This document shows positions 1 to 64,000 of a stretch of 64,000 nt of DNA, in pieces. The first letter of the stretch is position 1, and each line of letters starts with the position of its first letter. Source of the DNA: Syntrophomonas sp. (GTDB lineage Bacteria > Bacillota > Syntrophomonadia > Syntrophomonadales > Syntrophomonadaceae); assembly GCA_016841245.1 (NCBI GenBank), contig JAENZN010000007.1, positions 1 to 64,000 on the forward strand. Direction: 5' to 3'. Under the pieces are notes generated by a model. That model saw nothing but the letters and a program-made list of their open reading frames with translations, did no database searches and was not told where the DNA came from. The translations under genes and the position numbers were made by a program.

Positions 1-53
1 TTCTTCTGACACACCTTCGAAGGTGTGTCAGAAGAACCGTCCCCGTGACACCT
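1..53. repeat. REP-like palindromic repeat pair
   Basis: Positions 1-36 form a perfect 36-bp palindrome centred on TTCGAA. Positions 22-52 contain the core GAACCGTCCCC flanked by GGTGTGTCA and TGACACC. The palindrome looks like the junction of two head-to-head copies, the first cut by the window edge. Related copies lie at 40303, 55063 and 55171. It abuts the stop of the next gene and may also act as a transcript end. Confidence 0.75.
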
Positions 54-56
54 TTC

Positions 57-2456
57 CTACAAATCACTTCTAGAAGAAATTTCCTCTACAAAAACGTCTA
101 CCAGTTTGGGATCAAATCTAGTACCAGCACAGGCCTGTATTTCTTGAAGGGTCTTTTCTTTTGATAGAGCTTGCTGGTAGGGACGACCGTTGCGAACTAC
201 ATCATAGGTGTCCGCAATAGCCAGAATTCGAGCCAACAAAGGTATACTTTCACCTTTTATTTCTAATGGATAACCGGTTCCGTCCCAGTTTTCATGATGG
301 GTTAGTATGGCCTCTGCTATTGGGGCCAGTTCGGGAGCAGAGAGAGCAATCCTATAACCAATTTCCGGATGTTTCTTTATAGTATCCCATTCTTCTTCTG
401 AAAGTCCCGTTTCTTTTTCCAGTATACTGGGTGGAATGGCAATCTTACCTATATCATGCAAGGAAGCCAGTAATTTCAGATTAGCTATCTCACTATTATT
501 TAACCCTACTTTGTAGCTGACCGCCTCCAGTATTTGATGCAGACGACCAGTATGTTCTCTAGTTTCATGTCCCCTGCTCCACAGGGTTTCTTCCAGAGAA
601 TTGATAAATGAGTTTCTGGTACTTCTATTTTCCAGCAATTTATTTCTATACATACGTTCTTCCGCTTCATGCTCTATTTCAGCTATATCCTGCTCCACAC
701 TCTCTTTGGTTGCCATCCCCAGTGCAATGCTCAGCTTCATGTTGGAAGTTTCCACTTTCTGGCAATTTTCTTTGATACGTCGACAGATATTGCGGGCTAC
801 CTGAGCACTAGTTTTGGGCAGCAGAGCAACAAATTCATCTCCTCCCATACGAGCAACAATATCTTCCTGACGACAGGATACACGAAGTACTTCAGATACC
901 TTTTGCAGTGCGATATCTCCCTGTTTATGTCCAAAAGCATCATTTATCAGTTTTAACCCATTTAAGTCCCCCATGACTATTGTAAGCGGCAACTGCCTTT
1001 TGGTATCCAATCTCTTAAGTTCTTCTTCATAAAAGGCCCGGTTGTATAATCCGGTAAGACTGTCATTAAAACTTAAATATCTTATTTTATCCTCGGCCTT
1101 TTTCCTGGCGGTTATCTCTTCACATACCAACATGGCCTCCTGGAAATTGCCCGCTTCATCGATTAGTGGATCAATACGATAGTAAATCCATACCTCCTTA
1201 TCCCATCTAGTAGTTATCTGCAATTCCCCACTGGCAGTTTCACCGCTAGCACATAACTCCAGCAGATCGTCCAGTATCGGTAATATTTCTAAATTGTCTT
1301 GGGAAAATATGTTTAGATTTTTAATTTCTTCCTGAGAAGAAGCACCTAAAATATCTGCCATGGCTGAATTAACATCAGCAACATTACCCGCCCGATCGAA
1401 TTTGCACAATCCTATAGGATTTTTTTCAAATAAATCTCTGTACTTAGCTTCACTATCTTCTAGTTTTTGGCGAGCCTGCTTCCAGCAGCTGATATCCTGT
1501 CCAAGACCTATCATTCTCAATGTTCTGCCTTTGTTATCCTGGAAAACCAGCTTGCCGGTGACCAGCAGCCATATATATACACCTTGTCCATTCTTAACTC
1601 GTGCTTCAACTGAAAAATGCGGCGCTTTTCCCTCCAAATAAGTTTGCAGGGCTTCGCTCAAGATCAGAAAATCATCAGGATGAAAATAATTCTCCCACTC
1701 CGAAGTAAGTATTTCCTCCTCATTCCAGTCATATCCCAGAACATTGGCCCATTTATCATAAATGAGAAATTTTCCTGAAATCATGTTCCATTCCCACATG
1801 CATTCGTTAGCTCCCCAGAGTGCTAATTGCAGCTGTTCTTCACTGTTAATTAACCGAGCATTGGTTTCCAGCAAAGTCTCCTGGTATTCACTAAGCTGAG
1901 TATTTAACTCCTCTATTTTTTCATAGCCACGGTGGAGTTCCTCATATTGTTTTTCCATTTGGTTCTCCACGATCTTTTGATCGTTGACATTCCTGGCTCT
2001 TAATAGAACTACTGGAATGTCATCCCCATCATAGATCAATCTTCCTACCACTTCGAACCATACCAGGTCACCATCTTTTTTCTTATATCTAAGCTCCCCT
2101 GTCGCTTCACTCATCTGTAAAGTACGATTAAAAATTCTCAACAGTTCATCTTTATCTTCCTCATAGACCATATCAGTGATTTTAAAGTTGCTACTGCCAA
2201 CAATATCCTCTTCAAGATAGTTCAGAATATTGGATATGGCAGGGTTAACATATAAGCACTCACTTCCATCTATACTATGCAGAGAAATAATGTCACAGGC
2301 ATTATCTGCTAATAGTCGGTATTTCCTTTCCATCTGCTGTAGAGTTTCAACCAGTCCCTGCCTATCTTCATGGACTAATTGAAGCTCACTGACCTTACGA
2401 CGCATCTGCAATATACCGGATTTTAATTCTTCTTTTATAATATTCCTGCTATCCAT
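57..2456 (-). CDS. PAS-PAS-PAS-GGDEF-HD-GYP cyclic-di-GMP protein
   Basis: This 799-aa signalling protein should both make and break cyclic-di-GMP. Three PAS sensor segments (roughly residues 45-160, 205-330 and 335-455), joined by a coiled-coil stretch near 170-205, precede a GGDEF domain whose active-site loop reads MGGDEF, so cyclase activity is plausible. The C-terminal third is an HD-GYP phosphodiesterase with the HD pair in LHDIGK and the GYP loop in HHENWDGTGYP. No membrane segment is seen, so it is probably a cytoplasmic sensor. The start ATG follows TGAGGTGCAACA. It is transcribed alone, and its stop abuts the repeat at 1-53. The signal sensed is unknown. Confidence 0.93.
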   Translation of the reverse strand: MDSRNIIKEELKSGILQMRRKVSELQLVHEDRQGLVETLQQMERKYRLLADNACDIISLHSIDGSECLYVNPAISNILNYLEEDIVGSSNFKITDMVYEEDKDELLRIFNRTLQMSEATGELRYKKKDGDLVWFEVVGRLIYDGDDIPVVLLRARNVNDQKIVENQMEKQYEELHRGYEKIEELNTQLSEYQETLLETNARLINSEEQLQLALWGANECMWEWNMISGKFLIYDKWANVLGYDWNEEEILTSEWENYFHPDDFLILSEALQTYLEGKAPHFSVEARVKNGQGVYIWLLVTGKLVFQDNKGRTLRMIGLGQDISCWKQARQKLEDSEAKYRDLFEKNPIGLCKFDRAGNVADVNSAMADILGASSQEEIKNLNIFSQDNLEILPILDDLLELCASGETASGELQITTRWDKEVWIYYRIDPLIDEAGNFQEAMLVCEEITARKKAEDKIRYLSFNDSLTGLYNRAFYEEELKRLDTKRQLPLTIVMGDLNGLKLINDAFGHKQGDIALQKVSEVLRVSCRQEDIVARMGGDEFVALLPKTSAQVARNICRRIKENCQKVETSNMKLSIALGMATKESVEQDIAEIEHEAEERMYRNKLLENRSTRNSFINSLEETLWSRGHETREHTGRLHQILEAVSYKVGLNNSEIANLKLLASLHDIGKIAIPPSILEKETGLSEEEWDTIKKHPEIGYRIALSAPELAPIAEAILTHHENWDGTGYPLEIKGESIPLLARILAIADTYDVVRNGRPYQQALSKEKTLQEIQACAGTRFDPKLVDVFVEEISSRSDL

Positions 2457-3050
2457 TGTTGCACCTCAAAATAATGCTATTTTCGCATTATTGCATTTTT
2501 TAGGGACTTGTCTATCATTATAAACGCATTTGATTGTTTTTTAAATACTTTTTATATTTTTTTATTAGCTAAGTCCTATTCTTTTTAGTATATAGTCCCA
2601 TGATTTTCCTTGTATATATAGGATACCATTCTCAGTGATCTTTAAAAATATATATTATTTTTTAAGTTTTTGTTTTTTGCTGCAGTTTATTAACTAAAAT
2701 GGCAGCAATCTATACTGACTGCTTTAGTCACAAAATAAAAAAGCCATACCCGACCATTTTATAGTCTATTGTTAAAAATATCCAGTTATTTTTTATGATT
2801 CGGTGCTTAATTCTCTAACCAATTTTTTTAGTGCCCGTTTTTCAATTCGGGACACATAATAATTATGTATAGTCTTCATATTGACATGCTCTGACTTTAT
2901 CCGATGTTGTAATACTGATTCATTGTAATTGAAATGCAACGAAATCAGTAGACCTATTGCATCCTCTATTATAGCTTTATACTCCAGATTAGCTTACCAG
3001 GTTTGGAGGTTGGAGGTATTTAGGGAAATACGCAGGTTTGCTCAATACTT
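2457..3050. other. Intergenic region with hairpin and gene debris
   Basis: No intact gene is seen. An 8-bp inverted repeat AATAATGC/GCATTATT lies at 2470-2492 in the 5' leader of the c-di-GMP gene. A sigma-factor fragment is at 2800-2859. A GTTGCAT half-site (minus strand, 2934-2940) resembles the proposed enhancer motif of the sigma-54 array and lies about 111 nt before the promoter at 3051. Confidence 0.5.
2800..2859 (-). pseudogene. Duplicated 3' fragment of sigK
   Basis: These 60 bases are identical, read by eye, to 20568-20627, the last codons of the sigK gene in this window. They encode the end of the recognition helix and the C-terminal tail (YVSRIEKRALKKLVRELST). Similarity stops abruptly on both sides, and a different last residue and stop follow. 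No start or upstream domain is present, so this is a non-functional duplicate. Confidence 0.85.
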
Positions 3051-3065
3051 TGGCACGGGTTTTGC
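3051..3065 (+). promoter_or_regulatory. Sigma-54 (-24/-12) promoter
   Basis: TGGCACG, four bases, then TTGC matches the sigma-54 consensus. The GG and GC pairs are 12 bases apart and a T precedes TGG. It points at the acyl-CoA ligase and predicts a leader of about 210 nt. Sigma-54 activators are encoded at 14034 and 18070. Confidence 0.85.
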
Positions 3066-3287
3066 GTATAGTATTTATTAAGATGAAATAACTTGAGGAA
3101 AATTGTTCGTGTTACGAATTGCTGAGTAGGGATTATTAGTCGTTTCTTTTACTGCGCCTTATAGGTTTGCGTTTGTTTAGCAGGGTAGCCTCTCAGACGT
3201 GCAGGATATTACCTGCCTGCAAATTTTATCAAACTTAAATAGTAGTAGTTTGATGCACAAAATCGCTGAACTGAGGTGATTATGTTT

Positions 3288-4799
3288 ATGAATATTTCAA
3301 TTTCAAAAGTGATAACCAAACACGCCTCCATTCAACCCAACAATAGAGCGCTTATCTGTGGGGAAGACGGCTTGGAAATCAGTTGGCTGGAGCTGGATAA
3401 ATTTATTAATAAGCTCGGCAATGCACTGACCTATATCGGCATAAAAAAGGGTGATATAGTGTCACTTTATCTACCCAACTCACCGGAATTTATATTTACT
3501 TACTTTGCCGTGACCCGGATTGGTGCTGTAATTCTACCTTTTAATGTTCTCTTCAGGACGGGTGAAATTTCTTACATCCTTAATAACTCAAAGGCTAAAG
3601 TTTTGATTGGCTCATCAGATGAAGTCAAAAAATATTTAGTCGGGGCTAGGGACCAATTTCCATATCTAGAGAAGGTTATCACTGTAGGAAAGCCGGTGCA
3701 AGGCTGTCTTGATTTTTATTCATTAATTATGGAGGCATCCGATCAACTAAAAACAGTAGATTTCAGCCCTGAAGACCTGAGTTCTCTAGTTTATACTTCC
3801 GGTACTTCCGGTCAACCCAAAGGCGCCATGCTCAGTCATAGCAATCTGGAAGCTATAGGCACTTTAAGTTCGGTCGCTCTGCATATCAACGATAGAGACC
3901 TCTTGCTGACAGGGGCTCCATTTTGCCATATATGTTTCGTTCTTTCCGTACTCGGCCCATTTATGGTTGGCGCCGGTGTAGCAACGATGCAGCGATTCAG
4001 CGCTGAAAAAGCCTTAGATTTGATATCACGTTATAAAATTACGCACTTTACCGGAGTGCCGACCATGTATATTTTTATGCTGGAGCAACTTAAAAAGAAA
4101 AAATATGATCTAAGTTCATTGAGGCTGGTTCACTGTGCCGGAGCTCCAACACCGGTAGAATACATTGAAAAAATAGAACAGCATTTCGGGGTTGGATTTA
4201 TCGAGCTGTATGGCGCCACCGAAACAAGCTCCACTATTAGCTACAACCGGCTGGGACACGGGAGAAAAGGTTCAATTGGCCAACCGGCCTATGGAATTCA
4301 GGTCAAAGTAGTAAATGAATCAGGCGAGGAATTACCCCCTGGTGAAATAGGTGAGATCGTGGTCAAAGGCCCTGGAATTTTTAAAGGCTACTGGGAAATG
4401 CCGGAAGCTACCCAAGATGCGTTTTACGGAGAATGGTATCGTACCGGTGACCTGGGCAAATATGATGAGGATGGGTACCTTTATATTCTGGACCGCCTAA
4501 AAGACATGATAGTCTCCGGTGGTTACAATATATATCCCAGGGAATTGGAAGAGATCATATACCAGCATCCCAAGGTTATGGAAGTGGTCGTGCTGGGCCA
4601 AAAAGATCCGGTTCGCAATGAAGTTCCCAAAGCATTTATACGGCTGAAGGATAACGAAAGTATGACAGAAAAGGAGCTAATTGACTTTTGTTCGCAGAGA
4701 ATGGCCCCTTATAAAGTGCCGCACTTCATAGAATTTATACAAGAATTGCCTAAAAATCCCACTGGTAAAATTTTAAAGAGAGAGTTGAAAACAAGCTAA
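3288..4799 (+). CDS. AMP-forming acyl-CoA ligase
   Basis: It activates a carboxylic acid, probably a fatty acid, to its CoA thioester at the cost of ATP to AMP. The 503-aa protein has the ANL-family phosphate loop YTSGTSGQPKGA (about residue 169), the YGATE adenine motif, YRTGDLG, the hinge around DRLKDMIVSGG, and the catalytic lysine in PTGKILKREL at the C terminus. ATG 3288 is preferred because GAGGTG lies 9 nt ahead; the upstream GTG at 3276 overlaps that site. A sigma-54 promoter lies upstream, and beta-oxidation genes follow on the other strand, so it probably feeds that pathway. Chain length cannot be read from sequence; carnitine-CoA-ligase-like use is an alternative. Confidence 0.93.
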   Translation: MNISISKVITKHASIQPNNRALICGEDGLEISWLELDKFINKLGNALTYIGIKKGDIVSLYLPNSPEFIFTYFAVTRIGAVILPFNVLFRTGEISYILNNSKAKVLIGSSDEVKKYLVGARDQFPYLEKVITVGKPVQGCLDFYSLIMEASDQLKTVDFSPEDLSSLVYTSGTSGQPKGAMLSHSNLEAIGTLSSVALHINDRDLLLTGAPFCHICFVLSVLGPFMVGAGVATMQRFSAEKALDLISRYKITHFTGVPTMYIFMLEQLKKKKYDLSSLRLVHCAGAPTPVEYIEKIEQHFGVGFIELYGATETSSTISYNRLGHGRKGSIGQPAYGIQVKVVNESGEELPPGEIGEIVVKGPGIFKGYWEMPEATQDAFYGEWYRTGDLGKYDEDGYLYILDRLKDMIVSGGYNIYPRELEEIIYQHPKVMEVVVLGQKDPVRNEVPKAFIRLKDNESMTEKELIDFCSQRMAPYKVPHFIEFIQELPKNPTGKILKRELKTS

Positions 4800-5105
4800 T
4801 CAGGGACTTTGCATGATTGTAGATTCAAGAAGAGGGATGAAGATAAGGGTAAGAAGAGTATAACCGGCACGGCTACAAACTAGTTAATCGTTAAGCCCGC
4901 TATGCTGTGTCCAGTGCTTGTATAGGCAACGAACAGGGTATCCGTACTGCTGATTGAATATTACACGTTGATTTAGATTTGAGCTTTCAGATGCCAAACC
5001 AGGTATTTCGTCAAAGCTTTTATCATAAAACCTGAGGGGGTGAGCAGACCATACTAATCGATTTCCTGAAGATTTCAAAATTAAAGAATTAAAGGAGGAG
5101 TTTAA
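4800..5105. other. Intergenic region, no gene seen
   Basis: No credible coding frame, tRNA or clear promoter was found. A strong ribosome site, AAAGGAGGAG, ends the region just before the transporter gene. Confidence 0.5.
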
Positions 5106-5735
5106 ATGTCTTCACATGGAGGAGATTGGGCAAACCCGGGGCCTGCTGGTTTAGCGGCTCTAGGAGTGGCATGTTTTATTTTCTATGGATTATTGTCGGG
5201 GAAGGTTACTGGTGCTGCAATTCCATTAATGGGTCTATGGTTGTTAGGTGGCTTTATAATCCAATTTACGGTTGCGGTAATTGAATTAAAGGAAAAGAGT
5301 ATGTCAGGCGGTAACATTTTCTTATTCTTTTGCGGTTTCTTTATGTTAACTTCCGGACTATCTTTTCTATTCAAATATTATGCTTCCACACAGGGCTGGG
5401 TTATAGATGCTCACATTGACGGCTGGGCATGGATAGTACTATCGGCAATTGTTATCATGTGGGGGCCAGCTTTTTTCGATAGGCCATTGGTCTTCTGTTT
5501 AATGGTTATTGGTCTTATGGTAGCATGTCCTTTTATATGTTTAATGGACTTGGGTGTGCTGAGTCATAAGTATGCCGCTATACCAGCTTATGCTCTGCTA
5601 TGGTCTGGTATCTTAGGAACTTATTATGCTGGAGCAGGTGTATTGAATACGGCATATGGCAGAGCTATACTGCCAGTAGGTAAGCCCCTCGTTACAATGA
5701 CATCAGCTGGGCCATCGGCTGGTGTTGATGCATAA
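5106..5735 (+). CDS. SatP/AceTr-family acetate/succinate transporter
   Basis: This 209-aa integral membrane protein belongs to the GPR1/FUN34/YaaH family, which moves acetate or succinate with protons. Evidence is the N-terminal signature NPGPAGL, six hydrophobic segments and the C-terminal motif GVLNTAYGRAILPVG, which corresponds to the end of E. coli SatP. The start has an excellent AGGAGG site. It sits between a fatty-acyl-CoA ligase and a beta-oxidation cluster, so export of acetate, the end product of syntrophic fatty-acid oxidation, is the simplest role; uptake of a short organic acid is possible. A longer glycine/alanine-rich C-terminal tail than SatP is visible. Confidence 0.85.
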   Translation: MSSHGGDWANPGPAGLAALGVACFIFYGLLSGKVTGAAIPLMGLWLLGGFIIQFTVAVIELKEKSMSGGNIFLFFCGFFMLTSGLSFLFKYYASTQGWVIDAHIDGWAWIVLSAIVIMWGPAFFDRPLVFCLMVIGLMVACPFICLMDLGVLSHKYAAIPAYALLWSGILGTYYAGAGVLNTAYGRAILPVGKPLVTMTSAGPSAGVDA

Positions 5736-5814
5736 TCCTGATTCAATTTAACATAATGTATCTGGTTTGTTAATCAAGAATTTCCGAATTAGAATATTAT
5801 TATTAGCCTGTAGA

Positions 5815-6315
5815 CAAAGTGAACTGCTCCCTGTCAAGTAGACAGATGAAAAAATGAAACCGTTTTCACTGGACTCCGTTAATGAAACGGAGTCCAGTTT
5901 CTTATCCGGCATTTTCGATCAACAGGCGGTAGGTCATCGGAGCCAGTTTATTCAGCTTCTTTTGCCGTCGTTCATAATTATGGAAGTGTATGCAGTTCTC
6001 AATGGCCGCTACCAGGCTTTAGTAATCCTTGAAGTTGCCAAGATAGTGCATTTCGCACTTGAGAATGCTCCAGAAGCCTTCCATGGGGCCGTTATCGATG
6101 CAATGACCGACACGCGACATGCTTTGTTTCATCCCAGCCTTATCCAATCTGGTCTTAAATTGCTTACTGGTATAATATTTAAAACCTTTTATTCCGTTGA
6201 ATTCAGGGTAGCGATAACCAAGCTTGTGAAGAAGATCTTCGTTCTCAACTCGCGGGCACTCTTGCTGCGATGGAGCCATTTGTAATAGGATGACCTCCCA
6301 TCCCTGTTGAAGCAA
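5815..6315 (-). mobile_element. IS3-family (IS150-like) transposase remnant
   Basis: The minus strand encodes the C-terminal half of an IS3-type OrfB integrase: YTSKQFKTRLDKAGMKQS, then DNGPMEGFWSILKCE with the catalytic glutamate, then HFHNYERRQKKLNKLAPMTYR. An in-frame TAA after KDY interrupts the frame, the N-terminal catalytic aspartates are missing, and residues before YYTSK are scrambled. A conserved-looking end (CTGCTCCCTGTCAAGTAGACAG) lies near 5815-5850. It is dead. An OrfA fragment of a similar element is at 63790-63977. Confidence 0.8.
5868..5898. terminator. Strong hairpin, possible terminator
   Basis: ACTGGACTCCGTT and its exact complement form a 13-bp stem with a 5-nt loop. It lies 130 nt after the transporter stop and at the edge of the IS3 remnant, so it could end the transporter transcript or be part of the element. 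There is no long T-run. Confidence 0.45.
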
Positions 6316-6361
6316 TAATATTCCAGCCCTGTTAAAATCAGATCTAATCTATTGTGCAGAT

Positions 6362-6395
6362 TTCAACCACCCCCGAAAAACTGGGGGTGGTTGAA
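6362..6395 (-). terminator. Hairpin after hotdog thioesterase gene
   Basis: TTCAACCACCCCC pairs perfectly with GGGGGTGGTTGAA around an 8-nt loop, just past the stop of the minus-strand gene at 6411. The stem is GC-rich but no U-run follows, so intrinsic termination is only likely. Confidence 0.5.
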
Positions 6396-6410
6396 TCCCA
6401 TATTAGTTCT

Positions 6411-6803
6411 TCAATATCTAAGGTTTCCCAGTGCAATCAGCTTACCAGTATCATCGAATATTTTTGATTCGATAACACTGCCATATTCTGCCTCAATAAC
6501 ACTAGAGCATATTTTGAGCCCCCCCTTATCAACCGCTGATAATACTGATACATTAGTACTATAAGTCTCAGGCTGTTCTCCATCGGTAAGTGTGGTACAC
6601 GAAACCACAAAACTAGCAAAATCACATACAGCACTGTAAATCCCCATATTTATTTTGCTATTGGGGTTATTCAAGCTGCATGCCGAGGGAAGATACATCT
6701 CACACAATCCCTTATTTAATCGAAGGAATTCTAGCCCTAATATCTTAAATAATTCTAGATTTTGCACATTTTCAATTATATTTTGCAAATGCTTTTCTTC
6801 CAT
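6411..6803 (-). CDS. PaaI-like hotdog-fold thioesterase
   Basis: This 130-aa protein has the length and pattern of small PaaI/YbgC-type hotdog acyl-CoA thioesterases: an N-terminal helix, a central MGIYSAVCDFASFVVSC helix in the position of the family's catalytic helix, then strands including YSTNVSVLSAVDKGG. It would hydrolyse an acyl-CoA, perhaps to rescue CoA from stalled intermediates. It is the last gene of the minus-strand beta-oxidation series and is separated from it by 277 nt, so it may have its own promoter. AAGGAGGG precedes the ATG. The exact substrate is unknown. Confidence 0.65.
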   Translation of the reverse strand: MEEKHLQNIIENVQNLELFKILGLEFLRLNKGLCEMYLPSACSLNNPNSKINMGIYSAVCDFASFVVSCTTLTDGEQPETYSTNVSVLSAVDKGGLKICSSVIEAEYGSVIESKIFDDTGKLIALGNLRY

Positions 6804-7080
6804 AATGCACCCTCCTTAGACGGTTCCGGTGGTCCTAACCAAATAATAGTAATTATTATTATTATTTTCTTACTCAACTAAATCATCATGAACCAGCTTA
6901 AGTGGAACAATAATTGCATCCTATTAGCTATGAAAAGAAGAACCCCGATTCCGGTTTCTAATCCTACCAGGACGGGGCATAACATGGAGAAGTTTATTAA
7001 AGGATAATATTAGAAAATTTATGAGTATAAATTGGTAAGATTTGATCTAATCATTTTATTATGCTTAGCTATGTGTTTTC

Positions 7081-8835
7081 TCAGACAACATACTTCACTG
7101 CTGCGGTAACTGCAGCGGCAATGTCCTGTCTAATCGCAATTGTATTACAGGGAGTATACTGGCTGAGCTTCTGAAGGTCGGCGAGACATTTAACTAGTTC
7201 ATCACCCTCAGCAACAGCTGCCAGCACTTCCCTGGCAAGATTAATAATATTACCGATTGCTATATTGATGAAAACTTTGGCCATGTTCAGTTTAATTCTG
7301 GCAGCCTCCTCGCCATCATTCACCACTGCCTTCTGAGCTCTCAGCCAGGCGCTTTCCATGCCAAAGGTCTGCATACACATATCTGCAATCTTCCCTATTA
7401 TTTCCTGGTGCTTGAGAATGTTTTTATCATAAATCTTTAAGGTAGTTCCGAGTATATACAGCAGGGTTTCCTTAGCGGCCTGGATTAAATCAGCTTCGCC
7501 GTTCCGAGCTGAAATTCCGTCTGTTAACTGCTCTTGTACTTTAGCAATGGCTTCCTTTAGAGGTATCTGCCCGCTTAAACCACGGCGTACCAGAGTACTG
7601 GCAATTACTGTACGGTTTATTTCATTGGTACCTTCAAAAATCCGGTATACTCTGCAGTCTCTGTAGAGTCTTTCGATTGGATATTCGGAAGTAACTCCAT
7701 AGCCGCCATGAATCTGTACCCCTTCATCCATGACGTAGCCCTGAACTTCGGTAGCATATACTTTGTTTATGGAGCACTCTAAAGCGTATTCCTCGATCCC
7801 CTTAACAGCAACTTGGCCGCCATCAGGACCAGACATATCCAGGCTATGCATCATGCCGTCCAATAAGCCGCCGGTACGGTATACCATACTCTCAGCCACG
7901 TAAGTTCTGGTAGCCATTTCCGCAAACTTTTCTTTAATCAAGCCAAATTCCGAAATGGGCTGACCAAACTGCTTGCGATCAACAGCAAATTGAGCAGCAA
8001 GTTCGATAGCCTGTTTACAGTTACCAATAGAATTTGCAGCCAGTTTGTAGCGTCCCATGTTAAGAATGTTAAAGGCAATAACATGGCCTTTGCCAATTTC
8101 ATACAGAACATTTTCCAACGGAACTTTTACATCTTCCAGAATCAAGGTCCGAGTGGAGGATCCTTTTATACCCATTTTGTGTTCTTCCGGGCCGGTAGTA
8201 AGGCCCTCAGAATCAGCATCTACGATGAAGCCGGTAAACTTTTCTCGGTCTATCTTGGCAAAGACTATAAATAAATCAGCAAATGCCGAATTGGTGATAA
8301 ACTGTTTAGTACCATTCAGGATATAATGCTTGCCATCCGGGCTTAGAACCGCCCATGCCTTGGCAGAAAGAGCATCTGACCCTGCACCAGGTTCGGTTAA
8401 TGCGTACGCTGTTCCTAATTCACCAGATACAATACCAGGCAGATATTTCAGTTTTTGTTCATGAGTTCCAAAATAAACGATAGGCAACTGGCCTATACCG
8501 GTCTGACCGCCATGGGTCATGGCAAAACCGCCGGCTCTTCCCATACACTCGGCTATAATACAGGTGCTGATTTTGTCCATAGCATAACCGTCATATTCCT
8601 CAGGAACGTCAGTTCCCAATAGACCCAGCTCCCCTGCCTGCATAAGCAGTTCTTTATTTAAACCTTCTTTTTTGTCTTCCAGTTCATCCATCTGGGTAAG
8701 AACCTTATCCGTTACAAAGCCCAGCGCGGTACGGAAGATCATTCTGTGCTCATCAGTAAAATCCTCAGGGGTGAATATTGACAGAGGATCGGTTTGCTCA
8801 AAGAGAAAACTACCTCCCTTTGGTAAATCATGCAT
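7081..8835 (-). CDS. Acyl-CoA dehydrogenase, long form
   Basis: This FAD enzyme catalyses the first oxidation step of beta-oxidation, acyl-CoA to trans-2-enoyl-CoA. The 584-aa protein carries YALTEPGAGSDA (about residue 144), the FAD-contacting segment DRKQFGQPISEF (286), and RIFEGTNEINR with Glu401 at the catalytic-base position of MCAD/SCAD enzymes. Residues 410-584 form an extra helical domain, as in VLCAD/ACAD9 and Bacillus FadE-type proteins, rather than the usual 380-aa form. The gap to the upstream enoyl-CoA hydratase is 37 nt, with GAGGTGACCT as ribosome site, so they are co-transcribed. No ETF genes are in the window, so the electron acceptor is encoded elsewhere. Confidence 0.95.
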   Translation of the reverse strand: MHDLPKGGSFLFEQTDPLSIFTPEDFTDEHRMIFRTALGFVTDKVLTQMDELEDKKEGLNKELLMQAGELGLLGTDVPEEYDGYAMDKISTCIIAECMGRAGGFAMTHGGQTGIGQLPIVYFGTHEQKLKYLPGIVSGELGTAYALTEPGAGSDALSAKAWAVLSPDGKHYILNGTKQFITNSAFADLFIVFAKIDREKFTGFIVDADSEGLTTGPEEHKMGIKGSSTRTLILEDVKVPLENVLYEIGKGHVIAFNILNMGRYKLAANSIGNCKQAIELAAQFAVDRKQFGQPISEFGLIKEKFAEMATRTYVAESMVYRTGGLLDGMMHSLDMSGPDGGQVAVKGIEEYALECSINKVYATEVQGYVMDEGVQIHGGYGVTSEYPIERLYRDCRVYRIFEGTNEINRTVIASTLVRRGLSGQIPLKEAIAKVQEQLTDGISARNGEADLIQAAKETLLYILGTTLKIYDKNILKHQEIIGKIADMCMQTFGMESAWLRAQKAVVNDGEEAARIKLNMAKVFINIAIGNIINLAREVLAAVAEGDELVKCLADLQKLSQYTPCNTIAIRQDIAAAVTAAVKYVV

Positions 8836-8872
8836 TTAGGTCACCTCGCATTTCCTCAAATTGTCTCTTGGA

Positions 8873-9652
8873 TCATTTGTCTGTATAATCCGGTTTCCTT
8901 TTGCCCACAAAGGCTGATATACCTTCCTTGCCATCGTCGCTGGCAAAAGCAATCACAAAGTTTTGTATTTCCATCTCCAAACCAGAGGCAATATCCACAT
9001 TTACTCCATTATTTATGGCTGCTTTTGTCATTTGAAGAGCCACTAAAGGTTTTGAAGCCAGCTTTTTAGCCATTATCACAGTTTCTTCCATAAGAGATTC
9101 TACTGGTACCACCTTGTTAACCAGCCCGATTTTTTCCGCATCGACAGCATCGATCATGTCGCCCATTAACATCAATTCTTTTGCCCTGGTAGCACCGATT
9201 AGCCTGGGCAGACGCTGGGTTCCGCCTCCCCCGGGGATAATCCCCAATCCAGTTTCGGGAAAGGCAAACTTGGCATTATCTGCAGCAATACGGAAATCAC
9301 AGGACAAGGCCAGTTCGCAGCCACCACCAAAGGCCACACCACTAATGGCAGCAATAACCGGTTTGGATAAGTTCTCAAGTTTTGAAAAGGCCGTCTTGGA
9401 GCCCTGGCAGAAACTATATACTTGAACTGGGGTTAAAGTTGCCATTTCAGATACATCAGCGCCAGCTGCAAAAGCTTTGCTGCCGGAACCTGTAATAACA
9501 ACTACCTTGACTGATGAATCGACTTGAAATTCATCGGCGGCTTGTGATAAATCACGAAATACCGCACTGTTCAAAGGGTTCATGGGAGGTCGATTAAGAG
9601 TTATTATAGCAACTCCGTCTTGTTTGCTTACTTGAATAGATTCATAGGCCAT
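8873..9652 (-). CDS. Enoyl-CoA hydratase (crotonase family)
   Basis: It hydrates trans-2-enoyl-CoA to 3-hydroxyacyl-CoA, the second step of beta-oxidation. The 259-aa protein has the crotonase oxyanion-hole regions (FAAGADVSEM near 61 and SGVAFGGGCELALSCDF near 104) and both catalytic glutamates at 113 and 133 (in FPETGLGIIPGGGGTQRL). It keeps the full hydratase signature, so it is not merely an isomerase or a CaiD-specific form, although CaiD-like activity cannot be excluded given the CaiB-like neighbour. GGGG precedes the ATG. It lies between the hydroxyacyl-CoA dehydrogenase (210 nt upstream) and the acyl-CoA dehydrogenase. Confidence 0.94.
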   Translation of the reverse strand: MAYESIQVSKQDGVAIITLNRPPMNPLNSAVFRDLSQAADEFQVDSSVKVVVITGSGSKAFAAGADVSEMATLTPVQVYSFCQGSKTAFSKLENLSKPVIAAISGVAFGGGCELALSCDFRIAADNAKFAFPETGLGIIPGGGGTQRLPRLIGATRAKELMLMGDMIDAVDAEKIGLVNKVVPVESLMEETVIMAKKLASKPLVALQMTKAAINNGVNVDIASGLEMEIQNFVIAFASDDGKEGISAFVGKRKPDYTDK

Positions 9653-9862
9653 GAGTATTTTCCCCTTTCTTTAGGTATGTATTATGGTCAGCAAGTCGAA
9701 TAAGCCTGGCAGAGAGCCCTGGTAGTGTTTGGAGTGTAATGGGTTTTAACGAGGGGGAAAATGGGGCTCCCTGCTCTCGGCTATTCAATCTTAGACTATT
9801 GCTTGAATTACCCCCAAAATCATATTGCCCAAGCAATCATTTGGGTTATCTCAAGACCAAAC

Positions 9863-10720
9863 CTATTTCTTGTAGCTGTACCAACCCTCTCCGGTCTTCT
9901 TACCAAGCTTGCCGGAGGATACAATGGCCTTAAGAGTATAAGGCGGAGCCCAGTATTGATCCTTGGTTTCATCGAAGAAAACATCAAGAACCAACTTGGA
10001 AATATCTATTCCAGTGAAGTCCATCAATTCAAAAGGACCCATTGGATAGTTCAAGCCCATTTTTACGGCGGTGTCAATATCGGCCGGGGTAGCTACGCCT
10101 GTTTCTACCAGACGAATGGCTTCCAAGAACTGCGGCATCATAACCCGGTTGACGATGAAGCCCGGGGTGTCTTTCTTAACTTCAACTGTGGTCTTGCCAA
10201 AAGCCTGGGCCAGCTCGGTAGCAACTTTAACGGTCTCATCGCTGGTTGCGTATCCGCGGATGATTTCACACAATCTCATAAGCGGAACCGGATTAAAGAA
10301 ATGCATTCCCACGAATTTATCTCCACGTTTGGTGGCACCAGCCAGCAGGGAGATAGATATAGATGAGGTGTTGGTAGCAAGTATGGCATCCGGTTTCATA
10401 ATCCCATCTAATTCAGCCAGAACTGCCTTTTTGATGTTAGCATCTTCGACAATTACTTCTATTACGCAATCGGCATCAGCAAAATCTTGCTTATTGATAG
10501 TCTTAGTAATTCGTCCCATAATCATATCCTTGGCAGCCTGCTCCATTTTGCCTTTTTCAACGTTCCTGCTCAAAGCTTTATTGATTCCTGCGACTCCCTT
10601 ATCAATAAAAGCCATATCCATATCGCAGAGAATTACTTCATAACCGGCCTGAGCAGCTACCTGAACGATTCCAGAACCCATTGCGCCTGCTCCCAGCACA
10701 CCCACTTTTTTAATTTCCAT
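9863..10720 (-). CDS. 3-hydroxyacyl-CoA (3-hydroxybutyryl-CoA) dehydrogenase
   Basis: It oxidises 3-hydroxyacyl-CoA to 3-ketoacyl-CoA with NAD. The 285-aa protein has the Rossmann motif GVLGAGAMGSGIVQ at the N terminus, NTSSISIS at 117, the catalytic His140 in VGMHFFNPVPLM, and TPGFIVNRVMMP. Its size matches monofunctional Hbd enzymes of clostridia. ATG at 10720 is chosen because GGAGG lies 8 nt ahead; a longer frame beginning with TTG at 10738 would run through that ribosome site. It is the third gene of the minus-strand series. Confidence 0.95.
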   Translation of the reverse strand: MEIKKVGVLGAGAMGSGIVQVAAQAGYEVILCDMDMAFIDKGVAGINKALSRNVEKGKMEQAAKDMIMGRITKTINKQDFADADCVIEVIVEDANIKKAVLAELDGIMKPDAILATNTSSISISLLAGATKRGDKFVGMHFFNPVPLMRLCEIIRGYATSDETVKVATELAQAFGKTTVEVKKDTPGFIVNRVMMPQFLEAIRLVETGVATPADIDTAVKMGLNYPMGPFELMDFTGIDISKLVLDVFFDETKDQYWAPPYTLKAIVSSGKLGKKTGEGWYSYKK

Positions 10721-10856
10721 AATATTACCTCCGTTCAATTTAGTAAAAAGACTATGGTATTATCCTCGCCATACACTAATATCGAATCTGTTTCGGAGAA
10801 AATGCTACCAGAAGCAGGTATGCAGCGAAGATATATTTGCCTTCCTGTTTATTTTT

Positions 10857-12149
10857 TTAGTCTATAATTCCCCGGCCTCTCATGGTCGTGATCTCATCTT
10901 CCGTGTAATCCAGGAGTTCTTTCATGATTCTCTCGGTGTCATAGCCGACCTCCACCTGGCCACGCCATACCTGCCCCGGAGTATCCATGAACTTGGGTAC
11001 GAATCCAAAGGCTTCTACTTCCCTTTCAATGGCCGGAACGTGGTACTTAATAAAGTTGCCTCTGGAATGATGATGAGGGTCACTATACATATCTTTAGGC
11101 GTCTTGACGATACCTACCGGAGTCTTGTACTTGTCCATATGATCCTGGGCTTCCTGGGCGGTGCGCTCGCTGAACCAGTTATCGATATGGTTGTACAATG
11201 CTACTCCCATTTCGGAATCGACCGCTTCCTTGGAATTACCGCATTCTTCCCATCTGTATTCTTCAGGATCTAAACCTAATCCTAATATGCACCTGTCATA
11301 GGCAGCTTTGCCGAAAGCACCGATAAAAGCCCAGCGGCCATCTTTGCATTGGTGCATCGAAGCAGGCTGGAAGATGGGTACCCGGTTACCGACTCGGCTC
11401 TTTTCGACACCCAGGTTAATAAAGCAAACATGATGGTCATCCAGAAGACGGGCCTGGGCTTCAACCTGTGCCAGATCGATTTCCTGACCCATACCGCCAT
11501 GCAAAACGTTGATATAACCTGCCAACATTGCACCAAAGTTCATTACTCCGGTCAGGTAATCATTGGGAAAAGGCTGCCCGTAAACAGGTGGTCCATCTGG
11601 AAAGCCGACCATGTTAGCTAGACCGCCTTCACACTGGCCGATCGGGTCATAGGAAGCCCGGTCACAATACTCCGGATTACCGCCAAACTGGGGCCGCCCA
11701 AAACCACTGACATGTACGATAACTAATTTGGGGTTGATTTTCAGCAGTTCTTTACAATCGATACCCAATTTATCCAGCCAGACTACGTTCTCCAGCCAAA
11801 CGTCAACCTGTTTGATCAGGCTAAAGAATATCTCTTTGGATTCTGGGCTTTTATTGAAATTTAGATTAAGGCCAAAGCTCAGTTCGTTGCGTTTCTGGCA
11901 CCAGGCCGCCGCCATTTGTTTCGTACCGTCCAAACTCGAAAGGGCCGGTTTCTGGGTACGGTAGGAATCCCCTAAAACGGGTATCTCCAAATGAATTACT
12001 TCCGCTCCAAAATCGGCCATCAATTGTGCTCCAAACGGACCGGCTACTATACTACCCGACATCAAAATTCTCATTCCGTTTAGCGGTCCAAATTTTGGTA
12101 TAAAATACGGAGCCGGTATTTTTTCCATTGTTTCCCATCTCGCTGCCAT
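10857..12149 (-). CDS. CaiB-like family III CoA-transferase
   Basis: This 430-aa enzyme moves CoA between carboxylic acids through an aspartyl-CoA intermediate. It resembles E. coli CaiB (carnitine CoA-transferase) along its length: PKFGPLNGMRILMSG at the N terminus, AGPFGAQLMADFGAEVI, SGFGRPQFGG, the probable catalytic Asp168 in RASYDPIGQ, and the C-terminal PKFMDTPGQVWRG. It lies between thiolase and 3-hydroxyacyl-CoA dehydrogenase genes, so it probably activates the pathway substrate by CoA transfer, sparing ATP. Whether the substrate is a fatty acid or a betaine such as crotonobetaine is not decided by sequence. GGAGGGG precedes the ATG. Confidence 0.88.
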   Translation of the reverse strand: MAARWETMEKIPAPYFIPKFGPLNGMRILMSGSIVAGPFGAQLMADFGAEVIHLEIPVLGDSYRTQKPALSSLDGTKQMAAAWCQKRNELSFGLNLNFNKSPESKEIFFSLIKQVDVWLENVVWLDKLGIDCKELLKINPKLVIVHVSGFGRPQFGGNPEYCDRASYDPIGQCEGGLANMVGFPDGPPVYGQPFPNDYLTGVMNFGAMLAGYINVLHGGMGQEIDLAQVEAQARLLDDHHVCFINLGVEKSRVGNRVPIFQPASMHQCKDGRWAFIGAFGKAAYDRCILGLGLDPEEYRWEECGNSKEAVDSEMGVALYNHIDNWFSERTAQEAQDHMDKYKTPVGIVKTPKDMYSDPHHHSRGNFIKYHVPAIEREVEAFGFVPKFMDTPGQVWRGQVEVGYDTERIMKELLDYTEDEITTMRGRGIID

Positions 12150-12383
12150 ATTACCAATCCCCTCCTTTAAGTGCGTAGGTATTTTGCATGTTATTTATCC
12201 TCGTTTACGGTCCTTCCCGACTAGTAAACGCCATATCGCCTGTACAGACGATTACAGCTTAATTTATGTTTGAACGTATCGCATCTTATTAGACCGCTGA
12301 CGGCATGCCTTGAGGCTAGCAGTCACTTGGGAAGACAGTCCTGTAAGACTTACGGCAGTTGGGATTCATTTAAAATGTTTTCT

Positions 12384-13583
12384 CTAACTTACTTTTATAA
12401 CCATTGAAGCAGCTATGTCGCCGGCTGCACATCCTGTAAATGCACCATAACCGCCACCCTGTACGGCCAATGCCTCAATAAGCTCTATAATAGCCCTCCC
12501 TGCGGTCGGTCCCTGGGGATGTCCATAAATCATTGACGATCCATAATTATTAATTATTCTCTGATCTATACCCAGTTGTCTGCCTGTGTTAGCATCATTT
12601 ACAGCAAATGGATTATGGGTTTTTATCTGACGGAGATCACTTATATTTAAACCAGCCTTATTAATAGCTGTTTGCAATGCGGGTGCAGGAGCTGCTGCCA
12701 TACGTCCCGGAGCAACTCTTACCACTCCGTAGGATAAAATCTGTACAGTTATATTAGAGTCTGCGCTTAATTCCATAGCTTTTTCTTTCGTTGTTACTAT
12801 GATTCCACAATTACCATCTGCAGGATGGGTCTGACTGCCGAAAGTTACAACTCCACCGGGTTCAGTAGGTTTTAGTTTGGCAAGCGCTTCTGCTGATGTA
12901 GGTGTGATGCCCTCATCCGCATCAATAAGTTTTACCTCCTTCTTACTTACTTTTAGCTCTATGGGAAACATATAACGTTTCTGAAATGCCCTGTCATTGG
13001 CTATTGCATCCTGGTACTGCTCATATCTCAAAAGTGCTATCTCGTCACATTCTTCTTTGCTTATACCTACTTCTTTCGCTACCGCCTCAGCGGTCTGAAA
13101 CATTTTCAATCCTGCACCCGGTGACGGATCACGATCAAAATTATCCAGAACAATATTTTCTATATCCACACTGCCAGTTTTAGGATTTGGGGCTAATAAA
13201 ATAGATGTGCTTGAAGCGCGATCGGTAGAAAGGCAAAAGACTACTTCCTGGTTTCCCAATTCTATATCATTGGCCCCTAACGCCAAGCTGGTTACTGAAG
13301 TAGTACACACTTGATTCAGCCCTAATGCGGGAATATCTTTTACACGATCCAAAATCACCGCAGCGGCATAGGCATGTCCGAAAAAGGTTAAGGGAGAAGT
13401 TATCGTCTGTCCAAAATAAAGAAAATCAAGCACGGTCGGATCAATATTTTTCTCTACAAACCAGCGCCTTGCTGTAGCCGCTCCTAATGCAACGGGATTT
13501 TCGGCCTTTAATGCTCCATTCCAACGGATAAATGGTGATGAGTAATATCCCCCATAGGGTATATAAACTTTGGTGTACGCCAT
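12384..13583 (-). CDS. Divergent thiolase (acetyl-CoA acyltransferase)
   Basis: It should cleave 3-ketoacyl-CoA with CoA to acetyl-CoA plus a shortened acyl-CoA. The 399-aa protein keeps the nucleophile Cys93 in NQVCTTSVTSL, the GHPQGPTAGR glycine-rich motif, and the C-terminal acid/base Cys in TGCAAGDIAAS. The usual HEAFA/NEAFA box reads THNPFAVND, an unusual variant closer to the HDCF form of SCP2-type thiolases, so its specificity may be unusual. It is first in the minus-strand beta-oxidation series, with AGGAGG before the ATG and a sigma-54 promoter about 245 nt upstream. Confidence 0.88.
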   Translation of the reverse strand: MAYTKVYIPYGGYYSSPFIRWNGALKAENPVALGAATARRWFVEKNIDPTVLDFLYFGQTITSPLTFFGHAYAAAVILDRVKDIPALGLNQVCTTSVTSLALGANDIELGNQEVVFCLSTDRASSTSILLAPNPKTGSVDIENIVLDNFDRDPSPGAGLKMFQTAEAVAKEVGISKEECDEIALLRYEQYQDAIANDRAFQKRYMFPIELKVSKKEVKLIDADEGITPTSAEALAKLKPTEPGGVVTFGSQTHPADGNCGIIVTTKEKAMELSADSNITVQILSYGVVRVAPGRMAAAPAPALQTAINKAGLNISDLRQIKTHNPFAVNDANTGRQLGIDQRIINNYGSSMIYGHPQGPTAGRAIIELIEALAVQGGGYGAFTGCAAGDIAASMVIKVS

Positions 13584-13827
13584 TCAAATACCTCCTTTGT
13601 TTTCAAAAAGATCCTAACATTGCTTTTATATCCCAAAAATACTAATTACCGAGAAATTATTTTTGATCCTCCTTGACCAATTCTTGTATTTTTGTTTTCA
13701 TCATTCCCCCTTACTTGGTCAATTTGGGTATACCTTAGTTTTGCCTCCTCCTGGGCACGATGGTTCAATGGTTGGTGGTACAGAATCTCAAATATAATTC
13801 AGGTATACCTCCTTGTTTTTCTATAAA

Positions 13828-13842
13828 GCAAAAATTATGCCA
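13828..13842 (-). promoter_or_regulatory. Sigma-54 promoter of the beta-oxidation series
   Basis: On the minus strand this reads TGGCATA, four bases, TTGC, with a C before TGG and T after TTGC; the GG and GC pairs have the required 12-base spacing. The core and flanking bases are the same as at 17034-17048. It lies between the activator gene at 14034 and the thiolase, facing the thiolase. Confidence 0.8.
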
Positions 13843-13875
13843 GAATATTTAAGAAAGTTTAAAAAAATAATCATA

Positions 13876-13920
13876 TAAAAAAAAAGACCGAAATCACGGG
13901 ATGTTTGTGATTATTCGGAC
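13876..13920 (-). terminator. Intrinsic terminator after sigma-54 activator A
   Basis: A stem pairing GTCCGAATAATCAC with GTGATTTCGGTC (one 2-base bulge) is followed on the minus strand by a run of nine Ts. It lies just after the activator gene at 14034 and before the next promoter, so it separates the activator transcript from the thiolase transcript. Confidence 0.7.
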
Positions 13921-13970
13921 TTATATCAGGTCGGACTTTTTATTTGTCTAATCAATTATTTTTTCATGGG

Positions 13971-14000
13971 GTTGCAATTAGTCAACATTGCAAGGTTGAC
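13971..14000. promoter_or_regulatory. Putative activator-binding enhancer (UAS)
   Basis: Two nested dyads are seen: TTGCAAT/ATTGCAA (13972-13993) and GTCAAC/GTTGAC (13981-14000). The block GTTGCAATTAGTCAAC recurs, with changes, at 16126, 18054 and 19763, always beside the 3' end of an activator gene or remnant. It starts 129 nt upstream of the -24 element, a normal enhancer distance for sigma-54 systems. Confidence 0.6.
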
Positions 14001-14033
14001 TTTCAAATACATTGTATCATCCATACAACATTA

Positions 14034-15452
14034 TTATATTTTGCTGCTCTTCATCTTACGATAAAGCATAGTCCGGTGAATACCTAACCGCCCGGCAGTC
14101 TCCCCTATACGACCATCACATTCGGCCAAGACTTGATCTATATATTCCTCTTCTACCTTTTTTAAATAACTCTTAAGGGGTCCTTTATAAACTGAACCTT
14201 GTGGCAGCTCGTCCGCATCTTTCACATACCCTTTGGGATCAAGCAGGCTATCATGCTCAAATTCAAGTTTGTTCTCTATCGAAGTTACAGCCAGCCTTTC
14301 GATAACATTCCTTAACTCCCTGACATTGCCAGGCCAGCTATAGTCAAGAAAGGCACTGATAGCATTGGGAGTAAGGGTTTTTTGTAAAGCATATTTGCGA
14401 TTATATTCCTCTAAAAATTTCTCAGCTAGAACTAGAATGTCTTCTGGCCTCTCCCTTAATGAGGGCAAAGTTATTGGTATTACATTTAAGCGATAATATA
14501 AATCACTTCTGAATAATTCTTCGTTTACCATGGCCTGTAAGTCTTTATTGGTGGCACCTACTAAGCGGATATTGGTCTTGAAAATATTTGTGCTGCCTAA
14601 CCTTTGGACTTCACCAGTCTCTATCACTCTTAATAATTTGGACTGCATGGCTAAAGGCAAATCACCAATTTCGTCCAAAAATAAGGTTCCTTTGTGAGCT
14701 ATTTCCAGTAATCCAGGTTTTCCTCGGGAATTGGCTCCGGTAAAGGCTCCTGAGACATAACCAAAAAATTCTGATTCTAATAATTCTGCGGGTATAGCTG
14801 CGCAGTTTACCGTAATAAATGGCTCCTTAGCTCTTGGGCTGTTCCGGTGTATAAACCGGGCCATGACTTCTTTGCCCGTACCGGACTCACCGAATAGCAT
14901 TACCGTACTATCAGATTTCGCAACCAGCGTGCAGTGCTCAATGATATCTTTCATTCTCTGACTCCTAGCTATAACTATATCTTGCTTCAAATCCCTCTCA
15001 CTCAAATATTCTGCCGCTGCTTTATATCGATCCGCCTTTCTGCTTTCCTTATCCAGTGCTTCCAGATATTTTTCTACCAGTTCAATATCCCGTGAATTAA
15101 TCACCACAATAACTACCTCGCCTTTTTCATCGAGAATAGGGGTCCCCGTGCACATGACTGGATTACCATGCCTGTTTTTTAAAATCCCGGTTACTACGCT
15201 GCGGCTTTCCAGCGCTTCCAGTGCTATTGAATGATCATATATGCCTTGTTTCACTAAATCATTAACTCTTTTTCCAATCAGTTCCTGGGGATTAACGTCC
15301 AATAGTCTGCCTGTTGCCGGATTACATAAAATCACGTTAGCCAACCCGTCAATAACAAATATTGCATCATACGAATTGATAATGACTTGTTTCAAATCTT
15401 CTCTCGAACAATATTTTTGGCTGGTATTCAGCTTTTTATTTTGTATATCCAT
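14034..15452 (-). CDS. PAS-AAA+-Fis sigma-54-dependent activator A
   Basis: This enhancer-binding protein would open sigma-54 promoters by ATP hydrolysis. The 472-aa protein has one PAS sensor (about 20-130), a linker helix, an AAA+ domain with Walker A GESGTGKE, the sigma-54-contacting GAFTGA loop, and Walker [11 protein letters not shown], and a C-terminal Fis-type helix-turn-helix ([18 protein letters not shown]). There is no receiver domain, so it probably senses a small ligand through PAS. Its AAA+ coding region is identical over 464 bp to that of the paralogue at 18070. It sits just upstream of the thiolase promoter and is the likely activator of the beta-oxidation series. GGAGGTG precedes the ATG. 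Confidence 0.95.
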
Positions 15453-15989
15453 TCTCCCACCTCCATAATAGCCTTACTACCCATTTCCCATATAATAGTT
15501 CTCTCTTAACCCATCAGCTTCATATCACAACATAAATATTAAGGATCGGGAGCAATTTTTAATCCAATTAGAAGATAGGGTTTAACAACTCCTCCATTTC
15601 TTAGAGATTGTCCTAAAAAAAATTTCTTATTAGATACCAGCAAATAATAACCTTAATATAATGGTCATTTTTTCCATAGTAAGCCTTTATACCTGTAATA
15701 AATAAATTCTGCTGCCTATAAGAAGTATAGGCTCCATCATAATACCAAAGATTTATTGAAGTGGCGAAGGAATCCCCATTTTGCAACGAAAAGTATTGGG
15801 CTGGAAAATTTACGCAGGAGTAACGTTTTATACTAGAAAATCAGAAGATTATTAGAAGATTATATTGCCAATCCGTCCATTTCTCCGCATTATACCATCA
15901 GTCTCCATAACCTATTAAGACCCTAAGGTTTATCCACTCTATTTCCCCCCTCCTTATATTTACCTAGTGCCCTCTGCGAATTATTTGTA

Positions 15990-16004
15990 GCAAAAAGTAT
16001 ACCA
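15990..16004 (-). promoter_or_regulatory. Sigma-54-like promoter facing activator A
   Basis: The minus strand reads TTGGTATACTTTTTGCT: GG and GC with correct spacing and a good TTGCT, but T instead of C after GG. It lies 122 nt from the enhancer-like motif at 16126, at the place where the other units of the array have their promoters. The leader to the gene at 15452 would be about 525 nt, so activity is uncertain. Confidence 0.5.
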
Positions 16005-16109
16005 ATTCATTTTGGACATCAAAAAAAATAGTCAAATCAAAAACAAAAGCCGAATTCTCGTTATTTATTAATTCAGCTAAAAATAGTTTTTTAGTTTATT
16101 TTATCAAAA

Positions 16110-16310
16110 CTATTTTCTAAGGTGGTTGCATTAACTCAACTAATTGATGTTGTATTTTAAATACCATGTATCTCTAATGCTACATCCTAAGATTAACTAC
16201 TGATACCTTTTAGTATTCAACAGGGATATCATCTTTAAAATCCTGGTAATATCTATCGAGTTAACAACCAGCCTTCCAATAACATTCAAGTAATCAATAT
16301 TTTAGCCCGG
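16110..16310 (-). pseudogene. Decayed third activator copy (3' end)
   Basis: Compared with 18040-18400, this stretch keeps the TCTAAGGTGGTTGCATTAACT block just past the stop, the terminal TACCATGTATCTCTAATGCTACATC segment and the later AACAACCAGCCTTCCAATAACATTCAAG segment, which corresponds to the end of the AAA+ coding region. The Fis-type HTH codons between are largely lost. No frame is open. Confidence 0.65.
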
Positions 16311-16742
16311 CAAATAATGAGCTGTTCTGCCGGATGGAAAAGCTATTTGTCCAAGCATATATCTCATATTATATGGTTTGAGCTTTTGAATTTTGCCTCA
16401 AGCAGTCCAGTTTAAAACATTTAATGGGTAAGTATTAGTATGAGAAATCAGATTTGAGGGGGTTAATCTGATTACTTATTCTTCTGCAACTGAACTGCTT
16501 GAGTTGAGACAGAGTGGATTATTTAATGCCGCAGACAACACATTTATCTAGATGTCCTGCAAGCTTTAAAGCTTAGAAAAAAACTTAAAATAATATCCGA
16601 ATTAGCTTTCCGTCAGCTTCATTCTTTTTTGATATACCTTGATACCCGGCAACCGAGCTAAATAATATGTGATATCAAGGCAATTCCTGAAGGAGGACTT
16701 TCTACTTTATCATCACCCGGTATTCTGATGACAGCCAGCTCC

Positions 16743-16988
16743 TCAGTCTTCATCTTCTGTATAATAGCGTTCTGATTTAAAAACTGCTTGGTCCTGTGTT
16801 ATGGCTTCTAATATTTCCAACCATTCACTCGGCAACCAGCTGCTTATTTGTTCATCTACCAGTAATTTGTATAAACGGGTTTGTGCTTTATTCCTGCTTC
16901 TCTGCTTATCACAGACAGCGACAATAACGCCTATTTTCCCATCGTAACACCCAGCAGGTCCATTTACTAATGCTAGTTTTTTAAGCAT
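16743..16988 (-). CDS. 81-aa protein of unknown function under a sigma-54 promoter
   Basis: The family is not recognised. The 81-aa protein starts MLKKLALVNGPAGCYDGKIG and its first part, with VNGPAG, DGKIGVIVAV and YKLLVDEQ, suggests a small SH3-like beta barrel, followed by SSWLPSEWLEIL and an acidic tail ending in EDED. No signal peptide or membrane segment is seen. ATG at 16988 is chosen because AGGTG lies 9 nt ahead; a GTG 12 nt upstream is the alternative. A very good sigma-54 promoter at 17034 gives a leader of about 35 nt, which argues that this is a real gene co-regulated with the fatty-acid series. Confidence 0.65.
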   Translation of the reverse strand: MLKKLALVNGPAGCYDGKIGVIVAVCDKQRSRNKAQTRLYKLLVDEQISSWLPSEWLEILEAITQDQAVFKSERYYTEDED

Positions 16989-17033
16989 ATTGATCATCAC
17001 CTAACATTTTTTGGTTTACGGATATATTACTAA

Positions 17034-17048
17034 GCAAAAATTATGCCA
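17034..17048 (-). promoter_or_regulatory. Sigma-54 promoter of the 81-aa gene
   Basis: The minus strand reads CTGGCATAATTTTTGCTT, the same 17-base block as at the thiolase promoter (13827-13843). The predicted start of transcription is about 35 nt before the ATG at 16988. Confidence 0.82.
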
Positions 17049-17422
17049 GCTTAACTTAATCCTATCTTTTTTTCTCAGATTTCATTTGCCTGATTACTAT
17101 AATCTCGGTGCTGTTACGTTATCTATTTAGCTTGCAGAGTTGTCTTAAGATCTGTCCAATACTTTCTCTGTATTGATTGAATATTACTTTCGTCTATACT
17201 TTGGGGTGAAAACAATATGGTATTTACACATCCATTTTGTATGCAACAAAGAATTGCTTTTGTTAGCCCATTAAATCACCTTTTCTCTAGTTGATAGTAG
17301 CTTGAGCACCACTATTATATAACAGAAAGGTGATTGTTTTTTTGTATAACAACTTGTTATCCACCCGCATAGCAGGTGGTATATTGTTGAACACGCTCCG
17401 CGTGCTCAACTGGCTAAAGCCA
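17049..17422. other. Spacer, no gene seen
   Basis: No credible coding frame. A small imperfect hairpin, TTGAACACGC tcc GCGTGCTCAA, lies at 17387-17409 and resembles one at 23049-23071. Confidence 0.4.
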
Positions 17423-17903
17423 TTAACCCAACCGGACAGACTACAATCAATCTGTCCGGTTGGGTTAATTCATTATTTGCCGCATTCCTTCTGCACCCAT
17501 TCCGACCAGGGCATCACATCTTCCAAGGTCTCAGGGTACTTCTTGTAATCCGTATCCGGGGCATATACAGGAGAAGATAATTTAGATATGTATATATGTT
17601 CAGGTTGTTTCCTTTGCAGTCTCCACAATGCTGTAGACTGCGGCACTGGCGTCAGCACCTTTGGGTGTACCATACTCTTTGCAGTGACCTTAGTACGATT
17701 TCGATCATTGCTTGTGAGGTTCCTTTTGCAATATCAATTGACGCAGGACCTAAATGTATAGTTACTGCTGGATGAATAGAACTGGAACATGGCTGGGGAT
17801 TAAACCGTAAAGGCACAGTCTCCTGTTTAGCAGGAGACCTATATTCCGTTGATTGACAGACCTTGAGACGAAATTCAGCTTTGGTCTCGGAAACTATATC
17901 CAT
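17423..17903 (-). mobile_element. IS66-family remnant (TnpA and TnpC tails fused by deletion)
   Basis: On the minus strand, 17652-17903 reads as the C-terminal part of an IS66 TnpA-type accessory protein (AVTIHLGPASIDIAKGTSQA). Further along, 17473-17673 ends like an IS66 TnpC transposase (YPETLEDVMPWSEWVQKECG). TnpB and nearly all of TnpC are missing, so this is an internally deleted, dead element. A perfect 18-bp stem with a 10-nt loop (17423-17468) follows the stop and may be the element end or its terminator. It sits between activator B and the promoter at 17034. Confidence 0.65.
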
Positions 17904-18053
17904 TTTGGGATACCTCCTTAGTTTTAGACTTAATCGAAAAACTATAATAAGTCTAAAGACTTGTTGGGAGTATTATCCCACGGGGTAATCTAAGATAACA
18001 GGCACCTTGTTATTGAGCGCTTATTTATTTGTATCAATCTAATCTCTAAGGTA

Positions 18054-18069
18054 GTTGCATTGCCTTAAT
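18054..18069. promoter_or_regulatory. Enhancer-like motif next to activator B
   Basis: GTTGCATTGCCTTAAT, just past the stop of activator B, is a diverged copy of the block at 13971. The nearest sigma-54 promoter, at 17048, is now about 1 kb away because the IS66 remnant lies between. Confidence 0.4.
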
Positions 18070-19533
18070 CTATTGGGGCCTTATTTGAGTACCATGTATC
18101 GCTGATGCAACATCGCTCGATTGCTGCTTCTTCTTCCGGTATAACATAGTTCTATGAATTCCTAACCGCTTAGCAGCTTCTCCTATATGACCGTCACATT
18201 CTGCTACAATTTGATTTATATATTCCTCTTCCGCTCTTTTCAGGACACTTTTCAAAGGTCCTTTGTTAAGTACACAGGTTTGTGATAACTCTATTATACC
18301 TTTTTCACATCTTTTAGACCCAAGCAGGGAATCATGTCCAAAATCAAGTTTGTTCCCGACCGAAGTAACAACCAGCCTTTCGATAACGTTCCTTAACTCC
18401 CTGATATTGCCGGGCCAGCTATAGTCAAGAAAGGCACTGATAGCATTGGGAGTAAGGGTTTTTTGTAAAGCATATTTGCGATTATATTCCTCTAAAAATT
18501 TCTCAGCTAGAACTAGAATGTCTTCTGGCCTCTCCCTTAATGAGGGCAAAGTTATTGGTATTACATTTAAGCGATAATATAAATCACTTCTGAATAATTC
18601 TTCGTTTACCATGGCCTGTAAGTCTTTATTGGTGGCACCTACTAAGCGGATATTGGTCTTGAAAATATTTGTGCTGCCTAACCTTTGGACTTCACCAGTC
18701 TCTATCACTCTTAATAATTTGGACTGCATGGCTAAAGGCAAATCACCAATTTCGTCCAAAAATAAGGTTCCTTTGTGAGCTATTTCCAGTAATCCAGGTT
18801 TTCCTCGGGAATTGGCTCCGGTAAAGGCTCCTGAGACATAACCAAAAAATTCTGATTCTAATAATTCTGCGGGTATTGCTGCGCAGTTTACTGGAATAAA
18901 GGGTTCCTGGGATCTGGAACTGTTCCGGTGTATAAACCGGGCCATGACTTCTTTACCTGTACCGGATTCACCGAATAGCATTACCGTACTGTCAGATTTT
19001 GCAACCAACGTACATCGGTCAATGATATCTTTCATCTTTTGACTTCTAGCTATAACTATATCTTGCTTTAAATCCTTCTCGCTCAAATATTCTGCCGCCG
19101 TTTTGTAGCGGTCCGCTTTTTTGCTCTCTTTATCTAGGGCTTGAAGATATTTTTCCACCAAGTCAATATCCCGACAATTAACTACCACGATGACGATTTC
19201 CCCATTTTCATCTAAAATAGGGGTGGCAGTAGCCATTATCTTTTCGCCATGCCTGTTCTTTAAAATCCCGGTTACTACGCTGCGGCTTTCCATAGCTTCC
19301 ATAGATACCGATCGATCCAATATTCCTTGTTCAACTAAATCTTTAACCTTTTTCCCAATCAGTTCCTGGGGATCAACATCCAGTAGTTTCCCCGTTGCCG
19401 GATTACATAAGATCACCACCCCGGATCCATCTGAAACAAAAATCATATCATAAGAATTGGTAATAACCTGCTTCAAATCTTCTTTTGAGCAAAATTCCTT
19501 GCTGGTATTTAGCTTTTCGGATTCACCTCTCAT
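18070..19533 (-). CDS. PAS-AAA+-Fis sigma-54-dependent activator B
   Basis: A paralogue of the activator at 14034 with the same layout in 487 aa: PAS (about 20-130), AAA+ with [14 protein letters not shown] and [10 protein letters not shown], and a Fis-type HTH ([18 protein letters not shown]), plus a short extra tail. The AAA+ codons are identical to the paralogue over 464 bp, while the PAS domain, linker and HTH flanks differ. The two proteins therefore probably sense different signals but drive sigma-54 in the same way. It follows a sigma-54 promoter at 19620, so it may be controlled by itself or a sister. AAGGAGGG precedes the ATG. Confidence 0.95.
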   Translation of the reverse strand: MRGESEKLNTSKEFCSKEDLKQVITNSYDMIFVSDGSGVVILCNPATGKLLDVDPQELIGKKVKDLVEQGILDRSVSMEAMESRSVVTGILKNRHGEKIMATATPILDENGEIVIVVVNCRDIDLVEKYLQALDKESKKADRYKTAAEYLSEKDLKQDIVIARSQKMKDIIDRCTLVAKSDSTVMLFGESGTGKEVMARFIHRNSSRSQEPFIPVNCAAIPAELLESEFFGYVSGAFTGANSRGKPGLLEIAHKGTLFLDEIGDLPLAMQSKLLRVIETGEVQRLGSTNIFKTNIRLVGATNKDLQAMVNEELFRSDLYYRLNVIPITLPSLRERPEDILVLAEKFLEEYNRKYALQKTLTPNAISAFLDYSWPGNIRELRNVIERLVVTSVGNKLDFGHDSLLGSKRCEKGIIELSQTCVLNKGPLKSVLKRAEEEYINQIVAECDGHIGEAAKRLGIHRTMLYRKKKQQSSDVASAIHGTQIRPQ

Positions 19534-19619
19534 CCCTTCCCTCCTTTATAAAGGCGCCTACCCTGATATTAAGAATACGGAGCAGTCTGATTCCATATAC
19601 CCCTACCTCAGTATTAAAA

Positions 19620-19634
19620 GCAAAAGACATGCCA
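19620..19634 (-). promoter_or_regulatory. Sigma-54 promoter of activator B
   Basis: The minus strand reads TTGGCATGTCTTTTGCT: TGGCATG, four bases, TTGC, with correct spacing. It lies 87 nt upstream of the activator B start codon and exactly 129 nt from the enhancer-like block at 19763. Confidence 0.8.
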
Positions 19635-19762
19635 ATATATTTAAGATATTATGAATAATGGACCGCATAAAAACAAAAATATAATTCTCCCCATATTTTA
19701 TGCATTAAGGCTATTACTCACCTGGATATTCATTTGATTTTGTTAAATCGTTTTTCAAAAAG

Positions 19763-20005
19763 GTTGCAATAAGTCTACAAAAAACGTCGTAATTTAAATA
19801 CAATGTATCGCTGGTGCAGCATCGCTCGATTGCTGCTGCTTCTTCCGGTATTGCATGGTTCTGTGAATACCTAACGCCTGGCAGTCTCCCCTATACGGCC
19901 ATCACACTCAGCCAAAAATTGATAATGACTTGCTTTAAATCTTCTCTTGAACAATATTAGTAGTATTTGGCTTTTCAGAGTCAGTATTAATCCCTCTCCA
20001 CCTCC
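19763..20005 (-). pseudogene. Decayed fourth activator copy with internal deletion
   Basis: The stretch 19798-19915 matches the activators' last codons and Fis-type HTH (TGCAGCATCGCTCGATTGCTGCT, then CCTATACGGCCATCACACTCAGCCAA). It then jumps at about 19916 to sequence matching the codons for residues 10-30 of activator A (ATTGATAATGACTTGCTTTAAATCTTCTCTTGAACAATATT). The whole PAS-AAA+ body has been deleted. The block GTTGCAATAAGTCTAC at 19763-19778 corresponds to the enhancer-like motif at 13971. Confidence 0.8.
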
Positions 20006-20560
20006 ATATAAGGCTGATCACCTTCCTAAGCCTAGTCAATGTTTTCTCTGCCAGGATAAACATATCAACTGCACTATCATAAGCAGCGCCATTCAACTTG
20101 GCGAATAACGGTAAGCACTCAGTTTACTTCGAGGAGTGGGTTGAATGCATTCAATTTTAAAAAACTACATCTAAAATAGACTCTCCTCATGCATTATACA
20201 TAGAGTCAGGTCCATTCTGGTAATACGCGAATTACCGGACTATGTATACTCATTATTAACATTTATCTGGAAATTACTTGTTTTCTATATTAACACGTCT
20301 CCATTAAACTGTATCATTTATACTTTGTTAAAATACTCACAATATTTTTACTTATTCAAAAAATGCTAATATCTGCCCTACAACAAATGTTAAATAATAT
20401 TATGGGTCAGAAGATAGAAAAACCCCGATTATAAAAGTTTTCACTTAAATAAAGCAGGGTTTTTAAGTAAAATGTTTGGGGCATTGGCTACCTAACGTAA
20501 ACTGAGATGTTTAATAACGGCTTAACTGTATCCAGGTAGTTTCTGAGTGCTTGATATCTC
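20006..20560. other. Spacer downstream of sigK
   Basis: No coding frame is seen. A long-looped hairpin AAAAACCC...GGGTTTTT (20413-20466) could end the sigK transcript. Confidence 0.4.
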
Positions 20561-21259
20561 TTATATCTCGGTGCTTAATTCTCTAACCAATTTTTTTAGT
20601 GCCCGTTTTTCAATTCGGGACACATAAGATCTGGATATTCCCATCTTGCGCGCTATCTCTCTCTGCGGTTCCTTCATCCCGCTAAAAACACCATATCGCA
20701 TTTCGATTATTTGACGTTCTCTCTCGTTTAGTACATCAATTTTGGCTAATATTTTTTCTCCCTGCAGTTTCATATCCACTATATCTACTATTTCATTATC
20801 TTCAGCCAAAATATCGATTAGAGCTATTTCGTTGCCTTCCTTATCATAACCAATCGGATCATATATTGAGACTTCGGTTCGTTTCTTTTTCAGGTTCCTT
20901 AAATGCATTAAGACTTCGTTATCTATACAACGAGCGACATAAGTGGCAAGTTTAACCCCTTTTCCATCATCAAAGGTTTTTATCCCTTTAATTAGACCGA
21001 TAGTCCCGATGGATATAAGATCTTCCATATCTTCGCCCGTATTCTCGTATTTCCTTACCACGTGAGCAACCAGGCGCAGGTTTCGTTCTACAAGTATATT
21101 CCGAGCTTCTTCACTACCTTCCCTTAATTCCTTCAGATATCGCCTTTCTTCCGTCTCATTTAAGGGCTGGGGAAACACCTGATTGTTCAGGTAACCAAAC
21201 AATAACAGACTGCCCTTTACCACAGCAGCAACGGCTAAGAACCATCCCAGGAAGGACAC
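20561..21259 (-). CDS. sigK: Sporulation sigma factor SigK
   Basis: This is the late mother-cell sigma factor of endospore formation. The 232-aa protein has a hydrophobic pro-sequence (SFLGWFLAVAAVVKGSLLLFGYLNN) then FPQPLNETEE, the region 2 core NLRLVAHVVRKYENTGED with DLISIGTIGLIKGI, and region 4 ending GISRSYVSRIEKRALKKLV, all closely parallel to B. subtilis SigK. The gene is continuous, so no skin-type element interrupts it. GTG at 21259 is chosen because AGGAGG lies 7 nt ahead; the in-frame TTG at 21283 lies before that site. The membrane-binding pro-sequence implies activation by SpoIVFB-type cleavage. Confidence 0.93.
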   Translation of the reverse strand: MSFLGWFLAVAAVVKGSLLLFGYLNNQVFPQPLNETEERRYLKELREGSEEARNILVERNLRLVAHVVRKYENTGEDMEDLISIGTIGLIKGIKTFDDGKGVKLATYVARCIDNEVLMHLRNLKKKRTEVSIYDPIGYDKEGNEIALIDILAEDNEIVDIVDMKLQGEKILAKIDVLNERERQIIEMRYGVFSGMKEPQREIARKMGISRSYVSRIEKRALKKLVRELSTEI

Positions 21260-21607
21260 TAAACCACCTCCTGATATTTGCAAACCAAAAAATAGAGTGC
21301 TTTACACTATATGCAGGCGCTCGGCTTAATGTGACTTTTTTATACATGAAAATTATGGTGGTATGCCTGGAGTAGGATGTTGCCCCATTTAGGACTTGTA
21401 TCATGCCATCAGTATTCCCAACATTCAAGGCAGAATCATTTTTTGTATGATTTAGCCATTATTAAATGTATCCTTTTCTCTTCCAAGCTGTACATAAGCC
21501 TCCAGCATGGGGCATGTGTTGGAATTGTTTTCTTTGCGATGAGGTTAATTTGTTATAATGGTAACGCTACTATATTTTGAATTTTGCATTGAAAGGAAGT
21601 GATAAAA
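21260..21607. other. Divergent spacer between sigK and a glycosyltransferase gene
   Basis: No gene is seen. TTATAAT at 21553-21559 is a possible -10 element for the plus-strand gene, but no good -35 box is correctly placed. Confidence 0.35.
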
Positions 21608-22846
21608 ATGCAGGAAGGTAAAAATATTAAAGTCGGAATCGGTTTTGCGACGGGAAGAAAGACTTTTCAAAGGGTGCTGAGAACCAACATATACAACTGG
21701 CAGGAATCCGGTTTGGTGGAAAACATAAAAATCAGTTTAAATCTTTTTGTCGCATATGATCTTAATTATAATAAAACCAAAACGACGGATTACACCAATA
21801 TAAAACCAGACCTGGTCGAGAAGATCGATAGCAGCACATTTATTGCAGGCATCGCTGTCAAAGAAGAAATTGACTATTTAATTCGAGAAAACGTCATCAA
21901 TTTTGATGAAGCACGCATGATCTTTGGCAGGGGGTATGCAGCCAAGCGTAACGCGGTGCTATATTACGCTATAAAGTACCATATGGATTATCTGATTTTT
22001 ATGGATGACGACGAATACCCCCTGGCAGTGACTAATACGCGCAGCACTACGATTTGGGGAGGACAGTATGTTCTGTTAAACCATCTTGAACATATAACTC
22101 AAGCAGATATCACCCACGGACATCACTGTGGCTACATATCGCCTATCCCCTATTTGGAATTTAATGACACTTTGACCGAAGCTGATTTCCGTTCTTTTAT
22201 TGAGGCTATCAGCAATGATATCATCAACTGGGATTCCTTGAAAGCCGTTATGCTAAACGGCGGGGTGACCTATGCCGATACCAAGATATTGACTAGCGAT
22301 GAGGCTATAGAGGTGCAGGAAACAAACCATGCCAAATTCATCTCCGGCGCAAATCTATGTATTAATCTTACCGATCCCAGCCGTATTTTTCCGTTTTACA
22401 ATCCACCGGGAGCGAGAGGAGAGGATACTTTTTTAAGTACCTGCCTGAGCGAACGAAAAGTTTTGCGGGTGCCATGCTACACATTCCACGACGGGTTTTC
22501 TACCTATAATCACCTTTTAGAAGGTGTTCTCCCCATCCGATTAAAGTTCATCAAAGCTGATACTGAAAAGATTACCACTCGCTTTTACAAGGCCTGTATA
22601 GGTTGGATTCGTTATAAGCCATTACTGCTCTATATCACCCAGCCAGATCATTATGAGGAAAAGATTCAAGAGATGCGGGAACAACTTACCGTGACTTTGC
22701 CTAAAATCTGCGCTTATTTCGAACAGCCCGATTTTATGAAAGTCTTAGCTGAGTTAGAAAAATACAATAAAAATGTCAAAAAGCATTATTATGAATTTCA
22801 TGAAACACAACGTATTTGGGCAAGAATCATGGAACACTTTGCGTAA
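21608..22846 (+). CDS. GT-A-fold glycosyltransferase-like protein
   Basis: A 412-aa cytoplasmic protein that looks like a GT-A (GT2-related) glycosyltransferase. It opens with KVGIGFATGRK, and YLIFMDDDEYPLAV carries a DDD metal/nucleotide-sugar motif. Later segments HAKFISGANLCINL and GARGEDTFLSTCL (a typical ED acceptor motif) fit the fold, and the C terminus is helical. No membrane segment or signal peptide is present. ATG 21608 follows AAAGGAAG. Acceptor and sugar are unknown; being next to sigK raises spore or envelope polysaccharide as a guess only. A decayed fragment of a related gene lies at 27993-28146. Confidence 0.7.
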   Translation: MQEGKNIKVGIGFATGRKTFQRVLRTNIYNWQESGLVENIKISLNLFVAYDLNYNKTKTTDYTNIKPDLVEKIDSSTFIAGIAVKEEIDYLIRENVINFDEARMIFGRGYAAKRNAVLYYAIKYHMDYLIFMDDDEYPLAVTNTRSTTIWGGQYVLLNHLEHITQADITHGHHCGYISPIPYLEFNDTLTEADFRSFIEAISNDIINWDSLKAVMLNGGVTYADTKILTSDEAIEVQETNHAKFISGANLCINLTDPSRIFPFYNPPGARGEDTFLSTCLSERKVLRVPCYTFHDGFSTYNHLLEGVLPIRLKFIKADTEKITTRFYKACIGWIRYKPLLLYITQPDHYEEKIQEMREQLTVTLPKICAYFEQPDFMKVLAELEKYNKNVKKHYYEFHETQRIWARIMEHFA

Positions 22847-23114
22847 GATTTACATCGATTAACAGTGCATATCTTTACTATACAGGTGTGGTTCTTGGCC
22901 AGGATGGTTCACGGCTCACCGAAATTGCGCTGCGCACTCCACGTGCATCTCCTTGGCATTTCCAGCATTATTTTAAGTCTTTTCATTTAAGCATCGGAAG
23001 CACTCTGCGAGCACCACAATTGGGGTTCGCAGGCTCAAAAGTCTAAGGTTGAAACTGCGGAGCAGTTTCAACACACCGCTGCAACGAGGTATAAAACATA
23101 ACCCGCCACCTGTT
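22847..23114. other. Convergent spacer with two perfect hairpins
   Basis: TTGAAACTGC gga GCAGTTTCAA (23049-23071) and AGGTATAAAACA/TGTTTTATACCT (23087-23122, overlapping the stop of the GH20 gene) could end the two converging transcripts. Neither is followed by a long U-run. No gene is seen. Confidence 0.5.
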
Positions 23115-25016
23115 TTATACCTGGTTATATTTCCTGAGGATGGAACAGATTTGCCAAACAAATTCTTTTATTCGGAACAATTCGCTCTCACGACTGACAG
23201 CTCTCCAATCCTTACTGTAATCCATAAGCCAGCTTTCCAGTTTACTGGCTATTTCATGGGGAGTATCCAGCGGATGTACATTCTGACCATATTCCCATTG
23301 TTTAATGACCAGGGTCAATTCCTGCATTAGTGCCACACCACGAGCAGCCAGATAATACTCCCTCATTTGCTGACGAAAGTCGGTATTAGACGTACTATCA
23401 TTCTGTTTAAGACATTTTATGATTTCCGCACATCCGGCAACTGCTGCCTTAAGCTGATTCTCTGAAACCTGCATCATCTTATTTTTAGCTTTTTCATGCA
23501 GATAGATTCCATCCTGATCGTAGGTCTGCTTGAACACCTTATAATCCCTGAAAAATACCACATCGTTAAAAGTAATGATATCTTGATGAGATAGTTCTCG
23601 TAAAAGCCCCACCAGATTTTTACTCTGATCACCGTATTCTAGCAAAGAAATAGCCTGGTCTATATTGGTAAAATCCCTATTATCCTCCACGTTCCAGCCT
23701 TGTGCTGCACCGTAAATCATGCCGGGAATATTGAGGGCAGGCATATTTATACTGCCGCAATCCCCCCAATCCGTATTCAAAAATCCTTCAGCATGATACT
23801 TATGGCCTAACTCCGCCATCTCCCTGATATTGGTAAAGCTCATGTCATAGGCGTTCACCAGGCGGCTGTAACCAGATACGCTGGGACAGGCATACTGTTT
23901 TAAACCATGTTCTGCGAAAATTTTAAAAATCTCTTCTTGGGCTCCACAATCATAGAACCAGTTGAGGCAGGTAACCTCAGCATTCAATTTACCTATCATC
24001 TCGCGATTATTCTGCAAAACATCTCCCCAAATCATTACTTCTTTTCCCTTGTTTTGAAGATATTCTACTAACTTATTGACATAAGAAAGATACAGTTCTC
24101 CATAAGCCATTTTTTCAGCCAGGCCAGCACTTTTCCCCTTACCCAAATCAAATGTTTCATCACAGCAAATGTTTATTTTATTGCTGTGGAACAAGGAAAT
24201 GTATTGGTCAAGAATACCCGTAATAAGAGTGAAGCTTTCCGGATCGGCAACATTGATGGTGTGGTGTCGCATGCGGTTATGCCAGGTAAAGATCCCTGCC
24301 TGCTCGTCATCAACTTCTCTGTATTTACCAAAGCTGACTGAACAGAGTAAATCATACAAATGTCCAAATGTAGCAATACAGGGCACCAGTTCAATACATC
24401 TCATATTGCAATAGCGATCCAAATCCAGAATTTCTTCCGGTAAAAAAGGATCTGTCTGCGACCAAATTTCTTCAAAGCCATCTAAGCGCAAACAGTTTTC
24501 CATGTACAACTGAAGTTGATTGATTTTATACAATGACAACCTGTCCACCATTGCTTTCAAGCTGTCCATAGTTGGCACCCTTCCCCGGCTGACATCCAGC
24601 AAATAGCCTCGGTTGGCATAGGATGGTTCATCGGCAATGTCCACACAGCCAATTTCCCCCCGGGATGTCTTGCATAGCTGAATCAGGGTGGACACGCCAT
24701 AAAGGAAACCACGGTGGCAATCAGCGGAAATAGTAATTTTATCAGGGGTTACCGTCAGCTTATAGGCTTCACTTTCTCTATCCATTTGGTCATATTCAAA
24801 GCAAATGCAGTTTTTAGCAATATTTCTTTCACTTTGCAGGCCTTTTTTAATGGGCAGCTTAATGGCGGTAGTCTTTTCAATTTCCTGCTGCAGAAGCTTG
24901 GCGGTTTCGAAGTCAATACCATCCTGCGCCGCGTCTAACACAATGGCAGTATTATGGACTATAGAAAACGCTCCATCCCGGACTGTAATCTGCTGTGGTA
25001 GTGGTATCAGATACAT
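23115..25016 (-). CDS. Family GH20 beta-N-acetylhexosaminidase
   Basis: It removes terminal N-acetylhexosamine from glycans. The 633-aa protein has an N-terminal GH20b-like domain (to about 130), then the catalytic barrel beginning NRGYLLDVSRGRVPT, HHTINVADPES, and the catalytic Asp-Glu pair in INICCDETFDLG, followed by VMIWGDVL and LNTDWGDCG. Residues beyond about 480 are an extra helical region. There is no signal peptide, so it acts on imported oligosaccharides such as chitobiose or muropeptides. It is last in the nagA-nagB-kinase operon, 24 nt after the kinase. AGAGGA precedes the ATG. Confidence 0.9.
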   Translation of the reverse strand: MYLIPLPQQITVRDGAFSIVHNTAIVLDAAQDGIDFETAKLLQQEIEKTTAIKLPIKKGLQSERNIAKNCICFEYDQMDRESEAYKLTVTPDKITISADCHRGFLYGVSTLIQLCKTSRGEIGCVDIADEPSYANRGYLLDVSRGRVPTMDSLKAMVDRLSLYKINQLQLYMENCLRLDGFEEIWSQTDPFLPEEILDLDRYCNMRCIELVPCIATFGHLYDLLCSVSFGKYREVDDEQAGIFTWHNRMRHHTINVADPESFTLITGILDQYISLFHSNKINICCDETFDLGKGKSAGLAEKMAYGELYLSYVNKLVEYLQNKGKEVMIWGDVLQNNREMIGKLNAEVTCLNWFYDCGAQEEIFKIFAEHGLKQYACPSVSGYSRLVNAYDMSFTNIREMAELGHKYHAEGFLNTDWGDCGSINMPALNIPGMIYGAAQGWNVEDNRDFTNIDQAISLLEYGDQSKNLVGLLRELSHQDIITFNDVVFFRDYKVFKQTYDQDGIYLHEKAKNKMMQVSENQLKAAVAGCAEIIKCLKQNDSTSNTDFRQQMREYYLAARGVALMQELTLVIKQWEYGQNVHPLDTPHEIASKLESWLMDYSKDWRAVSRESELFRIKEFVWQICSILRKYNQV

Positions 25017-25040
25017 GCTTTATCCTCTTTTGTCATATTT

Positions 25041-25955
25041 TTAATCCTGCCCTATTATTTTCCTATGTAAATAGCAGGCTCCTTGGGTTGCGGAAACGTC
25101 TTCTGCTATTATGTTGACTGATTCCAAATCCCTTTCCAGGCAGCTTTTGAATTCTTCCCTTACTATATCAACTTTACTGAGGATACTCCCGCTAACTCCT
25201 ATGTTAATGGATTCATTAATCCCCAGTTTCTTATAAAGTCTTTCTGTCATAATAGCCAGATCTTTTCCTGCCTGTTTCAGTAGGTTAACTGAATTTATCT
25301 CTGCAGCCTTGGCAAGTTCCACCACTATAGATGTAAATGCTGCAATTTCTCCCTTACTGGCCGAATAAATAAATTCTTTTATATCATTTACCTGGTCTGA
25401 ATTAAGCTTACTCATAATAGTCTGAGTAAGTTCACTCCTTACCCATCCCGCATCTTCCTCCAGAGTCATCCTTTTAAAAGCCGCTAAGGCTATAGCATAG
25501 CCGCTTCCCTCGTCACCCAAAATATGACCCCAGCCCCCAGTTCTGGCCTGCTTACCTTTAAATAAACCATAACTTACCGAACCCGTTCCAGATATGGTAA
25601 TAATCCCGTCTTCACCTTTTAATATGGCCGCATGAGCAAGCTGTGAATCGTGCAAACCTAGTACTTTACAATAAAACTCTTCTTTAAGCAAAGTCTCTAC
25701 CTTCTCTATATTGTCACTAACTTCAATTCCCGCTATTCCCAAGTATATACCCAAACATTCCCCTGGTCGGTTCTGTTCCTTGAGGCTATTTATGCATTGC
25801 TGGATGGCATTTATTATATTTTTTACTGCCTCATCAAAATTCAAAAGAATATTTCCAAAGCCCGAATAACCTGAGCCTATCTCCTGGTCTTCTAAACTAT
25901 ATGCAACCGCCTCAGTTTTGGTGGCGCCGCCATCCACACCAATTATATATTTCAT
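25041..25955 (-). CDS. N-acetylglucosamine kinase, BadF/BcrA ATPase fold
   Basis: It should phosphorylate GlcNAc released by the neighbouring hexosaminidase. The 304-aa protein has the ASKHA phosphate-1 loop GVDGGATKTEAV at the N terminus, TISGTGSVSYG, and GGWGHILGDEGSGYAIA, the pattern of eukaryotic-type NAGK and bacterial BadF/BadG/BcrA/BcrD proteins. BcrA-type benzoyl-CoA reductase subunits share the fold, but the operon with nagA and nagB fits a sugar kinase better. AAAGGAC precedes the ATG. Confidence 0.85.
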   Translation of the reverse strand: MKYIIGVDGGATKTEAVAYSLEDQEIGSGYSGFGNILLNFDEAVKNIINAIQQCINSLKEQNRPGECLGIYLGIAGIEVSDNIEKVETLLKEEFYCKVLGLHDSQLAHAAILKGEDGIITISGTGSVSYGLFKGKQARTGGWGHILGDEGSGYAIALAAFKRMTLEEDAGWVRSELTQTIMSKLNSDQVNDIKEFIYSASKGEIAAFTSIVVELAKAAEINSVNLLKQAGKDLAIMTERLYKKLGINESINIGVSGSILSKVDIVREEFKSCLERDLESVNIIAEDVSATQGACYLHRKIIGQD

Positions 25956-25971
25956 AATTCAAATGTCCTTT

Positions 25972-26706
25972 CTATTTTCCTGACAGCAGTTTGGCAGCAT
26001 TTTTTTCAATGATTATCGTGGCATTAGGATGAAGCTGTATAATTGAAGCCGGTACTTCAGGGCGTATTTTACCTTTTACCGTTTTATATATGGCATCCGC
26101 CTTGGTTTCTCCATTAGCCAGCAGCACTATCATCCTTGATTGCATAATCGTTTTTATTCCCATACTTATAGCCAACGTCGGGACTTCATCCTTTGATCTG
26201 AAAAATCTCGAATTAGCCTCGATCGTCATTTTATCCAGCTTAACCAGATGAGTTTCTGCTTCGAAATTAATATCCGGCTCATTAAATCCTATATGTCCAT
26301 TAGCTCCTATGCCTAAAACCTGAAGATCAATACCACCCTTATCTTTAATCTGCCCTTCGTAGTACCTGCATTCCTCATCAATGTCTTTGGCTGTACCATT
26401 GGGAATATAGGTATTTTCCTCTTTAACATTTATGTATTTAAAGAAATTGTGATGCATGTAATAGTAATAGCTTTGGGCATTTTCTCTGTTAAGAGAACAA
26501 TATTCATCTAAATTGAAAATAGTAACCTCTGAAAAATCAACTTCTCGGTTTTCATACATTTTTATAAGTTCCTGGTACATACCCATCGGGGTGTCACCGG
26601 TAGCCAGCCCTAATACGCAGTCAGGCTTTAAAATAATCTGGCTTCTTACTATAGCTGCGGCTTTTTTACTCATTTCTTCATTATTATCTGCTAGTATAAT
26701 TCTCAT
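25972..26706 (-). CDS. nagB: Glucosamine-6-phosphate deaminase
   Basis: It converts glucosamine-6-phosphate to fructose-6-phosphate and ammonia, feeding glycolysis. The 244-aa protein has GLATGDTPMGMYQ (phosphate binding), FNLDEYCSLNRENAQSY with the catalytic Asp, and GIGANGHIGFNEP. It is slightly shorter than E. coli NagB, like Bacillus forms, and lacks the allosteric C-terminal extension. ATG 26706 follows AGGAG by 8 nt; the longer frame from a GTG at 26715 runs into that site. Five nt separate it from nagA. Confidence 0.95.
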   Translation of the reverse strand: MRIILADNNEEMSKKAAAIVRSQIILKPDCVLGLATGDTPMGMYQELIKMYENREVDFSEVTIFNLDEYCSLNRENAQSYYYYMHHNFFKYINVKEENTYIPNGTAKDIDEECRYYEGQIKDKGGIDLQVLGIGANGHIGFNEPDINFEAETHLVKLDKMTIEANSRFFRSKDEVPTLAISMGIKTIMQSRMIVLLANGETKADAIYKTVKGKIRPEVPASIIQLHPNATIIIEKNAAKLLSGK

Positions 26707-26711
26707 TGAAA

Positions 26712-27884
26712 TCACTCCTGCTTAACTTTGTAAATAATTTTTCCTCCTGATATGGACAAATCTACTTTTAATTCTTCATCAAAAATAATCAAATCTGCAT
26801 CTTTGCCTATTTTTATGCTTCCTTTTGAATTGTCTATATTAATAAGCCTGGCAGGGTTTAAGCTGGCTAAAGCCACCGCTTCGTAAATCTCCAGATCCGT
26901 ATATTGTAAAATATTAAATACTGCTTTATTCAATGTCAGAATACTTCCTGCCAGAGTTCCATCATTAAGTCGGGCTGAATTATTTTCTACAGCTACCTGC
27001 TGGCCTCCCAGTTCCCACTTACCATCTTTCATAGAACCTGCTCTCATGGAGTCCGTAATTAAAATCATTTTGTCTTTTCCTTTGGCATTTAACAAAATTT
27101 GAAAAACAGCCGGATGTATGTGCAGGGTATCGGCTATTAATTCAAAACTTATATTGCTTTTTAATACTGCCCCTACAACTCCTGGATCTCTGTGGTGGAA
27201 GGGCCGCATAGCATTAAAAATATGGGATGCATTACTTATTCCAACTCTCACCGCCTCCAGAGCTGTTTCGTAATCCGCATTGGTATGTCCCATTGAAAGT
27301 ACTATATCAGAATTGTTTTTAACACTCTTAATAAACTTAAATTGAAAATCTTCTTCTGGAGCCATGGTAATTATTTTAATGATGTCTATATAGTTTTTAA
27401 TCAACTCTAAATCCGGTTTAAGAATATAATCTATATTTTGAGCTCCTTCGTACTTTGGGCTTATAAATGGTCCTTCCATGTGAAGGCCAAGTATTTTAGC
27501 CCCTTTAAAATTCTCTTGCATGGAAAGTTTTACTGAATCCAGTGCTTTATATATCTTTTCTTTTTCCATAGTCATGGTAGTCGGCAAAAATCCGGTGACC
27601 CCACTTTTAGCGATAGTTTCGCTTATTATTTTAAGATCAGATATTGCACCATCCATAGTATCTTTTCCGCCGGAACCATGAATATGAATATCTATAAATC
27701 CTGGTGAAACATATTTCCCCTCAGCATCTATTATTTTAAATTCGTGAATCGGACTCTTCTCTGCAAAATTTTCTTCGTCTAAAATATCAATTATTTTATC
27801 GTTGAAAATTAGTACCTTGCCCACCAGAACTTCATTTTCCAGAATAATTTTCCCGCCTTTAATACAAGTAATATTTTTATCCAT
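26712..27884 (-). CDS. nagA: N-acetylglucosamine-6-phosphate deacetylase
   Basis: It removes acetate from GlcNAc-6-phosphate, the step before NagB. The 390-aa amidohydrolase has the metal motif GFIDIHIHGSGGKDTMDG, LHMEGPFISPKYEGAQN with the metal-binding Glu, SMGHTNADYE, HIFNAMRPFHHRDPGVVGA and the catalytic Asp in LITDSMRAG. It is first of a four-gene minus-strand operon: nagA, nagB, GlcNAc kinase, GH20. No PTS or ABC transporter and no NagR-type regulator is beside it, so sugar entry and control are encoded elsewhere or by broad systems. Confidence 0.95.
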   Translation of the reverse strand: MDKNITCIKGGKIILENEVLVGKVLIFNDKIIDILDEENFAEKSPIHEFKIIDAEGKYVSPGFIDIHIHGSGGKDTMDGAISDLKIISETIAKSGVTGFLPTTMTMEKEKIYKALDSVKLSMQENFKGAKILGLHMEGPFISPKYEGAQNIDYILKPDLELIKNYIDIIKIITMAPEEDFQFKFIKSVKNNSDIVLSMGHTNADYETALEAVRVGISNASHIFNAMRPFHHRDPGVVGAVLKSNISFELIADTLHIHPAVFQILLNAKGKDKMILITDSMRAGSMKDGKWELGGQQVAVENNSARLNDGTLAGSILTLNKAVFNILQYTDLEIYEAVALASLNPARLINIDNSKGSIKIGKDADLIIFDEELKVDLSISGGKIIYKVKQE

Positions 27885-27992
27885 TATTTATCATCAACCT
27901 TTATTGCCAATTACTTTATATCTATTCTTATATCATTATTGCATAATGGGTTATGTTTGTATGCCAGCGTGAGTTTGAGTTTTCATTTGAGA

Positions 27993-28146
27993 TTTTACAA
28001 AGCCTATATAGGGTGGATTCGATACAAACAATTGTTGCTCTATATTACACAGCAGGATTGTTGCATGCAGAAGGAGTAAATCCCTATAGGAATGAAGAAA
28101 TCCAATACCTCCAAACAAGACTGGCAGCAATTCAAAAAACTTCTTA
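27993..28146 (+). pseudogene. Glycosyltransferase gene fragment
   Basis: TTTACAAAGCCTATATAGGGTGGATTCGATAC is a diverged copy of 22588-22620 in the glycosyltransferase gene (YKACIGWIRYK). The end, NEEIQYLQTRL, recalls EEKIQEMREQL in the same protein. A frame change separates the two parts. The 5' three quarters of the gene are missing. Confidence 0.7.
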
Positions 28147-28190
28147 AGCATTTAATAATCTTTCTTAACAAAATCAAAAATCCCAAACAC

Positions 28191-28460
28191 TTATTTATAT
28201 TTGGGATAATATCCGTCATCGTTTTTCCATTCCGGAACGCTTTCTTTTAAATTCTGAGCGTTATCTTCGATTTGAAGGTATAAGTCATCAATAAAAGTAG
28301 CCAAATTGGAATTATCCAGCTTTTCACTTTTAAGAAAAAACCACCAAAGCCCTCAAAATCCATTTGCCCCATTTGCAAAATAACCCCGTCCATAATTTCT
28401 ATCCAAATGAATAATACTATCCTTAATTAGATGTGATAATGGGTCTCCTTCAATACCAGC
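28191..28460 (-). pseudogene. Unknown protein tail with an internal stop
   Basis: One minus-strand frame reads through PLAGIEGDPLSHLIKDSIIH, then FANGANGF, a TGA, and on through GLWWFFLKSEKLDNSN to PEWKNDDGYYPKYK and a TAA at 28191. It has protein-like composition on both sides of the TGA, so it is a broken or recoded gene end lacking a start. The family is not recognised. A CCCAAA/TTTGGG hairpin overlaps the stop. Confidence 0.55.
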
Positions 28461-30943
28461 TAATGGTGATTGGGTAAAATATTGAGTTCTCTGGCCATTT
28501 TTAAGGCCCGGATTTTATTGTTGGTTCCTAATTTTTTGTAGGTATTCTGCAAATGCCTTTTGACTGTGTTGGGGGAAAGATAGAGCCTTTCGGCAATCTC
28601 TTTTTGCGAAAGGCCTTCCGCCAGCAGGGTAAGCACCTCGCTTTCCCTGGAGGTCAAAGGCTCGGAAGCGCCCTGGAGGTTGAATTTTTCTATGGCCTTC
28701 ACGTAGTGTTCCCCCAACTTAAAAACCTTCTCCAGCCAAGTGCTGTCCTGATCCTTTTCTATCCCCTGCAATAATAGATTCAGCTCCGGTATATTTTCAG
28801 CAAAAGGTGCGATTATGCCGTCTGGCTGGGCCAGCTCAATTACTGGGAGCAGTTCTTTCAGGGCTTCATCCGTCCCATATAAATGGATTTTTGCTATGGC
28901 CGAGTAGATTCCCGCATAGATAAGACCAAAAATATGATTATTGGGCTGGTAGGTCTGACGCATGGTTTCCACGATGATCTCCAGCTCCGCATAGCTTCGG
29001 CGCAGCACAGCCGCCCGGCCGATAACGATGTAGTTGATACCCATCCCCTGATTAAAAAGGTTGCAGTTGGACAAATCGCCCTCCCGCAGCCATTTCGGCA
29101 TCTGCGACAGGTCGCCCAGACAGCCGTAAACGTAACCCAAGGCTATCTCAAGAGCATTGAGTAAAATGGGGTTACCGGCAGCATCCGTCTCAGCCTGGAG
29201 CGATTCGAGCCAGGTCGCGGCTTCGGCGGGACGGTTATTGAGGATGGCCAAGCGGGCTAAACATAGCCCGCCGCAGATAACCAGGCACAGCTGATTCTTG
29301 GTTCTGGCTTTGAAAACGGTTTTGTAGGCCGAAAGCTCGGCCTGGCTCAAGTCACCTGTCTCCAGACAGTATTCGGCCCTGACCGCGTGCTCAAAACCCG
29401 TCCCGCATCCGTTGGCTATATGTGTGTAGTAATCGACGTTTTTCTCGATGGTCTCTACCAGCGGTAACAACCTTTCCGGTTCCTTGTGGTAAAGATAAAG
29501 GGTATGGGGCGCGCCAAAGGTGAAAATCTCGGTAGCATTGGAAATGCGGGAACTGGTTCCGCCAAATAGGGCATAGGCCCTCTTCTGGCATTCACTCATC
29601 ATTGGCGCATCGTTGAACTGCAGAATACTCTCAATAAGGGCGATTTCCCCCAGAAACTGTTCCTTGTCCACCAAGTCTCGGTCTGCCTCATAGTGAGCCT
29701 TGGCCTCGTAAAGTAAGCGGACACCCTCCTCGGCGTCAATGGCTACGAGAGAATAAATGTAGGTCAGATAGGCCAGAGGCCGGGAGAGCTTGAGGGTTTT
29801 GTCTATGTCGGCGAAAGCCCTGATAATAGTTTGAGGTGCCCGGTCAAAAAATTCCGTGGAACCGGGACGCTCATAGATGTCCAGGATTTTCTCGTGAGCG
29901 CTCGCCTGATGATAGAATCTGATGGCTTCAATACGCTTGTCCAGCTTGGCGTACCAGTCGCCGCAGCGGTACAGCACTGTGGATCTGTCTTCCTCCGAAC
30001 CCGTGAAAAGATCCTGCAGCAGGCCCTTTAGGATAGCGTGCATGGAGTAGGTGCGGCTTTTGTTATCATAACGAAAGAAGCAGTTGTTAGCGGCAAATTG
30101 GCGGATGAGTCCAGCCGCTTTTTTATCTTCCGTTATAAAGATGGCTCCGTCTACGGTAAAACTGTCCAGGAGGGACAGCTTCAAAAGAACCTGCTGGGTC
30201 CCCTGATCGAACTTATCATAAACCGCACTTTTCATCAGCCGCGTAATCTCTCTGATATCATCCAGCGTTCTATCCTCGGCATATTTTAACAGAGCCAGGT
30301 AAATGGCGGCAGTCCAGCCATCGGTGATTTGATAGAGCAGCGTTTGTTCCCGGGTGGCGAGAGAAAAACCATTCAAGTTAAATAGTTCTATTGTTTCCTT
30401 CGTGTCGAACTCGAACTTGTCCTGGGAAAGCTCCTGGCACAGACCTTTCAGTGCAAGCTCCTCCACCGGGATCTCCGGATAGCTTCGGCTGATCACAACC
30501 AGATGTAATTCGGGAACAGCCGCCTGGGCAAGAACCGTAAGAAGGCGGTTCATACGCTCGCTTTTGTTTTCGTGGTAATCGTCAAGGACGATAACGGTTC
30601 GGTCTGTCACGGCAGACCTTATTATGTCGAGGATGCGCTCCGCATCCATCGGCGTTTCCGGGAGCCCGTATTGAGCCATTTTTTGTGCTAATTCGGGGTT
30701 AAGCCCCTCAAGGCATTGAGAGAATTTATGCCACATCCACTGCTCATCATCTTCTCCGCAGCTCAAGGAAAACCAGGCATAGGACAGGTCGGTCCGGGTA
30801 TTCAGAAAATACCTAACCGCTGTTGTCTTGCCATAACCCATGGAAGAAACCAGAAGAAAAAGTGGAACCCTGAATATCCCCTCAAGAATATTATTAATTC
30901 GTAAACGCCTGAGGAATATGGGGTTGAATGGTTTACCACCCAT
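28460..30943 (-). CDS. MalT-type LuxR-family transcriptional regulator (LAL/STAND ATPase)
   Basis: This large ATP-dependent activator is 827 aa. Its N-terminal STAND NTPase domain has Walker A SSMGYGKTTAVRYF and Walker B VIVLDDYHENKS. A long TPR-like helical middle (about 330-740) probably binds the inducer, and a C-terminal LuxR HTH follows (LTSRESEVLTLLAEGLSQKE ... SPNTVKRHLQNTYKKLG). ATG 30943 follows GGGGGC at 8 nt; a longer frame from 31000 would cross a TATAAT-like box. Its neighbours, the giant secreted protein upstream on the same strand and the amino-sugar operon downstream, are both possible targets. Operator sites were not identified. Confidence 0.88.
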   Translation of the reverse strand: MGGKPFNPIFLRRLRINNILEGIFRVPLFLLVSSMGYGKTTAVRYFLNTRTDLSYAWFSLSCGEDDEQWMWHKFSQCLEGLNPELAQKMAQYGLPETPMDAERILDIIRSAVTDRTVIVLDDYHENKSERMNRLLTVLAQAAVPELHLVVISRSYPEIPVEELALKGLCQELSQDKFEFDTKETIELFNLNGFSLATREQTLLYQITDGWTAAIYLALLKYAEDRTLDDIREITRLMKSAVYDKFDQGTQQVLLKLSLLDSFTVDGAIFITEDKKAAGLIRQFAANNCFFRYDNKSRTYSMHAILKGLLQDLFTGSEEDRSTVLYRCGDWYAKLDKRIEAIRFYHQASAHEKILDIYERPGSTEFFDRAPQTIIRAFADIDKTLKLSRPLAYLTYIYSLVAIDAEEGVRLLYEAKAHYEADRDLVDKEQFLGEIALIESILQFNDAPMMSECQKRAYALFGGTSSRISNATEIFTFGAPHTLYLYHKEPERLLPLVETIEKNVDYYTHIANGCGTGFEHAVRAEYCLETGDLSQAELSAYKTVFKARTKNQLCLVICGGLCLARLAILNNRPAEAATWLESLQAETDAAGNPILLNALEIALGYVYGCLGDLSQMPKWLREGDLSNCNLFNQGMGINYIVIGRAAVLRRSYAELEIIVETMRQTYQPNNHIFGLIYAGIYSAIAKIHLYGTDEALKELLPVIELAQPDGIIAPFAENIPELNLLLQGIEKDQDSTWLEKVFKLGEHYVKAIEKFNLQGASEPLTSRESEVLTLLAEGLSQKEIAERLYLSPNTVKRHLQNTYKKLGTNNKIRALKMARELNILPNHH

Positions 30944-31228
30944 ACAATCAGCCCCCAAATTTTTTATTACATTTTCTCGTATTATACCATTAATAGGCAT
31001 TAAACCGACATAATCACCCGTATTTCATAAAACCATCAAAACACTGCCCAACAAAAGGCGCCTAAAATACAAGGGGTGTTTATTGCATAACGGACCCCTT
31101 GCCACATGAAATAGGAGTACCGCCAGTTGCTGCTCAACTGTGCTCCGCGAAACTCCCATTTGCTTTTTTAAAATACCAACTGCTAAAATATCTCTCTGCT
31201 CTGATACGCCCGCTGTCACCGCTTAATC

Positions 31229-34200
31229 TTAGGTGTGTGCAAATGTATATTCCCTGAATGAGGTACCGTCTTGGGCAGTTACTTCTATTTTCAAAGTCTG
31301 TCCCGCACCCAACTCGATCTCCGTCGCTATGTTTTGCTCGAGAATTTGAGCGGCACCTCCATCGATAGTATACGTTAACGCAGCCCCAGAATCAGCAGTA
31401 ACTGTTATCTGAGTATTCATAAAAGCAGCGGTGCTCTTGTAGTTCAGGCAATCCGGAATAAAACCATAACCCTCGTGTACACCATCGTCCTGCAGCAGGT
31501 CGGGGATGCCTGTCAGAGAATGAAGAGAAGCATCTTCGGACTTCGGTTCACTACCTCTCTTTGAACTTCTCCTTGGACTTTGTACTGTCGCTTGTTGATT
31601 ATCCCGCCCAATACCGCCGTCATCGTCATGGACCACCGCTTCGATATTATAGCAACCCGAAAATTTATAACTGTGGCTGAAGCTGAAGGTCTTGTCGGGA
31701 TCCACACTTATTTTGCAGGGTTCGGAGCCGTCTTCATAATCGATCTCGACGGTCCAGGTGTCGGCTCCGGGATCAGTTATGCTGCCGCGGCAAGTGAAGG
31801 TGCTGCCCGGGTTCATATTATTGATGTATTCCAACTGCACGGTGGGCTCCACGTTGGCCACTTCTACCTTGAAGCTGTCCTCATAGCTGTCCCCGTCTAA
31901 GTCGATGAGCTTTATTTTGACCGTAAAATCTCCGTTATCCATGTAAACGTGCTGCAGCGAGATGATACCGATCTGCAGGAGAACGGGAACACGGGTTTCC
32001 TCAATACTGGCAGCATCTGCAGACTGTACAGCCGGTGCTGTTTGATCGGCCATTGATGGTGCAGCCAGCTTTCTGTTCGACAGAACTGCCGGTTTTTCAC
32101 CGGTACCATCACCGTAATCAACAGTGATGCTCTTGACCTTATCGGGCATACCTTGTACCGGGATGCCCCTCACCAATTTCTCCCCTTCCGGGAAGGAGGT
32201 ATCAACCCCTGCTTCCAGGGTAAACAGATATTCCTTCACCTTCACCTGGAAGGAAGCGCTGCCCGCTCCGCCATCCTGGTCCTCCACCCGTACGGTGACC
32301 GTAAAAATTCCTGTTTTCAGGTAGGTATGATTAAGATCGAAGGTCTTATCGTTTTTGAGAGTCAAGGGCTGCGGGCCGCTGCCGTCCCCATAGTCCACAG
32401 TCGCCTGCCAATTATCGATCCCGGGGTCTGTAAAGACACCTGCTCCGGTAAAGGCAACTCCCCGCTGAAACATTCCTGCTTCGCCAGCCTGGACGGAAGG
32501 GGCCACATTTTCCACCTTGATCTTGATGTTCTTTGTAAATATCCCGCCATCATCGTCTGAAACCGCAAGTACCATATCATACTCGGGCTTCTGGTCGTTA
32601 AAGTAATCCTGGAGAGTAAAGGTTTTATCCTGCTGATTGACCGTCCCCCGGGTCGCCCCCCACTCGCTGCCGTAGTCACCGCTAACCGTCCAGTTGTCCT
32701 GGCCGGGGTCGACGATGCTTCCTTCAATAGTCAGCGGTGAGCATTCCCCGGTGGCGTACTCGTCTTTTACTCCGGCCAGAACGGGAGCCACATTCTGTAT
32801 GCCTACCTCCAGGGAGCCTTTCACCAACCCCATATCTTTATACCTGAAGTTCACATTGATCTTGTACTGGCCGTTGTCAAGGTATTTGTGTTCCAGTATG
32901 AAAGAACCCTCCGCATTCAACTGCAGGGGCTTTTCTCCGCTGCCGTCCCCGTAGTCGGCAGTCCCGGTCCAGACCAGGTTGTTGGGGATGACAATCTTAC
33001 CCATGGCCTTATATATATCTCCCTCATTTAGACCCGTTCCCTCTTCAGGCAATGTAAGTTCAGGGAGATTATCCATGTTGGCCCGGTTTACGGTCAGGGT
33101 GTAGGACGTGGTCTCCGGTGTGATAAACAATGGTACGGTACCGCACGGGACAACCTGGATGGTAATGACATTTTGACCCGGATCGAGAGCCAGGGCGCCG
33201 CTAATGCCATCGCTGCCGACCGGGGCTCCGTTAACGGTTACTTTAGCCTCCGGGTCCGTTTTAGTGGTTGTCAGGATGAGAGATTTTACCGCATTTTCTA
33301 CATTGAGACTGTATTCGGTTTGAAAATAGACAAAAGCTGGGTCGGGGGTAAGTTTCCGGCCGTCACTGGTAATGGCGAGATCGACCAGGGTGGATTTTTC
33401 AGTTGCTATACGGACCGTATTTATTTTTGATTCATTGCCGGCGTCATCTACGGCTGCCACAGAGTATTTGTAAAATTCTCCAAATTCCAACCCGCTGTCG
33501 ATAATGAAGGTGTCTGCGGTCTTGCCCACAAACTTTTCTTCATAATGAAGGTAATCATCGCTTACAGCGGTACGATAGACATTATAGGTGGCGACTCCCA
33601 CGTTGTCAGTCGAAGGCTCCCAGCGCAGGGCGATTTCACCCTTCGGCCCCAGAATAACATTGCGGATGTCTGATTTTCCCGGGAAGGCATAATCCACCTT
33701 GTCCCCCTGCCGCAGGACGTCGCCGGCCTGCAGGTTGCCGGGCGCGGTGGGTGGGGTTAAATCAGGGACGGATATTTTTAAGGGGGAGCTGAGTAATGAT
33801 GGAATACCATATCCATCGACAGCCTGCACGTAATATTCACATTGCGCGTTAAGATCCAGGCCGTTGTCTTTAAAACTGGTGGTGCTGCTCCGTCCTATTT
33901 CTACCGGTGTCTCAGAACTGATCCCACCGCTAATAACAAAAGAGCCATCCGGTCTCACGGTTGATTTCGCTTCCCCGGTCCAGGTAGTCTTCCGGTAAAT
34001 TATATATTCCTTAATCCCATAGGGGGACTGAGAACCGTTCCAGTGCAACGTAAGATTGGTTTGAGTCTGGTTGTCGGCCCGCAAATAAAGTGGGGTGGAA
34101 GGAAGATCCTGCATGGCTACCGAGTCGGTCCTTACAGTGTTGGTTACGGTGGAATTACCGGCCGGATAATTGGCTTTTACATAGTAGGCGTAAACCATAT

Positions 34201-35410
34201 TGTAGTCCAATCCCTGGTCTGTGAAGCTCAGGCCGGTTGTCGAGCCCACTTTTTGCACCGTATTGTCAACCATATATTTAAGGTACGGTGAGAACCCGTT
34301 CATTTCTTCGACTTTTTGACGGTAAATATCGTAACCGGTCGGAGCTGTGCTCCCGGTCGGGGCGGACCAGGCCAGAGAAGCCGCGGCGGGGGTGCGTCGG
34401 GTGATCGATAAATAGCCCGTAGTATGCAAAGTTACGGCACCGATAGTGATAAATGGATGGGGCCAGCTATTATAACGTACTATTACATCACCGTTGGCTG
34501 GTTCAAGATAATTCGACCCCAAGGCCAGTGGTTTGAAATCCGTCCCGCCGGCATAGCCATATTCGTAATCTCCAACAGGGAAAATGCTGTATTTTGAATC
34601 CAGAGTCAGGGTATAATTTTGGGCATCAAGCTTAAAAAAGGGCTGCATATCCTTTAATGCCAGCGTTCCATAAACGTTTCCCGCCAGTATATTACTGATT
34701 CTATCATATGTGCGATTGCCTAAGTAATCCGTATGTTGCCAGCAATCCGCCGCGAATACAATAGAAAACCGGGTATTCAACTTGCTTTGATCTGGTTCAT
34801 AACATTTGATACGCAAGCGGAAGGGCACTAGATCACCGGAACTGAGACTACCGTTATCAGGTATTACCAGGTCACAGGTAACATCACTGCGCAATAAGGA
34901 ATCGGTGGAAACACGAAGGACACCTAAATAAAGATGCTTTTTGTTATATGGCAGTCTAATAAATCCGTCCACTTCACACCAGTTCCAATTGTATAGCGAA
35001 TCTTGCATTAAATTTTGCCTTGTTGTCCAATATTGGGAATCTGGCTGCCACCTGGTCATATCTAAGGTTAAATCAGGTATTACTTCCTGCTTCAAGACAA
35101 CAGAAGTGTCCCAATTTTGCAAGGCGGCGTCCGATTTATCTTTATCAACCGGTCCACTATTACTTGCTCCAATATGAGTATGATAATAGCTTCCCCCGGG
35201 GTTTCCTGCCCCGGGCTCTCTGCCTGGAATATACCTTTTGGCGCTATACCACGTAACCGTAAAATTACCAGGCGTGCTTTCCGGAAGTTGGGATAGGATG
35301 CTTGCGTCAGCAGCCTGGGCGGTGGTGCCCGGGGGTATGGCATACAGTACCGTCATTGTCATAAATATTGATAGTATTAGCAAAGTACTATTTTTGAAAA
35401 TACTTTTCAT
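31229..35410 (-). CDS. Secreted 1393-aa FN3/PKD multidomain surface protein
   Basis: A Sec signal peptide (KSIFKNSTLLILSIFMTM ... AQAADA) starts this protein. An unrecognised N-terminal domain (about 40-345) is followed by three fibronectin type III repeats (345-675) and a cadherin-like beta-sandwich (690-775). Four to five PKD-type repeats then run from about 780 to 1240, each with a VDYGDGSG-like strand and DQDGG/DDDGG turns; another beta-sandwich is at 1320-1393. No LPXTG, SLH or transmembrane anchor is seen, so it is secreted or held non-covalently. It probably acts in adhesion or polysaccharide binding. GGAGG precedes the ATG. The LuxR regulator lies next downstream. Confidence 0.85.
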   Translation of the reverse strand: MKSIFKNSTLLILSIFMTMTVLYAIPPGTTAQAADASILSQLPESTPGNFTVTWYSAKRYIPGREPGAGNPGGSYYHTHIGASNSGPVDKDKSDAALQNWDTSVVLKQEVIPDLTLDMTRWQPDSQYWTTRQNLMQDSLYNWNWCEVDGFIRLPYNKKHLYLGVLRVSTDSLLRSDVTCDLVIPDNGSLSSGDLVPFRLRIKCYEPDQSKLNTRFSIVFAADCWQHTDYLGNRTYDRISNILAGNVYGTLALKDMQPFFKLDAQNYTLTLDSKYSIFPVGDYEYGYAGGTDFKPLALGSNYLEPANGDVIVRYNSWPHPFITIGAVTLHTTGYLSITRRTPAAASLAWSAPTGSTAPTGYDIYRQKVEEMNGFSPYLKYMVDNTVQKVGSTTGLSFTDQGLDYNMVYAYYVKANYPAGNSTVTNTVRTDSVAMQDLPSTPLYLRADNQTQTNLTLHWNGSQSPYGIKEYIIYRKTTWTGEAKSTVRPDGSFVISGGISSETPVEIGRSSTTSFKDNGLDLNAQCEYYVQAVDGYGIPSLLSSPLKISVPDLTPPTAPGNLQAGDVLRQGDKVDYAFPGKSDIRNVILGPKGEIALRWEPSTDNVGVATYNVYRTAVSDDYLHYEEKFVGKTADTFIIDSGLEFGEFYKYSVAAVDDAGNESKINTVRIATEKSTLVDLAITSDGRKLTPDPAFVYFQTEYSLNVENAVKSLILTTTKTDPEAKVTVNGAPVGSDGISGALALDPGQNVITIQVVPCGTVPLFITPETTSYTLTVNRANMDNLPELTLPEEGTGLNEGDIYKAMGKIVIPNNLVWTGTADYGDGSGEKPLQLNAEGSFILEHKYLDNGQYKINVNFRYKDMGLVKGSLEVGIQNVAPVLAGVKDEYATGECSPLTIEGSIVDPGQDNWTVSGDYGSEWGATRGTVNQQDKTFTLQDYFNDQKPEYDMVLAVSDDDGGIFTKNIKIKVENVAPSVQAGEAGMFQRGVAFTGAGVFTDPGIDNWQATVDYGDGSGPQPLTLKNDKTFDLNHTYLKTGIFTVTVRVEDQDGGAGSASFQVKVKEYLFTLEAGVDTSFPEGEKLVRGIPVQGMPDKVKSITVDYGDGTGEKPAVLSNRKLAAPSMADQTAPAVQSADAASIEETRVPVLLQIGIISLQHVYMDNGDFTVKIKLIDLDGDSYEDSFKVEVANVEPTVQLEYINNMNPGSTFTCRGSITDPGADTWTVEIDYEDGSEPCKISVDPDKTFSFSHSYKFSGCYNIEAVVHDDDGGIGRDNQQATVQSPRRSSKRGSEPKSEDASLHSLTGIPDLLQDDGVHEGYGFIPDCLNYKSTAAFMNTQITVTADSGAALTYTIDGGAAQILEQNIATEIELGAGQTLKIEVTAQDGTSFREYTFAHT

Positions 35411-35443
35411 TTCACCGTTGCCTCCATTTCTGTTACTAGATCA

Positions 35444-35677
35444 TCATCTTTTCATGCCGTCCAGCATTTCATGGCTGTACAGAATCAGGCTGTCGCTCCA
35501 GCGGATGCAATCCCCTTCAACCAGTCTGCCACTTTGAAAAAATTCCTGGTTGGCCAGGGGAGCAAAGCGTATTGCCGAAAGCCGGGGGTTCAAGTCATAA
35601 ACGAAGCTGGAGCCGTTTTCCAGTTCCACAGCGATTTTGCATTCCTCCAGGAGCTGTACGGAGCGTATTTTACCCAT
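35444..35677 (-). CDS. DUF2442-family protein
   Basis: This 77-aa protein matches the DUF2442 pattern: an N-terminal strand (VQLLEECKIAVELENGS), YDLNPRL, FAPLANQEFFQSGRL, and a final strand around CIRWSDSLILYSHE. Family members often accompany DUF4160 toxin-like or regulatory proteins, but no such partner is here. GGGGAGG precedes the ATG. It lies 33 nt upstream of the giant secreted protein and may share its transcript. Function unknown. Confidence 0.75.
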   Translation of the reverse strand: MGKIRSVQLLEECKIAVELENGSSFVYDLNPRLSAIRFAPLANQEFFQSGRLVEGDCIRWSDSLILYSHEMLDGMKR

Positions 35678-36282
35678 GCTGATTCCTCCCCTGAAATGAA
35701 AACTACGCTAAGCACAAAAATAGTCCACTATACAATAAGTATCGTAGACCTTCTTCGTTGTGAATATCACCCAAAAATACCATTTTTGTTTGAAATTTTT
35801 TGCTACCGACTTTAAATCTAATTTCCCTTCGGCATCACGAAGAAGGATTCCCCGACACAAATTAAAAATTCCGTGTTATAATAATACAATATTTGACAGC
35901 GATTCTGTTTCTTTAAAATCACACGCTAAGAATTGTAAGGAAGGATAATATTGAGCGTATATTATAATGGGATGTTTTATTAGATAAAATAATGTCTCTG
36001 GCTTTATGATAAAATTGGACATATCCTGTCACAAATCGCCTGTCTTAATCGTCATATATATAGAGGCAGTATTTTTATAGTGTATTAATAATATTTTAAG
36101 CTGGGTAATAAGAGCATCAGGGACGTTTCTGATGTTTCTTTGGTTACATAGTTACCCCAAAGTATTTAAAGTAATAATATGAAAGAGATAAACTATCCTT
36201 AAGTGATATGACAGTCAGCGAAATATTATGAGAAGCAGATATCCACAAGTAAAAAGTGCACTTTATTAGGGGAGGGTTACAT
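35678..36282. other. 600-nt spacer without a gene
   Basis: No coding frame is credible. CCTTCTTCGT (about 35753) and its complement (about 35840) form an inverted repeat about 75 bp apart. A small hairpin CATCAG ggacgttt CTGATG with a T-rich tail is at 36115-36140 and resembles a diverged member of the GGGGACGGTTCTC repeat family. Confidence 0.4.
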
Positions 36283-36981
36283 ATGAATGTTGATTTAGAA
36301 GCTCCTGTAAGTATGAGTTTCTTCCAGAGGATTATCGGGACTTTTCTGAGCCCCCGGGCGGTTTTCGAGGATGTTGCCAGAACACCAACCTGGCTGCCAG
36401 TACTAATCTTTATCTGTATCAGTAATTTGGTTTTTTCCTTATTGACGATTTCTAAAATGAAAGATTTTTTGCAAATAACTATGCAAGCTCAAATGCAGAC
36501 TGCTCCAGGATCTGCTGATTTTATGGCTATGGCCGTAAAAACTGCCACTATCTCAACCATAGCAGGAGCAGCGTTATCAGCGGTGATTTTTTGCCTGTTC
36601 GTGGCGGGATTGCTTAAACTTTGTAATATGTTCAGCGGTGAACCAACTCCTTACCGGCAGTTTTTTGCAGTTAGTGTGTATGCCTACCTGCCTATGCTAA
36701 TAGCTTCAGTGTTAGGATGTATCCTTGTTACCTTGACTCCCGCAGCCAATTTGAAAGAAGTATCTACTAGTCTATATCTGCTGTTTCCCCCTGGCTCCAC
36801 AGGGTTTGCAGCTAGTCTGGCCCGCCAGATCGATCCCTTTTATTTGTGGACCATTCTATTAACTTCCATGGGAGGAGCTATTATCAGCCGGGGAAAACTT
36901 AAAACCTTCGCCATGTTTATGTTTGGTCTCTGGGCCATACTTTCTGTAGCCTCCGCTTTCCTGACCCAGATGGGCGGTTAA
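36283..36981 (+). CDS. Yip1-domain membrane protein
   Basis: This 232-aa integral membrane protein has the bacterial YIP1-family pattern: an N-terminal amphipathic segment FFQRIIGTFLSPRAVFEDVA, then four to five hydrophobic segments starting WLPVLIFICISNLVFSLL. ATG 36283 follows AGGGGAGG. It precedes the MacA/MacB-type exporter genes by 118 nt on the same strand, an arrangement suggesting a helper role in that transport system. No catalytic motif is visible. Confidence 0.75.
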   Translation: MNVDLEAPVSMSFFQRIIGTFLSPRAVFEDVARTPTWLPVLIFICISNLVFSLLTISKMKDFLQITMQAQMQTAPGSADFMAMAVKTATISTIAGAALSAVIFCLFVAGLLKLCNMFSGEPTPYRQFFAVSVYAYLPMLIASVLGCILVTLTPAANLKEVSTSLYLLFPPGSTGFAASLARQIDPFYLWTILLTSMGGAIISRGKLKTFAMFMFGLWAILSVASAFLTQMGG

Positions 36982-37099
36982 ACAGGTCACGATTAGGTTG
37001 CGAGGCTACAGAACCGCGTTGCCCCGCCCCTGTTACCGCTTCATATAAGTGATATAAAATAATCGTCTTTTTTTTAAACTATTCAAGGAGGACTAATCG

Positions 37100-38395
37100 A
37101 TGCAGACAATTACTGATAGAATACCCGGCGGAACTAAAATCCTGGCCGCTCTGGTTCTGATCTTATTTATTGGTTCAGTTGTGGGTTTAAACCTTTATCG
37201 CAACCAGGATGCGATAGCAATGGAAGTCAATACTGCCGAAGTAAAACTAGAAGAAATGGGCTCTATGGTTTATGGCAGCGGTACCATTGAACTGGTAGAA
37301 AAGCAGGAAGTATATGCCCCCTCTGATCGCCTGGTGCGCCAGGTCTATGTAAAAGTTGGAGATAAGGTAAGCCCAGGACAAATAGTGGCCGAACTGGAAG
37401 CTGACAGCGAAGCTTTAAGTTTAGTCGATGCCCAGTCTCGCCTGGCTCAAGAAGAAGTCACCTATCAGCAATCTTTTTCCCCAACCGAAATTGAAAAAAG
37501 CATCATACAAGCTTCCTATAATAGTGCCCGGCAGTCTTTTCAAAACAGTGAAAATAACCTGGCTAGAATCCAACAACTATATGATGCTGGTATTGTCACT
37601 ATAAAAGAATTGGAAGACACCCAGGCCCTTTGGGCAGCCGATCAATTGACCTACCTGCGAGCTAAAAAGGAATTTGATACTATGGAAAATGGACCCCAGG
37701 GAGCAGAACGCAAAAGCCTGGAAATGAATCTGCACTGTGCCCAGGAAGCTCTGCGCCTGGCAGAAGAAAACCTGGCTCAGTTTGTTGTTCCGGCCCGCAT
37801 TGAAGGAGAAGTTATGTCCGTAGAAATTGCTGCTGGTGACGTAACTACTCCCGGAGCTCACATGATAACCATCGGTAACCCGGAAAAGTTAGAAGTACAT
37901 CTGGGTATTGGCGAGTATGATGCGGCTCGGATAAAAAAAGACCAGAAAGTATTTATTGAGGCTGCCGCCTTCCCTGATCAAGATTTCCGAGGCCAAGTTC
38001 TGGAAGTATCCCAGGAAGCTCAGATTAATAAAACCAGCCAGTCACAACAGGTGGAAATCCCGGTGAAAATTGCAGTAGACTCCGCTACTCCAGGATTATT
38101 GCCTGGCTTTACGGTAGATGTAAAAATAACCACCGTGAAAACAAAAGATCGGCTGGTAATTCCCTATGAAGCTCTGGTAGAGAAAGATGATGAATCTTAT
38201 GTATTTGCTATCAAAGACGGTAAAGCAACTAAAATTAACGTAACCCCCGGGCTTAAGGGAGACCTCTATATAGAAATAACTTCCGGTCTAGAAAAAGGTG
38301 ACGTGGTTATATTAGACCCGGCTGAAACCCTGGAGGAAGGTAAGGCGGTAAAACCAGCTAAAATCATCCCCATCGATGAAGAGGTTAAATCATGA
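37100..38395 (+). CDS. HlyD/MacA-type membrane fusion (adaptor) protein
   Basis: It links a MacB-type ABC exporter to the outside of the cell. The 431-aa protein has one N-terminal transmembrane helix (ILAALVLILFIGSVVGL), a biotinyl-lipoyl-like half-motif (YAPSDRLVRQVYVKVGDKV), a coiled-coil hairpin (about 130-240), the second lipoyl half and a beta-barrel domain with AGDVTTPGAHMITIG, and a membrane-proximal domain. AAGGAGG precedes the ATG, and its end overlaps the ATPase start by 4 nt (ATGA). In this apparently single-membrane cell it should act as an extracytoplasmic lid or chaperone of the exporter. Confidence 0.9.
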   Translation: MQTITDRIPGGTKILAALVLILFIGSVVGLNLYRNQDAIAMEVNTAEVKLEEMGSMVYGSGTIELVEKQEVYAPSDRLVRQVYVKVGDKVSPGQIVAELEADSEALSLVDAQSRLAQEEVTYQQSFSPTEIEKSIIQASYNSARQSFQNSENNLARIQQLYDAGIVTIKELEDTQALWAADQLTYLRAKKEFDTMENGPQGAERKSLEMNLHCAQEALRLAEENLAQFVVPARIEGEVMSVEIAAGDVTTPGAHMITIGNPEKLEVHLGIGEYDAARIKKDQKVFIEAAAFPDQDFRGQVLEVSQEAQINKTSQSQQVEIPVKIAVDSATPGLLPGFTVDVKITTVKTKDRLVIPYEALVEKDDESYVFAIKDGKATKINVTPGLKGDLYIEITSGLEKGDVVILDPAETLEEGKAVKPAKIIPIDEEVKS

Positions 38396-39105
38396 TCAGA
38401 ATCGAGAACTTAAGTAAAATTTACCGTCCTGATACTCTTCCGGTAAGAGCTTTGGACGGAATCACCCTATCTATTAAGCCGGGAGAATATGTTGCTATAA
38501 TGGGCCCCTCCGGCTCTGGTAAATCTACTTTCATGAATCTTATAGGCTGTTTGGACAAACCTACCTCTGGCTCTTATTGGCTGGATGGCAAGGAAATCAG
38601 CCAGGTGACTGCAGATGAGCTGGCTTTTATCCGCAATCAAAAAATCGGATTTGTATTTCAGAATTTCAACCTTCTTCCTCGGATGACAGCTTTACGTAAT
38701 GTGGAACTGCCTATGCTTTATGCTGGAGTAAATAAGCTGAAGCGGCGCGAATTAGCCCGGGAAGCTCTGGAAAGAGTTGGTATGCTGGATAGACTGGACC
38801 ATCGTCCTACCGAACTTTCCGGGGGACAAAACCAGAGGGTAGCCATCGCCAGAGCCCTGGTAAACCACCCTAAAGTATTACTGGCAGATGAGCCTACCGG
38901 CAACCTGGATAGCAGGACCAGTGAGGAAATAATGGACATCTTCACCAATTTGCATAAAGAAGCTACTACCATAGTTTTAGTCACCCATGAGCCCGACATT
39001 GCTCAGAACAGCCAAAGAATAATCTATTTTCATGATGGTGTAATCGAAAGGGAAGAACTGACCTCCTCCTCTGAAATAACAATAAGCGAAGGGAGGCAGT
39101 CTTAA
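38392..39105 (+). CDS. MacB/LolD-type ABC transporter ATPase
   Basis: This is the energy-coupling subunit of the exporter. The 237-aa protein has Walker A GPSGSGKST, a Q-loop in GFVFQNFNLLPRM, signature LSGGQNQRVAIARAL (Gln-Asn in place of the commoner Gln-Gln), Walker B VLLADEPTGNLD and the H-loop VTHEPD. It overlaps the adaptor gene by 4 nt and the permease gene by 1 nt, so the three are translationally coupled. Confidence 0.96.
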   Translation: MIRIENLSKIYRPDTLPVRALDGITLSIKPGEYVAIMGPSGSGKSTFMNLIGCLDKPTSGSYWLDGKEISQVTADELAFIRNQKIGFVFQNFNLLPRMTALRNVELPMLYAGVNKLKRRELAREALERVGMLDRLDHRPTELSGGQNQRVAIARALVNHPKVLLADEPTGNLDSRTSEEIMDIFTNLHKEATTIVLVTHEPDIAQNSQRIIYFHDGVIEREELTSSSEITISEGRQS

Positions 39106-40286
39106 TGAATATCAGTGAAAGTATCATGATTGCCCTGGATTCCATCCGCTCCAACCTGTTCCGATCAGTACTTACTACCCTGGGAATAGTCATTGGTATA
39201 GCGGCAGTCATCGCTGTGGTAGCCATCGGTCAGGGGGGCCAGGCCACAGTAATGGGTGAAATGGAGAAAATCGGCAGCAATCTTTTTGCTGTATATACTG
39301 ATTGGCGTTCCGACCAACCTCGTACTGGCAATGAGTTTAACCTTAAGGATATGGAAGCAATCAAAGAACAAATGCCTGAAATCAAGTATATCTCCCCCTC
39401 TGCTTATGCTTATGACCAGGTTAGAGGTGGGAAAAATGTAAAATCAGTACAGATCCTGGGAGTTTCCGCTGATTATGCTCCAATGCGTAACCTCACCATG
39501 AAAGAAGGTCGCTTCTTCAGCAGTTCTGATGAACAGGGCCGGCGCCGTTTGGCAGCCATTGACGAAGGCTTGGCTCAGGAGCTTTTCATTAAAAAGAGTG
39601 CTATAGGGGAGCAGATAGTTGTAGCCGGAACTTCTCTTACCATCATCGGAGTAGTGAAACAAGAAGGCTCCATTTTCAGTATGGGAGGCACTCAATATGT
39701 ATATATGCCAACCCGGGTATGGATGGATATCTTCCCCTGGAATTATATCAGTCAAATGGAAGGCACTACCTATAATCAGGAAGATGTGCAGGCAACTACC
39801 GAAAAGGTGGTTAAATTCCTGGAACGGCGTCACCAGGGAGTGGACTATATGTCAGAAACCCTGGACCAGCAGATGGAAATGGTGGGTAACATTACCGGCA
39901 TACTGACCCTGATCATCGGTGCTGTCGCTGGTATTTCTTTGCTGGTAGGGGGCATCGGAGTAATGAATATCATGCTGGTATCAGTTACCGAACGCACCCG
40001 GGAAATAGGTCTGCGTATGGCCCTGGGGGCTCGTCGCAAAAACATACTCATACAATTTCTTATCGAAGCAATAGTGTTATGTCTAATCGGAGGCATAATC
40101 GGCATGACCTTGGGAGTCGGCGGAGCTTATCTAATAGCTAAACTGGCTAAATGGCCGCCTTTGGTCTCATGGACTACTATGCTCTTAGCTTTCGCCTTTT
40201 CTGCTGTTATTGGCATCCTATTCGGACTGCTGCCGGCCAACAAAGCATCCCTTTTAGATCCCATAGAAGCTTTACGGAGAGATTAA
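39105..40286 (+). CDS. MacB-type ABC transporter permease
   Basis: The 393-aa permease has one N-terminal transmembrane helix (LGIVIGIAAVIAVVAIGQGG), a large extracytoplasmic MacB-PCD domain (about 50-265) and a C-terminal FtsX domain with three helices, including the conserved SVTERTREIGLRMALGARRK coupling segment. It completes an adaptor-ATPase-permease operon of the kind that exports peptides, macrolides or lipids by mechanotransmission. The substrate is not evident. The repeat at 40303 and the marR gene follow. Confidence 0.95.
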   Translation: MNISESIMIALDSIRSNLFRSVLTTLGIVIGIAAVIAVVAIGQGGQATVMGEMEKIGSNLFAVYTDWRSDQPRTGNEFNLKDMEAIKEQMPEIKYISPSAYAYDQVRGGKNVKSVQILGVSADYAPMRNLTMKEGRFFSSSDEQGRRRLAAIDEGLAQELFIKKSAIGEQIVVAGTSLTIIGVVKQEGSIFSMGGTQYVYMPTRVWMDIFPWNYISQMEGTTYNQEDVQATTEKVVKFLERRHQGVDYMSETLDQQMEMVGNITGILTLIIGAVAGISLLVGGIGVMNIMLVSVTERTREIGLRMALGARRKNILIQFLIEAIVLCLIGGIIGMTLGVGGAYLIAKLAKWPPLVSWTTMLLAFAFSAVIGILFGLLPANKASLLDPIEALRRD

Positions 40287-40302
40287 GGATCATTCGAATT
40301 TG

Positions 40303-40332
40303 GTGGACAGCGGGGACGGTTCTCTTGTCCAC
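40303..40332. repeat. GGGGACGGTTCTC palindromic repeat, GTGGACA-flank variant
   Basis: The shared core GGGGACGGTTCTC is flanked by GTGGACA and TGTCCAC, which pair with each other but differ from the GTGTCA/TGACAC flanks of the copies at 55063 and 55171. It lies 17 nt past the permease stop. Confidence 0.75.
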
Positions 40333-40341
40333 TCATTCTCA

Positions 40342-40380
40342 GACAATGGTGGACAATGGTGGACAATGGTGGACAATGAG
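40342..40380. repeat. 10-bp tandem repeat
   Basis: GACAATGGTG is repeated three times followed by GACAATGAGG. GTGGACA, also the flank of the adjacent palindromic repeat, recurs inside it, so slippage next to that element probably created the array. Confidence 0.85.
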
Positions 40381-40396
40381 GACATTTAAGTAGGAG

Positions 40397-40429
40397 TTGA
40401 CAAGATAGGAGAAAAGATATACTATCTTG
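40397..40429 (+). promoter_or_regulatory. Promoter with overlapping operator for marR
   Basis: TTGACA (40397-40402), a 17-nt spacer and TACTAT (40420-40425) form a good sigma-A promoter. A perfect 8-bp inverted repeat CAAGATAG/CTATCTTG (40401-40429) overlaps both boxes, as expected for autorepression by the MarR protein encoded 42 nt downstream. Confidence 0.7.
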
Positions 40430-40470
40430 TTACAATACTTCTGCCACCGAAATATTTGGAGGGCGTATCA

Positions 40471-40956
40471 TTGTTGGATTTTGATAATATAATGGATGTA
40501 TTGATTGAAAATATTAAAACCCTCTTCTTCCCGGAAAAATGGATAGAGCTTGATTTGAAGTTTTCTAAATCTGAGATTTTCACTATGTTATATCTTGATA
40601 AAAGAAAAGAGAGCACTATGACAGAACTGGTTGAATATATCAATACTCCTATGAGTACTGCTACGGGAATAGTAGATCGGCTGGTGAAAAATGGATATGT
40701 ATTTAGGGATAGAAGTGAAGAAGACCGGAGAATAGTCATATTGCGGCTAACGGAAGAAGGTTCTCAACTAATTACCAGCCTCAAGGATCTATTATCCAGA
40801 TACCTCAGCATGATAATTGATGATCTGACCGAAGAAGAGAAGCAGTTCATGACCAAAATTGCGCTAAAGATTATGAATAATCTGCAGACCAAGTTATATA
40901 GTAAAACCAATTGTAATAAGGAGCAGGATAATATAAGAAAAATAGATATCGAGTAA
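40471..40956 (+). CDS. MarR-family transcriptional regulator
   Basis: This 161-aa winged-helix regulator has FSKSEIFTMLYLDKRKESTM, the recognition region EYINTPMSTATGIVDRLVKNGYV and the wing RDRSEEDRRIVILRLTEEG. TTG 40471 is preferred because GGAGGG lies 7 nt ahead. It follows the MacAB-like operon and precedes an ArsA-type ATPase, so it may control either. Its own promoter carries an inverted repeat, suggesting autoregulation. Ligand unknown. Confidence 0.9.
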   Translation: MLDFDNIMDVLIENIKTLFFPEKWIELDLKFSKSEIFTMLYLDKRKESTMTELVEYINTPMSTATGIVDRLVKNGYVFRDRSEEDRRIVILRLTEEGSQLITSLKDLLSRYLSMIIDDLTEEEKQFMTKIALKIMNNLQTKLYSKTNCNKEQDNIRKIDIE

Positions 40957-40957
40957 C

Positions 40958-40985
40958 AACCCATTATAATAATGGGCATTTTTAT
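40958..40985 (+). terminator. Intrinsic terminator after marR
   Basis: CCCATTA/TAATGGG stem with a 3-nt loop, followed by GCATTTTTATG. It begins just after the marR stop. Confidence 0.65.
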
Positions 40986-41067
40986 GAGGTTTTATTTCGT
41001 ATATCGTATTATTCGTTGCAGGAAATATAAAGGCTATGTATTACACTAGAACAAGGAGGAGATATCC

Positions 41068-42243
41068 ATGAGAATAATTTTATATACCGGTAAGGGTGGA
41101 GTTGGAAAGACAAGTATAGCTGCGGCAACTGCAGTAAAAAGTGCTGAACAGGGAATGAAAACGCTTGTGGTAAGCACAGATCCTGCTCACAGTCTTGGGG
41201 ATTCCCTGGATATGAACTTATCCCATGAGCCTGTGGAAATTAAAGAAAATCTTTGGGCACAGGAGATAGATGCCATACATGAAGTTGAGGAAGGTTGGGG
41301 AAAGGTCCAGCAATATCTAACTGATCTTTTTACTGCCAAGGCGGTAAAAGATATAACTACCCAGGAATTGACCGTTTTTCCTGGTATGGAAGACCTGCTC
41401 AGCCTGCTGAGGATACTCAAATACTATAAGGAAGTCAGTTTTGACGTAATCATCATTGATTGTGCTCCAACCGGAGAAACGCTGGCTTTGCTTAGTTTTC
41501 CCGAAATGCTCCGCTGGTGGATGGAAAAGCTTTTTCCAATGAAAAAAAAGGCTATCAAAGTGGCAGGACCTATCGCAGAATCGATCCTGAAAATACCAAT
41601 GCCTTCCGGCCAGGTTCTTGATGAGATCGATAATATATATCAGCAGCTGGATGAGATGAAAAAAGTATTTTCTGATAGGGATATTACAAGTATAAGGATT
41701 GTTGTAAATCCTGAAAAAATGGTTATAAAGGAGGCGCAGAGGAGCTATACCTATATGAACATCTATGACTTTAATGTAGACGCTGTGATTGTCAACAGAG
41801 TGATCCCGGATAATGTAACAGATGAATACTTTAAGGTCTGGAAGGATATACAGAAAAAGTACAAAGAGGATATAATCGATAGCTTCACACCCATACCCGT
41901 TTACTATGCACCTCTCTTTGAGACTGAAGTCGTCGGGATGACAATACTGAATAGGATGGCCCAGGCGGTTTTCAAAGAGGAGAATCCTGTTGAAATAAAA
42001 TATTGTGGAAGGATACAGCAAGTAGACAGCGACGGTGAGGATTATATACTGGCAATAAACATGCCTTTTATGGATAAAAAGGATCTGTCGCTGAACCAGA
42101 AGGGTGATCAGCTAATCATAAAGGCCGGAAATATAAAAAGGAATATCACTCTTCCCAGAATACTTCTGGCATATTCAATAAAGAGAGCCAAATTTGAAGA
42201 TGAGAAACTCAAAATTTGGTTTGGGAGGGATGAAAATGAATGA
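41068..42243 (+). CDS. ArsA/Get3-family ATPase with crystallin-like C-terminal domain
   Basis: A single-unit 391-aa anion-pump-type ATPase. The deviant Walker A is TGKGGVGKTS (residues 7-16), switch I is STDPAHSLGDSLD and the A-loop/switch II is IDCAPTGETL. After about residue 310 comes a beta-rich HSP20/alpha-crystallin-like domain (AINMPFMDKKDLSLNQKGDQ), as in many bacterial and plant-type ArsA homologues. The CxxC and arsenite-binding cysteines of true ArsA are not evident and no arsB or arsR is nearby, so it is more likely a membrane-protein-targeting or unknown ATPase. AAGGAGGAG precedes the ATG. It overlaps the next small gene by 8 nt. Confidence 0.9.
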   Translation: MRIILYTGKGGVGKTSIAAATAVKSAEQGMKTLVVSTDPAHSLGDSLDMNLSHEPVEIKENLWAQEIDAIHEVEEGWGKVQQYLTDLFTAKAVKDITTQELTVFPGMEDLLSLLRILKYYKEVSFDVIIIDCAPTGETLALLSFPEMLRWWMEKLFPMKKKAIKVAGPIAESILKIPMPSGQVLDEIDNIYQQLDEMKKVFSDRDITSIRIVVNPEKMVIKEAQRSYTYMNIYDFNVDAVIVNRVIPDNVTDEYFKVWKDIQKKYKEDIIDSFTPIPVYYAPLFETEVVGMTILNRMAQAVFKEENPVEIKYCGRIQQVDSDGEDYILAINMPFMDKKDLSLNQKGDQLIIKAGNIKRNITLPRILLAYSIKRAKFEDEKLKIWFGRDENE

Positions 42244-42448
42244 AACACTTATAAAAGAGCTGGTAAAATATAAACTCAGAGCCGCAACAGCAATAGTTGA
42301 CCATCTGCCACCAGAATTATCGGGAGAGATAAAGGAATTAGGAAGAGTGCTTCTTGAAAGCATTAACGAAGGTTTCCAGGAAATAAAAAATCATCCATCT
42401 CAAGAATCAAAGCCTGCTAAAAAGCTTGATGATATTCCGATCGAATGA
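42236..42448 (+). CDS. 70-aa partner protein of the ArsA-type ATPase
   Basis: A small helical protein, MNETLIKELVKYKLRAATAI then DHLPPELSGEIKELGRVLLE, with a charged tail. No membrane helix or known domain is recognised. ATG 42236 lies 8 nt after GGGAGG and inside the end of the ATPase gene, so the two are translationally coupled and probably act together. Function unknown. Confidence 0.7.
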   Translation: MNETLIKELVKYKLRAATAIVDHLPPELSGEIKELGRVLLESINEGFQEIKNHPSQESKPAKKLDDIPIE

Positions 42449-42701
42449 TTTTTAGTTATCTGCTGCCCTGGTATTGACTTCAGACAGCTTCCCTAATTGC
42501 TGGTAGTATTAGTCTGTTTCTTCCCCCAAGGCATTGATCACTTCAAACACCTGGTTTAACTGCTCATATTGGAATTGTGATCGCTTTCCGTTGGAGGCGA
42601 TTAGTCCAGGCAGCTTGCTTATAATATCATAATTTGAGAAGTGTTATGATTTGATTGGAGTGTAATCCCTGGGACGCAGTCATAAGATTATTGTCGGGTG
42701 C

Positions 42702-43652
42702 CTAGTTCAGCAGTTCTAAGAGATAAGCGTATCCTTCCCTTTCCATATCTTCCCTGGGCACAAAGCGCAGGGAGGCGCTGTTGATACAGTAACGCAGTCC
42801 GCCCATTTCCTTTGGGCCATCATCAAACACATGACCCAGATGTGCGTTTCCAACGCGGCTTCTAATTTCGGTTCTCAGCATTCCATGAGTCTTATCTGTT
42901 TTTTCCCGCACTACATTAGAATCGATGGGTTTGGAGAAACTGGGCCAGCCGCATCCCGATTCAAATTTGTCAGTAGAAACAAAAAGAGGTTCTCCGGTAG
43001 TGATATCCACATAAATGCCTGGCCTGAAAGAATCCCAGAACTCGTTGCGAAAGGGCGGTTCGGTAGCATTGTTCTGGGTCACCTCATACTGGTTTTTGCT
43101 CAGAGTCTGACGCAGTTTTTCAGGATTGGGAGCCGGGTAATTTAGGGGATTTATCATTATCCCTGCCGCCTTTTGGAACTGCTCCCTGCTGATGTGGCAG
43201 TAGCCCCCCGGGGTTTTATCCAGGTACTTTTGATGATATTCTTCTGCCGGAGTGAAATTTTCCAGGGTTTTTATTTCCATGGCTATAGGCTTATCGTATC
43301 GTTTCTGCAGCCTGGCAATGGAATTTTCGATTATCGGCAGGTCATTTTCACTGACATAATAGATGCCGCTGCGGTACTGCACACCGACATCTGCTCCCTG
43401 CCGGTTGATTGAAATCGGGTCAATCACCTCATAGAATAATTCCAGAAGCAATTCAAGCGGTACGAGATCGGGATCATATACCACCCGCACTGTTTCAGCA
43501 TGGCCAGTGTTATTATAGCAAACCTCTTCATAAGTAGGATTTTCCGTATTTCCATTCGCATAGCCCACCTGGGTGGAATGAACCCCGCGAATTGACTCCA
43601 TATATTTCTCCAACCCCCAGAAACATCCGCCCGCCAGGTAAATTTCAGCCAT
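42702..43652 (-). CDS. msrAB: Bifunctional peptide methionine sulfoxide reductase MsrA-MsrB
   Basis: It repairs both S and R epimers of oxidised methionine. The 316-aa fusion has MsrA at the N terminus with nucleophile Cys10 in GGCFWG and the QYRSGIYY and YHQKYL motifs, and MsrB from about residue 180 with [25 protein letters not shown] and catalytic Cys289 in [11 protein letters not shown]. The zinc-binding CxxC pairs of form-1 MsrB are absent. No signal peptide, so it acts in the cytoplasm. It matters for an anaerobe under oxygen exposure. GAGGTGG precedes the ATG. Confidence 0.97.
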
Positions 43653-43798
43653 ATGCCACCTCTTATAATACTAAACTTCATTTTATTAACAGAAGACCAA
43701 ATTAATCTTATTATTATAATCTGCTTAAGCCCCTCATTTATTCACATTGACAGCGGAGGCGGTTCTTTCTTTCACTATTTCTATTGTATAAGATAATC

Positions 43799-44260
43799 TC
43801 AGATTTCCTCGGCCCTCTCTCCTAAACGTTTCTGGAAATAGACGAACACAGGCAGCGGAACCACAATCCAGCCCAGGCTTTTTACGAGGCTATTTTGCGC
43901 CCTGCTCTTCTGACGATTTATTTCCGCTTCCACCATGGCATCATATCTGGTTTTCAATTCGCTGTCAGACAGATTTACTGCATCTTCATTATTCACATCT
44001 TTTGCTGCAGGCATCTGTTTATATTCCTCAAAAGACTGATAGTATGGAGCTGGAAATACAATATCAGCAACGGCCATAAAGGCGGCAACAGTACCACCAA
44101 TAGTCATCATCAGGGTAGCAAAAAGCACCAGGTAAATATAAACATTTTTTATCACCATATTCCCTCCTTCAGGTTTACTTTCCTTGGCTGCTGCTGCAAT
44201 CACTCCTACCATAAGTGCTGCTATCACCAGCAGGATAAGTATTACAATCATTGACACCAT
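43799..44260 (-). CDS. Small membrane protein of unknown function
   Basis: This 153-aa protein has an N-terminal hydrophobic helix (MIVILILLVIAALMVGVIAA), a second around YIYLVLFATLMMTIGGTVAA, an acidic helical middle (DVNNEDAVNLSDSELKTRYD) and a third hydrophobic segment (SLVKSLGWIVVPLPVFVYF). The middle segment suits a coiled coil. No known family is recognised. AATGAGGTGAG precedes the ATG. It is transcribed divergently from the two-component genes at 44639. Confidence 0.65.
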   Translation of the reverse strand: MVSMIVILILLVIAALMVGVIAAAAKESKPEGGNMVIKNVYIYLVLFATLMMTIGGTVAAFMAVADIVFPAPYYQSFEEYKQMPAAKDVNNEDAVNLSDSELKTRYDAMVEAEINRQKSRAQNSLVKSLGWIVVPLPVFVYFQKRLGERAEEI

Positions 44261-44638
44261 GAACTCACCTCATTGAATTATTGAATACATTATCTTTTAT
44301 AGTACTGCTTATAGGAAATAATACGCAAATGAATAAATTTTCTTTCCCTTAAGGATCTTTATTGGTTTGCTTCAACAACACCTGCCCCTTTTCAAAAAGC
44401 TCCGGGCATTAATTACCAATAGAAAACTCCATTGCTAAGGTCAGGCAGATATCCACCTGTGATATACACCCCTCTCAAACCTTCCCCTTGTTCTTCTGGA
44501 TTTGCCTATATCTTAAGAAAGTCTTAAGATTTTTATGAAGCAGTTTGTAAATTTTGCCTGCCACAATATATATTGAAAGGCAGGTGTTGATATTGAGCGG
44601 TATGAGATAATCTGATTAGAGTGCAATGGAGGAATTTT
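44261..44638. other. Divergent control region
   Basis: It holds the direct/inverted TCTTAAGA repeats at 44510-44530 and an inverted repeat GCCTGCC/GGCAGG (about 44557-44585) around ATATATAT. No gene is seen. Confidence 0.5.
44510..44530 (+). promoter_or_regulatory. TCTTAAGA repeats, probable response-regulator site
   Basis: ATCTTAAGA aag TCTTAAGAT: two copies of TCTTAAGA in tandem with an 11-bp pitch (also a 9-bp inverted repeat), followed by TTTTTATG. OmpR-family regulators usually bind such direct repeats. It lies 109 nt upstream of the response-regulator gene, so autoregulation is likely. Confidence 0.5.
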
Positions 44639-45334
44639 ATGGAAAGATTTAATGTAATGGTGTGTGATGATGACGCCGCCATCGTGGATGCTCTAGAAAT
44701 CTACTTAAAACAGGAAGGCTATGGGGTGATAAAGGCCTATACCGGTTCTCAAGCCTTGCAGGCTTTGACCGAACAGGAAATTCATCTGATTTTATTGGAT
44801 ATCATGATGCCGGAAATGGATGGGTTGTCGGCCACCATCAGGATTCGCGAAGACCTCAATATCCCCATCATAATAATTTCTGCCAAATCCGAGGATACGG
44901 ATAAGATTGCCGGACTCAATTTTGGGGCAGATGATTATGTAACCAAACCTTTTAACCCTTTGGAATTAATGGCCCGGGTTAAATCACAGATGCGCCGATA
45001 CACCGCCCTGGGGAGTATAGCCCTTAAAAACGGTATATTAAGAACCGGTGGTCTGGAACTGGACCGGGAAGGCAAAGAAGTTCGGGTTGATGGGGAAATC
45101 ATCCGGCTGACTCCCATCGAATACGGGATAGTGGTTTTTTTAATGGAGAATATGGGGCATGTTTTCTCCATAGCCCAGATTTACGAACAGGTGTGGAATG
45201 AACCTTCTTATTCGGCGGAAAACACAGTGGCCGTGCATATAAGGAGAATTCGTGAAAAAATTGAAATCAATCCTAGAGAACCAAAATATTTAAAGGTGGT
45301 ATGGGGTATTGGATATAAAATCGAGAAATATTAG
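44639..45334 (+). CDS. OmpR/PhoB-family response regulator
   Basis: This 231-aa regulator has a receiver domain with acidic pair Asp10-Asp11, phosphoacceptor Asp54 in ILLDIMMPEMDG and Lys in YVTKPFNP, followed by a winged-helix DNA-binding domain (LTPIEYGIVVFLMENMGHVF ... NTVAVHIRRIREKIEINP). ATG 44639 follows GGAGG; an in-frame GTG at 44621 would include that site. It overlaps the histidine kinase gene by 26 nt. Confidence 0.95.
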   Translation: MERFNVMVCDDDAAIVDALEIYLKQEGYGVIKAYTGSQALQALTEQEIHLILLDIMMPEMDGLSATIRIREDLNIPIIIISAKSEDTDKIAGLNFGADDYVTKPFNPLELMARVKSQMRRYTALGSIALKNGILRTGGLELDREGKEVRVDGEIIRLTPIEYGIVVFLMENMGHVFSIAQIYEQVWNEPSYSAENTVAVHIRRIREKIEINPREPKYLKVVWGIGYKIEKY

Positions 45335-47309
45335 CTACTCCAGCGGGGTTAAACTGCTGGCTATCATCATAGTCTGGCTGGGCTTTTTGGGGACTATAGG
45401 CGGTTGTCTCTTCTGGTTTGAGAATCGCGGAATGGCAAGTTTGTCAAGCTATAGCGAGACCTATTCGTTCCAAAGCAACTTTTCCCGGCTGGTGTATAAT
45501 ACGGTCGAATATCATCTCGCACTCCCAAGCGAAGACAATATAAAAAGTTCAACTGAAGATCCACCAAGCCAGACCGATAATTTACAGCTTTCCCATGGCA
45601 TTGAAAATCGGTTTCCTGTTCCGGTCAATTTCGTATATTATGTTCAGAATACCGAAACCGGAGAGACGTGGAGCAATTTGGATTTGGAACAAACCGATCC
45701 GATCAAGTATATTCAAAAACAGCCGGCTGCAGCCTTCTTTAGTGGCTGGACATCTAATTCTAGTGTACCGATAAGCGAAAATGTCGAAGATATGCTGGCT
45801 GGCAGCCCCTATGAAGTATATGCAGCTGTTGCAGAACCGCTGCAGCCAGGGGATGTATTTTACGACGAATATGTCGATTATAACCAGAGCAAAGTACTGT
45901 CCCAGACCGCTTCCACTGTATCGATTACATCTTTTTTCTTCATGGCTCTGGCTTTTATATATCTGATATATATCACCCTTCGCCGTGATCCGGAAGAAAT
46001 AAAGGCGCATCGGCCGGTCAGGATGTATACCGATGTGCATACCCTGCTGGTTGTTATAGCTGCTGTCATTTCATTGACCGTAGGGGTCGGTACTTCTATG
46101 GGGATACCTGATATAGTGACCTTGGTATTTCTGGCTATTGTTCTCAGCCTGGATATCTTCATCGGTATATTTTATGTTTTGTCTATGACAGAACAGATCA
46201 GGACCGGGCAGATTTTTGTCAACACCTTGATTTACAAGCTCGGCTTGGCTTTAAAAGATTTCCTCCGCCTGGCTTTCCATGGCAAGGTTTTTAAAGAATG
46301 GCTGCTGCTGCTGTTGGTGGGATATGGCTTCATAAACGGGTTATTATTTATCCTTTGCACTAAAAGCCATTATGGGTATTTAAACGGCACCTTCCTCTTT
46401 ATGGTCCTAATATTACTGGCCTTCAATGCCGGGGTAATCTATTTTGCAGCCCGGTCGCTGGTCGCTCTGCCACAAATCATGGAAGCAGCCAGACAGATAT
46501 CGGCTGGAAACCTGGACTACCCTCTGGACAGCAGCCTCATGCCGGTCAGTTTTGCATCTTTTGCCCAGGATATCAGCAGCCTTCAGGGCGGATTGAAAAA
46601 AGCGGTAGACATAGCCCTCAAGGGAGAGCGGATGAAGACCGACCTTATCACCAATGTTTCCCATGATCTAAAAACCCCGCTTACTTCCATCGTCAATTAT
46701 GTTGACCTGCTCCAGAAGGAAAACCTGGAGAATGAAACAGCGGCTGAATATGTAAACATATTGGAAGAAAAAGCTTACCGTATGAAGCAGCTCATTGAGG
46801 ACCTGGTGGAAGCCAGCAAAGCATCCAGCGGCAACCTGGCAGTGGCCGGCGAAAAAGTAGACCTGCAGGAGTTGATACGGCAGGCTTGCGGAGAATATGA
46901 GGAGAAAATCCAACAGGCGCAGCTGGACCTTCAGGTTCAAAATACTGATGAAGCAGTGGTCATATGGGCAGATGGCAAACATATGTGGCGGATAGCCGAA
47001 AATCTGCTGTCCAACGTGATAAAATACTCCATGCCCCATTCCCGGGTGTATATCGAAATTGCCTCGGATAATGGCTATGGATCTTTTACCATCAAAAACA
47101 TATCTGCTTGCCCCCTGAATATCTCTCCAGAACAGCTCACCGAGCGCTTTGTTCGGGGAGATGAATCCAGAAGCACCGACGGATCAGGTCTGGGGCTTTC
47201 CATCGCACAGAGTTTAAGCAATTTGCAGGGCGGAGAATTTCAGGTGGAAATCGACGGCGATTTATTCAAAGTGACAGTAGCTATACCTTTATGGACAGAA
47301 GAACAGTAA
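45309..47309 (+). CDS. Multi-pass membrane sensor histidine kinase
   Basis: The 666-aa partner of the response regulator has one N-terminal membrane helix, an extracytoplasmic domain (about 40-195), then about five membrane helices (200-385), a HAMP-like linker (RQISAGNLDYPLD), a HisKA dimerisation helix with the phosphoacceptor His in NVSHDLKTPLTSIV, and the ATPase with ENLLSNVIKYS and GSGLGLSIAQSL. TTG is the likely start (AAAGGTGG 9 nt upstream), inside the end of the regulator gene. This topology is seen in kinases sensing cell-wall or antibiotic stress. The signal is unknown. Confidence 0.92.
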   Translation: MDIKSRNISYSSGVKLLAIIIVWLGFLGTIGGCLFWFENRGMASLSSYSETYSFQSNFSRLVYNTVEYHLALPSEDNIKSSTEDPPSQTDNLQLSHGIENRFPVPVNFVYYVQNTETGETWSNLDLEQTDPIKYIQKQPAAAFFSGWTSNSSVPISENVEDMLAGSPYEVYAAVAEPLQPGDVFYDEYVDYNQSKVLSQTASTVSITSFFFMALAFIYLIYITLRRDPEEIKAHRPVRMYTDVHTLLVVIAAVISLTVGVGTSMGIPDIVTLVFLAIVLSLDIFIGIFYVLSMTEQIRTGQIFVNTLIYKLGLALKDFLRLAFHGKVFKEWLLLLLVGYGFINGLLFILCTKSHYGYLNGTFLFMVLILLAFNAGVIYFAARSLVALPQIMEAARQISAGNLDYPLDSSLMPVSFASFAQDISSLQGGLKKAVDIALKGERMKTDLITNVSHDLKTPLTSIVNYVDLLQKENLENETAAEYVNILEEKAYRMKQLIEDLVEASKASSGNLAVAGEKVDLQELIRQACGEYEEKIQQAQLDLQVQNTDEAVVIWADGKHMWRIAENLLSNVIKYSMPHSRVYIEIASDNGYGSFTIKNISACPLNISPEQLTERFVRGDESRSTDGSGLGLSIAQSLSNLQGGEFQVEIDGDLFKVTVAIPLWTEEQ

Positions 47310-47831
47310 ATAGAACAAGGGCTATCCTATAAGGTTCTTCAATAATAGGACTAAAGCGATAACACACGCTTGATAATCTATCTTTTTTTTATCATAAATA
47401 GCTCGCAAGATTGGATCTTGCGAGCTATTTATCTGGGGCTTTATCTTTCCAGTTCCACCACTTTAATAATTCCAGGTCATTAATATCATTGTAAGCATAA
47501 TAAACCGCACAGCGAAATGCATAAAGCATATATTCTACTTCGGGTGCGTTATTTGGCTTATTTATTATCTTCAGAAATAGGATGACTTAACAAAGAAGTA
47601 TACCACTATCCATACCGTTGTTCGGTATAGTATTATGATATTAATATCATCTGTAGTGCTAACGCCGCCCTAAAAAGTCCAGAAAGGGGATGCGGACATT
47701 ATGGGTTGGCAGTAACACTGTAGTAGTATGTAGAGAACGGATTAAGCTTAAAAAAGAATAGATTTTGGTCTAATTAGTTATTATTTCGTATCATAATTTG
47801 ACCAGGAAAGATATACATGAGGTAGAAAACT
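47310..47831. other. Spacer with hairpin and small minus-strand frame
   Basis: A perfect 16-bp stem with a 3-nt loop (47396-47430; AAATAGCTCGCAAGAT and complement) could end the kinase transcript. A 52-codon minus-strand frame ends inside it (separate entry). The remainder shows nothing recognisable. Confidence 0.55.
47425..47585 (-). pseudogene. C-terminal gene fragment or tiny gene
   Basis: The minus strand reads NKPNNAPEVEYMLYAFRCAV, then YYAYNDINDLELLKWWNWKD, then KAPDK and TAG at 47425, a protein-like sequence without an upstream ribosome site or start. The stop lies in the stem of the hairpin. It is probably the tail of a lost gene; a 34-aa peptide from the internal Met is the alternative. 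Confidence 0.4.
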
Positions 47832-48266
47832 TTGAATAAAAGAAAATCACAAATCCTTAATATTTGCAGCTATTTGTTTTGTTTATTTGTATATTTTATT
47901 GTAATCTATGAACGCCCGAAACTACTCGCAAAAAATGAGGCGCAACTCCGTACCTTGCATGACATTTTGGGACTTAACTATACCCCCCATACTTATATTG
48001 AATTCGATCATATATATTTAACCATACTATGTTTATTGTTTCTTGTTTGGATGGTTTATCATTTATTTCACACATCCAAGATTGTGGATTTTACATTCTA
48101 TATGTTTATTATATTTTGGGTAGGAGTTATGATTTATAAATATTATGGTTTTATTAAACAATCCAATACTCTTATGGCTAGCTTCATTTTTCTTTTTGCA
48201 GTGTTTCTCTGGATTGGTTTTTCAGGACTTAAAAAAATTGTAATCGATAAAAATGCTCCTTTATAA
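47832..48266 (+). CDS. Four-helix membrane protein of unknown function
   Basis: This 144-aa protein has four hydrophobic segments (CSYLFCLFVYFIVIY; IYLTILCLLFLVWMVYHLF; FTFYMFIIFWVGVMIY; LMASFIFLFAVFLWIGF) and short loops. TTG 47832 follows GAGGT by 8 nt; no ATG fits. No family is recognised. It stands alone between the sensor kinase and the BlaI-like gene. Confidence 0.6.
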   Translation: MNKRKSQILNICSYLFCLFVYFIVIYERPKLLAKNEAQLRTLHDILGLNYTPHTYIEFDHIYLTILCLLFLVWMVYHLFHTSKIVDFTFYMFIIFWVGVMIYKYYGFIKQSNTLMASFIFLFAVFLWIGFSGLKKIVIDKNAPL

Positions 48267-48436
48267 TACCTTGGCAATCCGCTTGCTTCTTCGAAATATG
48301 CTATCGAATGTTCCATCGAATCCATAACCACACAGGTTTCCTCTGTTAGTATATTTATCTGATTCACCAGATGTTTCAAGTCACTTAGCTTTCCTATTTT
48401 ATTACTTTCAACCAATTTCATATTTGACTTCTTATT

Positions 48437-48476
48437 CTACATGGTGTAGTATATTTTTATAAACTACATGATGTAG
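48437..48476 (+). promoter_or_regulatory. Paired BlaI/MecI-type operators
   Basis: CTACATGGTGTAG (48437-48449) and CTACATGATGTAG (48464-48476) are near-perfect TACA/TGTA dyads with 27 bp between starts, just upstream of the blaI-like gene. TATATTTTTATAAA between them suits a -10 region. This is the classic arrangement for autorepression by BlaI/MecI proteins. Confidence 0.88.
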
Positions 48477-48496
48477 AACATAAGGGAGTGCTCCTA

Positions 48497-48877
48497 ATGC
48501 ATGAAATTCAAAAAATATCCGAATCGGAAATGGAAGTTATGCAAGTGATTTGGGGTTATGGACAATCACTCACCTCGGCAGAAATTCTGCAGGCGCTCAA
48601 TAAAAAAAAGAGCTGGAAACCCACAACAGTACTTACCTTTCTTGCTCGCCTGGCCGAAAAAGGGATCATAACATCCACGAAAAAAGGAAAAGTCAATCAG
48701 TATATTCCTTTGATATCGGAGAATGAGTATAAGCAGTTTGAAACCTATTCATTCCTTAATACTGTTCATAAAGGATCAGTTAAGAGTTTTATTACTGCTT
48801 TATATGAAGGAGATGGTATTACGAAAGACGAGATCGAAGAGCTGAAAAAATGGTTTTCCCAAAAAGCAGGTGAATGA
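48497..48877 (+). CDS. BlaI/MecI-family repressor
   Basis: A 126-aa winged-helix repressor: ISESEMEVMQVIWGYGQSLT (first helices), the recognition region KSWKPTTVLTFLARLAEKG, then the wing STKKGKVNQYIPLI and a C-terminal dimerisation helix that in the family carries the site cut during induction. ATG 48497 follows GGGAG. Two TACA/TGTA operators precede it. It is directly followed by an M56 antirepressor-type protease, so the pair forms a BlaI-BlaR1-like switch. No beta-lactamase gene is adjacent. Confidence 0.93.
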   Translation: MHEIQKISESEMEVMQVIWGYGQSLTSAEILQALNKKKSWKPTTVLTFLARLAEKGIITSTKKGKVNQYIPLISENEYKQFETYSFLNTVHKGSVKSFITALYEGDGITKDEIEELKKWFSQKAGE

Positions 48878-48878
48878 C

Positions 48879-50501
48879 ATGCCTCGTCTGGTTTTTGCAA
48901 CAATACTGGCGATGTCGGTTACGGGAGGAATCCTTTTATTGCTCATTTCCCTACTGCGGCCGGTTACCACAAAAGCATTTTCTGCCACCTGGAATTACTA
49001 TGTAAGTCTTATTGTACTGGTGTTTTTACTTATACCAATAGGTTTCGTCCCGGGAAAGGTTTTTGTAGATATTCCCCCTGGGCTTGTAGTTCAAGCAACG
49101 AATACCAATGCCATTTTCCGGGATGATATGCAGGATGATACAGTAAAGGCTATTACCGATATGGATTTAGATCTGGCTTACCAGAGGACAAACATTTTTC
49201 ATGCAGACGATCTTTTATATTATCTATTCTGGTTTTGGATTTCGGGAATGGTAATATTCATCGCTCATAAAGGTAAACAGTTTCTAAAATTCAAAAGAAA
49301 GCTTCTGGATACTAGTTTTCCTGTAGAAGAGGACAGCAGCATATATCAAGTATATCAGGAATGCAGATTCAAACTGGGAATTAGACAAAAGGTCCGTCTA
49401 CTGTGCAATGACAGCATTAAGACCCCAATGATAACTGGGCTGTTTAACACCTGCTTAATCATACCCCGAGTGGATATGGATAAAAGCGAGTTGAGATGCA
49501 TTTTTCACCATGAACTGATTCATTGCAAGAGACAGGATCTGTGGTTTAAGACGGCAGCCTGGTTTGCTAATGCGGTGCATTGGTTTAATCCCCTGGTATA
49601 CAGAATGGTTTACGACATCAATGAATTCTGTGAAATATCCTGTGATGAAGCAGTGGTTAAAGATATGAGCATGAAAGAGAGACATTTATACGGGCAAACC
49701 ATTTTAAATGTTTTGTCCAGAGTGGTTAATAAACAAGAAGGCATTTATTCAAATTTATGTGATAGTGAAAAAGGGATTAGAAGGAGGTTAATATTGATTA
49801 TGGAAAAAAAGAACTTTTCAAAAAACATTATTGCAACATCGATTGCATTATTCATGGTCATTTTAATAGCCGGATCAGCATTAGCATATATGCTGGTTCC
49901 ATCTGATGGAAACTCAGAAGAAGATGCAAGTTGGAAAACCAGCCTGGATGAGCTGGATAGCCAAGCCTTATTTGCAGATATTGTTGCCGATAATAATCTG
50001 GAAGCAGTAAACGCCGATGAATTTGAATCAGCACTTGAACAAATGCTTTTAATAATTGCTCAAAATCATACAAATACAATAGAAGAACAGGATATCGAAA
50101 CATTAACGGTTCCTGTACCAGATGGGATAATCACTTCCCCATATGGGTATAGAGTACATCCCGTAACTCAGGAACGTATGCTTCACTCAGGTATTGATTA
50201 TGCCCAAAAAGCTGGTACCGATATTGTAGCAGCAAATAGTGGTAAAGTTATCGCTACTCAAGATGATTTAGGCAGCAATGGATATGGCAACTATCTCATC
50301 ATTGTGCACAATGATGGAACAGCTTGTTTATATGCACACTGCAGTGCTTTGATGGTAAATACAGGTGACTGGGTCAATAAAGGGGATAAAATTGCTGAGA
50401 TCGGAAGTACGGGTATGTCTACAGGTCCACATTGTCATTTTGAATTTAGAATCAATGGGAAAACAGTTGACCCAACACCCCATATTAGTGTAACTGAATA
50501 G
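48879..50501 (+). CDS. BlaR1-like M56 protease fused to an M23 peptidoglycan peptidase
   Basis: The 540-aa membrane protein starts like BlaR1/MecR1: hydrophobic helices in residues 1-110, an M56 zinc-protease domain with HExxH at 211-215 (HHELIH) and the downstream EISCDEAV glutamate, and a transmembrane helix near 315-335 (IIATSIALFMVILIAGSALA). Where BlaR1 has a penicillin-binding sensor, it has a linker (340-405) and an M23/LytM domain with HSGIDYA (436-442, His and Asp ligands), LYAHCS and HCHFEF (518-523), so all M23 zinc ligands are present. The start ATG lies 2 nt past the blaI stop. It probably senses or cuts peptidoglycan outside and inactivates the BlaI protein inside. Confidence 0.88.
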   Translation: MPRLVFATILAMSVTGGILLLLISLLRPVTTKAFSATWNYYVSLIVLVFLLIPIGFVPGKVFVDIPPGLVVQATNTNAIFRDDMQDDTVKAITDMDLDLAYQRTNIFHADDLLYYLFWFWISGMVIFIAHKGKQFLKFKRKLLDTSFPVEEDSSIYQVYQECRFKLGIRQKVRLLCNDSIKTPMITGLFNTCLIIPRVDMDKSELRCIFHHELIHCKRQDLWFKTAAWFANAVHWFNPLVYRMVYDINEFCEISCDEAVVKDMSMKERHLYGQTILNVLSRVVNKQEGIYSNLCDSEKGIRRRLILIMEKKNFSKNIIATSIALFMVILIAGSALAYMLVPSDGNSEEDASWKTSLDELDSQALFADIVADNNLEAVNADEFESALEQMLLIIAQNHTNTIEEQDIETLTVPVPDGIITSPYGYRVHPVTQERMLHSGIDYAQKAGTDIVAANSGKVIATQDDLGSNGYGNYLIIVHNDGTACLYAHCSALMVNTGDWVNKGDKIAEIGSTGMSTGPHCHFEFRINGKTVDPTPHISVTE

Positions 50502-50515
50502 ACTATCCAGTGAGA

Positions 50516-50542
50516 CAGGGGGACAGGTTTGCTGTCCCCCTG
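50516..50542 (+). terminator. Hairpin terminator after the M56-M23 gene
   Basis: CAGGGGGACAG pairs exactly with CTGTCCCCCTG around GTTTG, 15 nt after the stop. It has the look of the dispersed GGGGAC palindromes in this genome rather than a U-tailed intrinsic terminator. Confidence 0.55.
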
Positions 50543-51023
50543 CTATCTGGGTTGCTGCATTGAGCTGATCCCCGAGAAAACGAGGAAGATAATCATCCCG
50601 TAAATAATCCTATAGTTTTGTTAACTCCTAGATAAAAGGAGATTTTACAAAATCAATATGAATAGAGTGATTGATACAACCCCTTTAAGTGAAGTATTGT
50701 AAGCACATATTATGGGTTAGATATCGAAATTTTGGGAGATTAGAAGTACGGTTTAAAAGGTTCTCTTACGTAAATTTAAAATATAAGGAGTTGAAATGAA
50801 AGATGCAAGATTTCTGGTTACTTCTAATAATTATAATTATCCAATTAGCTGTTATTATAAACATATTAAAAAAAATAAATGAAAAAATTAATTAACCGTG
50901 ATATGTAAGCGTAAAATAGCGGACACCTGTACATCAGGAAAAACTTTAGATAGTATTCTCCTTATGAGGTATTCTGAAATCTTCAGGCATCTCATCTGAC
51001 CAGGACATCAAGCTGGTTATGTA
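50543..51023. other. Spacer with one tiny reading frame
   Basis: Apart from the 30-aa frame at 50803, nothing recognisable is seen. AAGGAG at 50785-50790 is a good ribosome site. Confidence 0.4.
50803..50895 (+). CDS. Possible 30-aa single-pass membrane peptide
   Basis: A short frame encodes MQDFWLLLIIIIIQLAVIIN followed by LKKINEKIN: one strong hydrophobic helix with a basic tail, the form of many small regulatory or toxin-like membrane peptides. AAGGAG lies 12 nt ahead, slightly far. A second frame from ATG 50796 (28 aa, not hydrophobic) is better spaced and competes with it. Confidence 0.4.
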   Translation: MQDFWLLLIIIIIQLAVIINILKKINEKIN

Positions 51024-51938
51024 TCAGGCTTTAAAACCGAGTTTTTCTGCGATCATCTCATAAGTGGGCACCTGCACACCATATTGTCTGCCCAAACGCA
51101 CTACTTCGAAGATGAGCCCGTCTATCTCGGAATCTTTCCCCTGTTTTAAATCCCTCTGCAGGGAAGAGTTAGCCTCCGGGGACAGATTATCCAGGATCTC
51201 CAGGTTGGTTTTCACGATATCCACAGCAAAATGTATATCCATGACTTTCGCCAGCGCATCGATCTCATATATAAGCGTGATAAAGGTATCCCTTTCTATT
51301 CCTTCCTGCTGAGCTCCTCCGGCATTGATATCATAATATACACCGCAGGCACCCATAGCGGACACAAAGGTGAATTTCTGCATCGCATCTCTCCTGATGT
51401 CATCTGATAATACAGCCATGATACCGCTGTCCTGCAGGTCTGCGGCTACCTGTTCCAGAACCGGTCGGTATTCCTCCGGTTTTCTCACCCCGTATACCAC
51501 CCGGAAGATATCACCTTTTTGCAGGATAGTCCCGGGCTCTTTAATCTCTGCGGCTATATAAATACATCCATCCGTCACCAATAGATCCGGCAGCAGTTCC
51601 TGCATCCTGCCTCCGGTGCCGTAGATGTTCAGTATAGGTATCACTACCGTATCTTTATGAGCCACTCTTCTGATAAAAGGAATAGTCTCCTCCAGGGAAT
51701 ATCCTTTCACGCAGTTGAATATGATATCCGGCTGTTCGTCGTAATGTTCCATATCCCAGGCCTTTATAGGAAAGACTGTATAATTGCCTTTAACTGTAGT
51801 CTCCATTTTTAAACCATTTTTCTGAATCGCCTCCAGATGCTTTCCTCTGGCGATCACTGTTACATCTTTGCCTGCCTCGGTCATAAAGGCCCCGATACTC
51901 CCGCCTGTACCACCAGCTCCGATTATCAAGTATTTCAT
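51024..51938 (-). CDS. Ketopantoate reductase (PanE/ApbA) family protein
   Basis: This NADP-dependent 2-oxo-acid reductase-like protein is 304 aa. It has the Rossmann motif KYLIIGAGGTGGSIGAFMTEAG, IIFNCVKGYSLEE in the place of the family's VKxY lysine loop, and the C-terminal helical domain with the conserved KFTFVSAMGACG and SSLQRDLKQGKDSEIDGL (Ser and Glu substrate contacts). It overlaps the hotdog gene by 4 nt (ATGA). Pantothenate synthesis is possible, but no panB or panC is adjacent, so the true 2-oxo acid is uncertain. Confidence 0.85.
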   Translation of the reverse strand: MKYLIIGAGGTGGSIGAFMTEAGKDVTVIARGKHLEAIQKNGLKMETTVKGNYTVFPIKAWDMEHYDEQPDIIFNCVKGYSLEETIPFIRRVAHKDTVVIPILNIYGTGGRMQELLPDLLVTDGCIYIAAEIKEPGTILQKGDIFRVVYGVRKPEEYRPVLEQVAADLQDSGIMAVLSDDIRRDAMQKFTFVSAMGACGVYYDINAGGAQQEGIERDTFITLIYEIDALAKVMDIHFAVDIVKTNLEILDNLSPEANSSLQRDLKQGKDSEIDGLIFEVVRLGRQYGVQVPTYEMIAEKLGFKA

Positions 51939-52411
51939 TTTGTTCCTCCGTTCTTTTCTACACCTTCACTCCCATGCCTGTTTCGTCTAATTATATAGTT
52001 GGAGCTGGCGCTGGCAATATGTTTTCCTTCCTTGTTGTAGGCTTCTGCCGCCATATATATGGAGGTATTTCCCAGATTTTTTACCGTTGCAGTAATTACC
52101 AGGCTGTCTCCCTCAAAAATTGGCCGGTGGTAAGTGGTAACAATATTCAACGTAGCTGTATGCGGTGTTCCGGTGGCTAATAAAGACAGAGGACCGAAAA
52201 CATTGTCAAAGGCAGCCGTAATAAATCCTCCCTGCATGGTTCCGGCCGGATTTAAATAACTTCCCAGCACGGGGATAGCCACGGTTACCTGGTTTGAGTC
52301 ATATTCCAGCAGGCTGGCTTGCATCGAAGCATAACAGGAAGGTTCATTGCGAATGGTCTTGCCAGCAAAGTATGGGGATTCCTTAGAGAATTGATCTTCA
52401 GCTCTTTCCAC
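51935..52411 (-). CDS. Hotdog-fold (PaaI-like) thioesterase
   Basis: This 158-aa protein has the acyl-CoA thioesterase pattern: LGSYLNPAGTMQGGFITAAFDN corresponds to the G-x-x-x-HGG catalytic-helix region, with Met-Gln replacing the usual His at the HGG position. Later strands TATLNIVTTYHRPIFEGDSL match the family. The GTG start follows GAGGTAAAG. It is translationally coupled to the reductase gene downstream. Substrate unknown; it might be a binding protein if the changed residue abolishes catalysis. Confidence 0.75.
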   Translation of the reverse strand: MERAEDQFSKESPYFAGKTIRNEPSCYASMQASLLEYDSNQVTVAIPVLGSYLNPAGTMQGGFITAAFDNVFGPLSLLATGTPHTATLNIVTTYHRPIFEGDSLVITATVKNLGNTSIYMAAEAYNKEGKHIASASSNYIIRRNRHGSEGVEKNGGTK

Positions 52412-52551
52412 AGCAGACTTTACCTCACTTTCCTTATGATTGATTACTTATGATAATAATTTCATTGCCCTTAGTATATTCTACTTCAATAATACGCAGC
52501 AGTTTTTCCATGGAGGAATTACCTTGTCGCAGGATGACACTGCTAGTTTTA

Positions 52552-53433
52552 TTAAAACGGATCGTCGTATGCTACATCGCGACTCCGGCTGGATAAGAAC
52601 TGGGGATTTTGACCGCCGGCTTTAATATACATAGTTGTTTCATATTCATGATCGCCCTCTAGTTCTTCCATCTCTCCACTGGCAATCAATTCTGCAGCAG
52701 CCTCTAATTCAGGAATTCCTAACTCCTTTGCTTTCTCTGCCAGCCACTTTTCATTCTCACCTGGCTCATAGCCTGGATCATGAAAATAGTATGATGTAAC
52801 GCGGACTGTTATAGAGACATCCTCAGCCGTCTCGTGGTGAACATCCATGGCTGTAAGCAGATAGAACATCCGGTTATGATTAATTCCTCCTTCCGGCCAG
52901 GGGGAATAATAACCATCCTCATAATTGGCAAATTTACTATAGGCCTGATGCGGCATCTTTTCATAACTGTCTTTAGCAGCAAATAGGTTCTGTATGGCAT
53001 CCTGCATGGCTTCATCACTCATCTTTTCCGGGCAGCCCATATACTGCAGCACATAAAAGACGGTATCGGCAAAGTTTGTATATCCAAAGGAACCAGCGTA
53101 GTCATGGGTAGTCTCAAAGAATGACTCATAGCCATCCATATCAGGTATGTAGATCCATCGATAATCCCTGGCAAACAGGTTAAAGCTCTCCCTCATTTCA
53201 GAGGTTATTGCCACACTATCATGTTGATCGATGACGCTTCCAATGAAATCGGCACCACTGGGATAATAGATAAAACCTGCTTCCGATGGTGCCTCCCTCT
53301 GTTCTATACTGCTCAAACTATCGGGGCTATCGATATCACTGCCGGATTTCGCAGAAGAACATCCTCCGGTAAGGAAAAGCACCGCGCAAATGAGAACCGC
53401 TAGAATATATTTAAATACAGATATATACTTCAA
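52552..53433 (-). CDS. Predicted lipoprotein of unknown function
   Basis: This 293-aa exported protein has a lipobox: KYISVFKYILAVLICAVLFL then TGGC with the lipidated Cys at about residue 25, followed by a Ser/Asp-rich linker. The body contains WIYIPDMDGYES, YVLQYMGCPEKMSDEAMQDA and a helix-rich end (ENEKWLAEKAKELGIPELEA). No family is recognised. TTG 53433 is chosen because GGAGG lies 8 nt ahead; the upstream ATGs at 53469 and 53448 precede that site. Confidence 0.7.
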   Translation of the reverse strand: MKYISVFKYILAVLICAVLFLTGGCSSAKSGSDIDSPDSLSSIEQREAPSEAGFIYYPSGADFIGSVIDQHDSVAITSEMRESFNLFARDYRWIYIPDMDGYESFFETTHDYAGSFGYTNFADTVFYVLQYMGCPEKMSDEAMQDAIQNLFAAKDSYEKMPHQAYSKFANYEDGYYSPWPEGGINHNRMFYLLTAMDVHHETAEDVSITVRVTSYYFHDPGYEPGENEKWLAEKAKELGIPELEAAAELIASGEMEELEGDHEYETTMYIKAGGQNPQFLSSRSRDVAYDDPF

Positions 53434-53597
53434 AAATGAAACCTCCATTAGGGTGTCTATATACAACATCGTAGTGTAGTTGATATGGATAAGTCAAAGA
53501 ATCTTCCCCTGAATCATACTAAATTATATAATCATCCTATTTCAATATACCATTCGCAGGTTTGATATCAGCTCAACTGTTCGACCATCTCAAACAA

Positions 53598-53762
53598 TTA
53601 TAATTTATATTTTGCTCCTATCTTCTTAAACAAGTTTACAACAAAGTTGCCGATTCCAAGTGATTCTCCAATTGAATTTGCTAAATTCATGAAAATCTTG
53701 GTAATAGCTGTAAATACTAAGATCATTAAAAAGTACCTTATACCGTCATATAAAATATCCAT
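53598..53762 (-). CDS. 54-aa membrane peptide
   Basis: A short gene with a strong start: GGAGG lies 9 nt before the ATG. It encodes MDILYDGIRYFLMILVFTAI, then TKIFMNLANSIGESLGIGNF, then VVNLFKKIGAKYKL: an amphipathic to hydrophobic helix followed by a second glycine-containing hydrophobic helix and a basic tail. It lies 47 nt past the stop of the Cys-rich gene at 53810 on the same strand and could be co-transcribed. Composition resembles small holin-like or bacteriocin-like peptides, but no family is claimed. Confidence 0.6.
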   Translation of the reverse strand: MDILYDGIRYFLMILVFTAITKIFMNLANSIGESLGIGNFVVNLFKKIGAKYKL

Positions 53763-53809
53763 ATAAAAGTCCTCCACAATTTGAAGGTAAAACCTGAATA
53801 ATAAGCAGG

Positions 53810-54220
53810 TTATACCAATACTTTAAAACGACATTCTCTATCACCAGCAAGAATGGTTTTCTCCATTAACACATTTACATCTCTACCTAAGCCAAGTCTA
53901 AATTTCTTTTTAATATTTCCTAGGGTACAATAGCAAAGAGTTTTGGAAGAGCCTTCAATATCTTGGTTGATAAGTGGGCAATAGCATTTATCAAAGATAA
54001 CATAAATATTATTATTTTCAATCCGAACTCGCCATTGTTGAGATAATTTTTCCAAAAAATCATATTCATCCTTGGATTCTTTCTTAATATCTAATAACTT
54101 CTGATCTGTAAGATGAGTAAATGGACATTTTTCTCCACATGCTTCCATAATTACAATTCTTGTTTTTTCATCTAGATTTTCATCTAAGCTTTTTAGCAGT
54201 TCCTTTAACCAAACATTCAT
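53810..54220 (-). CDS. Cysteine-rich protein of a small uncharacterised family
   Basis: This 136-aa protein has ordered cysteines: MEACGEKCPFTHL near 27, then DKCYCPLINQ near 78, CYCTLGNIKKKF near 95, and a C-terminal ILAGDRECRFKV like the last strand of 4-vinyl-reductase (V4R)-type domains. The spacing suggests a metal- or Fe-S-binding role together with a small-molecule-binding fold. Similar proteins are remembered from other anaerobic Firmicutes without a known function. It lies between the racemase gene and the 54-aa peptide. Confidence 0.6.
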   Translation of the reverse strand: MNVWLKELLKSLDENLDEKTRIVIMEACGEKCPFTHLTDQKLLDIKKESKDEYDFLEKLSQQWRVRIENNNIYVIFDKCYCPLINQDIEGSSKTLCYCTLGNIKKKFRLGLGRDVNVLMEKTILAGDRECRFKVLV

Positions 54221-54287
54221 TTGATACTTCTCCTATCAAGTTATAGATTATCACACGAGCTGAACGTTACAGGATGTAAACTCTTTA

Positions 54288-54977
54288 TTAAGCAAGTGCG
54301 TAGTTTACAGCGCCTATTGCATGTATCAAAGTGGTATCAAATAGCGGTACCTTTGAGTCTTCGAGTTTAACTAATAAGCCAATCTCCGTACAACCCAGAA
54401 TGATTCCATCGGCACCTTGTTCTATTAAATCCTCAATGATTCTTTTATATTGGGCTCTTGATTCATCAATGATCTGTCCCAGGCATAATTCATTATAAAT
54501 TACTGCATTTACGATGACTCTATCAGTCTCCCTGGGGATCAAAACCTTTATACCTTGAGCCTCCAAACGTGATACATAGAAATCCTGTTCCATCGTATAC
54601 CTGGTTCCTAACAGCCCAATTGCTTTCATTCCATTAGCTAAAACTTGTTGAGCGGTTATATCCGCAATGTGAAGCAGAGGAATATGAATGCCGGCCTGAA
54701 TCTCGTCAGCAACTTTGTGCATGGTATTGGTGCCAATGACGATAAAATCTGCCCCCGCTGCCTCAAGGCTGCGGGCAGCATCTGTTAGAATCCGGGCAGT
54801 CTTGCCCCATTCGCCATTTCTCTGGCATATCTCTATTTCCTCGAAATCCACACTGTATAAAATACATTTGGCCGAATGCAGACCTCCCAGCCTCCGCTTA
54901 ACTTCTTCATTAATAATGCGATAATATTGGGATGACGATTCCCAACTCATCCCTCCAATTAAACCAATTGTCTTCAT
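54288..54977 (-). CDS. Aspartate/glutamate racemase family protein (YgeA/RacX type)
   Basis: It interconverts L- and D-forms of an amino acid without a cofactor. The 229-aa protein begins KTIGLIGGMSWESSSQYYR and has IGTNTMHKVAD where classic racemases have a catalytic Cys: here Thr takes that place, as in E. coli YgeA, which has broad amino-acid specificity. The second catalytic Cys is kept in GIILGCTEIGLL. D-amino acids would serve wall remodelling or spore germination. GGAGGG precedes the ATG. Confidence 0.92.
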   Translation of the reverse strand: MKTIGLIGGMSWESSSQYYRIINEEVKRRLGGLHSAKCILYSVDFEEIEICQRNGEWGKTARILTDAARSLEAAGADFIVIGTNTMHKVADEIQAGIHIPLLHIADITAQQVLANGMKAIGLLGTRYTMEQDFYVSRLEAQGIKVLIPRETDRVIVNAVIYNELCLGQIIDESRAQYKRIIEDLIEQGADGIILGCTEIGLLVKLEDSKVPLFDTTLIHAIGAVNYALA

Positions 54978-55062
54978 CTATCAGCCCTCCAATTTATTCA
55001 AAAACTATCTCATCCGACTAATACCAGGTAAGATTTCGATGTCACCTGATTCAATTTTCCGG

Positions 55063-55091
55063 GGTGTCATGGGGACGGTTCTCTTGACACC
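55063..55091. repeat. GGGGACGGTTCTC palindromic repeat, first of a pair
   Basis: GGTGTCA tg GGGACGGTTCTC t TGACACC: outer 7-bp arms pair perfectly around the conserved core. The copy at 55171 is inverted relative to it. Confidence 0.85.
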
Positions 55092-55170
55092 TTTTCTGCA
55101 ATAAGAGAAGATGATCATAGTGTCGATAGCTAGTTGCGTGGCGAACAGGTAGCTCAGAGCAGTCCCAAAA

Positions 55171-55199
55171 AGTGTCAGGAGAACCGTCCCCATGACACT
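55171..55199. repeat. GGGGACGGTTCTC palindromic repeat, second of a pair
   Basis: AGTGTCA g GAGAACCGTCCCC a TGACACT, inverted relative to the copy at 55063, with 79 bp between. It interrupts the acetyltransferase gene. Confidence 0.85.
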
Positions 55200-55546
55200 C
55201 AGCTTTCACGTTATGGTAGCCGCAACTTCCCAGGACCATTCCACTGTTTTTATCAACGATTGCCCAGCGCATGCCTTCATTTGATTCTGGAAGACTATTT
55301 AAAAGATCAACCATTTGTTGGCTTTCCTCAAGAGTTTTAAAGGATGTATTCATGTATTCAGTAACTATATTATCCGACCAGTAACTATGTAAGATTTCGA
55401 TGTCGCTTGATTCAATTTTCCGTAATATAAATCGGGCAGTTTCTAATTCGATGGTTTGTGTCATATCCATTTGCTCCTTATAAAATACCAGCAGGTTTCT
55501 ATGGATATTGGGCCGCTATCAAAAATGTAATTATAGAGTTGATTGT

Positions 55547-56197
55547 TTATTTAATAATGAGGCCTAGCAGGGCAGAAAGAGAAACTGCTTGCATAGGGTT
55601 AACTATAACGCCATTAACATCATTAATATTTACACCGATACCTTCAATATCACAACTAGTAAAATCTATACCTTTAAGCTTGGTGAAGTTCATTTGAGCC
55701 TGAAGCAGATTAGAATCCATAAATTCAACTTTTGAAAACACTGAATTTTTGAAATCCGAGGAATTCAATTTACATTCTAGGAATGCAACTTGCTTACAAT
55801 TAGAATAGCTTAAGAAAGCATATTGACCCATGCAATTTTCAAAAACCACATTTCTCAAGGTGGCTTCACCTAAATCAATGCCAATAATTTTACAATTAAT
55901 AAATTCCGCTCTATGTAATAAAGCTTCATGAAAATCAACATTTGATAAATCGCAATTTTGAAATCTCACTTCTATCAGCTCTATATGTTTAAATATTATT
56001 TTATTGAAAATGACATTATTAAATATTACTTGTTTAAAAGTCATTCTCTCCGCCTCATGGTTTTCTAAAGAGCAATCCCTGATTGTTCCAAAAGAAAACG
56101 CAGCATCATCTATTATATTATCTCTAGATAACTCTATGATATCAAGGTCATTATCAAATGTTGGTCTTAATATTTTTGTCTTAATCTTTTCTTCCAT
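55547..56197 (-). CDS. Pentapeptide-repeat protein
   Basis: The 216-aa protein is built of A(D/N)LxX-type pentapeptide repeats: FNNVIFNKIIFKHIELIEVR, then FQNCDLSNVDFHEALLHRAEF, then DLGEATLRNVVFENC and SSDFKNSVFSKVEFMDSNLL. It should fold as a right-handed quadrilateral beta-helix. The C-terminal cap VNPMQAVSLSALLGLI resembles that of Bacillus pentapeptide proteins (YjbI/OxrB-like). Qnr-type DNA-gyrase protection is known for some members but is not implied here. GGAGG precedes the ATG. Confidence 0.9.
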   Translation of the reverse strand: MEEKIKTKILRPTFDNDLDIIELSRDNIIDDAAFSFGTIRDCSLENHEAERMTFKQVIFNNVIFNKIIFKHIELIEVRFQNCDLSNVDFHEALLHRAEFINCKIIGIDLGEATLRNVVFENCMGQYAFLSYSNCKQVAFLECKLNSSDFKNSVFSKVEFMDSNLLQAQMNFTKLKGIDFTSCDIEGIGVNINDVNGVIVNPMQAVSLSALLGLIIK

Positions 56198-56217
56198 ATG
56201 TACTTGCCTCCAGAAAG

Positions 56218-56397
56218 CAGGATATTGCGCAGGAGCGTCCCCTTTTAGCCAAGCCAGACATCTTCATTCCCTCGCATTCTTTTTATGATGCACAGCAGGA
56301 ACTACAATTTGTAACGGCAAATTATTATAAAGCATGTGACAATCCGAATTCTGCTTTAATGCAGTTATTGTATGCGCATTTGGTTCTGTATAAATAA
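56218..56397 (+). pseudogene. C-terminal gene fragment, copy 1
   Basis: The plus strand reads DIAQERPLLAKPDIFIPSHS, FYDAQQELQFVTANYY, KACDNPNSALMQLLYAHLVL, YK, stop. The upstream part of the gene is gone: the fragment begins in the leader of the pentapeptide gene. A second, more damaged copy lies at 61583-61709. The family is not recognised. Confidence 0.65.
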
Positions 56398-56400
56398 TAT

Positions 56401-58212
56401 TCATCTCGAAATCGGTAACGAAAAACAAAACCGGACGCCATTATCGATGTTTATCACACCGAAATCGCTGGCATGCAGATCCAGTATATTGTTTACTATG
56501 GAAAGGCCCAGGCCCGCCCCGCCTGTTGCCCTGTTTCTTGCCCGGTCAACTCTATAGAAGGGCTCCCATATTCTCTGCAGTTGCTCTGCCGGGATATTTT
56601 TGCCGGTATTTTCTATATGAACATATGCTTGTTCCTGTTTCCGGCACACTCTTATCCTGATGCTTCCTCCATGATCGGTATTTTTAACGGCATTGGACAG
56701 TAAATTTGACAACACCTGTTCAATTCTTCTCTTGTCCGCATTGACCTGAATATCCCTTTGAAGATCACATTGAAGGCTAATCTCTTTCTCTTGCAGGTGA
56801 CGGCTGAATTTTTCCGTTGTAGCGATAATCAATTGCCCCAGGTCGAACTCGCTGATGTCTATGACATAAGTTCCGGATTCCAGTACCGAAAGCTCCAGCA
56901 GGTCTGCCAGCAGGGCGTCCATTTTATCGGTTTCCTCCAGGATTACACCGATATAATGCTGCCGTTTCTCTTGCGGCAGGCCTTCATATATGACCTCGGC
57001 ATACCCCTTAATGATGCTGAGCGGTGTGCGCAGTTCATGTGAGACCCCGGAAACTAATTCTTTACGCATCAGTTCCAGCTTTTTTTCTTTATCCATATCC
57101 CTCTTGAGTTTTTCATTGGCCATTTTAAGATTTTTTATGTTTCTGTCCAGGCTTTCGCTCATATGATTGAGGCTTTGAGATAAATCCCCCAGTTCATCTG
57201 TTGAGCACACCGGGGATCTTTCTGTGAAGTCCAGTCTGGCCATTTTACCGGCAATTCTATTAAGTTCTAGCAAAGGACGGGATATGAAACGGGAATAGAA
57301 AAAAGACAGCAGAAATATGCATAGAACCGCTATGACGGCAATGTAATAATAGTAATTTTTCAGCACTTGCACAGATTCCGTGACCGGCTGCATAGGCGAA
57401 CTTACTATCACCAGTTCTTCTAAATCTTCATTATGATAAATCGGGTTCACCATCATAATGCTCTCAAAACCATTCTTTGTATCCTTAAAAATATAATTGC
57501 TTATTGATCCGGGGATCATGACCATCTGTCCCGTTCGCAGCCGGTAAAACCATTCATCCACTCCGGCCCAGAGTTCTTGCCGGGACAGGGGCATATTTTC
57601 TTGTGCCACCCTGGAGAAATTGGTATAAATAATGCTGCCTCTTATTTTCACGGTATCTATGGCTGCATTGCCCTGACCGGGAATGCTCCCACCACCCTCC
57701 AGTGGTACCAAGCTGACATAATTGCCAGGGTTTTCGTCATATATGACCTGTTTATTCGCTGCATTCTCAATATAAAAAGGAATGATAAGACCGGATTCTG
57801 AAAGGATGCCTTCGATGATAATATCTGTCCCCGCTTCCCTTGACTGTTCCAGTTTATCCAGAATATCCGTCTCCCCTGATCTTGCTGTAACCACCGTTCC
57901 GTCGTCCAGCTGCAGCATTATATCCAGCACATCACCGTATTTTTCACTTCCATCCGGCGTTATTATTGTCATTTGGGCATTATATTTATTTTCAAACAGC
58001 GTGCGCTGCCGGTTGATGCTGACAACATCCCAATCTCCCAGGGTATATTGATCAACAAATTCTTCTACTCCCTCGGTAAGCAAATTTACTTTCGAGTGCA
58101 AATAATACTTTTCAAAAAACAGCAACTGCATTAAGATAGCAACCGTTAGAAACAGGGCAAACACCGCTGCTGTGAGAACAAACAACTTGGGTACAACTGT
58201 CCTTTTTCTCAT
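56401..58212 (-). CDS. HAMP sensor histidine kinase
   Basis: This 603-aa membrane kinase has an N-terminal helix (LFVLTAAVFALFLTVAILMQ), a large extracytoplasmic region (about 35-290), a second helix (YYYYIAVIAVLCIFLLSFFY), a HAMP domain (FISRPLLELNRIAGKMARLD), HisKA with the phosphoacceptor His in SGVSHELRTPLSII, and an ATPase domain with NLLSNAVKNT and GAGLGLSIVNNILDLH. Its start overlaps the response regulator by 4 nt. The adjoining SLH metalloprotease is a plausible partner or target. Signal unknown, probably envelope-related. Confidence 0.94.
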   Translation of the reverse strand: MRKRTVVPKLFVLTAAVFALFLTVAILMQLLFFEKYYLHSKVNLLTEGVEEFVDQYTLGDWDVVSINRQRTLFENKYNAQMTIITPDGSEKYGDVLDIMLQLDDGTVVTARSGETDILDKLEQSREAGTDIIIEGILSESGLIIPFYIENAANKQVIYDENPGNYVSLVPLEGGGSIPGQGNAAIDTVKIRGSIIYTNFSRVAQENMPLSRQELWAGVDEWFYRLRTGQMVMIPGSISNYIFKDTKNGFESIMMVNPIYHNEDLEELVIVSSPMQPVTESVQVLKNYYYYIAVIAVLCIFLLSFFYSRFISRPLLELNRIAGKMARLDFTERSPVCSTDELGDLSQSLNHMSESLDRNIKNLKMANEKLKRDMDKEKKLELMRKELVSGVSHELRTPLSIIKGYAEVIYEGLPQEKRQHYIGVILEETDKMDALLADLLELSVLESGTYVIDISEFDLGQLIIATTEKFSRHLQEKEISLQCDLQRDIQVNADKRRIEQVLSNLLSNAVKNTDHGGSIRIRVCRKQEQAYVHIENTGKNIPAEQLQRIWEPFYRVDRARNRATGGAGLGLSIVNNILDLHASDFGVINIDNGVRFCFSLPISR

Positions 58213-58892
58213 CCTTCAACCTCAAATATATATCCGGTCCTGATAACGGTGGAAATATATCTGGCCCGGTCCCGCAGTTTGCTGCGCAGTCTCTTTATGT
58301 GGGTGTCAACGGTTCTGGCGTCCCCCATGTAGCTATGGTCCCACACATTGTTTAAAATCTGTTCCCTGGATACCACAATGCCTTTGTTTTTAATCAGGTA
58401 CAGCAGCAATTCATATTCTTTGTGCGTCATGTCCACAACACTTCCCTGCACCCGTACTGTACGCGAATCCAGGTTAATTAGAATCCCCGGCACTTCCAGG
58501 ACAGCGTCATGGCCCCCGCGCCTTCCTTCCGCCCTCTGCAAAAGTGCCCTGGCCCTGGCCAGCAGGACCCTGGGGCTGAAAGGTTTGGTGACATATTCAT
58601 CTGCTCCCAGTTCGAAACCCATCAGTTTATCTTCTTCCTCCAGGCGGGCGGTTAAAATAATAATCGGAACGCCGGATTTTTTTCTTATCCGTCGGCAAAC
58701 GGACCAGCCGTCGACCTCCGGTATCATAATATCCAGAATCACCAGGTCAAAGTAAGACTGTGTAAACATTTCCATGGCTTCTCGCCCATCTCCGGCCTGA
58801 ACCACTTCATAATCTTCGTTAACAAGACAATCACAGATAAGCTCCCTGATCCGCAATTCATCTTCAACTACCAGTATCTTCCTTCCCTTCAT
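58209..58892 (-). CDS. OmpR-family response regulator
   Basis: The 227-aa regulator has a receiver domain (Glu10-Asp11 acidic pair, phosphoacceptor Asp54 in VILDIMIPEVDG, Lys in YVTKPFSP) and a winged helix (MTHKEYELLLYLIKNKGIVV ... RTVDTHIKRLRSKL). It is translationally coupled to the kinase gene downstream. AGGAGG precedes the ATG. The 109-nt gap to the SLH protease gene upstream contains a 10-bp inverted repeat. Confidence 0.96.
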   Translation of the reverse strand: MKGRKILVVEDELRIRELICDCLVNEDYEVVQAGDGREAMEMFTQSYFDLVILDIMIPEVDGWSVCRRIRKKSGVPIIILTARLEEEDKLMGFELGADEYVTKPFSPRVLLARARALLQRAEGRRGGHDAVLEVPGILINLDSRTVRVQGSVVDMTHKEYELLLYLIKNKGIVVSREQILNNVWDHSYMGDARTVDTHIKRLRSKLRDRARYISTVIRTGYIFEVEG

Positions 58893-58928
58893 TGTCTTTT
58901 CCTCCTGCGAATGCTGTGTTAATAGGTA

Positions 58929-58960
58929 AACCTGCTTACATTGTATAACATAAGCAGGTT
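58929..58960 (-). promoter_or_regulatory. Inverted repeat between SLH protease and response-regulator genes
   Basis: AACCTGCTTA and TAAGCAGGTT pair perfectly across a 12-nt AT-rich loop. It may end or attenuate the protease transcript or serve as an operator for the two-component genes. No U-run follows. Confidence 0.45.
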
Positions 58961-59001
58961 AACATCATGTACTGAGTAGATCAACCCCAAGTTATCATTT
59001 G

Positions 59002-60288
59002 TTATTTATAATGTTCAGAAAGAAATGAAAGCCATCGCCGGTAAAACTCTTCCTCATTTATCCCCAGAGCACGGTCAAAATCTGCCGGGTTGGTAATTAA
59101 TTTTTGCAGGCTGTCATATCCATACTCGCTGATGATCATAGCCACAATCGTAGCAGACCATTCTCCTCCCTTCATAGGGCCAAACACATCCCGATTGTCC
59201 AGTTCATCCAATGTGGGGATATTGCCCTTATTAATGTCGTCGGATAAAAGCGTTTTGATGTCGCCATAATTTTGCCCTTCGTAATAGGCTACCCCTTCAT
59301 TCAACCAGACGGGCAGGTAGCCGGGGTTGATCTTCCTTTCCATGATATGTGTGAATTCGTGCACGACACTATTCAGCACCGAATCGGCATTATGAACCGG
59401 ACCTGGATTAAGCGGCGATACTATGTGTATCTTCCCGTTTTTGGCCCGTCCTATGGCCCAATCAGGAGCATCCGGGCTGCCCACTGCAGCATGAAAAGTA
59501 TATAAATCAGGATAGATTTTCACCACCACTTTGTTTTCCAGGACACAGCCCAGGTCGGAGGCAACCCTGCCACACCCCTTTTCCAATTTTTCTGCTATTT
59601 CATCCAGAATATTTATGTCGGCAGGGATACAGTAAAAGATAAAATGATCTGTTTCCCTGCTGCGCACCAGCAGTCGATTTTGTAATGTGCAGGACGCATC
59701 CCCATTGACAACCGGAACCGAAAGGGCTTTATATATAAGCACAGCCGCATCTCCCCGGCAAATCCCAGCATCAGGTGACGCTATTTCCATATCTGAAACA
59801 ATCTGTAATTGTGAGGCTTTTGAAATATAATTATATGGCCATTGCTGATTGTTGTCAGGGAAATAACCCAGAATACTTATTAAAATTTTCAATGCTTCGG
59901 CACAGCCAATTTGATGATCCGGCCGGAAATTGCCATCCGGGTACCCATCTATAAAGCCCTGCTCAACCGCCAGGTTGATATATCCTGCAGCCCAGTGGTC
60001 TTTCCCCAGATCGAGAAACCGGCTTTCATCAGGATAAAGCTTGACGGCATCCCCCAGGCCCAGCATCATAATCATGGTTTTGGTAAATTCCGCTCTGCTT
60101 ATCTCTTTTTGCGGCCTAAAACTACCATCTTCATAGCCTTTGACAATTTCCAGTTTCAGCAGTTCAGCTACGCTTTCTTCACAGGACAATCCCTCAACAT
60201 CCGGGGGAACCGCTGCCAGACAGGTCCCTGCCACCGCACAGGTTATGATAACGGCCAATACCGCTGTACTCAGGCTTCTTTTCACCAC
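59002..60288 (-). CDS. SLH-domain cell-surface gluzincin metalloprotease
   Basis: The 428-aa exported protein starts with a signal peptide (KRSLSTAVLAVIITCAVAGT) and two to three S-layer-homology repeats (about 30-210; LEIVKGYEDGSFRPQKEISRAE and QGFIDGYPDGNFRPDHQIG) that bind pyruvylated wall polymer. A gluzincin (peptidase_MA-like) domain follows with zinc motif HEFTH and the third ligand Glu in WLNEGVAYYE. It should cut peptides at the cell surface. GTG is the start, with AAGGAGG 8 nt ahead. A two-component system follows on the same strand. Confidence 0.9.
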   Translation of the reverse strand: MVKRSLSTAVLAVIITCAVAGTCLAAVPPDVEGLSCEESVAELLKLEIVKGYEDGSFRPQKEISRAEFTKTMIMMLGLGDAVKLYPDESRFLDLGKDHWAAGYINLAVEQGFIDGYPDGNFRPDHQIGCAEALKILISILGYFPDNNQQWPYNYISKASQLQIVSDMEIASPDAGICRGDAAVLIYKALSVPVVNGDASCTLQNRLLVRSRETDHFIFYCIPADINILDEIAEKLEKGCGRVASDLGCVLENKVVVKIYPDLYTFHAAVGSPDAPDWAIGRAKNGKIHIVSPLNPGPVHNADSVLNSVVHEFTHIMERKINPGYLPVWLNEGVAYYEGQNYGDIKTLLSDDINKGNIPTLDELDNRDVFGPMKGGEWSATIVAMIISEYGYDSLQKLITNPADFDRALGINEEEFYRRWLSFLSEHYK

Positions 60289-60612
60289 TGTCTCATCCTC
60301 CTTGTATCCTTATTAATAATAAACAGTATAGCAAGGTATTGTGTATTCGATGTTACACAGGCATGTAATCGGGGTGAAAAAGATATGTCAGGGGAGAGAA
60401 CTTACTATTTGCAGTTGTCTCTGCCGATATAGCAAAAAACAAGTCTTTTAAAAATTATACAGACCCGGGTCATATTTATGAAATATCCCGTTGCACCTTC
60501 TCCTTGTATAATATAATCTAATGCTTCTGATAAACTTTATGAAATTCCAATAATGCATTGGATCGCCGCCTGGCCAATTCACATTATGGGTAAATTATGA
60601 AATAAAACCATG
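60289..60612. other. Spacer, no gene seen
   Basis: No coding frame is credible. CGATGTTACA...TGTAATCG (about 60348-60371) is an imperfect dyad upstream of the SLH protease gene. Confidence 0.35.
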
Positions 60613-61488
60613 CTAGTCGCTGATAAATCCAACTCCTATTGCTCCTGGCCCAGAATGAGATCCCACAGAAGTTCCGACATTGCTTTGGAAGATATGTATG
60701 TCTTGACCAAGTTTTTGTTTTAATTCCTTAATAATAAACAATCCATCCTCTTCGCATATAGCATGCTGAGTAATAATAACCGAATTACGAACGTTCTTTA
60801 TCCGGTTAACGCAGGTATCGATCAAATACTCCAGAGATTTTTTCCTGCCCCTAACTGCTTTAACGGGATGTACTACTCCATTTACAAACTCACAAACAGG
60901 CCGAATTTTAACCAAATTTCCAAGCATTGCCGCTGCACCCCCGATTCGGCCGCCGGCCAACATATAGGTTAATTCTTGTACTGTAAAGAGAGATACTGCA
61001 TTGGGTATAAGTTGACCAGTTAATTTAATAATGTCTTCCCAACCAAGTTTTTGACAATTAATCATTTGGGCAATTTTTATTTCCAGAGCTGCTTGACCGC
61101 AGGCACAGGTTCCCGACTCAAAAATCTCGATTTTGGCATCTTTAATCGACTCCAGAAACATATCCCGGGCCAACACAGCATTCTGATAGCTGGCCGAAAG
61201 CTTACTGGCAATTGTAGTAACAATAAACTTGTTGTATCCCTTTTCATACATTTCTCTATATCCCTTTAACCAATCATATGTGCTTGGTGCTGATGTTTTT
61301 GGTATCTGCTGGGATTTCTCCTTCATATGCATATAAAAATCCGAGTTGCTAAAATCAATGTTTTCACGATAATAATGCTGATAATCAAAGCTGAAATATA
61401 AAGGTATTTCTTTAATAGTACACTCCTCAAACAGCTCGCGGGGAAGGTTGCCTGCTGAATCTACTAACTGAGCTATTCTTTCATTCAT
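60613..61488 (-). CDS. DegV-family fatty-acid-binding protein
   Basis: DegV/FakB proteins hold a fatty acid for phosphorylation by the kinase FakA. The 291-aa protein begins IAQLVDSAGNLP and has the conserved PKTSAPSTYDWL, TTIASKLSASYQNA, ELTYMLAGGRIGG and the C-terminal GTSVGSHSGPGAIGVGF motif. No fakA gene is adjacent. In a fatty-acid-oxidising organism it may carry exogenous fatty acids toward phospholipid. AAAGGAG precedes the ATG. Confidence 0.93.
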   Translation of the reverse strand: MNERIAQLVDSAGNLPRELFEECTIKEIPLYFSFDYQHYYRENIDFSNSDFYMHMKEKSQQIPKTSAPSTYDWLKGYREMYEKGYNKFIVTTIASKLSASYQNAVLARDMFLESIKDAKIEIFESGTCACGQAALEIKIAQMINCQKLGWEDIIKLTGQLIPNAVSLFTVQELTYMLAGGRIGGAAAMLGNLVKIRPVCEFVNGVVHPVKAVRGRKKSLEYLIDTCVNRIKNVRNSVIITQHAICEEDGLFIIKELKQKLGQDIHIFQSNVGTSVGSHSGPGAIGVGFISD

Positions 61489-61582
61489 TGTTGAAACTCC
61501 TTTACTATGATGAATTGAGCTTACCCTTACTAAATTATTCTATACCTTTAGTTATCTGCAAGTAAAATATTAGCAAATATTT

Positions 61583-61709
61583 GCCTTGCATTCTCTTTAT
61601 GATGCGCAGCAGAAACCTACAATTTGTCAGGCAAATTATTATAGAGCAACTGGCAATCCGATATCTGTTTAATGCAGTTATTGTATGCGCATTGGTTCTG
61701 TATAAATAA
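61583..61709 (+). pseudogene. C-terminal gene fragment, copy 2
   Basis: A diverged copy of 56274-56397: CTTGCATTCTCTTTATGATGCGC ... TTTAATGCAGTTATTGTATGCGCATTGGTTCTGTATAAATAA. Small insertions and deletions break the frame, while the final MQLLYAHWF/LVLYK region remains recognisable. Confidence 0.7.
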
Positions 61710-62155
61710 TTGGATTATCTTTTTCATCATATTCCTTCTTTGCAGAGAAAGCCAATATCTCCGCCAACATAACTTGGAATCCAAGAAACTATTTTTCACC
61801 TTCATTTTGGATTTGCGGACTAATCTTTTAAGAATTAGCCCGCAATATTACTTTATAAGTATAAACTAGGAGTCTAAGTCTAACCACCAGGAAAATGGTA
61901 AACGAAATGCAAATTGCAAATCCAAAGGTACCTTTTAATTTGCAAAAGTGCTTTTTATTTTTTGGTTTCGTTTTTTTAATGATGAGTTTTTTCGTTAATC
62001 AGGTCAAGGTGTGTGTCCTTGAAGCGAATATCCTCTATATGTGTTTCACAGGCTCACCTTTTGAGATATTTCTGGAAAAATCTGCTGCACATATTTTTAC
62101 TGCAGCCTGTAATTTTATATAGAGGTTGGAATTCAGATTAGCCATCTATAATTTT

Positions 62156-62295
62156 GATTCCACTGCAAAAATCCTATTCCCAACTTAGTAGCAGAGAATT
62201 CATTCTCTGCTTTTTTGAAATACAGCGGTTATAGCTGAGATTGAAATCTCCGCTGCGGTAAAAAGAATTAAACTGAGACTTTTCGCAGTGGAATC
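62156..62295. mobile_element. MITE-like element with 15-bp terminal inverted repeats
   Basis: GATTCCACTGCaAAA (62156-62170) and the complement of 62281-62295 (GATTCCACTGCgAAA) match at 14 of 15 positions and bound a 140-bp stretch without a gene. AATTT-like bases flank both ends and may be a target duplication. Confidence 0.5.
62191..62216 (+). terminator. Intrinsic terminator
   Basis: GCAGAGAA/TTCTCTGC stem, 4-nt loop, then six Ts. It lies inside the MITE-like element; no intact gene is directly upstream. Confidence 0.65.
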
Positions 62296-62541
62296 AATTT
62301 CCAATTTGTATATTCTCTCCTCCAGAAAATACAAACCCGTAGGGATCATCCCTGCGGGTGATTTATTGAAACAATATTTTGAGTGGCCTGGCGAAATTGA
62401 AGCATCGCCTGCGCTTTATAGTGCTAGTTACTTTCTGCATTTATGCAGGGAGAATGAATTCCCCCCAACACAATTAAGTTTCTTTCCACCTTACATAGTA
62501 GCGGAGAAATCCACCATAAGATTTATTTTTTAACACTTCCG

Positions 62542-62672
62542 TCTATTATGATGCCCATAAGAGGATATATGGAGGTCAGGAACAATATGATGGCTTTGGA
62601 ACTGGTTGGAAGGATGTTATTGAGAAAGTAACGATAGGGGATCATGTGTTTTTCCGTGTAGAAGGATATTAG
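62542..62672 (+). pseudogene. C-terminal fragment of an unknown gene
   Basis: The plus strand reads SVYYDAHKRIYGGQEQYDGF, then GTGWKDVIEKVTIGDHVFFR, then VEGY and TAG. No start or ribosome site is present, and the upstream frame is closed. A terminator follows 24 nt later, as expected for the tail of a former gene. Confidence 0.55.
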
Positions 62673-62695
62673 TAGTAAAAACCAAGTCTATATTA

Positions 62696-62728
62696 AAGGC
62701 CTGCTGTCTATTTTGTACGGCAGGCCTT
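62696..62728 (+). terminator. Hairpin terminator
   Basis: AAGGCCTGC pairs exactly with GCAGGCCTT around a 15-nt loop, then AATTTATTATTGG. It follows the gene fragment at 62542. Confidence 0.6.
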
Positions 62729-62807
62729 AATTTATTATTGGCTTTAGCGATTGAACTCGCGAACCTAGCGAAACAAAAAATACTTGCAATGGAGTTCATC
62801 TAAAAAT

Positions 62808-63659
62808 CTAATATTCTTGATATAGGATTGATCCTGGTTGGTAGCATTGGCTTTGAGGATCATAATGATAAGTAACATCCAGATATCCTATATAATCAGA
62901 TGGAGATATTGATATAGACAATTCCGTATGAAGCTGTTTATTAACTATATGATATTTTGTGACACAACCGATGGAAACCCTTTCAAACATTCTCCTGATG
63001 TCATTATCATCTTTAAATTTATATAAGTAATCGTATTTTATGTTATCAATAAACAGGTGGAAAATCCTTTGACTGCTGGAATCGGTGATGCTTGTTTTTA
63101 TCCTGTTCTGAAATAGAGTGTCTGGCTCTAGCACCATAATTTCATCTATATTATCGCATTCTATAACATGAATGTCTTGTTTTAGTATTCCTGTACCTTC
63201 ACCAGTTGTAAGAATAATCACAAACTCTTCGCTGTCATCCTCGTCAGTATCAGCCAGAATTAGCTGCGGTTTCCATTCATCGATGTCAGTTATCATATTC
63301 TCCCATTCGAAATATTTTCTGATGCCGCTGTTCTCCAACACAAAGCCTTTATACATACCCTCTTGAATTTTAAAGGTATACAGGAATATGCCCCTTTCAG
63401 GAATACAGGCTATAATCGGACGCTGTTCCACCATAACAGCATGTCTTTGGGCATCATATTTCACCGCTGCTCCTAGAGAGTTTGCCAGCCATCGGATCGG
63501 AACCATCACATGGCCGTTTACAATTTGCGGGATCGGAGTACATTGTTGCTCTATACCATTAATAATCAGTGTAACAGTTTTAGTACCAGCCAATACCGGA
63601 TAGCCCGTCATTATTACAAGGAGAAAAATACAAATAATAATGCTAATTCTTTTATGCAT
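62808..63659 (-). CDS. Exported protein with copper-amine-oxidase N-terminal-like domain
   Basis: This 283-aa protein starts with a signal peptide (HKRISIIICIFLLVIMTGYP), then a short Cu-amine-oxidase-N1-type module (TVTLIINGIEQQCTPIPQIV ... VPIRWLANSLGAAVKYDAQR), a domain common in Firmicutes wall-associated proteins and not itself an oxidase. The rest (about 90-283) has an acidic DTDEDDSEEF calcium-like loop, as seen in VCBS/FG-GAP-like repeats, and no known catalytic motif. ATG 63659 is preferred to the longer frame from 63758 because it puts the signal peptide first. Confidence 0.75.
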   Translation of the reverse strand: MHKRISIIICIFLLVIMTGYPVLAGTKTVTLIINGIEQQCTPIPQIVNGHVMVPIRWLANSLGAAVKYDAQRHAVMVEQRPIIACIPERGIFLYTFKIQEGMYKGFVLENSGIRKYFEWENMITDIDEWKPQLILADTDEDDSEEFVIILTTGEGTGILKQDIHVIECDNIDEIMVLEPDTLFQNRIKTSITDSSSQRIFHLFIDNIKYDYLYKFKDDNDIRRMFERVSIGCVTKYHIVNKQLHTELSISISPSDYIGYLDVTYHYDPQSQCYQPGSILYQEY

Positions 63660-63789
63660 AATGTACCTTTTTTTGTTACTGCATGATATATTGTACCATG
63701 TTTTACAAAATATGCCAATCTTTAAGAACTGTTTAATGATCCGAGAGATTATTGGCATATCTTCAATAACTTGTTTTTTAAAATCACTC

Positions 63790-63977
63790 GTATAAAAAGG
63801 TTTAGGAGTTTAAAAACCAGCCTCTCCATATAAGTTATACAAATTCACCCATTTCCTAACACTGGATCGGTTTATTGCATTTATACCATACTTTTGTGCT
63901 GCTTCGTCAACAGAAAGTTGGTTATTGTTAATTTTGGTAACTAACTCTAACTTAAATACAACATTGTATTTAGACAT
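63790..63977 (-). mobile_element. IS3-family OrfA (HTH) remnant
   Basis: From ATG 63977 (GGGAGG upstream) the frame reads MSKYNVVFKLELVTKINNNQ then LSVDEAAQKYGINAI and SSVRKWVNLYNLYGEAGF, the N-terminal helix-turn-helix of an IS150-like OrfA, and then meets TAA where active copies continue with LxPKP. No OrfB follows. Confidence 0.75.
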
Positions 63978-64000
63978 GAAAAAACTACACCCTCCCTTGT

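Follow-up and report, generated by a model that had tools for sequence, protein, structure and literature searches.

A BlaI/M56 cassette with an M23 peptidase as predicted ectodomain: a putative autoregulated cell-wall receptor in Syntrophomonas sp.

The closest described relatives of the locus studied here are the BlaR1/BlaI and MecR1/MecI systems of staphylococci and Bacillus licheniformis. Like these, it pairs BlaI with an adjoining M56 membrane gluzincin that has the same catalytic network and membrane layout, a wall-enzyme-derived ectodomain, and autogenous operators; unlike them, its ectodomain is an M23 domain and not a penicillin-binding one, and it lacks a beta-lactamase or PBP2a. The catalytic network of BlaR1 comprises H201, E202, H205, D210, D246, Y261, I265, and R294, ligand binding drives extracellular loop 1 out of the sensor site, and S. 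aureus BlaI is cleaved at an Asn-Phe pair, with the P1' Phe almost invariant among the BlaI proteins compared (PMC9834060). In Clostridium thermocellum, DAP-seq indicated that two inverted-repeat sites are needed for BlaI regulation, and one regulon, that of BlaI_1845, consists of its own operon only (PMC8457756). The BlaI_1845 system resembles ours in the repressor, the paired inverted repeats, and the self-directed regulon; it differs in that its operon has further genes and M23 is not named as the ectodomain of its BlaR1 in the account consulted (PMC8457756). The combination of M23 and M56 is catalogued in a review of M23 peptidases among the types with two catalytic domains, which make up <1% of M23 matches; these proteins have the same domain pair as ours, but they are only listed, without function, context, regulation, evolution, or mechanism (PMC9662197). 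Free-standing M23 endopeptidases of the LytM/MepM/ShyA type share the fold and active site of our domain, whereas they act in the wall or periplasm and are not fused to a signalling protease.

The DNA analysed (hereafter, the window) is a stretch of 64,000 nucleotides from Syntrophomonas sp. (Syntrophomonadaceae; GCA_016841245.1, contig JAENZN010000007.1, positions 1 to 64,000). It contains a two-gene cassette of ~2.1 kb, blaI followed by an M56-M23 fusion gene, under one promoter (Table 1). The domain assignments of the original prediction held: the blaI product is a Penicillinase_R winged helix (Pfam, 1.8e-31, 109 bits versus a cut-off of 22.6), the fusion has an M56 protease with intact HExxH (Peptidase_M56, residues 11–310, 1.6e-53), and an M23 domain with the His, Asp, and HxH ligands follows in the same 543-aa frame (Peptidase_M23, residues 439–535, 3.5e-30). 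The blaI start codon (ATG) is preceded by AAGGGAG, and no consensus terminator was found 3' of the fusion gene.

Table 1 Features of the blaI/M56-M23 cassette, in window positions
Feature	Position	Strand	Remark
Promoter: -35 TTGACT, 17-nt spacer, -10 TAGTAT	48424–48452	+	kept in relatives
Operator 1 CTACATGGTGTAG	48437–48449	.	between -35 and -10, overlaps -10; 5/6 symmetric pairs
Operator 2 CTACATGATGTAG	48464–48476	.	perfect palindrome, 6/6 pairs; 27 bp from operator 1
blaI repressor	48497–48877	+	alternative start at GTG 48488
M56-M23 fusion, 543 aa	48870–50501	+	start overlaps blaI end
HExxH of M56 protease (H214, E215, H218), predicted cytoplasmic	49509–49523	+	alignment to 8EXS
TM4, residues 325–343, leading outward	49842–49898	+	topology prediction; model helix 318–342
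Extracytoplasmic linker, partly disordered, one helix 382–399	49902–50102	+	alignment and model
M23 domain	50103–50501	+	Pfam match, motif alignment, Foldseek
M23 residue H439	50184–50186	+	
M23 residue D443	50196–50198	+	
M23 residue H490	50337–50339	+	
M23 residue H521	50430–50432	+	
M23 residue H523	50436–50438	+	

The M56 part can be aligned along its full length with BlaR1 of S. aureus (8EXS). Counting residues from GTG 48870 (H214/E215 correspond to H211/E212 of the original prediction, which counted from ATG 48879), the BlaR1 network has its counterparts in H214, E215, H218, D223, D259, Y274, I278, and R306, and E255 is the counterpart of the distal Glu of BlaR1, E242, whose role was assigned by offset. 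This network, including E255, is invariant in all six M56-M23 fusions that were aligned. Four transmembrane segments and the positions of Lys and Arg residues predict that the protease lies inside and the M23 domain outside, in agreement with the placement first proposed and against the cytoplasmic M23 domain that had been named as its refuting alternative. In an AlphaFold model of the fusion, both domains are well folded (mean pLDDT 82.5), and Foldseek searches with this model recovered BlaR1 (8EXS, 1.7e-7) and M23 structures, among them LytM bound to a substrate analogue (4ZYB). BlaR1 forms a domain-swapped dimer, but a single chain was modelled here, and the model places loop 1 (67–108) and the start of the linker (348–382) only at low confidence. 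Against the NCBIfam model blaR1_generic, the fusion protein scored 148.8 bits (cut-off 400), and Pfam places Peptidase_M23 at its C-terminus instead of a transpeptidase or penicillin-binding sensor domain.

The predicted operators are TACA...TGTA dyads located ahead of the cassette's own blaI. Both had been described as perfect; two sites are indeed present, but only operator 2 is fully symmetric. Relatives (L096, L097, L098, L100, and L101) have a TTGACA box, a 17-nt spacer, and TAGTAT or TAGAAT in the same place, and the operator layout is preserved with varying centre bases. Searching the 3.9-Mb genome, we found one copy of the double operator and none of the reversed control pattern, and all eight fusion-host genomes gave the same result, with the double site always before the cassette's blaI (in one of them, G214, the two genes are on separate contigs, each at a contig end). 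Because the double site occurs once per genome and the reversed control never, the predicted operators of the window are not chance matches. Given this uniqueness and position, the cassette seems to be an autogenous circuit without a beta-lactamase, its own promoter being the only double-site target. The claim that BlaI controls its own operon is borne out to this extent; its further suggestions, with M23 as the sensor, wall damage as the signal, and wall homeostasis as the purpose, are hypotheses. Sites with up to one mismatch showed no excess genome-wide (25 versus 33 for the reversed control), so no further target is claimed, and single-site targets may exist elsewhere; nor did this genome reveal an output gene beyond the cassette. 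The double-operator pattern matches the DAP-seq result from C. thermocellum (PMC8457756).

In the window BlaI, an Ala-Leu pair aligns with the Asn-Phe cleavage pair of S. aureus BlaI, placing Leu at P1' instead of the almost invariant Phe (PMC9834060), and the blaI genes paired with M56-M23 encode Ala-Leu or Thr-Leu here. An invariant Leu of the fusions (residue L296) aligns, within one residue, at the self-cleavage loop of BlaR1; as a guess, this residue and the Leu of BlaI would fit a matched shift of protease preference. Upstream of the cassette, at 44621–47309, the window contains an OmpR-type response regulator and a histidine kinase whose sensor region is long and crosses the membrane several times. 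These two-component genes and a membrane gene at 47832 were rejected as parts of the system because they are not conserved with the cassette, the neighbours in L096–L102 being unrelated.

We propose, with a probability of roughly 0.55, that the cassette is an autoregulated receptor that uses the BlaR1/BlaI mechanism, its ectodomain being an M23 peptidoglycan endopeptidase. In favour are the intact catalytic residues of both domains, the predicted topology and fold, the single double operator ahead of blaI in eight genomes together with the C. thermocellum precedent, purifying selection on M23 in the window clade, the movement of M23 between M56 bodies, and the Amidase_3 and second M23 ectodomains of other M56 proteins in this genome; against it count the monomeric model with its low-confidence loop 1 and linker, an M23 tree that leaves the number of gains undecided, and the lack of an output gene beyond the cassette. 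The two operators would be occupied by BlaI dimers, which would silence the promoter, and the membrane protein M56-M23 is predicted to expose M23 to the wall space and to keep its HExxH protease in the cytoplasm. By analogy with BlaR1, M23 would bind, or bind and cut, a peptidoglycan peptide or cross-link or a wall-active agent, which would change the state of M56; the protease would then cut the C-terminal part of BlaI, close to Ala-Leu, and so derepress the cassette. The main output would be more M56-M23, an amplifying loop that would also add a membrane-tethered endopeptidase to the wall where the active site is intact, e.g., in the window member.

That last effect might instead be the whole purpose of the fusion, with BlaI/M56 receiving its signal through the membrane part or loop 1 and inducing M23 as a payload for wall remodelling, an explanation we regard as unlikely. 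It is favoured by an operon that holds nothing else and by the M23 domain itself, which carries Hx3D (H439, D443), H490, and HxH (H521, H523), all the catalytic residues that characterise the family (motif definitions as in PMC9662197), and is apparently active, at a site predicted to be outside the cell. Every M23 catalytic residue is kept in the window clade (window, L039, and L070), where M23 omega is 0.17–0.33 and the domain is, by this estimate, under purifying selection. Moreover, an M56-M23 gene in a Subdoligranulum plasmid record (L117, 2014–5321; M56 frame interrupted) and an M56-M23-M23 gene on a human gut contig (L120, 112–2941; ends at the contig edge) are each followed directly by a gene for a secreted coiled-coil M23 hydrolase, which suggests that the output in other lineages is a wall endopeptidase (a search of a phylum sample for L117-type fusions returned stand-alone M23 matches only). 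Yet in the sister type (n = 6), where the zinc ligands are kept in all members, the second catalytic His is retained in three (L010, L071, and L106) and replaced by Gln, Val, or Lys in the other three (L058, L069, and L006, the last with Lys), and the fusion and the cassette persist nonetheless. Fusion to a receptor, at the very position of the BlaR1 sensor, would also be unneeded for a payload. Since the catalytic His is often lost in related fusions, binding may outweigh cutting in some of them; EnvC, NlpD, and LECT2, which have lost catalysis, provide a precedent for a binding role of M23 that may hold in the sister clade, whereas the window M23 retains every catalytic residue.

A different role for the ectodomain, which we consider improbable, is recognition of foreign wall-active agents (bacteriolysins, inhibitors, or competitor wall fragments) by a module evolving under conflict. 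M23 omega in the sister members without the catalytic His is ~1.0–1.6, versus 0.13 for the L058/L069 body (Fisher p = 1e-4), as such conflict would predict, but the high values rest on few silent changes (4 for L058 versus L069) and partly reflect mosaic recombination, and they do not apply to the window clade. In L106, loop 1 and the linker are fast-changing too. Relaxed constraint would account for omega equally well, and given the low counts and the contribution of mosaic recombination, both relaxed constraint and diversifying selection are possible for the sister type. A diversity-generating retroelement was rejected as the source of the variable M23, the changes being without adenine bias. 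Recognition of foreign agents would also suit the sensor swaps and horizontal transfer described in the next two paragraphs.

The trees of the M56 body and of M23 are discordant. In L006, a second fusion in the same genome (contig C11, 1450–2970), the body groups with L063 and the M23 domain with L058: DNA identity to L063 is 83% over 1513 bp (blaI and body), the C-terminus of L063 not being M23, while identity to L058 is 86% over 428 bp of M23, the bodies not being alignable as DNA. Between L058 and L106, the body dS is 0.098 and the M23 dS is 1.5. L006 thus looks like a natural chimera, and the two cases together suggest that the outer domain was exchanged between M56 bodies on two separate occasions. 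The M23 tree is compatible with one gain of M23 in the clade and also with two.

The domain search for M56-M23 fusions proposed as a check found cassettes in 8 of 544 Bacillota genomes (G000–G543, the set used for all searches), distributed over five GTDB families; the fusions are rare and patchy. The assemblies of G012 and G396 show an interrupted fusion frame, and G008 and G333 yielded nothing more than pieces of related M56 genes. In the relatives from G057, G239, G012, G396, and G460, the common stretch is limited to ~2.1 kb, from upstream of the -35 box to the fusion stop codon, and the flanks were unrelated wherever compared, indicating that the cassette moves horizontally as a unit between distant bacteria. 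The closest relative of the window copy, from a Syntrophomonadaceae MAG, is full length with 76% protein identity and has different neighbours. A scan of genome contigs gave a single relative, and no near full-length one turned up among plasmids or phages; possible fusions on Acetoanaerobium and Paenibacillus plasmids (H23, H24) were rejected as ordinary coiled-coil M23 proteins.

A sensor for beta-lactam or general antibiotic resistance of the BlaR1 kind is very unlikely, even though the scaffold and repressor family are the same. The original prediction that no beta-lactamase is present and that this is not classic resistance stood up: the operon contains neither a beta-lactamase nor PBP2a or another PBP, no beta-lactamase occurs among the neighbouring genes examined, and the genome has no second double operator. 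Genome-wide, there were three weak PF13354 matches (23.6–46.9 bits), all on other contigs. The cassette is BlaR1-like in anatomy and should not be classed as a beta-lactam receptor, because neither the sensor domain nor the target genes that define such receptors were found when tested for. That it is a non-functional or selfish regulatory remnant, as the patchy distribution and the broken frames of G012 and G396 might imply, is the least credible explanation, given the intact frames of the window clade, the conserved operators, and the purifying selection.

Under our receptor proposal, the cassette probably represents a little-studied class of cell-wall sensors. The name 'M23/M56 family metallopeptidase' is in use at NCBI and the domain pair is already known; we found no functional study of M56-M23 proteins in the open-access literature, and the cassette logic, its transfer, and the sensor exchange are, as far as our search of that literature shows, undescribed. 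The cassette bears on what BlaR1-like receptors without a penicillin-binding domain sense, and specifically on whether an M23 ectodomain senses wall cross-links and whether swapping the ectodomain changes the signal. With 2.1 kb, two genes, and one promoter, it could be tested as a whole in Bacillus subtilis, for which the natural swaps (L006, L058, and L106) and natural catalytic losses provide a ready matched set. If the proposal is true, peptidoglycan hydrolase folds are tied to signalling as BlaR1 ties penicillin-binding domains, and the cassette would be a modular wall biosensor.

The same genome has about nine M56 genes (L001–L008 and L130), eight with HExxH and differing C-terminal domains, and L130, a remnant without the N-terminal half. 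Among these proteins, Amidase_3 or a second M23 domain occupies the position of the window M23. In L003 (contig C1, 1480–3474), the Amidase_3 domain has its zinc ligands and Asp in place of the usual active-site Glu; a full-length relative was absent among 63 genomes of the class. The use of wall enzymes as M56 ectodomains seems to recur, since the sensor of BlaR1 is itself a relative of penicillin-binding wall enzymes. On a broader view, which we consider less likely than not, the M56/BlaI chassis would define a general receptor class with BlaR1 as one branch: it would accept interchangeable wall enzymes, sometimes catalytically weakened (Amidase_3 and M23 in this genome, a penicillin-binding domain in BlaR1), and would spread as self-regulating cassettes, the ectodomains of some members diversifying under selection by a shifting ligand. 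A further member of the genome's M56 set, L001 (contig C48, 1462–3057), is fused to DUF881 and adjoins its own blaI, whose product retains Asn-Phe at the presumed cleavage site.
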